DNA of 38,471 nt from Deltaproteobacteria bacterium. Lineage in GTDB: Bacteria; Desulfobacterota; Desulfarculia; Adiutricales; JAFDHD01. The position numbers and the translations under genes are program-made. Positions 1 through 38,471 of this stretch are shown here, piece after piece (within the stretch, counting starts at the first letter, position 1; the number at the start of each line of letters is the position of its first letter). The stretch covers positions 1-38,471 of the forward strand of contig JAFDHD010000018.1 in NCBI GenBank assembly GCA_019308995.1, written 5' to 3'. Below the pieces are notes generated by a model, which had not been told where the DNA came from, did no database searches, and saw only the letters and a list, made by a program, of their open reading frames with translations.

Positions 1-81
1 AAAAGGAAAGGTAGACACTAAACGAAAACTTCAATCGAGAAGAAAATAGCTCTATTTACAAATACTTACAACCTGACAGCC

Positions 82-483
82 TTATGGCCTTCTTACGGAA
101 CATCCGTTAAAAATGGTTACTCCCTTGGATTGAAGTTCGCTTATTAATCTTTTTAAACCTTGTATCTCGCTGTGAGTAAGCCCACCAAACGGTTCGTCTA
201 ATAACAGCAAATAAGGACTTGTCGCCAGAGCACGAGCAATTTCTAATCGCTGTAAGTTACCAATTGGTAAATTGCGAGCTTTCTCATTTATTAATTCACC
301 GAGACCAACGAGACTTAAGCATTCCATCACTCGTTCGTTCATATTTTCATGAACGTCGTCATTGACCAAACAACTCACTTTAACATTTTCATAGAGGGTG
401 TAATTGGGAAATGGGTTAGCAATTTGCCATGTTCTCCCTATTCCCTGGGCAACTATTTTATGCGGTCGAAGACAGAATACCAC
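82..483 (-). pseudogene. ABC transporter ATP-binding protein (LivG-like) fragment
   Basis: The reading frame holds the middle of a branched-chain amino acid type ABC ATPase: PHKIVAQGIGRTWQ followed by a PFPNYTLYENV stretch (Q-loop region), a degenerate signature (LPIGNLQRLEIARAL) and a Walker B with LLLLDEPFGGL. The N-terminal Walker A half is absent; family homology begins only at the fifth or sixth residue (about 465). Homology also stops after GVTIF near 108, where the family continues with the H-loop. No partner permease or binding protein lies nearby. I read it as a non-functional remnant broken at both ends, in sequence more AT-rich than the rest of the window. The first residues (MVFC) come from the flanking hairpin DNA. 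Confidence 0.75.
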
Positions 484-640
484 GGGTTTACCCGTGGATG
501 AATGAGTCCTTCCAAATATTATCGCGAGGATACGACGTGATAATGTTTGGTCAACTCCGATCGGAGTTGCCGGCTTTAGCCGGGGGAATCTATCTGCAAA
601 TATGGTTTTGGGGGTTCTGTCGTTTTTAGCCGACAGATCA
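476..640. mobile_element. Hairpin-rich stretch resembling an IS200/IS605 element end (remnant)
   Basis: Four hairpins lie in 160 bases: CCACGGGTTTACCCGTGG at 480-497, the perfect palindrome CAACTCCGATCGGAGTTG at 552-569, CCGGCTTTAGCCGG at 570-583, and a 7-bp stem TCTGTCG/CGACAGA at 616-637. Two share short TTTA-type loops, as is common at IS200/IS605 right ends that overlap TnpB guide RNA. No tnpA or tnpB frame is present. The stretch abuts the point where the ABC ATPase fragment loses homology, which fits an insertion followed by decay. The family assignment is by appearance only. Confidence 0.35.
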
Positions 641-794
641 TGAGCCTACCTTGCATGTCAGGTGTGAGTCTTCTGCTGAAGCCGAAGGTCTTTTCCCAAA
701 TTAAAGTATTCAATATAATAAAAATTACCTTTTATTACAATAACTTTCATTTAATTCCTAGAATTAACTTTAACTTTTATTTCAACCGAAAAAT

Positions 795-806
795 GAGCGT
801 ATGCTC
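795..806. promoter_or_regulatory. Candidate operator, upstream copy
   Basis: GAGCGTATGCTC is a near-perfect inverted repeat 10 bases upstream of the -35 hexamer of the DUF134 gene. With flanks it reads ATGAGCGTATGCTCGAAA and matches the second copy at 851-862. It is a probable binding site for the adjacent DUF134 helix-turn-helix protein; that link is inferred. Confidence 0.5.
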
Positions 807-816
807 GAAATAATCC

Positions 817-847
817 TTGACAATAAGACAAAGAAGATTATTATATT
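817..847 (+). promoter_or_regulatory. Sigma-70-type promoter of the DUF134/Mrp operon
   Basis: TTGACA at 817-822 is a perfect -35. The AT-rich stretch TTATATT at 841-847 offers a -10 at 18-19 bases spacing. The promoter is bracketed by the two palindromes at 795-806 and 851-862, a layout typical of repression or autoregulation. Confidence 0.6.
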
Positions 848-850
848 AAT

Positions 851-862
851 GAGCATAGGCTC
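851..862. promoter_or_regulatory. Candidate operator, downstream copy
   Basis: GAGCATAGGCTC, the second copy of the GAGCxTAxGCTC palindrome, lies just after the -10 region. Its centre is 56 bases from the first copy. A protein bound here would overlap the transcription start. Confidence 0.5.
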
Positions 863-883
863 AAAAAGGAAAAAAGGATATTA

Positions 884-1246
884 ATGCCTCGTCCGCCGAA
901 ATACCGTTTCATCCAGGCCTTGCCTGACATAACCTTCTTCAAGCCGCATCGGGTTCCTATGAGAATGCTTGAAGAGGTTGTTCTGCCTGTGGAGGGTTTC
1001 GAGGCCCTCCGTCTTGTCGAAATCGAGGGCCTGGACCAGGACCAGGCTTCAGAGAGAATGAAGGTCTCCAGGCAAACCTTTGGCCGTATTCTTTCTGCAG
1101 CTCGTAAGACCCTGGCCCAGGCAGTGGTCCAGGGCATGGCCCTGCGGATTGAAGGCGGCCATTATGAGATCAGTGAGGAGGATCGCCGGAGGATTACTAA
1201 CCGGCCAGAATGGCCTATGGTTTCCGAAACCATAAAATCAGAATAA
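884..1246 (+). CDS. DUF134 (UPF0251) family DNA-binding protein
   Basis: The 120-residue protein begins MPRPPKYR and carries the family's conserved block (VEGFEALRLVEIEGLDQDQASERMKVSRQTFGRIL), which is a sigma-70 region 4-like helix-turn-helix at about residues 40-80. The family usually sits beside NifX-like and Mrp/ParA genes in anaerobes, and does so here: the mrp gene starts 10 bases downstream. Length fits the family. A GGA-containing ribosome site precedes ATG 884. The paired palindromes at its promoter suggest that it regulates its own operon; this is inference from position. Confidence 0.88.
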   Translation: MPRPPKYRFIQALPDITFFKPHRVPMRMLEEVVLPVEGFEALRLVEIEGLDQDQASERMKVSRQTFGRILSAARKTLAQAVVQGMALRIEGGHYEISEEDRRRITNRPEWPMVSETIKSE

Positions 1247-1256
1247 GGAAGGAAAA

Positions 1257-2072
1257 ATGACGGAAAAAGTACAGCAAATAAACCCAACTCCAGACCGAGA
1301 GAAGGAAAGGGAGCATCAGGACGAAGAAATTAAAAGTACCCTTGGTCGGATCAGGAATAAGGTCCTGGTCATGAGCGGCAAGGGAGGCGTGGGCAAAAGC
1401 ACCGTGGCCGTGAATCTGGCTATCAATCTGGCTGAAAAAGGCTATAAAGTCGGGCTGATGGATGTTGACCTCCATGGCCCGAGTGTGCCCCGGATCATGG
1501 GGCTGAATGCTACGTTTCCAGGCGGTGACAAGCCTCGCCCCATACCTTATTCACCTAATCTTGCCGTTATTTCCATTGAGCCTCTGCTCCCAGACAAAGA
1601 TAAATCAGTCATCTGGCGTGGGCCGCTTAAGATCGGCGTCATTCGTCAATTTATTTCCGACATTGAGTGGGATGAGCTGGATTACCTGGTTATAGACAGC
1701 CCACCCGGGACCGGGGACGAGCCCCTGACCGTGGCTCAGACCATCCCCGATGCCATGGCCCTTCTGGTCACAACGCCGCAAGAGGTGGCCCTGGCCGATG
1801 TGCGCAAGTCCATAGATTTCTGCCGCCAGGTCAACATGCCCATCCTGGGTGTTGTGGAGAATATGAGCGGGATGACCTGCCCTCATTGTGGTGGGCATAT
1901 TGAATTTTTCAAGACCGGCGGCGGTCAGAGTATGGCAGAGAGTTTCGGAGTTACATTTTTAGGACGAATTCCGTTTGATCCCGAAGTAGTCGAAGCCTCG
2001 GAGCATGGCCGCCCATTTAGCGAACCGTACAAGGAAATGACAGACGCGGTCGTGGCTCGGGTTGAAATATAA
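1257..2072 (+). CDS. Mrp/NBP35-type P-loop ATPase (iron-sulfur carrier family)
   Basis: The 271-residue protein has a deviant Walker A GKGGVGKST at 41-49, the switch region DVDLHGPS near 70, the DSPPGTGDE Walker B-like loop near 148, and the CPHC pair at 208-211 that Mrp/NBP35 proteins use to hold a bridging Fe-S cluster at the dimer interface. The N-terminal 30 residues are charged and lack the extra ferredoxin-like Cys cluster of eukaryotic NBP35. The close family parallel is the Mrp-like subunit of the Desulfovibrio orange protein complex (DVU2109). It is second in the operon, with a good AAGGAAGG site upstream. Its exact client is unknown. Confidence 0.9.
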   Translation: MTEKVQQINPTPDREKEREHQDEEIKSTLGRIRNKVLVMSGKGGVGKSTVAVNLAINLAEKGYKVGLMDVDLHGPSVPRIMGLNATFPGGDKPRPIPYSPNLAVISIEPLLPDKDKSVIWRGPLKIGVIRQFISDIEWDELDYLVIDSPPGTGDEPLTVAQTIPDAMALLVTTPQEVALADVRKSIDFCRQVNMPILGVVENMSGMTCPHCGGHIEFFKTGGGQSMAESFGVTFLGRIPFDPEVVEASEHGRPFSEPYKEMTDAVVARVEI

Positions 2073-2102
2073 CATACAACTGAACTTCAGGAGGAGTTAC
2101 AA

Positions 2103-2471
2103 ATGGCTAAAATAGCTGTTGCCTGCCAGGGTCAGACCCTGGATGATCAGGTTGATCCCAGGTTTGGCCGGGCGCCAAATTTTTTGATCGTTGACCTTGA
2201 AACCCTTGAGTTCGAGGTAATGGACAATTCATCAATAGACACCGTGGCCCAGGGCGCGGGGATTCAATCTGCACAAGCCATGGCCAATGCAGGCGTGGAA
2301 GCGGTGCTGAGCGGCTTTGTCGGCCCTAGAGCCTATCAGGCTTTGAACGCTGCTAACATCAAGATGGGTCAGGGTCTGGAAGGAGTTACCGTGCGTGAAG
2401 CCGTTACTCGCTATAAGGCGGGTCATGTTGAAATAGCGAGTCAGCCCAGTCGGGAGGGACACTGGAGATGA
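2103..2471 (+). CDS. NifX/NafY/ORP-like dinitrogenase iron-molybdenum cofactor domain protein
   Basis: The 122-residue single-domain protein has the family N-terminus (KIAVACQGQTLDDQVDPRFGRAPNFLIVD) and the later block GIQSAQAMANAGVEAVLSG. Members bind metal-sulfur cofactors such as FeMo-co precursors; the Desulfovibrio orange protein binds a Mo-Cu-S cluster. No nitrogenase genes are visible, so an ORP-type role is more likely than nitrogen fixation. It has an AGGAGGAG ribosome site, and its stop overlaps the next start (ATGA), so translation is coupled to the first MinD-type ATPase. Confidence 0.87.
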   Translation: MAKIAVACQGQTLDDQVDPRFGRAPNFLIVDLETLEFEVMDNSSIDTVAQGAGIQSAQAMANAGVEAVLSGFVGPRAYQALNAANIKMGQGLEGVTVREAVTRYKAGHVEIASQPSREGHWR

Positions 2472-3331
2472 TTATCGCCATTGCCAGTGGCAAGGGAGGC
2501 ACTGGTAAGACTACTGTGGCCGCTGCCTTGGTCAAGGTCTGGGACAGGCCTGTTCAGGCCGTTGATCTGGACGTGGAGGAGCCAAACCTTGCGCTTTACC
2601 TCAAGCCGGAGCTAACCGGGCGAGAGATTTCCATGATGGAAATACCTTTGGCTGATCAGGACAAATGCACCGCCTGCGGGGCTTGTTCCGAGATTTGCCA
2701 GTTTAAGGCCATTTCTGTGTTGGGAGAGTATATCCTGACCTTCCCTGAAATGTGCCATGGCTGCGGCGGCTGCCTGGCGGTCTGTCCGGAAGGTGCGTTA
2801 AGCCCGGATACCAGGGAGCTGGGAGAGGTTTTGTGGGGCTGGGCCGGTGAGATTGATTTTCTTATGGGCCGCCTTAGGGTTGGGGAGGCCATGAGTCCGC
2901 CTTTGATGCGAGCGGCCAAGAAGCGCCTTGATTCATCCAGGGATGTGATCATTGACGCTCCGCCGGGCGTGAGTTGTCCGGCTGTAAACGCGGTCAAAGA
3001 CACGGACGTCATTGTTCTGGTTACTGAACCGACACCGTTTGGATTTTACGATCTGAAGCTGGCCCGGGAAGCCTTTACTCCGATCGGTGCGCCCATGGGG
3101 GTTGTTATCAACCGGACCGGGATTGGAGATAAAGGCGTTTATGATTACTGCCATGCCACCGGGCTGCCCATCCTGTTGGAGATTCCCTATGATCGTCAGG
3201 TGGCGGAAGCATACTCCCGGGGTGAGGTCATAGTTGATGCCCTGCCCGAGTATCAAAATATGTTCCTTGAACTAAGCTCTCGGATTCGCGACTTAGCCGA
3301 CAGAAGGATGAAGGAGGCCCGCTATGCCTGA
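2468..3331 (+). CDS. MinD/ParA-family ATPase with inserted 2x[4Fe-4S] ferredoxin domain (first copy)
   Basis: The 287-residue protein opens with the deviant Walker A GKGGTGKTT (9-17) and carries an inserted bacterial ferredoxin domain with eight cysteines at 67, 70, 73, 77 and 96, 99, 102, 106, the classic two-cluster spacing. The ATPase fold resumes with DAPPGVSCPA and ends in the MinD-like C-terminus. Such proteins occur as a tandem pair in the orange protein complex of Desulfovibrio (DVU2103/DVU2104). It starts on the ATGA overlap with the upstream NifX-like gene and its end overlaps the second copy by 8 bases, so the pair is probably co-translated and heteromeric. Confidence 0.9.
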   Translation: MIIAIASGKGGTGKTTVAAALVKVWDRPVQAVDLDVEEPNLALYLKPELTGREISMMEIPLADQDKCTACGACSEICQFKAISVLGEYILTFPEMCHGCGGCLAVCPEGALSPDTRELGEVLWGWAGEIDFLMGRLRVGEAMSPPLMRAAKKRLDSSRDVIIDAPPGVSCPAVNAVKDTDVIVLVTEPTPFGFYDLKLAREAFTPIGAPMGVVINRTGIGDKGVYDYCHATGLPILLEIPYDRQVAEAYSRGEVIVDALPEYQNMFLELSSRIRDLADRRMKEARYA

Positions 3332-4208
3332 AATCACCATACTCAGCGGTAAAGGAGGCACGGGAAAGACGTCCCTGACAGCGGCCTTTGCTCATCTGGC
3401 CTCGAACCATATCCTTTGCGACTTAGATGTGGACGCCCCGGACCTGCACCTCATTTTAAAGCCTGAAAACGAGTACCTTGAGGAATTTTTTTCCGGCCAT
3501 GAAGCGATCATTGATCAGACTTTATGCACCGGCTGCGGCGAATGTATTGAACGATGTCACTTTGATGCGATTAAAGAGACCCCAGATGGGCTGGTAGTGG
3601 ACCAGCTTGCCTGCGAGGGGTGCAAGGTCTGTGTCCATTTCTGCCCAGCCGATGCGATCGAGTTTCCTATGCGGCGCTGCGGGCAGTGGTATTTATCCAA
3701 AACCAGGTTTGGTCCCCTGGTGCATGCCCAGCTCTTTCCCGGTGAGGAGAACTCCGGGCTCCTGGTTTCATTGCTTCGCCAGCAGGCGCGCGGTATGGCC
3801 GAGAAAGAAGGTTATGATTTGATCCTGTCTGACGGCGCCCCTGGCATTGGGTGTCCGGTTATCAGCTCTTTGAGTGGAACCGATCTGGCAGTGATCGTGA
3901 CCGAGCCAACCCCTTCAGGCACTCATGACCTGGACCGCGTGGTGGACCTCTGTGAGCACTTTAAAATTCCGGTTGCGGTTATCATCAATAAATACGATAT
4001 TAACCTCGATCAGGTTCGTACCATTGAAAATTTCTGCCAGGATCATCACCTGAATCTGGTCGGTAAGCTGCCTTATGACCATGCCTTTACCGAAGCCATG
4101 GTTCAGGTACAGACGATAACAGAGTATCAGGCAAGCGGCCTGGCAGATGAGGTCAGAAAGATCTGGACGCGCGTCGAAACGTTAGCCCGCTTAAAAAAGG
4201 CAGCTTGA
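3324..4208 (+). CDS. MinD/ParA-family ATPase with inserted 2x[4Fe-4S] ferredoxin domain (second copy)
   Basis: The 294-residue paralogue of the preceding gene has Walker A GKGGTGKTS near the start, and cysteines at 68, 71, 74, 78 and 97, 100, 103, 107 for two [4Fe-4S] clusters. A DGAPGIGCPV loop follows, then the GTHDLDR and INKYD motifs usual for this subgroup. The two copies are clearly diverged, which fits a fixed heterodimer rather than a recent duplication. The 8-base overlap with its neighbour supports coupled translation. Likely role: ATP-driven electron or cluster transfer to the NifX/ORP-like partner (inferred from the Desulfovibrio complex). Confidence 0.9.
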   Translation: MPEITILSGKGGTGKTSLTAAFAHLASNHILCDLDVDAPDLHLILKPENEYLEEFFSGHEAIIDQTLCTGCGECIERCHFDAIKETPDGLVVDQLACEGCKVCVHFCPADAIEFPMRRCGQWYLSKTRFGPLVHAQLFPGEENSGLLVSLLRQQARGMAEKEGYDLILSDGAPGIGCPVISSLSGTDLAVIVTEPTPSGTHDLDRVVDLCEHFKIPVAVIINKYDINLDQVRTIENFCQDHHLNLVGKLPYDHAFTEAMVQVQTITEYQASGLADEVRKIWTRVETLARLKKAA

Positions 4209-4237
4209 GATTAAAATAAAATATGGAGGTATCAACG

Positions 4238-4570
4238 ATGAAGATTGCAATTCCTTTAGCCGATGGGCGGCTGACACTCCATTTCGGTCATGCAAACCAA
4301 TTTGCAATTATTAATGTGGAAGATCAGGAAGTAACAGATAAGGAACTTTCTTCTCCGCCAGCTCATGAACCCGGGGCGCTCCCGCGTTGGCTACATGAAT
4401 TAGGGGTGGACATCATCATTGCCGGAGGCATGGGCCAGAGAGCCGTTCAACTTTTCCAGCAGAACAACATCAAGGTCGTCACCGGCGCTCCAAATCTGGG
4501 TCCTGAGGAACTGGTTCAGCAATATCTCTCAGATGCTTTGATCATCGGAGACAATGTCTGTGACCATTGA
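4238..4570 (+). CDS. NifX/ORP-like dinitrogenase iron-molybdenum cofactor domain protein, second copy
   Basis: The 110-residue protein starts MKIAIPLADGRLTLHFGHA, with the conserved HFGHA signature followed by the GVDIIIAGGMGQRAV block. I chose ATG 4238 because GGAGG at 4225-4229 lies 8 bases upstream; an earlier in-frame ATG at 4223 overlaps that ribosome site and is unlikely. It closes the ORP-type operon. Relative to the copy at 2103 it keeps the family core but differs throughout, so the two may hold different cofactors or act as carrier and acceptor. Confidence 0.88.
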   Translation: MKIAIPLADGRLTLHFGHANQFAIINVEDQEVTDKELSSPPAHEPGALPRWLHELGVDIIIAGGMGQRAVQLFQQNNIKVVTGAPNLGPEELVQQYLSDALIIGDNVCDH

Positions 4571-4701
4571 TGTTGAGTTTTAGAGTGCTATAGGGCAGAG
4601 GCCCCGTGCTCCTAAATATTTGCATTAATGATCAGGGTTGCACCAGGTTAGCTGGCAGGAAGCCGATTAATCAGGCGTAATCCTTTTAAGAATATTCCCG
4701 C

Positions 4702-6318
4702 TTATTTAAGTTTAGATTTTCTGGTCCAGCGAACCATGACCAAGGTCTGGAGGGTTGATAGAACCAGGAAATGAATGATCCAGGCCGGCCAGCCAAAGAT
4801 CAGGCTGGCTGGCTTGCCCCAGCGCCACCAGTCTATGGCCAGGACAAAAATAGCCGCAAAGGCCCAGGTATAGGGCGAGAAGAGAAAGGCCTTGGGCCAG
4901 GCAAGAGGCTGGCCTTTTAAAAGGCGTTCGGCTCCGGCCACCAGGAGATAACTGCCAAAGGTTAAAACTAAGATAGGCACTACCGATAGAAACCCCCATG
5001 TAGGCAGGTGGCCGAAAAAGGCGAGAAGAAGGGCTCCTTCTCCTACGAGGATGGAAACGATCCCTCCCGTACTTGAGCGCCAGCTAGGATATAATCCAAA
5101 GAGAACAGTCGGAAATAGAACGGCCAGCCCGGTAAACGTCTGCTGCGCGATAGTTAAAATGGTTCCGGGTGGACGGATGGCCAGGCCCAGTCCAGCCAGG
5201 GCCAGAATAACGACAAAAACTCTTGCCGCCACCCCGTTTGGAGTCTCACTTTTTTTAAAAAGAGGATAGAGATCCTGGGAAAAGATCGAGGATAGAGTGA
5301 GCAGCTGGGAGTCCATGGTAGACATCAAGGCAGCCAGCCCGCAAGCTATGACAAGGGCGCCCAGGATCGGGATGTCCAGGCCAGCGGCAAGTAATGGCAG
5401 GATGCGGTCCGCTTCTTTTCCAGTCAATCCTGGATGGTTCAATCGGCCCAGGACGCCAATAGTCACCGGGAGGATAAAGACGATTGAACATACAAAAGGA
5501 TAGGCCAGCATGGTTCGCCGGATGGTTTGATTATCACGCGCCGCCAGGAAACGCTGGAAGAGCTGTGGGAACATGGGGTCGCAGAAGAACCACAGGAAGA
5601 TAAAAGAAAACCAGATGGCTGGCACGTAGCGGCTCTGACCGCCGGGCCGTGAAAATAAATCCGGGTACTGGGTCATCAGCTTTCGGCCAGCGGTGGTTAA
5701 GCCTCCAGCCTGATTGGCGATCAGGATCAAGGCCAGCAGCAGCACGGTGAGCATAATCAGTCCTTGAAGAGCATCCGTTCGGGCCACAGCTTTGAGGCCT
5801 CCTCTGAGGGTGTAGATGGTAATGACGGCGGTGACCAGAGCCGCACCCCAGAGATAATCCAGGCCTAAAAGTTCCTGAAGGGCATAACCGGCAGCAATGG
5901 GCTGGAGGGCAAGGTAAGGTATGGTAAAGATGATCAGGACTATGGCTACCAGGGTGGACACGCCCCGGCTGTCATAGGCCGCTCTGACCAGGTCCGGCGG
6001 AGTTAGTGCTCCAGAGGATTGCCCTAGTTCCCGCGCTCGGCGGCCGATGACCCAGAAGGTTATGGCCATGAATCCGGTGCCAAAGCCGATAATAGGATAG
6101 AAGGCGTAACCGTCCCTGTAACCGGCGCCGGAACAGCCGAACACGGTGAAGGCCGAGAAGTTGGTCGCGGCCATGGTTGCCAAGAAGATTATCGGACTTA
6201 AAGATCGGCCGGCCAAGAAGTAAGACTCGGCTGAATCTCTCCACCGAGTTCGGGCCCACCATCCAATCAAAAACAGCCCCAGGATATAAAGAGTCAGCAC
6301 GAGAATTTTGGTGAACAT
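4702..6318 (-). CDS. Sodium:solute symporter family (SSS) transporter
   Basis: The roughly 538-residue, highly hydrophobic protein has about 13 predicted membrane helices and the SSS pattern: an N-terminal W-A-R-x-R-W-R-D-S-A-x-x-Y-F-L-A-G-R segment followed by LATMAATNFSAFTVFG, then GGLKAVARTDALQG, and later AALMSTMDSQLLTLSSIFSQDLYP, which includes the conserved sodium-site serine region. Substrate cannot be told. Three in-frame ATGs exist; I prefer 6318 because GGAG lies 6 bases upstream of it, whereas the 6336 start lacks such a site. It appears monocistronic, with an 11-bp hairpin just upstream. Confidence 0.9.
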   Translation of the reverse strand: MFTKILVLTLYILGLFLIGWWARTRWRDSAESYFLAGRSLSPIIFLATMAATNFSAFTVFGCSGAGYRDGYAFYPIIGFGTGFMAITFWVIGRRARELGQSSGALTPPDLVRAAYDSRGVSTLVAIVLIIFTIPYLALQPIAAGYALQELLGLDYLWGAALVTAVITIYTLRGGLKAVARTDALQGLIMLTVLLLALILIANQAGGLTTAGRKLMTQYPDLFSRPGGQSRYVPAIWFSFIFLWFFCDPMFPQLFQRFLAARDNQTIRRTMLAYPFVCSIVFILPVTIGVLGRLNHPGLTGKEADRILPLLAAGLDIPILGALVIACGLAALMSTMDSQLLTLSSIFSQDLYPLFKKSETPNGVAARVFVVILALAGLGLAIRPPGTILTIAQQTFTGLAVLFPTVLFGLYPSWRSSTGGIVSILVGEGALLLAFFGHLPTWGFLSVVPILVLTFGSYLLVAGAERLLKGQPLAWPKAFLFSPYTWAFAAIFVLAIDWWRWGKPASLIFGWPAWIIHFLVLSTLQTLVMVRWTRKSKLK

Positions 6319-6345
6319 ATCCATCTCCAAATGCACTGAAATTTA

Positions 6346-6376
6346 AAGGCCATCCCCTGCAAGCCGGGATGGCCTT
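6346..6376 (-). terminator. Strong hairpin upstream of the symporter gene
   Basis: AAGGCCATCCC and GGGATGGCCTT form a perfect 11-bp stem with a 9-base loop. On the minus strand it is followed by TTTAAATTT, so it may end transcripts coming from the catabolic cluster at 6595-12538. It lies only 28 bases before the symporter start, so a leader or attenuator role is also possible. Confidence 0.5.
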
Positions 6377-6594
6377 ATAAGCCTAGCATAACTTGCATTC
6401 CTGTTATGAATTTTAGTGATCTGAGGTATACCGGCGGGAAAACCGGTTGTCAAGGATGAATTTATATCTTAACTTTCCCCAAAATCAGCAATTGTCAAAA
6501 ATACGTTCCTTTATAGATTCCCTTTTTCACGGGAATGACAGTTTAATCCATTTAGCGTAACGATTCCTTTCGTCTGGGCCTAGTGGTTTAGGTT
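6377..6594. other. Intergenic region with short repeat-like hairpin
   Basis: No gene is seen here. It contains the small hairpin ATTCCC-loop-GGGAAT at 6517-6536 followed by GACAG, reminiscent of dispersed REP-like repeats, and CAAAAATACGTTCC at 6496-6509, which recurs exactly at 26019-26032. Confidence 0.4.
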
Positions 6595-6871
6595 CACTCC
6601 TTCTTCAGGTGATGAACCTCGGTAATGTCCTCATCTTCAGACTGCTTTTCATATAGCTTCAGGATGTACTGGCTTTTGTGAATCGCACGCTGGGGATTCC
6701 ATAGCCGGGCGGGATGCCTTCGCGATCGAATCTTTCCTTGTAGAAAGGCCCATTTTCATAGTTATATTTGAGCTGTTTCTGTAAGGCTTTAAATTGGAAG
6801 TCTCTGAGTTCGTCCCTGGACATGGTTTCTCTTTCCGGGTTCCAGAACTTACGGTTTGGATCTAGTTGCAT
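6595..6871 (-). pseudogene. Phenylacetate-CoA ligase (PaaK-like) N-terminal remnant
   Basis: The first 60 or so codons from ATG 6871 match the N-terminus of PaaK-family acyl-CoA ligases: FWNPERETMSRDELR, then ALQKQLKYNYENGPFYKERF. Homology ends after REGIPPG near 6690 and the frame stops at 6659, against a family length of about 430 residues. From about 6700 a second frame runs on to TGA at 6595-6597 (LYEKQSEDEDITEVHHLKKE). I do not recognise this tail; it may be the 3' end of another gene joined by deletion. The ATP-binding and adenylation motifs are all missing, so it cannot be an active ligase. It lies last in the minus-strand catabolic cluster. Confidence 0.7.
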
Positions 6872-6932
6872 AGTTTGTCCCCCTTTGAGTGATTCTAATA
6901 TTACTTTTTTTCGTGCATTATATTCGATGTCA

Positions 6933-8576
6933 TCATAGGCAGAGAACTGGCTCCAGAGTAAGTTTCATTTTTTCCTTTTCATCTTTTTGAATACAGATAT
7001 TGACACGCCAGGATTTGTCATCTTGATTTGGAAAATCCTCCCGAAAATGCGCGCCACGGCTTTCCTCTCTTTTCAAAGCGGCCTTTAGAATCATTTCTGA
7101 TACGGTAAGTTTATGTTGGAAAGTGAACAGGGACCAACCATCTTTAGATTTGATAAAGGAAAGACCGGGAACCGAATCCTTTAAAGCTTCCAATCGGCTG
7201 AGCCCCTCTTCCAATTTTTTTCGGTGCCTTACAGCTCCGGCGCATTCTCCCATGATTGCTGTCAATTGCGTCTGTAATTCTGCTAAGTTCTGATTCGGAT
7301 ACTTCCCCCCTTGATTTCGCCCAAAGCTTTCCATAATCTTCTCAATGGCTTGGTGGGCTTGGTCCAGCCGGAATAAACGGACTTCTCCGCATCGGTTAGC
7401 TAATCTGGCCGCCAGCGAGCCAGCCATGGATCCAAAAACAAATGTCTCGGCCAAGGCATTACCCCCTAACCGGTTTGCTCCGTGAACTCCACCCATGACT
7501 TCGCCGGCCGTATATAGTCCTTCAATTGATGTACCCAGACGCCCGTCAACTTTGACCCCGCCCATAAAGAAATGAGCGGCTGGATGAACTTTTATGGCAT
7601 CTTTTTTCAGGTTTTCAATTTTCTCGATCTCATCTCTTGGTAATTCGCTTAAATCAAGATATACCAAACCACCTTCTTCTTCGTCCCTCATCATCTCACG
7701 GGCCACAATTCGAGTGATGACATCCCGCGTGAAGGTCGTGGTTATGCCGCTTGAGGCGATCAGGTCCTCTTCATCCGCGTTCTTAAGCTTTGCTCCTTTC
7801 AGTAAAAACACTTCTACAGGCGGAAGGCGCCTGGGAACACCGGGTTCTTGCCGGTTAACGATTACAAACTGAACGAACTCCATGTCCTGAAGCGTCAATC
7901 CTGCCTCATAGGCCAATACATAACCTTCACCGGTGGCGGCCGGCACGTTGGTGGTTTCCGGATAAAGCGCGCCACCGCCGCCGGTCGCCAACACCACCGA
8001 TTTTGCAGAAATAGCGGCCCATTCCCCTTGTTGATTGATCCCCAAAATCCCACTGATCCGGCCATCCTGCATTAAAAGCCGGACAGCTTTATAGCCCTCT
8101 AATTTGGCGATGTTCAGGCCATCAGCATACTTCACAAGAGGAGAAAGCAAGGCCAGACCGCTATGCTTGGACGTGGTTAGCCTTCGCGCTACCGAATGTC
8201 CACCTCGAGGCATTAATACATATTTCCCTTTGGTGTCCTTTTCAAAATAAACCCCCATCCGCTCCAGGGCCTTGACCTCTGATGGAACTTGATTCGTCAG
8301 AATACGCGCCAGTTCAGGTTGATTGAGCCAGCATCCCCCGACCATGGTGTCCTCGTAATGGCGCTGGGGAGAATCTTCACCATGACCTTCCTTAATTGCG
8401 GCTGAAAATCCACCATAAGAAATGGCTGAATTATTGCCATATCCAACTTTAGATATCGAAAGGATTGTGACCTGACAGCCCTGGCGGCATGCCTCTATGG
8501 CGGCGCGAACCCCGGCCGCACCACCCCCAATTACCAGGACCTCGGTCTCCACAACCTGATGTATTATAGGGGCCAT
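6933..8576 (-). CDS. FAD-dependent oxidoreductase, fumarate reductase/succinate dehydrogenase flavoprotein type
   Basis: The 547-residue protein has an N-terminal dinucleotide-binding GGGAAG motif at about 18-23, TRDVITR near 284-290 (the region holding the catalytic arginine in fumarate reductases), HPAAHFFMGGV near 332-342, and the FAD-contact segment GANRLGGNALAE near 367-378. A C-terminal helical domain follows. No iron-sulfur or membrane subunit is adjacent, so it may be a soluble dehydrogenase or reductase acting on a dicarboxylate or acyl intermediate; L-aspartate oxidase (NadB) shares the fold, but no nad genes are nearby. The start is ATG 8576, as the preceding codon is TTG. Confidence 0.85.
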   Translation of the reverse strand: MAPIIHQVVETEVLVIGGGAAGVRAAIEACRQGCQVTILSISKVGYGNNSAISYGGFSAAIKEGHGEDSPQRHYEDTMVGGCWLNQPELARILTNQVPSEVKALERMGVYFEKDTKGKYVLMPRGGHSVARRLTTSKHSGLALLSPLVKYADGLNIAKLEGYKAVRLLMQDGRISGILGINQQGEWAAISAKSVVLATGGGGALYPETTNVPAATGEGYVLAYEAGLTLQDMEFVQFVIVNRQEPGVPRRLPPVEVFLLKGAKLKNADEEDLIASSGITTTFTRDVITRIVAREMMRDEEEGGLVYLDLSELPRDEIEKIENLKKDAIKVHPAAHFFMGGVKVDGRLGTSIEGLYTAGEVMGGVHGANRLGGNALAETFVFGSMAGSLAARLANRCGEVRLFRLDQAHQAIEKIMESFGRNQGGKYPNQNLAELQTQLTAIMGECAGAVRHRKKLEEGLSRLEALKDSVPGLSFIKSKDGWSLFTFQHKLTVSEMILKAALKREESRGAHFREDFPNQDDKSWRVNICIQKDEKEKMKLTLEPVLCL

Positions 8577-8632
8577 CAAGATGTCTTTCTAGTTTATCTT
8601 TATCAAAACGATAGATTTATCCCGAGTACGAC

Positions 8633-9988
8633 TCACTGACTCCCGGTCTGGATAAATGTGGCAACGAATTGGGCTACATCCTGCAATCGTTCAAAATGCT
8701 TCAACTGCTCCAGTGTTTGACGGACCTCTTCGTCCGATAAGAGGCTTTTGGCGCATTGTTGAAACTTCTGTTCTAGGTCCGGCCAGTTTAGAGGATTGCC
8801 TGGGGTGCCTTTGGCCTCTGTAACTTGCGAAGAATAAGTGTCACCGGAATTCATCCGCACCTGTATCTCCACGGATAAAGATCTCTGGTCTCCATAATTG
8901 GGTTTTACTTTTTTGATTAGAGTCTGGAGGGCCGGGTCTTCAATCTTCTCTGATGTGAACTGGTCCAGCCCTATTTGGCCATCCAGGATCGCCCTGGCGA
9001 CGCAGTATTCCAGGCTGAATTTGGCCTCGGTCTCTGTTTTTGGCCTGGGATGAATCAAAAGGTACTTGACACCCGAAGTAATCGAAACTTCTATCTCTTC
9101 AATGTTATCTACATTTAGAGAATAATTCTGCGCAATGTCCAGGGCGCAGTCAATGGCTGTGTGCGTGCCTGCACAGCAGGGATAAAGTTTGTAAGAGATT
9201 CCAGAGTGTAAAATTTCAAGAGGCGCTCCCAAAGATTCAACCGCCTGCTCCAATCTGGTCATATCTCCACGGCTGAAATTTTCAAAAAATCCGAAACGAT
9301 CTTCAAGCGCGCTCTCACTGGCGCTCATCCCCTCGGAGGCCAGCAAGGAAGCTAAAATGGCGTTGGAGGCTGCGCTTCCTGACATGAGGGGTTTGGCCAT
9401 GGTTCCGTTATTACATCTGAGTCCTGAAGCAAGGTTCGTTGCGAGCCCCAGGGCCATCCGGATTTGATCTGAATCTAAACCAAGTAGCTTTGAGCAGGCC
9501 GCCGTTTGCATCAGGACTCCCAGCGGCCCCACCGGGAACCAGCCCTGAATGACAAAATTTGGATTCAGCGCCCGGCCTAGTCTGGCCCCGACCTCGAACC
9601 CAACCACATAAGCCAGGATGACCTCTTCCCCGGTTAGGTGCTCGTACTCACCTAAGGCAAAAAGAGCGGGAAGAAGCTGGATGCTCGGATGCGCCATCAT
9701 AACCGCATTGGTGTCATCATAATCCAAGGCATGAGCTGCCGTGCCATTGGCCAGGGCGGCCAGCATAACCGACGTTTTCAGATCACTTCCCCATACGGTG
9801 GCCTGGGGCTTTCCGCCCATGCCTGTTATGATTCTTCTCACAATGACGGAGCTTTCTTCCGAGATGCCCGCTAAGGTCACTCCCACATAATCCATAATGG
9901 AGACCTTGGCCCTCTCCAGGGCCTCTTGAGACAGATCGTTCCGATCATACCGTGTAATAAATTCAGCGATCGTTTGGGTGGGGCTCAT
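8633..9988 (-). CDS. MmgE/PrpD family protein (2-methylcitrate dehydratase-like)
   Basis: The 451-residue protein matches the MmgE/PrpD fold over its length: DYVGVTLAGISEES near 31, the HALDYDDTNAVMMAHPS active-site segment near 85-102, GWFPVGPLGV near 150, and the YKLYPCCAGTHTAID block near 265-280. Family members dehydrate or isomerise hydroxy-tricarboxylates such as 2-methylcitrate or act on itaconate-type acids; no prpB or prpC is present, so the substrate is open. It lies between the solute-binding protein and the flavoprotein on the same strand, pointing to shared catabolism of an imported acid. Confidence 0.87.
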   Translation of the reverse strand: MSPTQTIAEFITRYDRNDLSQEALERAKVSIMDYVGVTLAGISEESSVIVRRIITGMGGKPQATVWGSDLKTSVMLAALANGTAAHALDYDDTNAVMMAHPSIQLLPALFALGEYEHLTGEEVILAYVVGFEVGARLGRALNPNFVIQGWFPVGPLGVLMQTAACSKLLGLDSDQIRMALGLATNLASGLRCNNGTMAKPLMSGSAASNAILASLLASEGMSASESALEDRFGFFENFSRGDMTRLEQAVESLGAPLEILHSGISYKLYPCCAGTHTAIDCALDIAQNYSLNVDNIEEIEVSITSGVKYLLIHPRPKTETEAKFSLEYCVARAILDGQIGLDQFTSEKIEDPALQTLIKKVKPNYGDQRSLSVEIQVRMNSGDTYSSQVTEAKGTPGNPLNWPDLEQKFQQCAKSLLSDEEVRQTLEQLKHFERLQDVAQFVATFIQTGSQ

Positions 9989-10023
9989 TTTTATTCATCT
10001 CCGACGATTAACAGGGGAAAGGC

Positions 10024-10045
10024 CGTCTGCCTTGAGAGGCAGACG
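10024..10045 (-). terminator. Intergenic hairpin after the solute-binding protein gene
   Basis: CGTCTGCCT and AGGCAGACG form a perfect 9-bp stem with a TGAG loop, 29 bases after the stop of the binding-protein gene. On the minus strand a short CCTTTCCCC run follows. Such hairpins often lower expression of downstream genes relative to an abundant binding protein. Confidence 0.55.
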
Positions 10046-10073
10046 ACCTCCTAATCAACTCACCATCCGGGGA

Positions 10074-11684
10074 TCAGTGTTTCTCCAGCCATACTAGCTC
10101 ACCCATGAGCGGATCATTGGGGTGGTAGTAATAAGGACGGTGAACATAAGGCCAGTGGGCGTTAAACCGATCCTGAGTATATAGAAAAGTCGTGGCTCCG
10201 TCCCTCATCAACTCTTTTTGAATCTCATGGATCAGTGCGGTGCGCTTCTGTTTGTCCAGGGTTCTCCTTTGTTCGACAATCAGTTTCCAGACCTTTCGGT
10301 TGCACCATTTATAAGTGGTGGTTTCTTCGGGCGAACCGAAGTAATGGCCGAGCCAGTCATCCGGGTCGTATCCGGCCGTCATTACATGCAAAGCCATTTC
10401 GTAGTTAAACCGATAAATCTTGTTAAAGTACTGGGCCATCTCCATGGTCTTCAGATTAGCCTGGATGCCCACCCCCTTGAGCATCTCCTTGATCACCTGG
10501 GCTGGCATAGTCATGTAAGGCAGGTTCCACGTGATAAAATCTGTCTCAAACCCGTTGGGGTAGCCGGCCTCAGCTAGAAGTTTCTTGGCCTTTTCGGGGT
10601 TGTATTCCACCTGATCGGCTTCGGTTAATGAGTATGGAGGGAAATTAGGCACATTACCTATTTGGACCGTGCCAGCCCCGCCCCAGGCCAGCTTTAATAA
10701 TTTCTTTTTATCAATGGCCATGCTAATGGCCTGCCTTACCCTCCTGTCATTGAAGGGCGGTTTGAGGGATTCATAATCCTTGACACAGGGCGGAACTCTG
10801 AGAATCCAGCAGTGCATGGATTTTCTTCTCAAGATCACAGCTTCGGGGGCTTCCTTCTTGATCGTTGGAACCTGGAAAAAATAGGGCCCGAACGCATCCA
10901 GCTTTTTGGCTAAAAAGGCTGACATCACCGCCGCAGGATCACGCATAATTTTTATATGGATCTTGTCCAAGTATGGCAGTCCCTTCTTGAAATAATTTGG
11001 ATTCTTGACCAGGGTAATGTGGGAGCCGCGCACGAATTCCTTGAACATGAACGGCCCGGTGCCGATAGCCTTTCTCCTCAAATCCTCGAATTCCTCCACC
11101 GCTTCCTTGGGTACAATGGCAGACCAGTCAGAAGCTATATAAGGAATAAAAGGTGCATAAGGCTCTTTGGTCTTGAATATAATGGTGTATTTATCCGGCG
11201 TCTCGATCGAGGTCAATCTGTTCTCGAAATAGTATTTATGCTTGAACTTGGAACTTTTACCATACATCCCGGCCATCCTTTCGATGCTGTACTTAACGTC
11301 CGCTGAAGTGAGTTCGCGGCCGTTGACCGGCGGGAGATCATGAAAACGAACGCCCTTACGGATCTTGAATTCATAGGTGAGATCGTTGATTCGTCTCCAG
11401 CTTTCAGCCAGATCGAGTTCGACACCCGTCAGATCCCTGTTCCAGCGCAAAAGGCGGTTGTTAGTGTTATTTGTAACCATGGTTGTTTGCTGGTAAGTCT
11501 CCATGTGCGGATCAAGGGATCTTGGAGGCGTCATGGCGACACGAAGCGTCCCCCCGTATTGCGGTTCCACAGCTATGGCAGGGGCCACAACGAATAAACC
11601 GATCATAAATAGAGATAATAAACAAATGAGCCATGCATTGGTTCCCTTCAGAACCAGGAATCTTGCTTTTGGTAATGGTTTCAT
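10074..11684 (-). CDS. ABC transporter solute-binding protein, family 5 (peptide/nickel type)
   Basis: The 536-residue exported protein has an N-terminal signal peptide (basic start, hydrophobic core near 17-35, AIA cleavage at about 38). The mature protein begins PQYGGTLRVAMTPPRSLDPH, typical of DppA/OppA-like proteins, with later DVKYSIERM, GTGPFMFKEF and DRRVRQAISMAIDKK motifs. The family binds peptides, nickel chelates, opines or other small molecules. No cognate permease or ATPase gene lies in the window, so it is an orphan here and must rely on components elsewhere. The start is set by an AGGAGGAGG site. Confidence 0.9.
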   Translation of the reverse strand: MKPLPKARFLVLKGTNAWLICLLSLFMIGLFVVAPAIAVEPQYGGTLRVAMTPPRSLDPHMETYQQTTMVTNNTNNRLLRWNRDLTGVELDLAESWRRINDLTYEFKIRKGVRFHDLPPVNGRELTSADVKYSIERMAGMYGKSSKFKHKYYFENRLTSIETPDKYTIIFKTKEPYAPFIPYIASDWSAIVPKEAVEEFEDLRRKAIGTGPFMFKEFVRGSHITLVKNPNYFKKGLPYLDKIHIKIMRDPAAVMSAFLAKKLDAFGPYFFQVPTIKKEAPEAVILRRKSMHCWILRVPPCVKDYESLKPPFNDRRVRQAISMAIDKKKLLKLAWGGAGTVQIGNVPNFPPYSLTEADQVEYNPEKAKKLLAEAGYPNGFETDFITWNLPYMTMPAQVIKEMLKGVGIQANLKTMEMAQYFNKIYRFNYEMALHVMTAGYDPDDWLGHYFGSPEETTTYKWCNRKVWKLIVEQRRTLDKQKRTALIHEIQKELMRDGATTFLYTQDRFNAHWPYVHRPYYYHPNDPLMGELVWLEKH

Positions 11685-11758
11685 TTTGTTCCTCCTCCTG
11701 AAAAAAGTAAGAGTGATCTTATGTTATATGAACGCTTTCCGCGTTGGCCAGCAGGGGA

Positions 11759-12538
11759 TTAAATATCGAGTGTACTGTTTTCAAAATCATTCGTGTCAAT
11801 ATCAATCTTGTATTTGAAGTTATCCGCTCTTATAAAATAATTCACTATTTCGAACGGTTCATCAGAGGGGAGCCAGAAGAAGACCTGGGCGCGAACAAAC
11901 GAATCAAAAACCTGGCATCGAAGAATCTTTGCGATATCCGGATCTGCGGGAATCGCCTCGAGGTACATTTCACCTCGACCAATCTTCAGGTCCATTTTTT
12001 CTTGCAAAATTTTGATGATGGCCTTTTTTTCGGCAATATCTTTTAAGGTAATATGCTTTGCAATCCCTAAAGGCATAAAATTTTCAAAAAAATGGAGAGG
12101 GGTTCCTTTGCGCAGAAGGACCCTGCGGATCTGAGCAATTTCGTCTGCATTGGAGAGGCCGAAAAAGGCGCGGATGTCATGTGCTACCCGAGTTTGTCCA
12201 ACCTTTACTTTCTGGATGCCGAGAGGCTTGATCTCACTTCTTTCTATGCTGAGCACGATGTCTCTAACGCTGGTATAAATGGATTGTTTCTTGGCGGGAA
12301 TTGTTTGCGACACAAAGGTTCCTCTGCCGCGATTGCGAACGATAAGCCCTTCCATTTCAAGTTGAGAGAGGGCCTTACGAACCGTAATTCTACTGACTCC
12401 GAAATGCTGGACAAAGCCTTCCTCGCTTAACAATTTACCGCCAGGTTCATATTGTCCGGAAGTAATCCTGTTTCTGAGGGTGGACGCGATGCGGCTGTAG
12501 AGAGGAATGACCTCTTTTTGTAAAGAAGGTTTCATCAT
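11759..12538 (-). CDS. GntR family transcriptional regulator, HutC subfamily (UTRA domain)
   Basis: The 259-residue protein has a winged helix-turn-helix at about 12-80 (IASTLRNRITSGQYEPGGKLLSEEGFVQHFGVSRITVRKAL) followed by a UTRA ligand-binding domain from about 95, with the typical RVLLRKGTPLHFFENFMP stretch. It is the first gene of the minus-strand catabolic unit and most likely represses it until the substrate or an intermediate binds. The gap to the binding-protein gene is 74 bases and could carry its own promoter and operator, but I see no clear palindrome. The ribosome site before the start is weak. Confidence 0.9.
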   Translation of the reverse strand: MMKPSLQKEVIPLYSRIASTLRNRITSGQYEPGGKLLSEEGFVQHFGVSRITVRKALSQLEMEGLIVRNRGRGTFVSQTIPAKKQSIYTSVRDIVLSIERSEIKPLGIQKVKVGQTRVAHDIRAFFGLSNADEIAQIRRVLLRKGTPLHFFENFMPLGIAKHITLKDIAEKKAIIKILQEKMDLKIGRGEMYLEAIPADPDIAKILRCQVFDSFVRAQVFFWLPSDEPFEIVNYFIRADNFKYKIDIDTNDFENSTLDI

Positions 12539-12615
12539 CTTTTTATTTTTAAGAAAAGGATTTTTGGCTATAAAGTTATGTCTTTAATACTAAATGTTAA
12601 TGGCCGTTCTCCTGA

Positions 12616-13017
12616 TTGTCAAGCAAAAAAAGACGCCAGGTTGATATGACTACCCGTTCGGCCTAAACATTAAAAGCCCTGCCGGTGACTTAGAAAAAGA
12701 GGGCGCTTAAAACTGGCCGTCCGGTTCCAGAATGGGTGTTTGCTGACCAAAAAGGAGAGATGCTTAATCGAAGCTCTTTTTGAGAGACCGTTTTTCGGTG
12801 TCTAGAATGTACAGGATTTCGCAGAATACACACCCATGACCCAAGAGACATACTTATGCCACCATACGGCTTCTCAAGGTCATAATGTGGGGGATGTAAG
12901 CTATCAGCTGGGCCATTCGGGTATGACATTACCTGCGATACCTGTGGTCACTGCATACCGGGTAAGTTTAAATCAGAGGTGCATGAACTTGACAGGCTGC
13001 AACCAAATGCAACTTAG
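12616..13017 (+). pseudogene. Degraded tyrosine recombinase (phage-type integrase), C-terminal half
   Basis: Read across frames, this DNA encodes an ordered integrase catalytic region. RRQVDMT starts near 12631. Then come KKRALKTGRPVPEWVF from about 12694, ADQKGEMLNRSSF to 12780, GFRRIHTHDPR to 12846, HTYATIRLLK from 12849, GDVSYQLGHS near 12890-12920, and CDTCGHCIPGKFKSEVHELD to the stop at 13015-13017. In-frame stops at 12664-12666, 12691-12693 and 12781-12783, a two-base insertion at about 12847-12848 and further frameshifts near 12870 and 12925 kill it. The Arg-Tyr active-site layout is recognisable, but the Tyr of the DTYGH motif is now Cys. No att site or tRNA is visible beside it. Confidence 0.8.
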
Positions 13018-13062
13018 ACGCAGCCAGTTAAAGGTGAATCTTCTTTTATCTAATGATTTTAA

Positions 13063-13263
13063 TTAATTATTATATTCTGTATCAAAGCGAATAATTGACG
13101 AGATGGAATCGTTCATGAATTGGAAGTTGAAATACTCGTTCTTGGCGATGGCGCAGTTGATGTTTAAAGCACAGTGCTTCAGGCAGACCCTATCGCTTTC
13201 ATCAAACTCTCCAAAACAGTTTAAACGACCTTCCAATTCCTCACTCGTCAGAAATTTTTTCAT
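13063..13263 (-). CDS. Small cysteine-rich protein, function unknown
   Basis: The 66-residue protein has four cysteines in a C-x10-C-x3-C-x5-C arrangement (CFGEFDESDRVCLKHCALNINC), which suggests a small metal site. I do not know its function. The gene is well supported: ATG 13263 follows an AAGGAGG ribosome site, and a near-consensus promoter lies at 13329-13357. It faces away from mreB's own transcription unit only in position, sharing the minus strand downstream of mreB. An iron-sulfur or zinc site is possible; neither is shown. Confidence 0.7.
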   Translation of the reverse strand: MKKFLTSEELEGRLNCFGEFDESDRVCLKHCALNINCAIAKNEYFNFQFMNDSISSIIRFDTEYNN

Positions 13264-13328
13264 TAAAGTTCCTCCTTAATTAAACCAACCCCTCTCTCAG
13301 GCTTCGGCCGTAACAAAACTCTGTTTTT

Positions 13329-13357
13329 ATTATAGCGGCCTTGAGTAGATGTAGCAA
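13329..13357 (-). promoter_or_regulatory. Promoter of the small Cys-rich gene
   Basis: On the minus strand TTGCTA (13352-13357) is followed after 17 bases by a perfect TATAAT (13329-13334). It lies between the mreB stop and the 66-residue gene and gives a leader of about 60 bases, so the small gene need not depend on mreB transcription. Confidence 0.65.
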
Positions 13358-13382
13358 GTCTTTCTTCAACCCGTGTCAGGCA

Positions 13383-14405
13383 TTAGTTGATAAAGACATG
13401 TCGGTAGAGCCGCATGTTTTCGACGGCAATACCGGTTCCGAGGACAACGCTCTTCAGAGGGTCTTCGGTCATGTTCACTTTAAGCTTGGTGTAATGGGAG
13501 ATCAATTTATCCAGCCCCTTGAGTAAGGCGCCTCCACCAGTTAAGGTAATCCCGCTGTCATAAATATCTGATGAAAGTTCAGGGGGGGTTTTTTCCAGGG
13601 CCCTTCGGATGGCCTGGAGAATAGCCTGGATGGGTTCGGCCAAGGCGGTGCGTATTTCTTTCTCAGTCACGGTCACGACTTTGGGCCGTCCGGAAACGAC
13701 ATCCTTACCCGCGATATCATAAGTGGGGGGCGCCTCTTTAGGGAAGGCGTTGCCAATGATCATTTTTGTCTGCTCCGCCGAGTTTTCGCCGATGAGGAGC
13801 TGAAATTTTCTTTGCATGTAACGCGTGACGGCATCGTTAGCTTCGTCTCCAGCAACCCGGATGGATTCAGCATAGGCAATGGCGGATAGGCTGATCACGG
13901 CCACCTCTGTTGTTCCGCCGCCGATGTCCACGACCATACGCCCGTATGGTTCCTCAATATTGAGGTTAGCGCCGATGGCTGCCGCCATTGGTTCGTCTAT
14001 CAGATGAACCGATCGGGCGCCGGCCGACTCCGCAGCTTCTATGACGGCTCGTTTTTCAACCTGGGTGATTCCGATGGGCACTCCAATTACTATTCGAGGG
14101 TGGATCATGCGGGACCCCTGGACCTTGGTCAGGAAGTATTTGATCATTTCCTGGGTGACCTTGAAGTCTGCGATGACACCATCTTTCATGGGCCGGATGG
14201 CCTCGATTTTTTTAGGAGTCCGTCCCAGGAATTCTTTGGCTTCCTGGCCCACAGCCAGGAGTTTACCAGTCTCCCGGGCCAGGGCGACAACAGAGGGTTC
14301 GTTCAAAACGATGCCACTGCCTTTCTGGTAGATCAGCGTATTGGCCGTGCCCAGGTCCATGGCTAGGTCCTTTGAAAAAAAGCCTAATATTTTGTCAAAA
14401 AACAT
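13383..14405 (-). CDS. mreB: Rod shape-determining protein MreB (actin-like)
   Basis: The 340-residue cytoskeletal ATPase has the actin-family phosphate 1 motif DLGTANTLIY near 17, the PSVVALARETG segment, the connect and phosphate 2 motif VVDIGGGTTEVAVISL near 160, and the C-terminal LTGGGALLKGLDKLI adenosine motif near 285. It polymerises under the inner membrane and guides cell-wall synthesis. mreC, mreD and mrdA are not adjacent, unlike in many bacteria; instead its start lies 6 bases after the stop of a GAF/GGDEF-like gene, so the two form one unit. Length is normal. Confidence 0.95.
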   Translation of the reverse strand: MFFDKILGFFSKDLAMDLGTANTLIYQKGSGIVLNEPSVVALARETGKLLAVGQEAKEFLGRTPKKIEAIRPMKDGVIADFKVTQEMIKYFLTKVQGSRMIHPRIVIGVPIGITQVEKRAVIEAAESAGARSVHLIDEPMAAAIGANLNIEEPYGRMVVDIGGGTTEVAVISLSAIAYAESIRVAGDEANDAVTRYMQRKFQLLIGENSAEQTKMIIGNAFPKEAPPTYDIAGKDVVSGRPKVVTVTEKEIRTALAEPIQAILQAIRRALEKTPPELSSDIYDSGITLTGGGALLKGLDKLISHYTKLKVNMTEDPLKSVVLGTGIAVENMRLYRHVFIN

Positions 14406-14411
14406 CAGTCA

Positions 14412-15851
14412 TCAAGCTCCGTTTGAGGAAGGTGAGGTTTCCGGTTCCTGCAGTAAAGCCAGGGTTTGATGGATCAGGTCTTCGGCCCGGAGGGTTGGAG
14501 ACGGATAAGGGGCCGTGACGGCTTTAATTTGAAGGGAGGCATGCCCTTGAGACGATTCTGCCGTCTGTTTTTCCAGGGTCTCGATCAGGTTCGATCGAAT
14601 TTGATTGACCTCCGCTTCGGAGCGGTTCAGGAGAGCCACGCCAAAGGTGCCGTAGGTAAGATGTCCCAGTTCGATATCTTCTTCGGTCTGCGCGAGCAGG
14701 TGCTCGGCTGCTTTTTTGAGAGTCATTTCGGCCGCTTCCTGACCGAGGTTGAGACTGACTGCCTCCAGGTTTTCCAGCCTGATTATTATTAGGGCCAGAG
14801 GAGTCGAAGTTGATTTGAGCATCCGCGCCACACAGTGGCAGAATTCAGACCGGTGAGGCAAGCCGGTCTGAGAATCCAGACGGCTGAAATCAGAGATGCG
14901 TCCCAGGAGAAGCTCCAGCTCCAACGAAGCGGCCAGTCTGTCGGCTGACATCTCCAAGGCCTGGGCTTTGGTCTCGTCAATGTTGAAAGGTTCTCGGGCG
15001 CTCAGGCAGACAGCCCCCAGGAGGCGGCGGCCCCAGATCAGGGGCAAGCCGGCAAAGGCGGTGAAGTCTTTAAAAGGTTCCTCGGGATAAAAGATATAGG
15101 ATTTATTCGTGCCCAGTGGAATTCGTTTAAGGTTAAGGGGCTTTTTTTCCCGCATCACCCAGCCCATCAGGCCCTGGTTTGCCTTGAAGAGATTTTTATG
15201 CAGGGGATAGCTGCGGTATGCGTCGTGAGTGATCAACTGGTATTGGGTTCGGTCCTCCGGAAGGATGCTCGCCAGAAAGCAGGCGTCCGCTCCCACGTAC
15301 TTCCGGAGCAGGGCTGCGGCCTGACGCAGGTGTTCACCGGACTGATCCCTCTTGTAAAGAGCGCCTTCCAGGTCACTCAAGAATTTCATGGCTTCCTTAC
15401 GGCGCTGGCCCTCGTTTATTGTCCGGAGGCGCTTAAGGGTCATTTCCAGCACCTGGCCGAATTGATGAAGGATTTTCTGGCTCTTGTCTGTAAAGACGTA
15501 TCGCTGTTTGCTGTCCACGGCCAGCACGCCGTTAATCCCTGGCAGCGGCACGGCTATAAAGGACTTGATGGACTCGTCAGTCCGGTAAAATAGAAGACGA
15601 CGCGTGTCCAGGTCGAATTTATCAACATTCACGGATTTGTTATTTTTCAAGACCCAGCCCACAAGTCCTTCCCCAGGGCCGATGCGGACGTCTGGATTGA
15701 TGTTTTGGCTCAAGGAATGATGGGCCACTAGCTGAAGCGATTCGCCCGGCTTCGGGGCCAGGAATAGGGCGGTGGTATAGGCCTCGGTTGTATTGCTAAT
15801 GAGTTCAATCAGACCTTGGACCTCTTTATTTAGTAATAGCATTCTGGCCAT
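14412..15851 (-). CDS. Sensor protein with two GAF domains and a degenerate GGDEF domain
   Basis: The 479-residue soluble protein has one GAF domain at about 5-145 (IGPGEGLVGWVLKNNKSVNV, FIAVPLPGINGVLAVDS) and a second at about 165-310 (NQGLMGWVMREKKPLNL, AGLPLIWGRRLLGAVCLSA). A C-terminal domain of roughly 150 residues opens with DSQTGLPHRSEF, the usual DxLTGLxNR entry to a GGDEF domain, but the GGDEF signature itself reads YGTFGVALL. It therefore should not make cyclic di-GMP and may sense or bind a nucleotide only. It is translated just ahead of mreB, suggesting a link between signalling and cell shape. The start lacks a clear ribosome site. Confidence 0.82.
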   Translation of the reverse strand: MARMLLLNKEVQGLIELISNTTEAYTTALFLAPKPGESLQLVAHHSLSQNINPDVRIGPGEGLVGWVLKNNKSVNVDKFDLDTRRLLFYRTDESIKSFIAVPLPGINGVLAVDSKQRYVFTDKSQKILHQFGQVLEMTLKRLRTINEGQRRKEAMKFLSDLEGALYKRDQSGEHLRQAAALLRKYVGADACFLASILPEDRTQYQLITHDAYRSYPLHKNLFKANQGLMGWVMREKKPLNLKRIPLGTNKSYIFYPEEPFKDFTAFAGLPLIWGRRLLGAVCLSAREPFNIDETKAQALEMSADRLAASLELELLLGRISDFSRLDSQTGLPHRSEFCHCVARMLKSTSTPLALIIIRLENLEAVSLNLGQEAAEMTLKKAAEHLLAQTEEDIELGHLTYGTFGVALLNRSEAEVNQIRSNLIETLEKQTAESSQGHASLQIKAVTAPYPSPTLRAEDLIHQTLALLQEPETSPSSNGA

Positions 15852-15982
15852 AGTTAGCCGTTGGACCAGTCTTTGAACAAGGCGTCTTTCCTTTGCAGTC
15901 TTCCCTTGATAAAATATTATTCACACTGGTGTCAACTGATTTTTCTCCGGTTGGTTCACCTCTTTTATGTAGTCGTATATTC

Positions 15983-16011
15983 TTGACATCTCGGAGAAGT
16001 AATGTTATGCG
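15983..16011 (+). promoter_or_regulatory. Promoter of the rpsF-rpsR operon
   Basis: TTGACA at 15983-15988 is a perfect -35. After 17 bases comes TATGCG at 16006-16011, preceded by TG one base earlier, so an extended -10 is present. It leaves a leader of about 90 bases before rpsF. Confidence 0.65.
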
Positions 16012-16020
16012 ATAAACATA

Positions 16021-16093
16021 AGCTCACTCTCGGACCAGATCCGAGACATCCTCGCTCTTCCCCGGGAGGAAGGGCTGTGAGACCGTGAGGAGG
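16021..16093 (+). promoter_or_regulatory. Structured rpsF leader, candidate autoregulatory RNA
   Basis: The leader can form a 7-bp hairpin TCTCGGA/TCCGAGA (16028-16046) and a second CTTCC/GGAAG (16057-16072), enclosed by CTCAC at 16023-16027. That strand can pair with GTGAG at 16077-16081 or with a second GTGAG at 16085-16089, which runs into the ribosome site GAGGAGG. Two exclusive folds, one hiding the ribosome site, are therefore possible. rpsF leaders bound by the S6:S18 complex are known in many bacteria; whether this one belongs to that class is inferred. Confidence 0.45.
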
Positions 16094-16106
16094 TTTTAAT
16101 CATAAA

Positions 16107-16709
16107 ATGGAACCTAGACGTTACGAAACCCTGTTTCTTCTCCATCCTGACCTGCCTGAAGAGGAAATCAGCGAAATTAAAAAGAAATGCACCGATATCA
16201 TTGACCAGACGCAGGGTCAGCTACTCAAACTGGATGAATGGGGTCACCGCAAGCTGGCTTATGAAATTCAGGGCCAGAGCCGCGGCTATTACTTTCTGAT
16301 GGATTATGTGGGCCAGCCTGCCATGGTAGTGGAGATCGAACGCCAAATGCGCCTTGATGAACGGGTTTTCAGGTACATGAGTGTGATTCAGGAAAGATGG
16401 TTCAACGAGGAGAAATACCAGCAGGAGCTGGCCCGGCAGGAGGCTGAGGCGAAAAAAGCACTGGAGGAAGCCGAGGCAAGGGCCAAAGAGCGGGCCGAAG
16501 AAATCGAGCTGAAAGAGGATTCGACTTCTGCGATAACCGCGGCGGATTCAGTTATTGAAGATAAAACTGAGGATGAGGTTGAGGCAAAGGCCATAGAGAG
16601 TTCCACAGAGGGAACTGAGGACCTGACTGAAGATGAGGCGGTGGAGCCGAAGGAGACGTCTTCAGATTCCGAGTCTGACCAATCACAAACCGAGCCGCAT
16701 CCGGGCTGA
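16107..16709 (+). CDS. rpsF: Small ribosomal subunit protein bS6 with long acidic tail
   Basis: Residues 1-95 are a normal S6: RRYETLFLLHPDLPEEEI at the start, LDEWGHRKLAYEIQGQSRGYYFLMDYVG in the middle and the MRLDERVFRYMSV strand. S6 pairs with S18 on the 30S platform. The protein then continues about 100 residues further than typical S6, first as a charged helix rich in Glu, Ala and Arg (about 105-145), then as a very acidic, low-complexity Glu/Asp/Ser/Thr tail. Acidic tails occur on some S6 proteins, but this one doubles the length. It opens the S6-S18-DUF2232-L9-DnaB operon. Confidence 0.96.
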   Translation: MEPRRYETLFLLHPDLPEEEISEIKKKCTDIIDQTQGQLLKLDEWGHRKLAYEIQGQSRGYYFLMDYVGQPAMVVEIERQMRLDERVFRYMSVIQERWFNEEKYQQELARQEAEAKKALEEAEARAKERAEEIELKEDSTSAITAADSVIEDKTEDEVEAKAIESSTEGTEDLTEDEAVEPKETSSDSESDQSQTEPHPG

Positions 16710-16724
16710 TGAGAGGAGTTTTTC

Positions 16725-16985
16725 ATGGCCGCCCCAATGAACCGCAATAAGAGAAGAAGACCCTACCATCGCCGTAAGGTTTGCCGTTTTTGCTCTGACA
16801 CGAGCTTGACCATAGATTATAAGGACGCCAATGTCCTGCGCCTTTTTACCAGCGATCGTGGCAAGATGATTCCTCGCCGGATCACAGGCACTTGCGCCAA
16901 ACATCAACGCCAACTTTCCATTGCCATCAAACGGGCTCGGGAAATGGCCCTTCTCCCGTATGCAGCTTTGGCAGGGAGTAGCTGA
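16725..16985 (+). CDS. rpsR: Small ribosomal subunit protein bS18
   Basis: The 86-residue basic protein has the S18 pattern: [63 protein letters not shown]. Three cysteines (CRFC near the start and C in TGTCAKHQ) are the remnant zinc-site set seen in C+ type S18. It begins 15 bases after rpsF with a GAGGAG ribosome site and is co-translated with its binding partner S6. Confidence 0.96.
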
Positions 16986-17071
16986 GCGTTTGAACTTTAT
17001 TATCACCGGAAAGCTAAGGACAGGGGCCGCTCCGGTTTTAGATGTGGTCAGGGCTGGGTGAAACAAGGGTT

Positions 17072-18145
17072 ATGAGCGAAGATCATGAAGTCCGCTCAAC
17101 CGTGGGGCTCGTAATACGCGATCCCGCGCTGGTCCTGGGAATCCTGGCCTCAGTATTCCTGTTTTTCTCGATGCTCCTGTTTCCGGTCTTCGGAATATTG
17201 GTTGGTCTATTCACGCCGCTTCCGCTTCTTTATTTTTATTATCAACGGGGAAGAACCATTGGTCTGGTCATGATCGGGCTGGCAACCCTGGTCGTAGGGA
17301 TCATTTTCTTCATGGATTCCAACCTAGCCGGTGGGCTGATGTTTTTGGGGTACGGTCTGCTGGTGGTGGTCATGGCTGAGAGCTTACGGTTCTCTTTGCC
17401 TCCGGAAAAGGTGATCGGTTATCCGGCAGCAGCCTTGCTCGGGCTGGGGTTAGCGGTTTTGATCGTTTCAAGCACGTTTCATGGGCAGAGTCCCTGGGCC
17501 TATGGACAGAATGTCATTAAGACCCACATCGAGGAGACGTTCAGGATTTACCAGGACATCTTAACCGCGGCGCAGCAAAGCCGCGCCCCTTTAGAATCAG
17601 ATCAGGCCGAAGATCGTTCTGGCATAACCGGTGAGGACGAGGGGCGAAAAATAGAGGCCGAGTTCCCGTCAGCAGCCCCGGATGAGGAGTTTGGCAAACT
17701 CGCCAGTCTTTTTGTGCGCATTTTCCCCGGCCTGATGATTATAGGAGTGCTCCTTCTGGCCTGGATCAATTTTATGGCCGTCCGATGGCTCCTGGCGTGG
17801 AAGGGGGTTCTGCCGCATCATCTGGCTGATCTTAAGAAGTGGAAGGCGCCGGAGGTTTTGATTTGGGGAGTTATTCTTTTCGGTTTTTGCGTGATTTTGC
17901 CAATAGAGGCATCCCGGAGTATCGGGCTTAACGGCCTCATGGTTTTAGCCCTGATCTATTTCTTTGCGGGCTTATCTGTTGTGGCCTACTGGTTTGATCT
18001 TAAGGCGGTGCCGCGCTTTTTTCGAGTAATTACTTATATGATCATTGCCTTGCAGCAGTATCTGGGTCTGATTATAGTTGGGTTGGGCCTGTTCGATCTT
18101 TGGTTTGATTTCAGGAGGCTGAAAAAGGCTCAGTCCAACTCCTGA
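17072..18145 (+). CDS. DUF2232 family integral membrane protein
   Basis: The roughly 357-residue polytopic protein has about eight hydrophobic helices, an N-terminal cluster (LVLGILASVFLFFSMLLFPVFGILVGLFTPLPLLYFYYQRG), a charged 50-residue loop around 175-215, and C-terminal helices ending LGLIIVGLGLFDLWFDFRRLK. This is the pattern of the DUF2232 (YybS-like) family, often found between rpsR and rplI in deltaproteobacteria and in Firmicutes. Its function is unknown. I prefer ATG 17072 (AAGGG ribosome site) over the in-frame ATG at 17042, which lacks one. Confidence 0.82.
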   Translation: MSEDHEVRSTVGLVIRDPALVLGILASVFLFFSMLLFPVFGILVGLFTPLPLLYFYYQRGRTIGLVMIGLATLVVGIIFFMDSNLAGGLMFLGYGLLVVVMAESLRFSLPPEKVIGYPAAALLGLGLAVLIVSSTFHGQSPWAYGQNVIKTHIEETFRIYQDILTAAQQSRAPLESDQAEDRSGITGEDEGRKIEAEFPSAAPDEEFGKLASLFVRIFPGLMIIGVLLLAWINFMAVRWLLAWKGVLPHHLADLKKWKAPEVLIWGVILFGFCVILPIEASRSIGLNGLMVLALIYFFAGLSVVAYWFDLKAVPRFFRVITYMIIALQQYLGLIIVGLGLFDLWFDFRRLKKAQSNS

Positions 18146-18183
18146 GCCTGGAGTTTGGGCGTGATGATGAAAGGAGAACAATA

Positions 18184-18633
18184 ATGAGGGTCATCCTGAC
18201 TACGGATGTGGAGGCCTTAGGTTTAGTCGGTCAGATAGTTGACGTTTCCCGTGGATATGCCCGGAATAAACTTATCCCCGGCCAGTTGGCTGTTGAGGCC
18301 ACGCCGGGCAATTTGAAGGTCCATGAAAAGGCACGAACCGAATTCGAGGTTCGGTCTCTGAAGGAAAAGGAACAGGCTGAACAGATAGCAAGGCAGATTG
18401 AAAAAGTTTTCTTGACCATGGCCCAGAAGGCTGGTGAAAAGGATAAGCTATACGGTTCGGTCACCAGCATGGACCTGGCCAGGGCCATGGCCGAGCAAGG
18501 GCTGGAGGTTGATCGTCGCAAGATCAAGCTGGCTGAACCGATCAAGGCCCTGGGTGATTATGAGATTCCGATTAGACTTCATTCAGAAGTTACTGCTATG
18601 ATAAAGGTTTCAGTGATCAGGGCGGAGGATTGA
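18184..18633 (+). CDS. rplI: Large ribosomal subunit protein bL9
   Basis: The 149-residue protein has the L9 signature near the start (LGLVGQIVDVSRGYARNKLIPGQLAVEAT), the long connecting helix, and the C-terminal rRNA-binding domain (GSVTSMDLARAM, DRRKIKLAEPIKALGDYEIPIRLH). Length is standard. AAAGGAG lies ahead of the ATG. It is followed by dnaB, an order conserved widely in bacteria. Confidence 0.97.
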   Translation: MRVILTTDVEALGLVGQIVDVSRGYARNKLIPGQLAVEATPGNLKVHEKARTEFEVRSLKEKEQAEQIARQIEKVFLTMAQKAGEKDKLYGSVTSMDLARAMAEQGLEVDRRKIKLAEPIKALGDYEIPIRLHSEVTAMIKVSVIRAED

Positions 18634-18688
18634 CCCATTTCGGTGCAGCCATGCTTGAGGTCACATCAGATGAAAGGGAGCTTACAGC

Positions 18689-20152
18689 TTGGTTGAAGGT
18701 ATAAAGGCATCCGAAGCCGCGGTGAGGCAGACTGGCGCTGCTGGCGCCAAGGTGGAAGAGCTTAAGCTTCCTCCGCAGAGCCTTGAGGCCGAACAATCGG
18801 TCCTGGGGGCCATTCTACGGGATGAGACTGCCTTGGTTCGAGTCTTAGAGGTGCGAACCGAGGCAGAAGATTTTTACCGCGAGGCGCATGGCCTCATCTT
18901 TGCCAGTATGCGGGGTCTATTCGAGCGCGGCGATCCGGTGGACCTGATTACTCTCTCCGAGGCCCTGAAAAAGACCGGGACCCTGGACAAAGTTGGTGGA
19001 CCGGCCTATCTGGCGGAGTTGGCCGATGCGGTCGGTACCGCGGCCAACGTTGAACATTATGCCCGCATTGTACGCGAGAAGGCGGTGCTCAGACGGCTTA
19101 TTACCACCTCCGGCCAGATTTCTGAACAATGCTTTGCTTCGGTTGGCGAGGTGGACCAGGTCCTGGATGATGCGGAAAGGTCTATCTTTTCCATCCGTGA
19201 CACGCGGCTCGAACAAACGCTTCAGCCTATAGACAGTGGGATGCTGACCAGGACCATTAAAATTATTGAGGATCGGTATGGGAGCGGCGGTTCGATCATT
19301 GGCGTTCCCACCGGCTTCAAGGATTTGGACCTGCTGACCTCTGGATTCCAGCCTTCAGACCTGATCATAATCGCTGGCCGTCCTTCCATGGGCAAGACGG
19401 CTCTGGCCCTCAACATCGCCATGAATGCCGCCATCCCGGACGAAAGGGATATGAAAGAGGGGGACCCATACAGCGTCGCCTTTTTCTCCCTGGAGATGTC
19501 CCAGAACCAGATACTTCTCCGCCTGCTCTGTTCCCTGGCCCGGATTGACCTTCATGCCGTGCGCACCGGCCGGCTGCGGGGTTCGGATTTTACTCTCCTG
19601 ACCGAGGCTGCAACCAAGCTGACCGAGGCGCCCATTTACATTGACGATAGCGGGGACCTCAGTATTCTGGATATCCGCGCCAAGGCCCGGCGGCTTAAAT
19701 CCAGACTCCTGAACCAGGGCCAGAACTTGGGCATGATCATTGTTGATTATCTTCAACTAGTCAGGGGCCTGAGCCCTGAAGGCAGAAGGGGCCGGAGCGA
19801 CAACCGCGAGCAGGAGATTTCGGAAATCAGCCGCTCCCTCAAGGCCCTGGCCAAGGAACTGAACATGCCGGTGGTCGCGCTGTCCCAGTTAAACCGCCAG
19901 GTGGAGAGCCGGCCTGACCGCAAGCCTATCCTGGCCGACCTGAGGGAATCCGGGGCCATTGAACAGGATGCGGACGTAATCACCTTTGTCTTTCGCGAGG
20001 AAATTTACAAACCTGACTATGAAGAGGTCAAAGGCAAGGCCGAGCTTCTGGTCGGTAAACAGCGTAACGGCCCCACCGGTGTGGTGCATCTGACCTTCCT
20101 GTCCCCCTGCGCCCGGTTCAGGTCTGCGGCCCGGCATGAGGCGGAGTATTAA
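18689..20152 (+). CDS. dnaB: Replicative DNA helicase DnaB
   Basis: The 487-residue hexameric 5'-3' helicase has an N-terminal domain at about 28-130 (PPQSLEAEQSVLGAILRDE, FYREAHGLIFASMRGLFERGDPVDLITL) and a RecA-like C-terminal ATPase with Walker A GRPSMGKTALALN near 230, an FFSLEMSQNQ motif near 265, Walker B IIVDYLQLV near 350, and SQLNRQVESR followed by DLRESGAIEQDADVI near 415. No intein is present. The start is TTG 18689, with GGGAG 8 bases upstream; no in-frame ATG fits. The stop overlaps a short ATG frame (TAATG) leading into hflX. Confidence 0.96.
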   Translation: MVEGIKASEAAVRQTGAAGAKVEELKLPPQSLEAEQSVLGAILRDETALVRVLEVRTEAEDFYREAHGLIFASMRGLFERGDPVDLITLSEALKKTGTLDKVGGPAYLAELADAVGTAANVEHYARIVREKAVLRRLITTSGQISEQCFASVGEVDQVLDDAERSIFSIRDTRLEQTLQPIDSGMLTRTIKIIEDRYGSGGSIIGVPTGFKDLDLLTSGFQPSDLIIIAGRPSMGKTALALNIAMNAAIPDERDMKEGDPYSVAFFSLEMSQNQILLRLLCSLARIDLHAVRTGRLRGSDFTLLTEAATKLTEAPIYIDDSGDLSILDIRAKARRLKSRLLNQGQNLGMIIVDYLQLVRGLSPEGRRGRSDNREQEISEISRSLKALAKELNMPVVALSQLNRQVESRPDRKPILADLRESGAIEQDADVITFVFREEIYKPDYEEVKGKAELLVGKQRNGPTGVVHLTFLSPCARFRSAARHEAEY

Positions 20153-20211
20153 TGGCGAAGGATAAGAACCTCCTTAACCAGATTCATTCGCAAGGAGCCG
20201 TAACTTATTAG
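20152..20211 (+). CDS. Possible 19-codon coupling minicistron between dnaB and hflX
   Basis: An ATG overlapping the dnaB stop (TAATG) opens a 19-codon frame (MAKDKNLLNQIHSQGAVTY) that ends at TAG 20209-20211, overlapping the proposed hflX ATT codon at 20207-20209. The hflX ribosome site AAGGAG (20192-20197) lies inside it. It may simply couple translation from dnaB to hflX; whether a peptide is made is unknown. Confidence 0.25.
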   Translation: MAKDKNLLNQIHSQGAVTY

Positions 20212-21868
20212 TAAGTTAGAAGGCCAGACAACCGGGCTTAAGTCCAACCAACTCCACCGGCTGCGAAAGATTTACCGTCGCCGGGTTCCCCCTAAATCAC
20301 TTATCAGTCTCGAGCTGGCCCGGGAGATATCCGGGATTTCATTCGAGATCGGCCGCCAGGTCGGATTGCTGCTAAATCGTTCCGGGTCGGTCGCTTCGGT
20401 TGTGGTCGGAGACAGCCGCGGCCTGTTTCTTCCGATCATGGGTCGGCAGAGAGGCGCTCTAACCCGGCTTAAAGGCCTCCGTCTGGTGCATACGCATCTG
20501 TCCGGTGAGGGCCTCACTCAGGATGACCTCAACGACCTAGCTGCGCTCCGCCTGGACATGATTGCGGCCATTCAGGTCGGCCCGGAAGGCCTTCCTCAAA
20601 TGATCGAGGCCGCCCATCTCCTGCCGGCCAATGACGGCAGGGAGACGGTGGCTCGTATATCTGCGGCTAACGTGACCAGCCTGGATATTGATTTTTCCGT
20701 CTTGATCCGGTCCCTGGAAGATGAGCTGGCCAGGACTCAAAAGGTCGCCCAGGCGGCCGGGTCCGTGGATCGGGCTATTCTGGTCAGTGTGACCGCTGTT
20801 AATAAGGCAAAGGCCGAGGATCATCTGGCCGAACTGGAGGAACTGGCTCAGACCGCGGGGCTCGAAGTCCTGGACAGGATTCTGCTTCATCAGCGCAAAA
20901 GCAGGTCCTCGCGTCTCCTTAGCCGGGACCGGCTCAGTGAGCTGACTATTCGAGCCTTTCAGCTGGGTGCGGACCTCCTTGTCTTTGGTCAGGATTTGAG
21001 TCCGGCTGAGATCAACAGGCTGAGCGATTTGATTGAACTGCGGATCATTGACCGCACACAACTCATTCTGGATATCTTCGCCCAACGAGCCCGAACCCGG
21101 GAAGGCAAGATTCAGGTGGAGATGGCCCAGCTCAACTACCTTCTCCCCCGGCTGATCAGGAAGAATACAGCCATGTCGCGCCTGACCGGCGGCATCGGGG
21201 GAAGGGGACCGGGTGAAACCAAGCTGGAAATCAACCGCCGCCGGGTGCGGGAAAGAATATCCCGCTTGAAAAAAGAGCTGGAACTCATCAAGGCCCAGCG
21301 CGGCAGGCACCGTGCCCGTCGGGCCCGGGAAGGCCTGCCTGTGGTTTCCATTATAGGCTATACCAACGCGGGCAAGTCTACCCTCCTCAATAATCTGACC
21401 CACAGCAACGTGCTGGCCGAAGACCGCCTTTTCGCCACCCTTGACCCCACCAGCCGAAGGCTCAAGTTCCCTCGGGACCGGGCGATCATCATCACTGATA
21501 CGGTTGGTTTTATCGAGGATTTGCCGCCTGACCTTATTAACGCCCTGGCCGCAACCCTGGAAGAGCTTTCAATCGCGGACCTGCTGCTCCATGTCATTGA
21601 TACATCCAACCCCCGATTTTCCGAACAGATTCAAACCGTGAACGACCTGCTCGCCAGGCTTGACCTCTCGCACATTCCGGTCTTGCCTGTCCTGAACAAG
21701 GTTGACCTGGTTGATCCCAAGATCGTTCCGGGCCTGGCCGGGAGGTACAGGGCCCTGGCCCTGTCTGCCATTGATCCGGACACTTTCTCTCCCCTGGTCA
21801 AGGAGCTTCAGCGCCGTTTACACTGGTTTGACGACTTGCCCCTGAAGGCCAAGGGATATGCGCTTTAG
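20207..21868 (+). CDS. hflX: HflX-type ribosome-splitting GTPase
   Basis: The 553-residue protein includes an N-terminal HflX domain, the glycine-rich GGIGGRGPGETKLEINRRRV linker (about 325-345) and a GTPase domain with G1 GYTNAGKST, G3 DTVGF, and G4 NKVD. HflX rescues stalled ribosomes. The conserved N-terminal block (GQTTGLKSNQLHRLRKIYRR, then VPPKSLISLELAREISGIS) begins right after the upstream in-frame TAA, with no ATG, GTG or TTG before 20366. ATT 20207 lies 9 bases after AAGGAG and yields (M)SKLEGQTTGLK, the expected beginning. The TTG at 20366 would cut off 53 conserved residues. An undetected indel is the alternative. Confidence 0.88.
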   Translation: MSKLEGQTTGLKSNQLHRLRKIYRRRVPPKSLISLELAREISGISFEIGRQVGLLLNRSGSVASVVVGDSRGLFLPIMGRQRGALTRLKGLRLVHTHLSGEGLTQDDLNDLAALRLDMIAAIQVGPEGLPQMIEAAHLLPANDGRETVARISAANVTSLDIDFSVLIRSLEDELARTQKVAQAAGSVDRAILVSVTAVNKAKAEDHLAELEELAQTAGLEVLDRILLHQRKSRSSRLLSRDRLSELTIRAFQLGADLLVFGQDLSPAEINRLSDLIELRIIDRTQLILDIFAQRARTREGKIQVEMAQLNYLLPRLIRKNTAMSRLTGGIGGRGPGETKLEINRRRVRERISRLKKELELIKAQRGRHRARRAREGLPVVSIIGYTNAGKSTLLNNLTHSNVLAEDRLFATLDPTSRRLKFPRDRAIIITDTVGFIEDLPPDLINALAATLEELSIADLLLHVIDTSNPRFSEQIQTVNDLLARLDLSHIPVLPVLNKVDLVDPKIVPGLAGRYRALALSAIDPDTFSPLVKELQRRLHWFDDLPLKAKGYAL

Positions 21869-21945
21869 CGTCCATTTAAGTACAGTGTCGCAGGGAATAA
21901 ACCGCATCACCTGGAAACTGTGAAAAAAATTTTATGAGGCAGAAT

Positions 21946-23235
21946 ATGAAGAAACCCAGATTCCTTATGCTGTGTCTTGTCTTTTTTTTAGTCCTTTGGT
22001 TCCCCCTTTTAAAAGCTGACAATGCAGGGGCCGCCCAGAGCCTGTGGTCCCAGAAAGTCAAATTCCATCATCCGCTCAAGGACGTCTACACTGCCAGCCA
22101 GCCCATCTCCGGCTGCGCCTGGGTGGAGACCGACGACGGGGTCGTGCTCATAGACACCTTGCTGACCAAATGGGCCGCCAGGCAAGCATTAAACAAGATC
22201 CACGAGACCAGCGGCAAGGTGAAATATATTATCTACACGCATGGCCACCTGGATCATGTGGGCGGATGCGCGGTCTTCATGGCTGACTGTCCAAAGGAGA
22301 TAATAGCCAACAAGTACGTGCCCGACCGGCTGGATAAGTACAAAATGCTGGCGGAGCACCGGGCCCGCATCGCATCGCAGCAGTTTAATATTCCTGCAAG
22401 ACCAAGGCAGGTTTATGACTGGATCTATCCGACCAGAACTTTTTTAGGCACATTGACCCTTTCTATTGGCGGCAAGACATTTGAACTCCATTCCGCCCGC
22501 GGGGAAACAGACGACGTCTGCTGGATCTGGGTCCCGGAGATCAGAGCGGCCTTTATCGGGGACCTGCTCATCGGTACCTTCCCAAACATTGGCAACCCCT
22601 GGAAACCGACGCGGTTTACACTGGACTGGGCCAAGGTTCTGGAAGAAGTGCGAGCCAAGAATCCGGAGTTCGTCTTTTGTAATGGGGCCGGGATTGTTTA
22701 CCAAGGGAAAGAGGCTCTGGAAGTTCTGGAAGACACCATTGAGGCCATCCGCAGTCTGCATGATCAGGTCGTTGAGTGCATCAACAAAGACATGCACATA
22801 ACAGAAATGATTCATGCCGTTAAACTGCCAGATCACCTCAAAGACAAACCCTATCTTCGGTTCACATACTCCCGGCCGGAATTCTTCGTCTTCAACACCT
22901 ACCGCTGGTACCATGGCTACTTTGATCACAATCCGGCTAACCTTCTGCCGCGGCCCCAGAAAGAGGTGAACGCAGAGATTTTTAAGCTTATCGGGGATCA
23001 GGATAAAATCCTGCGCAGAGCCAGGGAGCTCTTTAACCAGGGCCAGGCGCAGCTCGGGCTTCAAGTTCTGGATGTACTCATTCAGGCTGTTCCAGATAAT
23101 ATCGCGGCGCGTAAATTACGCATTAAAATCATGGAAGCGCTTAGCTTAGGTGATTACTGCTGGATGTCCCGCAACGCCTGGACTCATTTCATAAAAAAAG
23201 ACAGACAGTTCATATACTTAAATAGTAATCCTTAA
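21946..23235 (+). CDS. Secreted MBL-fold metallohydrolase, alkylsulfatase-like
   Basis: The roughly 429-residue protein has an N-terminal signal peptide (KKPRF then a long hydrophobic run, LMLCLVFFLVLWFPLL). The metallo-beta-lactamase core carries the zinc motif THGHLDHVGG near 105, a later GDLLIGTF aspartate near 205, and a conserved metal-site pattern. The C-terminal region (RARELFNQGQAQLGLQVLDVL, then a helix hairpin to about 410) looks like the dimerisation region of alkylsulfatase-type proteins. Substrate is uncertain: sulfate esters or another periplasmic ester. Start ATG 21946 is preferred because TGAGG lies 6 bases ahead; ATG 21934 overlaps it. Confidence 0.78.
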   Translation: MKKPRFLMLCLVFFLVLWFPLLKADNAGAAQSLWSQKVKFHHPLKDVYTASQPISGCAWVETDDGVVLIDTLLTKWAARQALNKIHETSGKVKYIIYTHGHLDHVGGCAVFMADCPKEIIANKYVPDRLDKYKMLAEHRARIASQQFNIPARPRQVYDWIYPTRTFLGTLTLSIGGKTFELHSARGETDDVCWIWVPEIRAAFIGDLLIGTFPNIGNPWKPTRFTLDWAKVLEEVRAKNPEFVFCNGAGIVYQGKEALEVLEDTIEAIRSLHDQVVECINKDMHITEMIHAVKLPDHLKDKPYLRFTYSRPEFFVFNTYRWYHGYFDHNPANLLPRPQKEVNAEIFKLIGDQDKILRRARELFNQGQAQLGLQVLDVLIQAVPDNIAARKLRIKIMEALSLGDYCWMSRNAWTHFIKKDRQFIYLNSNP

Positions 23236-23454
23236 AGTTTTACTTTCAACTCAGGTGAAATCAAATCACCTTATGCTGTTTGGCCTTTCATTGCCTCTGC
23301 CTTAAGGCGGTTGAGGGCCTAGAGTCAGTCAAGTATTTTCGGCCCAAACGACGCTTGAGATGAAGCCGGTGAAAATTTTGGACTCCTATCGAGTTTGGTG
23401 TTATCCTTGATGAACTCAAACATTCAGAACCAGAGGCTGGAGAAGGTTTGACGC
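23236..23454. other. Intergenic region without a supported gene
   Basis: No convincing reading frame, RNA or strong terminator is seen. A ribosome site (GGAGAAGG) for the next gene lies at its right end. Short open stretches on the plus strand upstream of 23455 are too brief to assign. Confidence 0.4.
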
Positions 23455-23967
23455 ATGCGTGCTGACAGGATTATCCGGATCATCGCTTTGATCCTTTTAT
23501 GCACCCTGGTTTATTATTTCAGCTACGACCAGGGACGCCGGACTATTAAACCCCGCGTTGACAAGCTTGAGCAGGCCTTGGCCGCCAAGGAGAGGGTCAT
23601 TGAGGCCCTGGCTTTAGAGGTCCGCCGCCAGAAAGAAAAGGCGGCCAGGCTGGAGGAACAACTGAACCAGGGCGTCCGGGGTGATGTCGCTAAACCTGCC
23701 AACCAGGCCCTGGCCAAGGTCTTGATCCGGCTTGGCTCGTCCCGGACCCTGCTCGACCGACGCCTGGTTGTCGCCTGTCTCGAGATTGATCGCGAGGCAA
23801 AGCAGGCCATGCTCCAGTTTAACTTCCTCGAAGAAAACAGAATTCAGCCCGTGCTCGTCAAGGTTGGCCAGAGTGTCACCTTCACCTTGGCTGATAAGAA
23901 ATACATCATTATTTTGGATCAGCTGCTCCCCTCCTCGGTACGCCTGCAGCTCATGACTCAATCGTGA
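23455..23967 (+). CDS. Membrane-anchored coiled-coil protein, unknown
   Basis: The 170-residue protein has one N-terminal transmembrane helix (IIRIIALILLCTLVYYFSY, about 5-23), a charged coiled coil at about 33-75 (VDKLEQALAAKERVIEALAL and on), and a roughly 90-residue beta-rich C-terminal domain probably outside the membrane (RRLVVACLEIDREAKQAMLQ, ITVVLVKVGQSV-type strands). I do not recognise the family. It is preceded by a GGAGAAGG ribosome site and followed 10 bases later by another unknown gene, so both likely act together. Confidence 0.6.
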   Translation: MRADRIIRIIALILLCTLVYYFSYDQGRRTIKPRVDKLEQALAAKERVIEALALEVRRQKEKAARLEEQLNQGVRGDVAKPANQALAKVLIRLGSSRTLLDRRLVVACLEIDREAKQAMLQFNFLEENRIQPVLVKVGQSVTFTLADKKYIIILDQLLPSSVRLQLMTQS

Positions 23968-23977
23968 TGCATCAGTC

Positions 23978-24637
23978 ATGAACGATAACCTGGAAATCAT
24001 CCTGAATTTCCTGAGAGAACGTTCAACCCAGGCCCAGGACTGGCTTAAGTCCCCATATCTTTATCTTGATCCTGAGGGTGTCCAGTATTTATTTCAGGAG
24101 TTGACCGGCCTCAAAGGTTTGCCTTCGATGAGGCTCGATCCTGGGGAAGGCCGGGCTGAACTGAGGCTCGAAAGCGGCCCCGGCTCTGAACTTCCGCTTC
24201 ATCTGGTGTATCAGGCCCTGGTTCCCCTGGTCAGGCAAAAAGCGCCTCTGATAAATAGAAAGGAAGAGCTGACTGGATTGGTCCAAAGCTATGCCTGGGT
24301 CCAGGGCATGCTCCAGGGAACGCGTTTCCCGGACGGTGCTTTCAATATCGAAATCCTTTTTCACGGGACACGAGGGCTGCTCTTTTATACCAGGGACTTT
24401 TTTAGCTCCATGCTGCGGCCCCTCCTGGACCATGACCGGATTTTTACCCTGCAGTGCCCGGTCGAGGCCCTGGTTTACGTGCATGGCCCGGTCATGAAGC
24501 AGATCTTTTACCACCATACATATGGCGACAACAAGGAGCATGACTGGCTGCCTCTGGTGCCGGTGGCCATCCAGGCATGTAAGGCGGATGGCTCCAGCCC
24601 CGGAACCAGTGAGAACGCGTGCTCAGCTAGGAGCTGA
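23978..24637 (+). CDS. Conserved-looking hypothetical protein
   Basis: The 219-residue soluble protein has no signal peptide, membrane helix or motif I can name. The central part has ordered alternating helices and strands (DPEGVQYLFQELTGLKGLP, LRLESGPGSELPLHLVYQAL, FNIEILFHGTRGLLFYTRDF). The last 20 residues are low-complexity and may be a spurious end. It is tightly linked to the coiled-coil gene before it and to the CNNM/CBS gene after it. Function unknown. Confidence 0.55.
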   Translation: MNDNLEIILNFLRERSTQAQDWLKSPYLYLDPEGVQYLFQELTGLKGLPSMRLDPGEGRAELRLESGPGSELPLHLVYQALVPLVRQKAPLINRKEELTGLVQSYAWVQGMLQGTRFPDGAFNIEILFHGTRGLLFYTRDFFSSMLRPLLDHDRIFTLQCPVEALVYVHGPVMKQIFYHHTYGDNKEHDWLPLVPVAIQACKADGSSPGTSENACSARS

Positions 24638-24696
24638 TCTGCCTGGGGAAACCGGGTGGATTTTATTTTATCTTTTATGAAAGCAGGTCAGGCCTT

Positions 24697-25740
24697 ATGA
24701 TCCTTTTACTGTTTTTCTTTTTTATCGTCCTCTTCGTCTCATTTATCTGCTCGTTCTCAGAGGCGGTCCTCCTGTCTCTCACCCACAGCCATGCCGCCTT
24801 GCTGGAAAAACAGGGACTCAGGAGCGGGCGGATTCTTGTGGGGCTGAAGGAAAGGATAAATCGTCCCCTGGCGGCCATTTTGACCTTAAATACCATTGCC
24901 AACACCCTAGGCGCCGCCGGTGTCGGGGCTCAGACCCTCCACCTCTATGGCAGCAAATGGGTTGCCTTGTCATCAGGGGTGCTAACTTTTTGCATCTTGA
25001 TTCTGGCGGAGATCGTTCCCAAGACGCTGGGGGCGGTTTACTGGAAGCAATTGTCATCTCCGGCCGCATATTTGATTCGCTTTTTAATCGTCGTTGCCTA
25101 TCCGTTTGTCGTTATCATTGAAGGCGTTTCCCGTTTGATTGGGACCCGGAAGGATATCATCAAAATAACGCGGGAGGAGGTAATTGTGGCGGCCGAAATC
25201 GGCGAGGATGAAGGAGAATTAGTTCAAAGAGAGGAGCGCATCATAAAGAACCTCCTCCGTCTGAACAAAATATACGCCAGAGACATCCTGACCCCCAGGG
25301 CCGTTATTTTTGCGCAGCCTAAAGACCAGACCATAGGTGAGGTGCTCAAAGGGAATACTCCGCTCCGTTTTTCACGAATCCCTGTCTTTGGTGAAGACCT
25401 CGACGACATCATCGGTATGGTTTACCGATTTGAGCTTCTGGACCTGTTTTCGCGAGAACAGACTGACAAGAAGCTGGAAGCGATTGTCCATCCCGTTCAT
25501 GTTGTGCCTGAATCCAAATCTATCGCCGAGATCCTCGACGAATTCATTAAACGGCGTGAACATCTCTTTCTGGTGGTGGATGAGTATGGAGGCACGGCCG
25601 GGATTGTGACCTTGGAAGATACGATTGAAACCCTGCTCGGCGTGGAGATCGTGGATGAATCTGATTCTATAGAAGATATGCAGGAGTATGCCCGGAGAAA
25701 GTGGGCTAAACGAAGGAGAGACGAAGGTCTCTATGAGTGA
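24697..25740 (+). CDS. CNNM-domain/CBS-pair transporter-like protein (HlyC/CorC family), short form
   Basis: The 347-residue membrane protein has an N-terminal CNNM (DUF21) transmembrane region at about 1-165 (LLFFFFIVLFVSFICSFSEAVLLSL, ILILAEIVPKTLGAVYWKQL) followed by a CBS pair at about 190-315 (RDILTPRAVIFAQPKDQTIG, RRIPVF-like RFSRIPVFGEDLDDIIGMV, FLVVDEYGGTAGIVTLEDTIETLLG). It ends in a basic tail and lacks the C-terminal CorC/HlyC domain of longer relatives. Members are linked to magnesium or cobalt handling; exact transport role is not settled. Confidence 0.85.
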   Translation: MILLLFFFFIVLFVSFICSFSEAVLLSLTHSHAALLEKQGLRSGRILVGLKERINRPLAAILTLNTIANTLGAAGVGAQTLHLYGSKWVALSSGVLTFCILILAEIVPKTLGAVYWKQLSSPAAYLIRFLIVVAYPFVVIIEGVSRLIGTRKDIIKITREEVIVAAEIGEDEGELVQREERIIKNLLRLNKIYARDILTPRAVIFAQPKDQTIGEVLKGNTPLRFSRIPVFGEDLDDIIGMVYRFELLDLFSREQTDKKLEAIVHPVHVVPESKSIAEILDEFIKRREHLFLVVDEYGGTAGIVTLEDTIETLLGVEIVDESDSIEDMQEYARRKWAKRRRDEGLYE

Positions 25741-25833
25741 GTATAAATAAGGGGCCTTGTTTGAGCTTCTCTGCTTCCGTCCTTGACAGACAACATCTTT
25801 GCCTTATACTTTAGTTCAAGAGGCAGGTTTATC

Positions 25834-25998
25834 ATGAGCTACTTAAGGAAAATTAAAGAGGAGATTTCATTCAGCCTGCATCTGCGCCGCGAGAAAACCG
25901 CCCGGCGTCTGGGCGAACTTTCCTCCCGCGAAAAGAGGCTTTATCTTTTCCGCAACACCCTCGACACCTCACCCAGGACCGAATCGTTTAGATCCTGA
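25834..25998 (+). CDS. Small charged protein, hypothetical
   Basis: A 54-residue frame begins MSYLRKIKEEISFSLHLRRE and is rich in Arg, Glu and Lys, mostly helical by appearance. ATG 25834 is preceded by AAGAGG at a suitable distance, unlike the longer in-frame start at 25783. It ends just before the intergenic hairpin at 26072. It may be real, but short length and lack of known relatives keep confidence low. Confidence 0.35.
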   Translation: MSYLRKIKEEISFSLHLRREKTARRLGELSSREKRLYLFRNTLDTSPRTESFRS

Positions 25999-26071
25999 AC
26001 GAAAATTAAGGCAAACGACAAAAATACGTTCCGAATTTTTACATCCTCTCTTTATTTCGTGCAAAATAATC

Positions 26072-26102
26072 GGGGCGCCAGACATTTCTAGTTTGGCGCC
26101 CC
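26072..26102. terminator. Bidirectional-looking terminator hairpin
   Basis: GGGGCGCCA and TGGCGCCCC form a perfect 9-bp GC-rich stem with a 13-base loop between the converging genes at 25834 (+) and 26142 (-). On the minus strand it is followed by GATTATTTT, a modest T-rich tail, so it best serves the lipoprotein gene. Confidence 0.6.
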
Positions 26103-26141
26103 TCTGCCGAAGGCAATCTTTTCCCTGTTATGAACCGGTAG

Positions 26142-26729
26142 TTATTTTGTTAGAAACGATTTTACATCTAGATTGTTGACGGCCAAAGAGAAGGCCTCGC
26201 TCAGGGTTTTCTGACCGGTTTTTTGGCCTAGCAGATTGTATTTTTCGGTTCGTCCCGAGACTCGCTCCTGATAAAAGACCTTGCCTTGCCGGTAAACTTT
26301 GGCAAAGAAAGTAACCTCGGCCTTAAAGTTACTTCCGACCAGGTCCAGCAGAACCTTTTCGATCTCGAGGGTTAGCGTCACGATCTCCTTAGAAGGCTGC
26401 TGGATGACACTTACGCCTAGGTTGCTGAGCCGCAAGTTCAATGCGTCTGTGAAGTCCTGTTTGATATCCGTGGTGGCGGTCTTTTCCTCATCCGGCTTGG
26501 CGGTCCGTTCAAACAGGTTTATGACTGAACCGGTGCCAGACCAGATCTTCATCTGTTTGACCTTCGGGCTGAGGATTTCCTTGACCGGGCGCATGTCTTT
26601 TACCTGGAGATAGATTCTTTTTACGGTCAAGGGTTTCTCTGTATCAGTTTTGTAACTGATACCCTTTTCCTGTGTAGCGCAGCTGCTTAAAAACAACAGG
26701 GCCAAGACGGCTGGCATGATCCTCTTCAT
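26142..26729 (-). CDS. YajG-like lipoprotein
   Basis: The roughly 195-residue protein starts MKRIMPAVLALLFLSSCATQ, a classical lipoprotein signal with the lipidated Cys at about residue 17. The C-terminal part (FTDALNLRLSNLGVSV, SNFKAEVTFFAKVYRQGKVFYQERVSGRTEKYNLLG and AFSLAVNNL) resembles the YajG family of predicted outer-membrane-associated lipoproteins. ATG 26729 is chosen over the upstream frame start at 26852 because it follows GGAGAGACCG and gives the signal peptide; the upstream 41 codons are not lipoprotein-like. Function unknown. Confidence 0.72.
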   Translation of the reverse strand: MKRIMPAVLALLFLSSCATQEKGISYKTDTEKPLTVKRIYLQVKDMRPVKEILSPKVKQMKIWSGTGSVINLFERTAKPDEEKTATTDIKQDFTDALNLRLSNLGVSVIQQPSKEIVTLTLEIEKVLLDLVGSNFKAEVTFFAKVYRQGKVFYQERVSGRTEKYNLLGQKTGQKTLSEAFSLAVNNLDVKSFLTK

Positions 26730-26934
26730 CGGTCTCTCCTTTTTCTTTTGTAATAGGAACTCATCATATCTCAAGCGGTCTCTCAGTTCAAATAAAAAAG
26801 AGCTATTGTTATTTCTGGTTTTTCTTTCAATGCGTTTTATATCTTCAATCATTGTTCAGGATGGCGCCCGGATCTGCTTCAGAAAGTCGAAGCAAAGAAC
26901 TTTGTTCAGGGAGCCTGGACAAACGTACCAGGTC

Positions 26935-27696
26935 TTACCGATATTTTTCACGCCGTTTCTTTCGAGCCGCCCGTTTCCAATCCTTGTCTTTTCTGTCTTT
27001 CCTTCTTTTTTCGCCTTGATGACGCCGCCACAGGTCTGGATCGCGCTCAGGCTCCAGCTTGAAGGTGCCGGGCGTTGGCGGTTCAGGTGGAGGCGAGGGT
27101 TTCTTTTTTTCCGCCACGGTTTTTTCTGGAGGCAAAGACGGCCCGGAAAAGAATTGCGGGGACAGGTCTTTGACCAGGTAGATTATCTCGAGCGGGCGCC
27201 AGAATACGGTCCCCTGTCGGCTTGCCTTGGCCGCCTGGACAGTCAAGAGAATGGGCTGCCGGTCTCGGCGGCTGCCGACGCGCAGAGCCATTTCAGGCGT
27301 CATGTAGAGGGGCACCCAGGGCCATTGGCTGGGCTTAAGCCCATGCTCGAGGATAGCGGGGTAGGCCTTACGCCGGGCAGCGTGATACAACAAGACCGGG
27401 GGATTGACTTCAGGAAATGGTCCCAGTTCAAGGTGCGTCTCGCCAGGCGCCACCCTGATCTGCTTATCTGCTATCTCAAATGTGGTGTCTGCCGGTTCTC
27501 TGACCAGGGCGTCGAGATGACTTTCCCGGACAAATGACCACCCTTGTTCCTCCCTGAGGGCAATCAGGAGTTCCTTGGTTGAAACAAAGCCCTCTTCATC
27601 CAATAACAGGCCGAATTCATCGGGTCGGTGGCCAAGCATGTATGTTACCATGCGGCTCAGGCTTTGCCGCTGCTGCCTGATTTTTTGTTTGCTCAC
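26935..27696 (-). CDS. RNA 2'-phosphotransferase (Tpt1/KptA) family protein, divergent active site
   Basis: The 253-residue protein follows KptA through residue 185: SLSRMVTYMLGHRPDEFGLLLDEEG near 12-36, DTTFEIADKQIRVAPGE near 80, LLYHAARRKAYPAILEHGLKP near 105-125 and PILLTVQAAKASRQGTVFW near 150. KptA enzymes use an Arg-His-Arg-Arg set to move a 2'-phosphate from RNA to NAD. Here the first Arg of the LRH motif is Gly, the H and the central R remain, and the GER-x-HVHLS segment reads SQWPWVPLYMT, so the last Arg is also gone. A 60-residue basic tail follows. Activity on NAD is doubtful. Confidence 0.8.
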   Translation of the reverse strand: MSKQKIRQQRQSLSRMVTYMLGHRPDEFGLLLDEEGFVSTKELLIALREEQGWSFVRESHLDALVREPADTTFEIADKQIRVAPGETHLELGPFPEVNPPVLLYHAARRKAYPAILEHGLKPSQWPWVPLYMTPEMALRVGSRRDRQPILLTVQAAKASRQGTVFWRPLEIIYLVKDLSPQFFSGPSLPPEKTVAEKKKPSPPPEPPTPGTFKLEPERDPDLWRRHQGEKRRKDRKDKDWKRAARKKRREKYR

Positions 27697-27757
27697 CTTC
27701 CGGCTGTCTTGGTTTTCCTTTGCTTATTTATTGAAAATAGTAGCATGAAACAGGGAT

Positions 27758-27787
27758 AAAAAAAAGGCCGGCTCATTCAGCCGGCCT
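27758..27787 (-). terminator. Intrinsic terminator of the Hsp20 gene
   Basis: On the minus strand GGCCGGCT and AGCCGGCC form an 8-bp stem with a 5-base loop, followed by a run of eight T at 27758-27765, just after the Hsp20 stop. This is a textbook Rho-independent terminator. Confidence 0.85.
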
Positions 27788-27805
27788 CAAGAGGCAGGTT
27801 CTTCC

Positions 27806-28246
27806 TTAGTGGACTTTAATCTCTATCTTTTTGGGTTTGGATTCTTCTGTTTTCGGTAATGTCACCTTGAGGACGCCGTTTTCCATCTTGGCATTGATTT
27901 TTTCACGATCAACATTTTCGGGTAAGTTGAAAACTCGAACGTAAGTTCCATATCTGCGTTCACGCAGGTGGTATTCTTCCTGCTCTTCTTTCTTTTCTTC
28001 CTCATGCTCCGCCGTCAGCTTCAGCTGCCCGTCGTTGACTTCAAGCTGGATCTCTTTTTCAGCAAAGCCCGGCAGTTCAGCTGTGACAAGGTATTCATGC
28101 TCGGTCTCAGCAACATCTACCCGAGGGGTGATCGTGTACTCCTTTTCCTCGAAGGTGTCAAAGAAGAAGGGCCTGAAGAGATCATCAAAAAGCCTGCGCC
28201 TCGGAAGCAACCCTTTTAATGGATCATAAAGTGTTAGTGCTGTCAT
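27806..28246 (-). CDS. Small heat shock protein, Hsp20/alpha-crystallin family
   Basis: The 146-residue chaperone has a short N-terminal arm (LFDDLFRPFFFDTFE), the alpha-crystallin domain at about 40-130 with PRVDVAETEHEYLVTAELPGFAEKEI and NLPENVDREKINAKMENGVLKVTLPK, and a charged C-terminal tail with an IEI-type motif. It holds unfolding proteins in an ATP-independent way. GGAGG precedes the start. It is divergent to rpoH, with a sigma-70-type promoter at 28283-28310 rather than an obvious sigma-32 element. Confidence 0.95.
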   Translation of the reverse strand: MTALTLYDPLKGLLPRRRLFDDLFRPFFFDTFEEKEYTITPRVDVAETEHEYLVTAELPGFAEKEIQLEVNDGQLKLTAEHEEEKKEEQEEYHLRERRYGTYVRVFNLPENVDREKINAKMENGVLKVTLPKTEESKPKKIEIKVH

Positions 28247-28282
28247 TTTTCCATCCTCCTTTCTTCAACTTCATTTACCTGT

Positions 28283-28310
28283 AACATAAGTCCGAAGTCG
28301 TCTTTGTCAA
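28283..28310 (-). promoter_or_regulatory. Promoter of the Hsp20 gene
   Basis: On the minus strand TTGACA (28305-28310) is followed after 16 bases by TATGTT (28283-28288), giving a leader of roughly 30 bases with GGAGG before the ATG. The sequence looks like a vegetative promoter. Confidence 0.6.
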
Positions 28311-28350
28311 CCCTCAGGAATCGGGAATGCGAGATGAAGGCCTCTGATGA

Positions 28351-28379
28351 TTGACACCGGATGAGCATTGGGATATTTT
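28351..28379 (+). promoter_or_regulatory. Promoter of rpoH
   Basis: TTGACA at 28351-28356, a 17-base spacer and TATTTT at 28374-28379 form a good sigma-70 promoter. The expected start point is near 28386, the position of the rpoH ATG, so the transcript may be leaderless. Confidence 0.5.
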
Positions 28380-28385
28380 TAAATA

Positions 28386-29372
28386 ATGGTTGATCGGAAT
28401 AACAAAGAAGCAGAGGCAGTTGAGGAGGAGCTCGAGGAGTTAGAACCCTCGTCCGGGGATGACCTTCTGCCAATAACCAGAATAGAGGCTGAGGCTCCGG
28501 CTCTCTATGATCCCCTGGATCGCTATTTTTACGAAGTCGGGAAGTACCATCTCCTGACCCGGGAAGAGGAGACGGCTCTGGCGATCAAGGTCCGGGAACA
28601 CCACGACCAGGAAGCAGCTTACCGTCTGGTAACGTCAAACCTGAGGCTCGTTATCAAAATCGCCATGGATTTCCATCGCCATTGGACAAAGAACCTGCTG
28701 GATTTGATCCAGGAAGGCAATGTCGGCTTGATACAGGCAGTTTCCAAATTCAACCCTTACCGCGGCGTCAAGTTCTCCTATTATGCCTCCTTCTGGATCA
28801 AGGCGTATATTCTCAAGTTTATCCTGGACAACTGGCACCTGGTGCGGGTGGGCACAACGCAGGCCCAGCGCAAGCTCTTCTTTAACTTGAAAAAGGAAAA
28901 GGAAAAATTACTAGCTCAAGGAATTGATCCCGGCCCCAAGCTCCTGGCAGAACAACTTCAGGTCAGGGAAAAGGATGTAATCGAGATGGAGCCCCGTCTG
29001 GAGGGGGCAGAGATTTCCCTGGATGCCTCGGCGTACGAAGACTCAAAGGACGCCTTCCTTACATTTTTACCGGCTGATGAGACGGAAACGGATGATTTCC
29101 TGGCGAAAAAAGAGATCAAAAAAATGCTGCATGCGATTGTGGAAGATTTTCGGCAGACACTCGAAGGCCGCGACCTGGATATCTTCGACAACCGTATTTT
29201 AGCTGAAAATCCACTAACTTTGCAGGAGATGGGTCAGAAATACGATATCTCCCGGGAGCGTATCCGGCAGCTTGAAGATCGAATAAAAAAGAATCTTCGC
29301 CAGCGTTTTATGGAAGAGTTCCCAGAATTTACCGCAGATGATTTCCTGGCGGCCATTGGAATGGAGGATTAA
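28386..29372 (+). CDS. rpoH: Heat-shock sigma factor RpoH (sigma-32 type)
   Basis: The 328-residue sigma factor has region 2 at about 60-145 (NLLDLIQEGNVGLIQAVSKFNPYRGVKFSYYASFWIKAYILKFIL), the RpoH-specific box QRKLFFNLKKEKEKL, and region 4 near 265-310 (EMGQKYDISRERIRQLEDRIKKNLR). It is an acid-rich N-terminus before region 1.2. It directs RNA polymerase to heat-shock promoters. It is divergent to Hsp20, a fitting neighbour. The ATG has no ribosome site upstream and no later Met fits the family N-terminus, hence the leaderless reading. Confidence 0.93.
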   Translation: MVDRNNKEAEAVEEELEELEPSSGDDLLPITRIEAEAPALYDPLDRYFYEVGKYHLLTREEETALAIKVREHHDQEAAYRLVTSNLRLVIKIAMDFHRHWTKNLLDLIQEGNVGLIQAVSKFNPYRGVKFSYYASFWIKAYILKFILDNWHLVRVGTTQAQRKLFFNLKKEKEKLLAQGIDPGPKLLAEQLQVREKDVIEMEPRLEGAEISLDASAYEDSKDAFLTFLPADETETDDFLAKKEIKKMLHAIVEDFRQTLEGRDLDIFDNRILAENPLTLQEMGQKYDISRERIRQLEDRIKKNLRQRFMEEFPEFTADDFLAAIGMED

Positions 29373-29375
29373 TCC

Positions 29376-29596
29376 TTGCGGTACCAAGGCACTGTCTACC
29401 GACCGCCAAGTGAAGCGCAAAGCCTGCTCATCCAGGCAACGATCGGCTGTCCGCTATGCTCCTGAGCGATCATATTTCCAATTACATCAATCTTACGGGG
29501 GAGCTGCCAGGGGACAGGCCGGAGCTGCTGGCTGATCTTGAGGCGGCCATGGATCTGGACTGCTCCCAACTAGCTCGACGTCTAACGGTCTTATAG
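29376..29596 (+). pseudogene. Radical SAM protein remnant with large internal deletion
   Basis: The first 25 codons from TTG 29376 (LRYQGTVYRPPSEAQSLLIQ then ATIGCP) match the N-terminus of a radical SAM family whose next residues carry the CxxxCxxC cluster. In a different frame, from about 29456, the DNA encodes the family's C-terminus (LSDHISNYINLTGELPGDRPELLADLEAAM) to TAG 29594-29596. Roughly 250 codons with the cluster and TIM barrel are missing between. Both ends are intact and no foreign DNA lies at the joint, so a deletion is the simplest reading. Confidence 0.75.
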
Positions 29597-29659
29597 TTGC
29601 AGGGTTGGTCACGGCGGCTGGAGGGCTTATTTAAACTTCATAGCAGGAAGGAAAAATTT

Positions 29660-31426
29660 TTGTCTATTATTCGATTTTTTTTAGCCTGGTGTATGCTGAC
29701 GCCATTTGTGCTGATCTGTGCTTGCGCTCCTGTTCCGCCCGCATCCATTTCGGCTTCAAGTCCTTATCCGGACGAATCCAAGGAGCAGAAGCCTGTCTCT
29801 AAGGCCTCTCTGGATCAGCTTCCCCGGGCGGCAGCCTACTATTATTTTATGCTGTCCAACCTTTCTCTGGCTGCGGGTAAGGCCCAGCTTGGCCTTGAAT
29901 ATCTCAACACTGCCAGGCAAATAGACCCGGAGTCGGCTTTTTTAGAAGGTGAGCTGGCATATTATTATCTCAGGGGAGGTCAATCGGCAGAGGCCCTGAA
30001 GCACGCCCGCTCGGCTGTGGCCAAGAATCCTGACTATCGCCCGGCGCGTCTCTTGCTGGCCGGATTTCTCAAGGCCATGAAGCGGCACGAGGAGGCCATT
30101 GCGGAGTATAAGACCATCTTAGAAAAGGACCCTGACGCCTACGAGGTTCTCATGCGCCTGGGGATGATATACATGGATCTCCGGCGGTATGAGCAGGCAG
30201 AAAAGGTTTTGACGCATCTGCTTGAGATCAAGCCGGAGTCTCATTTTGCTATTTTTTATCTTGGACGGATCGCCTTGGCCCGGAAGGAGGTTGTCCGGGC
30301 TGAGGAGCGTTTTTTAGAGGCATTGAAGATTGCCCCGGAGTTCGAACCCGCCTTTAGCAATCTGGTTATCCTGTATGAAAAAGATGAAAAGCCAGAAAAA
30401 TTAGAAGAGCTCGAGAAGGTATATCAAAAATTGATACGCCTCAAACCCTCAGCCAATCAGGCCCGAATCCTCATGGCCCGGCTCTACCTCAAGTTCGGGC
30501 GGGAGAAGCAGGCTCAGGAGCTGTTCGATGAATTAAAGGCCGAGGCGCTAAACCCTAAAGATATCGGGCTTCGCATCGGCCTGGTCTATTTTGAACGGGG
30601 TCAGTTTGAAAAGGCCATCAAAGAGCTTCGACTCGTTCTTGAATCCGATCCGGACAACGTTCGGGCTAGATATTATTTGAGCCTGGCCTACGAGGAAACG
30701 GAGGAGTACCAGAAAGCCGTCGAGGGTTTTTTGTTCTTCAAGCCTGAATCGGATTTCTTTGTGGAAGCCCGGCTGCACCTGGCCTATGCCATGAGCGAGC
30801 TTGATGACCTCAAGGCCGCCATTCAATATATCAAGGAGGCCATCGAGCATAAGCCTAAACAGTCGGTTCTGTACCGCTCCCTGGCCACTCTTTACGAGGA
30901 GAACGAACAGTTAGACCTGGCAAAAGAGACCGTGGAAAAGGGTTTGAGAATGGACCCCCAAAACCTGGGCCTGAACTTCCGCCTGGGCGTTATACTTGAC
31001 AAGTTTAAAGACAAGGAAGGTTCAATCAGGCAGATGAAAGGGGTCATTGAACTTGACCCTGAGCATGCCGACGCCATGAACTACCTGGCATACACCTGGG
31101 CTGAGATGGGCAGCAACCTGGATGAGGCCCTAATGCTGGCGCAAAAGGCTGCCAAGATCAAACCAAATGCCGGTTATATCATTGACACCATTGGCTGGAT
31201 TTATTTCCAGCAGGGTATTTTCCCTTCAGCTCTAGAACATTTGAAACGAGCGGCCGAGCTCATGCCCGAAGATCCGGTCATTCATGAACATCTGGGTGAC
31301 ACCTATTTCAAGCTGGAGCAGTTTCAGAAGGCCTTTGAGGTTTACCTCGAGGTTCAGAAACTCGGTCCAGAAGACAAGGACCGTCTTGAAAAGAAGATCA
31401 GGGACCTTAAAGGCCTCTTGCCTTAA
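29660..31426 (+). CDS. TPR-repeat lipoprotein
   Basis: The roughly 588-residue exported protein has a signal sequence (SIIRFFLAWCMLTPFVLICAC) with a likely lipidated Cys at about residue 22, a short Pro/Ser linker, then about 14 tetratricopeptide repeats from residue 45 to the end (for example YRPARLLLAGFLKAMKRHEE and YNYLAYTWAEMGSNLDEAL-like units). It probably scaffolds protein contacts at the outer membrane. I prefer TTG 29660 (AGGAAGGA ribosome site) over the earlier TTG 29597, which has none. The next lipoprotein gene starts at its stop. Confidence 0.8.
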   Translation: MSIIRFFLAWCMLTPFVLICACAPVPPASISASSPYPDESKEQKPVSKASLDQLPRAAAYYYFMLSNLSLAAGKAQLGLEYLNTARQIDPESAFLEGELAYYYLRGGQSAEALKHARSAVAKNPDYRPARLLLAGFLKAMKRHEEAIAEYKTILEKDPDAYEVLMRLGMIYMDLRRYEQAEKVLTHLLEIKPESHFAIFYLGRIALARKEVVRAEERFLEALKIAPEFEPAFSNLVILYEKDEKPEKLEELEKVYQKLIRLKPSANQARILMARLYLKFGREKQAQELFDELKAEALNPKDIGLRIGLVYFERGQFEKAIKELRLVLESDPDNVRARYYLSLAYEETEEYQKAVEGFLFFKPESDFFVEARLHLAYAMSELDDLKAAIQYIKEAIEHKPKQSVLYRSLATLYEENEQLDLAKETVEKGLRMDPQNLGLNFRLGVILDKFKDKEGSIRQMKGVIELDPEHADAMNYLAYTWAEMGSNLDEALMLAQKAAKIKPNAGYIIDTIGWIYFQQGIFPSALEHLKRAAELMPEDPVIHEHLGDTYFKLEQFQKAFEVYLEVQKLGPEDKDRLEKKIRDLKGLLP

Positions 31427-31427
31427 A

Positions 31428-32216
31428 CTGGCCGGCTCGAGACAGATTTTGCTGGCTCTGCTGGCCTTTTCGTTCGCGGGCTGCGCGTCCTTAGCTCCTG
31501 TAATCCCTGAGCCCCCTCTGCCCGAGGCCTCGGCGCTGGTGGACCATTTTCGCGCTCAGCAAGGCAGGATTAAAAGTTTTGTCGCCCGGGGCCGGCTGCG
31601 GGTCGAGAGTCCTCAAGTTAATTATCAGGCCAAGATCACCTTGGCCGCTGTTCGTCCTGCCCGTTTCAGGCTGACAGCGATTGATTTTTTTGGGCGCTCA
31701 ATGATGACTCTTGCCTCTAACCAGGGTGAAATCTTCTTCCTAGATCACAGTCGGGCCAGGCTATACCGGGGACCGATCAGCCAGGGAACCTTAAAGCGCT
31801 TCTTGCCTTTCAACCTAAAAATTTCTGATATCATTACCTTTTTTGTCGGCGGTGTTATATTGTCTTCCCACCAGGAGGCTGAAGTTTCGCGGGTGGAGCC
31901 TGGCCTGTGGCGCCTGAGCCTGCTGGGACCGAACAAGGCTACGAAGGAACGAATTTACCTGGACCCGTTGAACAGGCGTGTCCTTCGCATTGAGATGAGT
32001 TTTAAAGCGGAAGATGGTTTGATGCAGATCGAATTTTCAGACTATCGCGATCTGGAAGGTCAGGAGATTCCGTTTCACATACGACTGACGGATCGGCAGG
32101 AAAAGGCTGAGCTGATCCTGGATTACCAGGAGTTGAAACTTGATTTCGAACTCCCGGACAGGCTTTTCAATCTGTCAGCGCCGCCGGGCGTCGAGGTGAT
32201 TGATCTGCCGGGCTGA
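31428..32216 (+). CDS. LolB/DUF4292-like outer-membrane lipoprotein
   Basis: The roughly 263-residue lipoprotein has a signal LLALLAFSFAGCAS with lipidated Cys and then a beta-rich fold: IKSFVARGRLRVESPQVNYQ, ARFRLTAIDFFGRSMMTLAS and ILDYQELKLDFELPDRLF, as in the DUF4292/LolB-like lipoprotein-binding group. No ATG is available near the signal: the choices are CTG 31428, just after the upstream stop, which gives a basic n-region, or TTG 31449, which truncates it. An ATG at 31284 would add 48 out-of-place residues and overlap the TPR gene by about 140 bases. The start is uncertain. Confidence 0.7.
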   Translation: MAGSRQILLALLAFSFAGCASLAPVIPEPPLPEASALVDHFRAQQGRIKSFVARGRLRVESPQVNYQAKITLAAVRPARFRLTAIDFFGRSMMTLASNQGEIFFLDHSRARLYRGPISQGTLKRFLPFNLKISDIITFFVGGVILSSHQEAEVSRVEPGLWRLSLLGPNKATKERIYLDPLNRRVLRIEMSFKAEDGLMQIEFSDYRDLEGQEIPFHIRLTDRQEKAELILDYQELKLDFELPDRLFNLSAPPGVEVIDLPG

Positions 32217-32223
32217 GGGAGAC

Positions 32224-32685
32224 ATGGAGTTAAAACTTGCGGCTGACAGTATGCTGGGCGGTCTGGCCAGATGGCTGCGGTTGTTAGGGCTTGACACGTA
32301 TTATTTGCAGCATGGCCCGGGGACTCCTCTGCCAGATCGTATCTTGCTCACCCGCCGCACCGGCCGGCCCCATCAGCCCCGGCTCAGGGGGTGGCTGGAG
32401 GTCATCAACCTCTCGCAAAACCGAACCCTGTCCCAGTTACAAGAGGCGGTTCAGGCCCTGGGCTTGAAAAAGGAAGACATCCACCCACTGACCCGCTGCA
32501 GCGTCTGCAACCATCTGCTTCAAAAGGTGTCCAAGGAAGAAGTTCTGGGCCGCGTCCCGGAGTTCGTTCACGGTCATCACGATGAGTTTTCCCTGTGTCC
32601 AGGTTGTGGGCGCATCTATTGGCCTGGCACTCATCACGGCCGTATGCAGGTGGTGATCCAGGGGTTATGGGAGAATTCTTCTTAG
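32224..32685 (+). CDS. Mut7-C RNase-domain protein (DUF82)
   Basis: The 153-residue protein opens with the Mut7-C pattern (LAADSMLGGLARWLRLLGLDTYY) and has the acid-rich catalytic fold followed by a C-terminal zinc ribbon with two Cys pairs (CSVC near 98, CPGC near 130). Family members are PIN-like predicted RNases. ATG 32224 is chosen because GGGAGA precedes it; the longer frame from 32200 overlaps the lipoprotein gene. It follows that gene with an 7-base gap. Confidence 0.75.
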   Translation: MELKLAADSMLGGLARWLRLLGLDTYYLQHGPGTPLPDRILLTRRTGRPHQPRLRGWLEVINLSQNRTLSQLQEAVQALGLKKEDIHPLTRCSVCNHLLQKVSKEEVLGRVPEFVHGHHDEFSLCPGCGRIYWPGTHHGRMQVVIQGLWENSS

Positions 32686-32768
32686 AAAAAAAGGCCGCCG
32701 TCATCCAATTTTTTATGCAATTGGCAAAAGAACTTATAGAAAGAAATTAAAGAAGAGATTGCTTGGCA

Positions 32769-32833
32769 GAGCCCTCCCGGAGCGAGAGCAGAGGGCTCGC
32801 CATGACATGTTATTGATCCCGCTCTCGCGGGAT
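32769..32833. terminator. Two intergenic hairpins between converging genes
   Basis: GAGCCCT/AGGGCTC (32769-32798) and ATCCCGC/GCGGGAT with a TCTC loop (32816-32833) lie between the Mut7-C gene (+) and the CoA-transferase gene (-). Neither has a strong T-run, but both could end transcripts from either side. The first looks like a dispersed repeat. Confidence 0.45.
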
Positions 32834-32848
32834 GTTATTTGGGTGTGA

Positions 32849-34045
32849 TTATATCACGCCCTGTTCCTTTAGCTCGGCTATTTTTTCTTTGCTGTAACCC
32901 AGAAGATCGCCATATATTTCCTCATTATGTTCGCCCACCCGCGGGGCGCGCCTTTCGACCCGGCCCGGAGTCTTAGAGAGCCTGATGGGTATGCCGCACA
33001 CGGGCACCCTTTCCAACCCCGGCACTTCCAGATCCGTATATTCGACCATATTCTGTGATTCGATATGCGGGTCCCTGGAGACTTCATCCGGGCCCAGGTA
33101 GCGCCCGCAGGGGATACGCGCTTCTTCCATGACGGCCAGCACCTCGTCTACGGTTCTCTGCGCAGTGAATTCAGCGATTTTGGGATCAATGCGCTCACGG
33201 TGCTCGAAACGCGCATAGTCATTATAAAGATCAGGGTCGTCAAGAAGTTCCTCATGCCCGATGGCCTTGGCCAGTCTTTTCCAGAGCGTATTCATCAGGG
33301 TGGCGATAAAGACATAGCCGTCCTTGCACTTGAAGAGGTCAGTCGGTCCGACGTAGGCGGCGCGGTTGCCAAGGTTGGGCCGGAGCCTTTCGAGCACTTC
33401 AGCTTCTGCGATGAAAGGCCCCATAAAGGAGGTTGCGGTTCGGAGCAGGGCCAGGTCCACCATCTGTCCCTCGCCGGTGGCGTCGCGGTGCCGCAGGGCC
33501 AGCAGGGTCCCCACGGTGGCGCACAGGGCGGTGCCATAATCCACCCAGGACATCATGGCCCGAAGAGGCGGCTTGTCCGGATAGCCGCCGATTCCGAGTG
33601 AGCCGGATACGATCTGGGCGATGTAGTCAAAGCCGGTGCGCTGTGAGTAAGGCCCTTCGCTGCCATAGCAGGAGATAGCGGTATAAATAATATCAGGCTT
33701 GATGGCCTTCATATCTTCATAGGTCAGGCCCATGATCCGCCTTGCACCGGGGCTGAAGTTCTGAATAATCACATCGGCCTCCTTGACCAGGTCGGCCAGG
33801 ACCTCGCTCGCGTGTTTGTTTCCCATGAGGTTCAAGGTGATGGCTTTCTTGTTGCGGGCGTAATTGGGATAGGACATGTTCTGACCGTTAGGTCCCAGCA
33901 GCCCAATGGTTCGATCTTCTTCACCTCCAGACCGTTCAACGCGGATTACTTCAGCTCCCATATCCGCTAAAATCATGCCGCAATAAGGGCAGGCAATGAA
34001 ACGACCCCAGTCAAGGACCTTGATATCTTCGAGAACCCTTTTCAT
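32849..34045 (-). CDS. Family III CoA-transferase (CaiB/BaiF)
   Basis: The 398-residue protein matches the family throughout: VLDWGRFIACPYCGMILADMGAEVIRVER near 9-38, YARNKKAITLNL near 62, GFDYIAQIVSGSLG, and the catalytic-Asp context GEGQMVDLALLRT near 190-200. It moves CoA between an acyl-CoA donor and a carboxylic acid. Neighbours give no substrate, though the AOR on the opposite strand 560 bases away could supply or use the acid. No obvious truncation. Confidence 0.92.
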   Translation of the reverse strand: MKRVLEDIKVLDWGRFIACPYCGMILADMGAEVIRVERSGGEEDRTIGLLGPNGQNMSYPNYARNKKAITLNLMGNKHASEVLADLVKEADVIIQNFSPGARRIMGLTYEDMKAIKPDIIYTAISCYGSEGPYSQRTGFDYIAQIVSGSLGIGGYPDKPPLRAMMSWVDYGTALCATVGTLLALRHRDATGEGQMVDLALLRTATSFMGPFIAEAEVLERLRPNLGNRAAYVGPTDLFKCKDGYVFIATLMNTLWKRLAKAIGHEELLDDPDLYNDYARFEHRERIDPKIAEFTAQRTVDEVLAVMEEARIPCGRYLGPDEVSRDPHIESQNMVEYTDLEVPGLERVPVCGIPIRLSKTPGRVERRAPRVGEHNEEIYGDLLGYSKEKIAELKEQGVI

Positions 34046-34613
34046 ATTACCACCTCCGATAGATGAATCTTGATGCTCAAGTATATAAACAGGCCGGATC
34101 GGCTTTTGTCATTGGAACAAGAGCGTTTAAACAATTTCACACCTTACAGGGAAAAATGTCTTATAGTGCGGTGATTATTATTAATGGAAGCATAATTATA
34201 TCTAAAGTCAAGGGAATGGTCCTCATACGGGCACATTTTCCACAATAGCGGTATCGAGGTCAAGACCCTTTGAACTCAGATGCTGTTTTTTTAAGAAGGC
34301 AAGAGAAGCCTAACCAGAGGGTATTTAAAACGATAAGGTCAGGGTGGTGAATGCAACCACGATACACCTTTATTATTTACCCGAGAGCGCTCACTCACAT
34401 TAGCCTTGCCAAAGAAAGCTTTGATAAGTATACTCTGCGATTATTATAGGATTACGGGTTGATCAATTAAAGACACACTAAAATCAAGGCGAGGTTGGAG
34501 GGATAAAAAAAAGTATGATACTGTGTCTGCTACCATTTTGAGAAGTATGGAAAGCCGCGTTCAGGGCGCTTGTGTAAAAGACAAAAAAATAGAGCTAAGG
34601 AAAGGAGATGGTC
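34046..34613. other. Long intergenic region between divergent CoA-transferase and AOR genes
   Basis: No gene, RNA or mobile sequence is recognised in about 560 bases. It contains AT-rich stretches that may hold promoters for both genes and ends in the AOR ribosome site AAAGGAG (34601-34607). Confidence 0.4.
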
Positions 34614-36320
34614 ATGAAAATACTGCGAGTCAATATGAGTAACCTTGAGACTAGCTTGGAGGATCTCCCGCAAGAATGGCAGATACTTGGCGGCCGGGCC
34701 CTGTCAGCCCAGATTTTGAAAAAGGAAGTGTCTCCGGCAGCGGACCCGCTTGGACCTGAGGCCAGGCTCGTTATCGCCGCCGGTCCATTGGCCGGTACCT
34801 TGGCCCCGTCCTGCGGCCGGATATCTGTCGGAGCGAGGAGCCCGCTCACCCTGGGGATCAAGGAGGCCAATGCCGGCGGACCAACAGCGCAGAAGCTGGA
34901 CAGGTTAGGGATTCGGGCCATAGTAGTCCAAGGCGCGGCCCAGGATGGCAAACCTCATCTCCTCAAGATAGACAAGGATGGAACAGTACTCGAGCCTGCA
35001 GATGACTACCAGGGGATGAAGACTTATGAATTAGCCGAAGCGCTTCTTAAAAAATATGATAACAAGGCCGCGGTGATTTCCATCGGACCGGTGGGCGAAA
35101 AGAAATATAAGTCCGCGACTGTGGCCTTCACCGACAAGGATGGTCATTGTTCGCGGCATGCCGGGCGCGGCGGCCTGGGCGGGGTCATGGGCGCCAAGGG
35201 GCTCAAGGCGATTGTGGTTGATGACAGCGGCGCGCCGTCCATAGACCTTGCAGATAAAGAGGCGTTCAGGGAGGCGGTGCGAGGCTGGACGGACATAATC
35301 AAGTCCGATCCTATGATCCAGAATATGAGTAAGTATGGTACACCCGGTGTGATTGTCCCGCTGCGATCCATGGGGAGTATGCCTTCTAAAAATTACTCCA
35401 GCGAGCCGACTGAGGGTTTTGAAAATCTCAGCGGACAGTCCATTGAGAAGATAAACCAGGAAAGAGGCGGCTCCATGGACGGCTGCATGCCCGGCTGCAT
35501 CGTCAGATGTTCGGTGGTTTACAATGATGCACAGGGAAAACATCTGACTTCCGCCTTAGAGTACGAGACCCTGGCCCTCATGGGCACCAACCTGGGTATT
35601 AATGATCCTGACGCCCTGGCCAGATTTGACCGCTTCTGTGACGAAATGGGCATTGATACGATTGAGCTGGGTAGCGCCATGGGCGTGGCAGCCAGCGCTG
35701 GAAAGATGGCCATGGGTGATGTTGATTCGGCCATGGCTCTGCTGGAAGAGGTCGAGAAAGGCACAGAATTCGGCGCTACCCTGGCCAATGGCGTTGTTTC
35801 CACCTCCAAGGCCCTGGGCGTGACTAGGGTTCCGGCCTTCAAGGGCCAAGCCATGCCAGCTCATGACGCCCGGGTCACCAAGGCCACCGGCGTAACCTAT
35901 CACACCAGCCCCATGGGCGCGGACCATACGGCCGGACTGTCCTATGATGATCCTATGAACAAGGAAGGTCAGGTGGAAAAGTCCCTCATAACACAGATAG
36001 CTAATGCCGCCATGGATGCCTTTGGTTATTGTAATCTGGCCGCGCCCGGTGATACGAAAGCGCTTTTTGAATTTTTAAAAAATTTGATCAACGCGCGTTA
36101 CGGATTAAGTATCGGGGCGGAAGACATCGTCAATATTGGCAGAGCGACCCTGAAGGCAGAACTTGAGTTCAATGAAGGAGCCGAGTTCAGTAAAATCCAC
36201 GAGCCTTATCCTGAATTTGTCAGAAATGAACCCCTGGCTCCGACGGGCAGTGTGTTTGACGTTGATCTCGATGAGATTGCCAAGATTTGGGAGAAGCTGG
36301 ACTCCATAGCGGTTATTTAA
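34614..36320 (+). CDS. Aldehyde:ferredoxin oxidoreductase (tungsten/molybdopterin family)
   Basis: The roughly 568-residue protein begins MKILRVNMSN and has the AOR N-terminal fold with GGRALSAQIL and RISVGARSPLTLGIKEANAGG pterin-contact segments. The cluster region reads DGCMPGCIVRCSVVYND (near 287-303), three Cys in C-x3-C-x3-C spacing, with the fourth at FGYCNLA near 472. The archetypal enzyme has C-x2-C-x3-C; this spacing is typical of a bacterial subgroup. It oxidises aldehydes to acids with ferredoxin. ATG 34614 follows AAAGGAG at a suitable distance; the ATG 34608 abuts it. Confidence 0.9.
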   Translation: MKILRVNMSNLETSLEDLPQEWQILGGRALSAQILKKEVSPAADPLGPEARLVIAAGPLAGTLAPSCGRISVGARSPLTLGIKEANAGGPTAQKLDRLGIRAIVVQGAAQDGKPHLLKIDKDGTVLEPADDYQGMKTYELAEALLKKYDNKAAVISIGPVGEKKYKSATVAFTDKDGHCSRHAGRGGLGGVMGAKGLKAIVVDDSGAPSIDLADKEAFREAVRGWTDIIKSDPMIQNMSKYGTPGVIVPLRSMGSMPSKNYSSEPTEGFENLSGQSIEKINQERGGSMDGCMPGCIVRCSVVYNDAQGKHLTSALEYETLALMGTNLGINDPDALARFDRFCDEMGIDTIELGSAMGVAASAGKMAMGDVDSAMALLEEVEKGTEFGATLANGVVSTSKALGVTRVPAFKGQAMPAHDARVTKATGVTYHTSPMGADHTAGLSYDDPMNKEGQVEKSLITQIANAAMDAFGYCNLAAPGDTKALFEFLKNLINARYGLSIGAEDIVNIGRATLKAELEFNEGAEFSKIHEPYPEFVRNEPLAPTGSVFDVDLDEIAKIWEKLDSIAVI

Positions 36321-36577
36321 AGGAATTATTGATCAAAGCTCGGTTGAAGACAGCCGCTGAAAACCAGACGGGCGTGTATCGTTTTGGAGTTAAATACCAG
36401 TGTATCCAGAGGCCGGAACCCTGGGAAGCCCTTCTTGGTAAGATAGATACCAGAAAAGATAATCAGCTCTAAACTGGTCTGAAGCCGCAATTTTGCTTTA
36501 ATGTTTTGGTATGAAGCGCTTGTATCTTGCCTGCGGTTTGAGTGAGAATTGAGCAAGTGAGACGGCTGGGGTTCCTG
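36321..36577. other. Intergenic stretch after AOR
   Basis: No supported gene is seen; short plus-strand open frames lack a ribosome site and homology. It may contain the promoter of the small membrane protein that follows. Confidence 0.35.
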
Positions 36578-36850
36578 ATGACCGTAAAAAAGTATTCCCT
36601 GAAAACGCTTTTCAGGTGTTTTTTGTCTGGAGTCGGTCTTGCCCTTCTTGGCTCCTGGCTGCTCTCAGCCTTCAGGCTCAGCCTGGTGCTAGAAGCTCTT
36701 TCGCTCGGGGAGAAAAAGGAGGTTTTACTTTTCCTGGACTTTATCTTCATGAGTCTGGCCTTCTTCGGCCTTTTTATGGCGCTAGCTGTCCTGTTCGAGC
36801 TTAAGGCCCGAATTAATCGGATTGACGCTTTAGGGGAAGAGCAGTGGTGA
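36578..36850 (+). CDS. Small two-helix membrane protein, hypothetical
   Basis: The roughly 90-residue protein has a short basic start (TVKKYSLKTLFR), two hydrophobic helices (CFLSGVGLALLGSWLLSAF and LFLDFIFMSLAFFGLFMALAVLF) and a charged C-terminus. I do not recognise a family. ATG 36578 is preferred, with GGGG upstream; a GTG at 36542 is possible and adds 12 residues. No clear neighbour link. Confidence 0.5.
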   Translation: MTVKKYSLKTLFRCFLSGVGLALLGSWLLSAFRLSLVLEALSLGEKKEVLLFLDFIFMSLAFFGLFMALAVLFELKARINRIDALGEEQW

Positions 36851-36912
36851 AGCCAGGCAAACTGGGGTTTGCCTGAAGTTTTAGATGAAAGGCGCCAAGA
36901 GTATTTATTCTT

Positions 36913-37941
36913 TCATTCTGACTCAAGATTCATATTTATGGACTTGAGCAGCTCACCGGCTTCATTGAACTCAGGGTTGATTTCAAAGGCCCGGGTAACT
37001 AGCTCCTTGGCCTTTTTGAGATCTTTCGTCAGGATGAAAACCCGGCTTAAATTATAGTAGATATTTTCATCATTCGGGTTGACTTTGAGGGCCTTTTGGT
37101 ACTGCTTGATAGCCTCCTGAAGCTTGCCTTGACGACGATACACGATACCCAATGAATTGTAAACATTAACGGTATTGGGATTGATGCGGGCCACTTCCAG
37201 GAGAACCTGCTCGGCACTTTCATCCATTTCTTTTTCGATATAGATGTCCGCCGCTTTCTGGAAGGCTTTTTCCGCCTCCTCTTTCTGGCCCAGCTGCGTG
37301 TAAACCTCTCCCATCTGTTGATAGGCCCGGGCATGGTGGCTATTGATCAGCGTGGCCTTGCGGAAGCAGAGAATAGCCTCGTCATAATTGCCTTGGGCTG
37401 TCTGAATATAGCCCATGTTATAAAAAACTTCTGCGCTTTCGCTTTCTATGGAGAGGATTCGTTTGAAGGTGGTTAGGGCTTCGTCCCAGCGGTTTTCCTT
37501 CATGAGCTTCATACCCTGGGTATAATTCATTTCAGCTTCAATATTTTTCGGGTCCAGATCAACCTGAATGACACTCTGGATTTTTTTCTTGAACGTTTCA
37601 GAAGAAAAAGGATGCAGGATCAAATCACTGACTCCGGCCTCCCCGGCCTCGATGACCTGACCCCTGGTGATTTTCTCCACCACCAGTAAAACTGGCAGGA
37701 CGCTGTGCTTTGAATCAGCCCGTATAATTTTGAGGAGGACAATCCCGCTCATATCCGGGAGGTCCCCGGAGGAGACGATAAAGTCTATATTAGAGTTTTT
37801 GATGATGGACCAGGCTTCAGTCCCGTTTTCCGCCTCAAGGATGTCGCTGTATTCCATGTCATGGAGGATGCGAACTTCAGTTTTGCGAAGTACGGCATCG
37901 CTTTCGATGACCAGGAAAGTCAAATTTTGCAGAGGAGGCAC
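36913..37941 (-). CDS. Receiver-domain protein with TPR repeats
   Basis: The 342-residue cytoplasmic protein has a CheY-like receiver at about 8-125: the phospho-acceptor region reads DFIVSSGDLPDMSG, with Asp in the usual place, and VLLVVEKIT then HPFSSETFKKKI carry the Thr/Lys positions in weak form. About five TPR units follow from residue 150 (for example EVFYNMGYIQTAQGNYDEAILCF). No kinase gene is adjacent; the TPR part suggests that it passes a signal by protein contact. A partial gene follows upstream on the same strand. Confidence 0.83.
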   Translation of the reverse strand: MPPLQNLTFLVIESDAVLRKTEVRILHDMEYSDILEAENGTEAWSIIKNSNIDFIVSSGDLPDMSGIVLLKIIRADSKHSVLPVLLVVEKITRGQVIEAGEAGVSDLILHPFSSETFKKKIQSVIQVDLDPKNIEAEMNYTQGMKLMKENRWDEALTTFKRILSIESESAEVFYNMGYIQTAQGNYDEAILCFRKATLINSHHARAYQQMGEVYTQLGQKEEAEKAFQKAADIYIEKEMDESAEQVLLEVARINPNTVNVYNSLGIVYRRQGKLQEAIKQYQKALKVNPNDENIYYNLSRVFILTKDLKKAKELVTRAFEINPEFNEAGELLKSINMNLESE

Positions 37942-37991
37942 AGGCTACTCCTTCTGATCTGGCGATTATCCATCATAATTTAACGAAATTT

Positions 37992-38471
37992 TCAGTCTAT
38001 GTCCAATCTTAATTTCGGAGGCTGGTCTTTTATTTCGGGCAGGGTCCCCTGGCGTTCATGGAAGTAGAGTGAAAAACTAGCCTCAAGTATTTCGAGAATC
38101 TCTTGCCCAGCCATGGTGGGAACGACAAAAAACTGTATATCATCCAGGGTGACGTTCTCAGAATCTAAAACTTTTTCGGCCAGATAACGAGACTGGGCAG
38201 CATTGTCGGCTTTTGGGTCAAGGTCCAGGGTTTCGTGGCATGTTTCCCCCCAGGTGGTGCAGTAGATAATTTCTGCCGTTGCGATACGGTCCAGTTGCGG
38301 CGGTTCTTCAAGATTGATGATCAGGAGTTCAGGGCCGCTTTTTTGCGGGACAGGGGTTTTTTTTCGGCTCAGGGCCTTGAGATCCAGGCCGGAGAAATAT
38401 TTATCCAGGACATCGAGCAGGGCGAAGAAGGTCTCCCGGCTGAGAGGCCGAGGCCCCGGCCGCAGCACTAG
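37992..38471 (-). CDS. Unknown protein, partial at window edge
   Basis: At least 158 residues are visible. The frame is open at the right edge, where a GTG at 38468 could start it but an upstream extension beyond the window is possible. The visible part has mixed strands and helices (ELLIINLEEPPQLDRIATAE, IIYCTTWGETCHETLDL, DDIQFFVVPTMAGQEILEIL) and no motif I can name. It is on the same strand as the receiver-TPR gene, 50 bases upstream of it, and may share its unit. Confidence 0.5.
   Translation of the reverse strand, partial: LVLRPGPRPLSRETFFALLDVLDKYFSGLDLKALSRKKTPVPQKSGPELLIINLEEPPQLDRIATAEIIYCTTWGETCHETLDLDPKADNAAQSRYLAEKVLDSENVTLDDIQFFVVPTMAGQEILEILEASFSLYFHERQGTLPEIKDQPPKLRLDID

Follow-up and report, generated by a model that had tools for sequence, protein, structure and literature searches.

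DUF134 proteins very probably bind as dimers to palindromes in their own promoters and locally repress their own Mrp/ORP/NifX-type operons, as judged from the patterns described below. The sites, their architecture, their conservation, and their covariation with the recognition helix can be read directly from the sequences. We describe these features for one DUF134 operon near the start of the window, which is the whole 38,471-nucleotide stretch of DNA that was analysed, and for DUF134 genes from other genomes.

Two palindromes bracket the promoter of a DUF134 operon

The features of the locus are as follows.

794-807: putative operator 1 (upstream), TGAGCGTATGCTCG, with its core at 795-806 and its centre 16.5 bp 5' of the first TTGACA base
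817-822, plus strand: -35 box, TTGACA
839-844, plus strand: -10 box, TATTAT, after a 16-bp spacer
850-863: putative operator 2 (downstream), TGAGCATAGGCTCA, a 14-mer with perfect arms
874-878, plus strand: probable ribosome-binding site, AAGGA, from reading the sequence
884-1246, plus strand: DUF134 protein, 120 aa (PF02001, 77.8 bits; curated cut-off, 27)
1257-2072, plus strand: Mrp/NBP35-type ATPase, matching the P-loop half of MrpORP
2103-2471, plus strand: NifX/ORP-type protein (PF02579)
2468-3331, plus strand: MinD-like ATPase with two 4Fe-4S motifs
3324-4208, plus strand: second MinD-like ATPase with 4Fe-4S motifs
4223-4570, plus strand: NifX/ORP-type protein, matching the ORP half of MrpORP

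Re-reading the sequence bore out an earlier note on this DNA, which had described two palindromes around a TTGACA promoter. The palindromes GAGCGTATGCTC (795-806) and GAGCATAGGCTC (851-862) are present, their centres are 56 bp apart as that note had stated, and the promoter between them is near consensus, with 11 of 12 consensus bases in its two boxes (beginning at 817 and 839). Given where the -10 box lies, transcription is expected to start within operator 2. The DUF134 gene and the five genes downstream all lie on the same strand, in the order DUF134-Mrp-NifX-MinD-MinD-ORP. The two halves of MrpORP (ATPase at 1257-2072 and ORP domain at 4223-4570) are thus separate genes in the window. A similar operon order (DUF134, NifX-type, ATPase, ATPase, MrpORP) is found in Peptoclostridium (locus L291), where MrpORP is one gene.

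Two further observations concern the DNA 5' of this promoter. A 133-aa ABC-transporter ATPase fragment (PF00005) lies on the minus strand at 82-483, near the contig start, and looks truncated. Short perfect inverted repeats are clustered at 480-583 (CCACGGGTTTACCCGTGG at 480-497, CAACTCCGATCGGAGTTG at 552-569, and CCGGCTTTAGCCGG at 570-583); they have no Rfam match and could, as a guess, be the remnant of a mobile-element end.

Palindromes recur upstream of other DUF134 genes

The Pfam family PF02001 was detected in 21 of 60 relatives and, among 297 genomes sampled from the phylum, in 113 (109 above the cut-off). Seven truncated or stop-containing places above the cut-off and seven places below it were set aside, and further loci were taken as the best 80 of 526 matches in named genome contigs. 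This gave 235 distinct DUF134 genes, 229 of them with sufficient upstream DNA; dropping rows at least 70% identical across the last 60 bp left 194 non-redundant genes. At the thresholds used, no DUF134 relatives were found in phage records or viral contigs.

Among the 229 upstream regions, paired palindromes 48-60 bp apart that score at least 18 of 20 occur in 13.1%, compared with 0.04% of shuffled sequences. The corresponding values are 23.1% versus 1.7% at a score of at least 16 and 66% versus 53% at a score of at least 12. Perfect palindromes with 5-bp arms and a gap of 4 are located less than 70 bp from the start in 30% of cases, compared with 10% of shuffles. The remaining even gaps between 0 and 12 bp are also enriched (19-27% versus 6-10%) and odd gaps hardly so, as expected from dyads that have more than five pairs or paired centres.

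These controls bear on whether the palindromes are chance occurrences or hairpins of a leader RNA, a reading that we regard as extremely improbable. Four-base arms are short, and exact GAGCNTANGCTC is found at four places in the 3.78-Mb genome compared with three for a control pattern, so the motif per se is not enriched genome-wide. Within the window, however, there are two exact copies where shuffling gives a mean of 0.05 (100 shuffles, none with two). When up to two mismatches are allowed, the window holds 27 matches versus a shuffle mean of 16, and one shuffle in 100 reached 27. What is unusual is the occurrence of two copies less than 70 bp apart at one promoter. The excess of high-scoring pairs over shuffles likewise argues against chance. 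In addition, operator 1 lies 5' of the -35 box, outside any transcript made from this promoter. A search of window positions 600-1000 for terminator-like hairpins found none, and positions 1-6000 have no Rfam match.

Site arms vary with residues of the recognition helix

The recognition helix of the window protein is S62-R-Q-T-F-G-R68 (SRQTFGR). A structure prediction for this protein (mean pLDDT 84.8) gives a helix-turn-helix (HTH) with helices at residues 52-58 and 63-83. We defined helix classes by residues x and y of SRxTFyR, which are residues 64 and 67 and fall at the beginning of the last HTH helix in the predicted model. All 256 four-base arms were then scored for each class. The resulting map pairs x,y with arms as follows: Q,G with GAGC; P,S with GAAC; H,G with GCTC; P,H with GAAT; and both A,C and P,C with GAAA.

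At a score of at least 9/10, the best arm was GAGC in 26/79 QG genes (7 for the runner-up arm), GCTC in 16/20 HG genes (runner-up 3), GAAC in 14/16 PS genes (runner-up 3), GAGC in 9/15 PG genes (runner-up 5), and GAAT in 9/9 PH genes (runner-up 3). The small classes, which are weak alone, gave GAGC in 4/8 AG genes (runner-up 3) and GAAA in 3/5 AC and 2/3 PC genes (runner-up 1 in each). An arm-free search for dyads agrees for the main classes: among the commonest types listed, it finds GAAT in 9/9 PH genes, GCTC in 6/7 HG genes, and GAAC on both arms in 5/6 PS genes. For QG, GAGC is on at least one arm in 16 of the 22 genes that have a dyad.

The earlier note had proposed the palindrome pair as the target of DUF134, an idea that absence of the motif before other DUF134 genes would count against. 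Among the 157 non-redundant genes whose helix class is covered, 85 have an own-class site that scores at least 9/10 and lies within 75 bp of the start; the arm map came for the most part from the same genes on which it was then scored. The proposal therefore survives this comparison, and sites of the appropriate class precede many DUF134 genes. The literal GAGC..GCTC form is limited to some helix classes, and two classes gave no motif: for SRGTVQR (17 genes) and SRPTVTR (11 genes), no arm in the 256-arm scan occurred in more than one gene, and GAGC-like sites at 8/10 were seen in three SRGTVQR genes (L024, L026, and L148). Of 957 upstream regions of other open reading frames (ORFs) from the same loci, 14 have a 9/10 match to one or more of the five site types. 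At 8/10, own-class sites rise to 109/157, and GAGC alone is found in 37/957 controls.

Of all 194 genes, 88 have a site at 9/10 (12 of these closely behind another ORF) and 106 lack one of their own class or, for uncovered classes, of any of the five types. Thirty-five of the latter are closely behind another ORF and therefore may have no promoter of their own; the other 71 are not. Many DUF134 genes have a single site rather than a pair.

The residue after y also tracks the arms within the QG class. GAGC at 8/10 is found in 0/5 first-gene members with N at this position (SRQTFGN), compared with 35/47 with R. There are 11 N genes, several of which are nearly identical to one another, and by eye 10 show TTGGC or TTAGC together with a CATATGC or CATTTGC centre. 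Scoring TGGC/TAGC arms more loosely separates the groups poorly (5/5 N versus 22/47 R). A few sites are off class, namely GAAA at a QG gene of the N subclass (L046), GAAC at a PG gene (L217), and GCTC at one FA-helix gene.

Covariation was also traced on a tree of 89 site-bearing genes, built without the helix and leaving out tied site types. In this set, S or T (versus G) at y agrees with GAAC in 46/47 genes, and H (versus Q, P, or A) at x agrees with GCTC in 51/51. On the tree there are 4 and 6 state changes in the helix traits and 5 and 6 in the site traits, and two PS genes (L178 and L152) are placed within a GAGC clade, apart from most other PS genes. Because there are only 2 and 1 independent pairs on well-supported branches, a tree-based sign test is not significant.

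Paralogues in one genome carry different sites

The second DUF134 gene of the window genome (L001, 1498-1869) has a promoter bracketed in the same way by different palindromes, in the layout GAACATATGTTC, TTGACA, TATGTT, GAACAGATGTTC. The centres are 53 bp apart (56 in the window), and the distance from the operator 1 centre to TTGACA is 16.5 bp, identical to that in the window. Its recognition helix is SRPTFSR, compared with SRQTFGR in the window protein. Across the gene set there are 35 paralogue pairs whose predicted arms differ, of which 17 could be scored and 18 could not; among the 17, both sites were as predicted in 14, three were ties, and none was wrong. The cleanest pair, in genome G138, combines SRPTFSR with TGAACATATGTTCA and SRPTFGR with TGAGCATATGCTCA.

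Closely linked DUF134 genes, one long and one short, were seen at several loci (L028, L029, L030, L013/L033, L144, L089, L090, L092, L093, and L094). They mostly differ in operator type and so form natural pairs, and the long member carries a NifX-type domain fusion where tested.

An out-of-sample set comprised 12 loci from plasmid records of Bacteroidota, Bacillota, and Gammaproteobacteria. Two genes share the helix SRPTLSR: the Phocaeicola gene (L289) has TGAACATTTGTTCA, in agreement with prediction, and the Parabacteroides gene (L299) has TGAGCATTTGCTCA, which breaks the rule. L290 and six gammaproteobacterial genes that are related to one another (L293, L295-L298, and L300) have N in the helix and, by eye, TTAGC/ATAGC...CCAA-like sites resembling those of the N subclass, although these are degenerate in L296-L298. 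Three Bacillota genes with an ARxTVQ helix (L291, L292, and L294) carry TTGACATATGCC where the -35 box lies, which makes their putative operator overlap that box directly; TTGACATATGCC is absent from the 80 bp upstream of four main-set ARTTVQ genes.

Some plasmid loci have further features. CATATG-centred upstream sites occur two per gene, with a spacing of 29 bp in L293, L295, and L300 and of 23 bp in L298. In these same four loci, from enterobacterial and Aeromonas plasmids, DUF134 adjoins NifB/NifX-type genes, and the neighbourhoods of L293 and L300 also include a PaaI thioesterase and Dps.

Site placement points to local repression

In the redundant 229-gene set, from which all spacings and offsets were counted, 104 genes have a site at 9/10, and 95 of these have TTGAC. 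Relative to the first TTGAC base, site centres cluster at -16.5 (28 sites), +17.5 (14), +23.5 (7), and +35.5/36.5 (30); the window's operator 1 thus has the most frequent upstream offset. The bracket is found in 43 genes with a modal spacing of 53 bp (16/43) and a range of 49-57, which puts the window's 56 at the long end. In another 23 genes, the centre of a site falls 8-24 bp past the first TTGAC base, in or near the spacer, and there is no downstream site. In several spacer-site genes, the right half-site GCTTATAAT deviates by one base from the palindrome and thereby completes a TATAAT box. A single-operator design such as TTGACATATTATGAGCATATGCTTATAAT, in which one deviating base of a half-site makes up the -10 box, is seen in L037, L051, L052, L166, L177, L202, and L208.

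Autorepression is the likeliest outcome of this arrangement because operator 1, just 5' of the -35 box, and operator 2, at the expected start, would both hinder RNA polymerase. We consider it unlikely that DUF134 binds these sites and instead activates the operon through recruitment of polymerase by the upstream site. The fixed offset of that site from the -35 box would suit recruitment, but the downstream site is expected to lie over the start, the 23 spacer-region sites are positioned to block polymerase, and the window promoter is near consensus.

Two further observations favour action at the DUF134 promoter itself. The PH-class site TGAATATATATTCA has a single copy in eight of nine genomes of the class and two in the ninth, and all nine have a copy at the DUF134 gene. 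These genomes were picked for carrying the class, and the informative part is that the site is absent elsewhere, apart from the extra copy in the ninth genome, which is inside a permease-like ORF. In the window genome, the two GAGCNTANGCTC copies outside the window are both within ORFs (311 aa, L003; 260 aa, L004).

It is very unlikely that an unlinked regulator binds the palindromes and that DUF134 is merely its target gene. Co-location by itself cannot identify the binder, but the site type shifts with the DUF134 helix, even between paralogues of one genome, and the stray exact copies just described, in the window genome and in the nine PH-class genomes, are all inside ORFs.

A wider regulon in the window genome was considered and rejected: extra TGAACNNNNGTTCA/TGAGCNNANGCTCA sites (L245, L274, L284, and L287) are all in ORFs of at least 100 aa, in a check that covered this genome only and set aside C61:16703, C73:12922, and C118:6628. 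Matches away from DUF134 in the other 17 and the other 3 genomes were likewise set aside, and DUF134 may have a wider regulon in those genomes.

Comparison with known regulators

The closest relative with a solved structure was Bacillus subtilis DeoR (SorC family; PDB 7bhy/8r7y), whose HTH aligns to DUF134 profile positions 39-76 (E 0.00074). In a Foldseek search, DeoR supplied the top four matches (E 0.06-0.18), and no match reached E ≤0.001. DeoR has the helix SRPTVSR and a TTGAA half-site, which is what the P,S class of DUF134 would be predicted to bind, and passages of the DeoR structural study give the operator half as 5'-ATTGAACAAAATTTCAAT (PMC11229326). In the low-resolution structure described there, R39 contacts the bases of T14 and G4, and R34 contacts the base of T12 (PMC11229326). 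The construct, in which residue 2 follows six tag residues, and the alignment lead us to infer that in DeoR S33-R34-P-T-V-S-R39, R34 matches DUF134 R63 and R39 matches R68. It fits this matching that G4, the partner of R39, is the G of ATTGAA and that R68 is replaced by N in the TTGGC-type subclass.

The DeoR operator, as the same passages present it, overlaps the DeoR promoter, as in DUF134. DeoR is described as a tetramer on a 39-bp operator, with half-operators unbound in a column test (PMC11229326). Unlike DeoR, most DUF134 sites found are gap-4 palindromes, and the DUF134 context is one of iron-sulfur genes. DeoR has a SorC effector domain, whereas none was found in the 120-aa window protein; Pfam gives only DUF134 and a below-cut-off sigma region 4 match, with no C-terminal sugar-phosphate binding domain.

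That match (Sigma70_r4_2, 22.8 bits; cut-off, 25.7) reflects a weak HTH similarity of DUF134 to sigma-70 region 4 and PhyR. Sigma region 2 was absent from the window protein at E 0.001, and DUF134 sites are palindromic, whereas sigma region 4 recognises the -35 element. As in local autoregulatory HTH repressors, the palindromes are at the gene's own promoter and are conserved in relatives, though not in all.

The orp operons of Desulfovibrio vulgaris, which encode MrpORP and Orp proteins, share Mrp/ORP-type gene content with the window operon. Their regulation is described as involving sigma54 and the activator DVU2106 (PMC3897727, in part), whereas the window operon has a sigma70-type promoter and DUF134. 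Sigma54-type regulation of the window operon was dropped because promoter type and regulator differ.

A two-residue code recovered from local regulation is an already known kind of result. In the LacI family, as summarised in the corresponding report, a pair of helix residues correlates with a pair of operator bases, as deduced from autoregulation, with convergence on the tree (Camas 2010, PMC2978694). DUF134 is a different family, and one of its classes swaps the arms (GAGC to GCTC). Published binding sites for DUF134 were not found among the titles and abstract openings returned by a literature search.

Iron-sulfur gene context

Each of the six long DUF134 proteins that were scanned has PF02579 (Nitro_FeMo-Co) fused at its C terminus. 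A NifX-type, MinD/4Fe-4S, or Mrp neighbour, or a DUF134 protein of fusion length, was counted for 26/61 QG, 12/14 PS, 14/14 HG, 8/13 PG, and 7/20 SRGTVQ-type genes; these are rough counts, restricted to loci with 1500 bp downstream, in which fusions were called by length and the own domain of a fused gene may count as a neighbour. A metallocluster is a plausible, if tentative, signal because long DUF134 proteins carry the Nitro_FeMo-Co domain and the corresponding Di-Nase domain of MrpORP binds a 3Fe-4S cluster, according to passages of its description (PMC6345978).

Proposed mechanism and significance

Binding, the dimeric state, repression, and the signal form the inferred part of the following model. 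DUF134 would be a small HTH transcription factor whose dimers bind a palindrome of 14-18 bp with the general form TTATGNNC-ATAT-GNNCATAA, and it would act mainly at its own promoter. One dimer site would be just 5' of the -35 box and the other on the expected transcription start. When both are filled, RNA polymerase would be blocked and the DUF134-Mrp-NifX-MinD-MinD-ORP operon repressed. Residues x and y of SRxTFyR, together with the residue after y, go with the arm sequence. Derepression may respond to iron-sulfur or metallocluster status through a NifX/ORP-type domain, either encoded downstream or fused to DUF134.

On balance, we favour a broader reading in which DUF134 proteins are widespread metallocluster-linked autorepressors whose x, y, and following residue (R or N) would set the arms, so that single changes could switch the site and paralogues would be insulated. 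A change from Q to H would then go with swapped arms, GAGC to GCTC, and insulation would correspond to the different arms apparently used by tandem and unlinked paralogues of one cell.

If so, a domain of unknown function gains a testable job and candidate target sites, and DUF134 becomes linked to iron-sulfur/ORP-type operons in more than one phylum. The family would also offer natural regulator-operator pairs for learning how one HTH shifts specificity, and the window genome, with two paralogues that have different sites, is suited to a direct swap.
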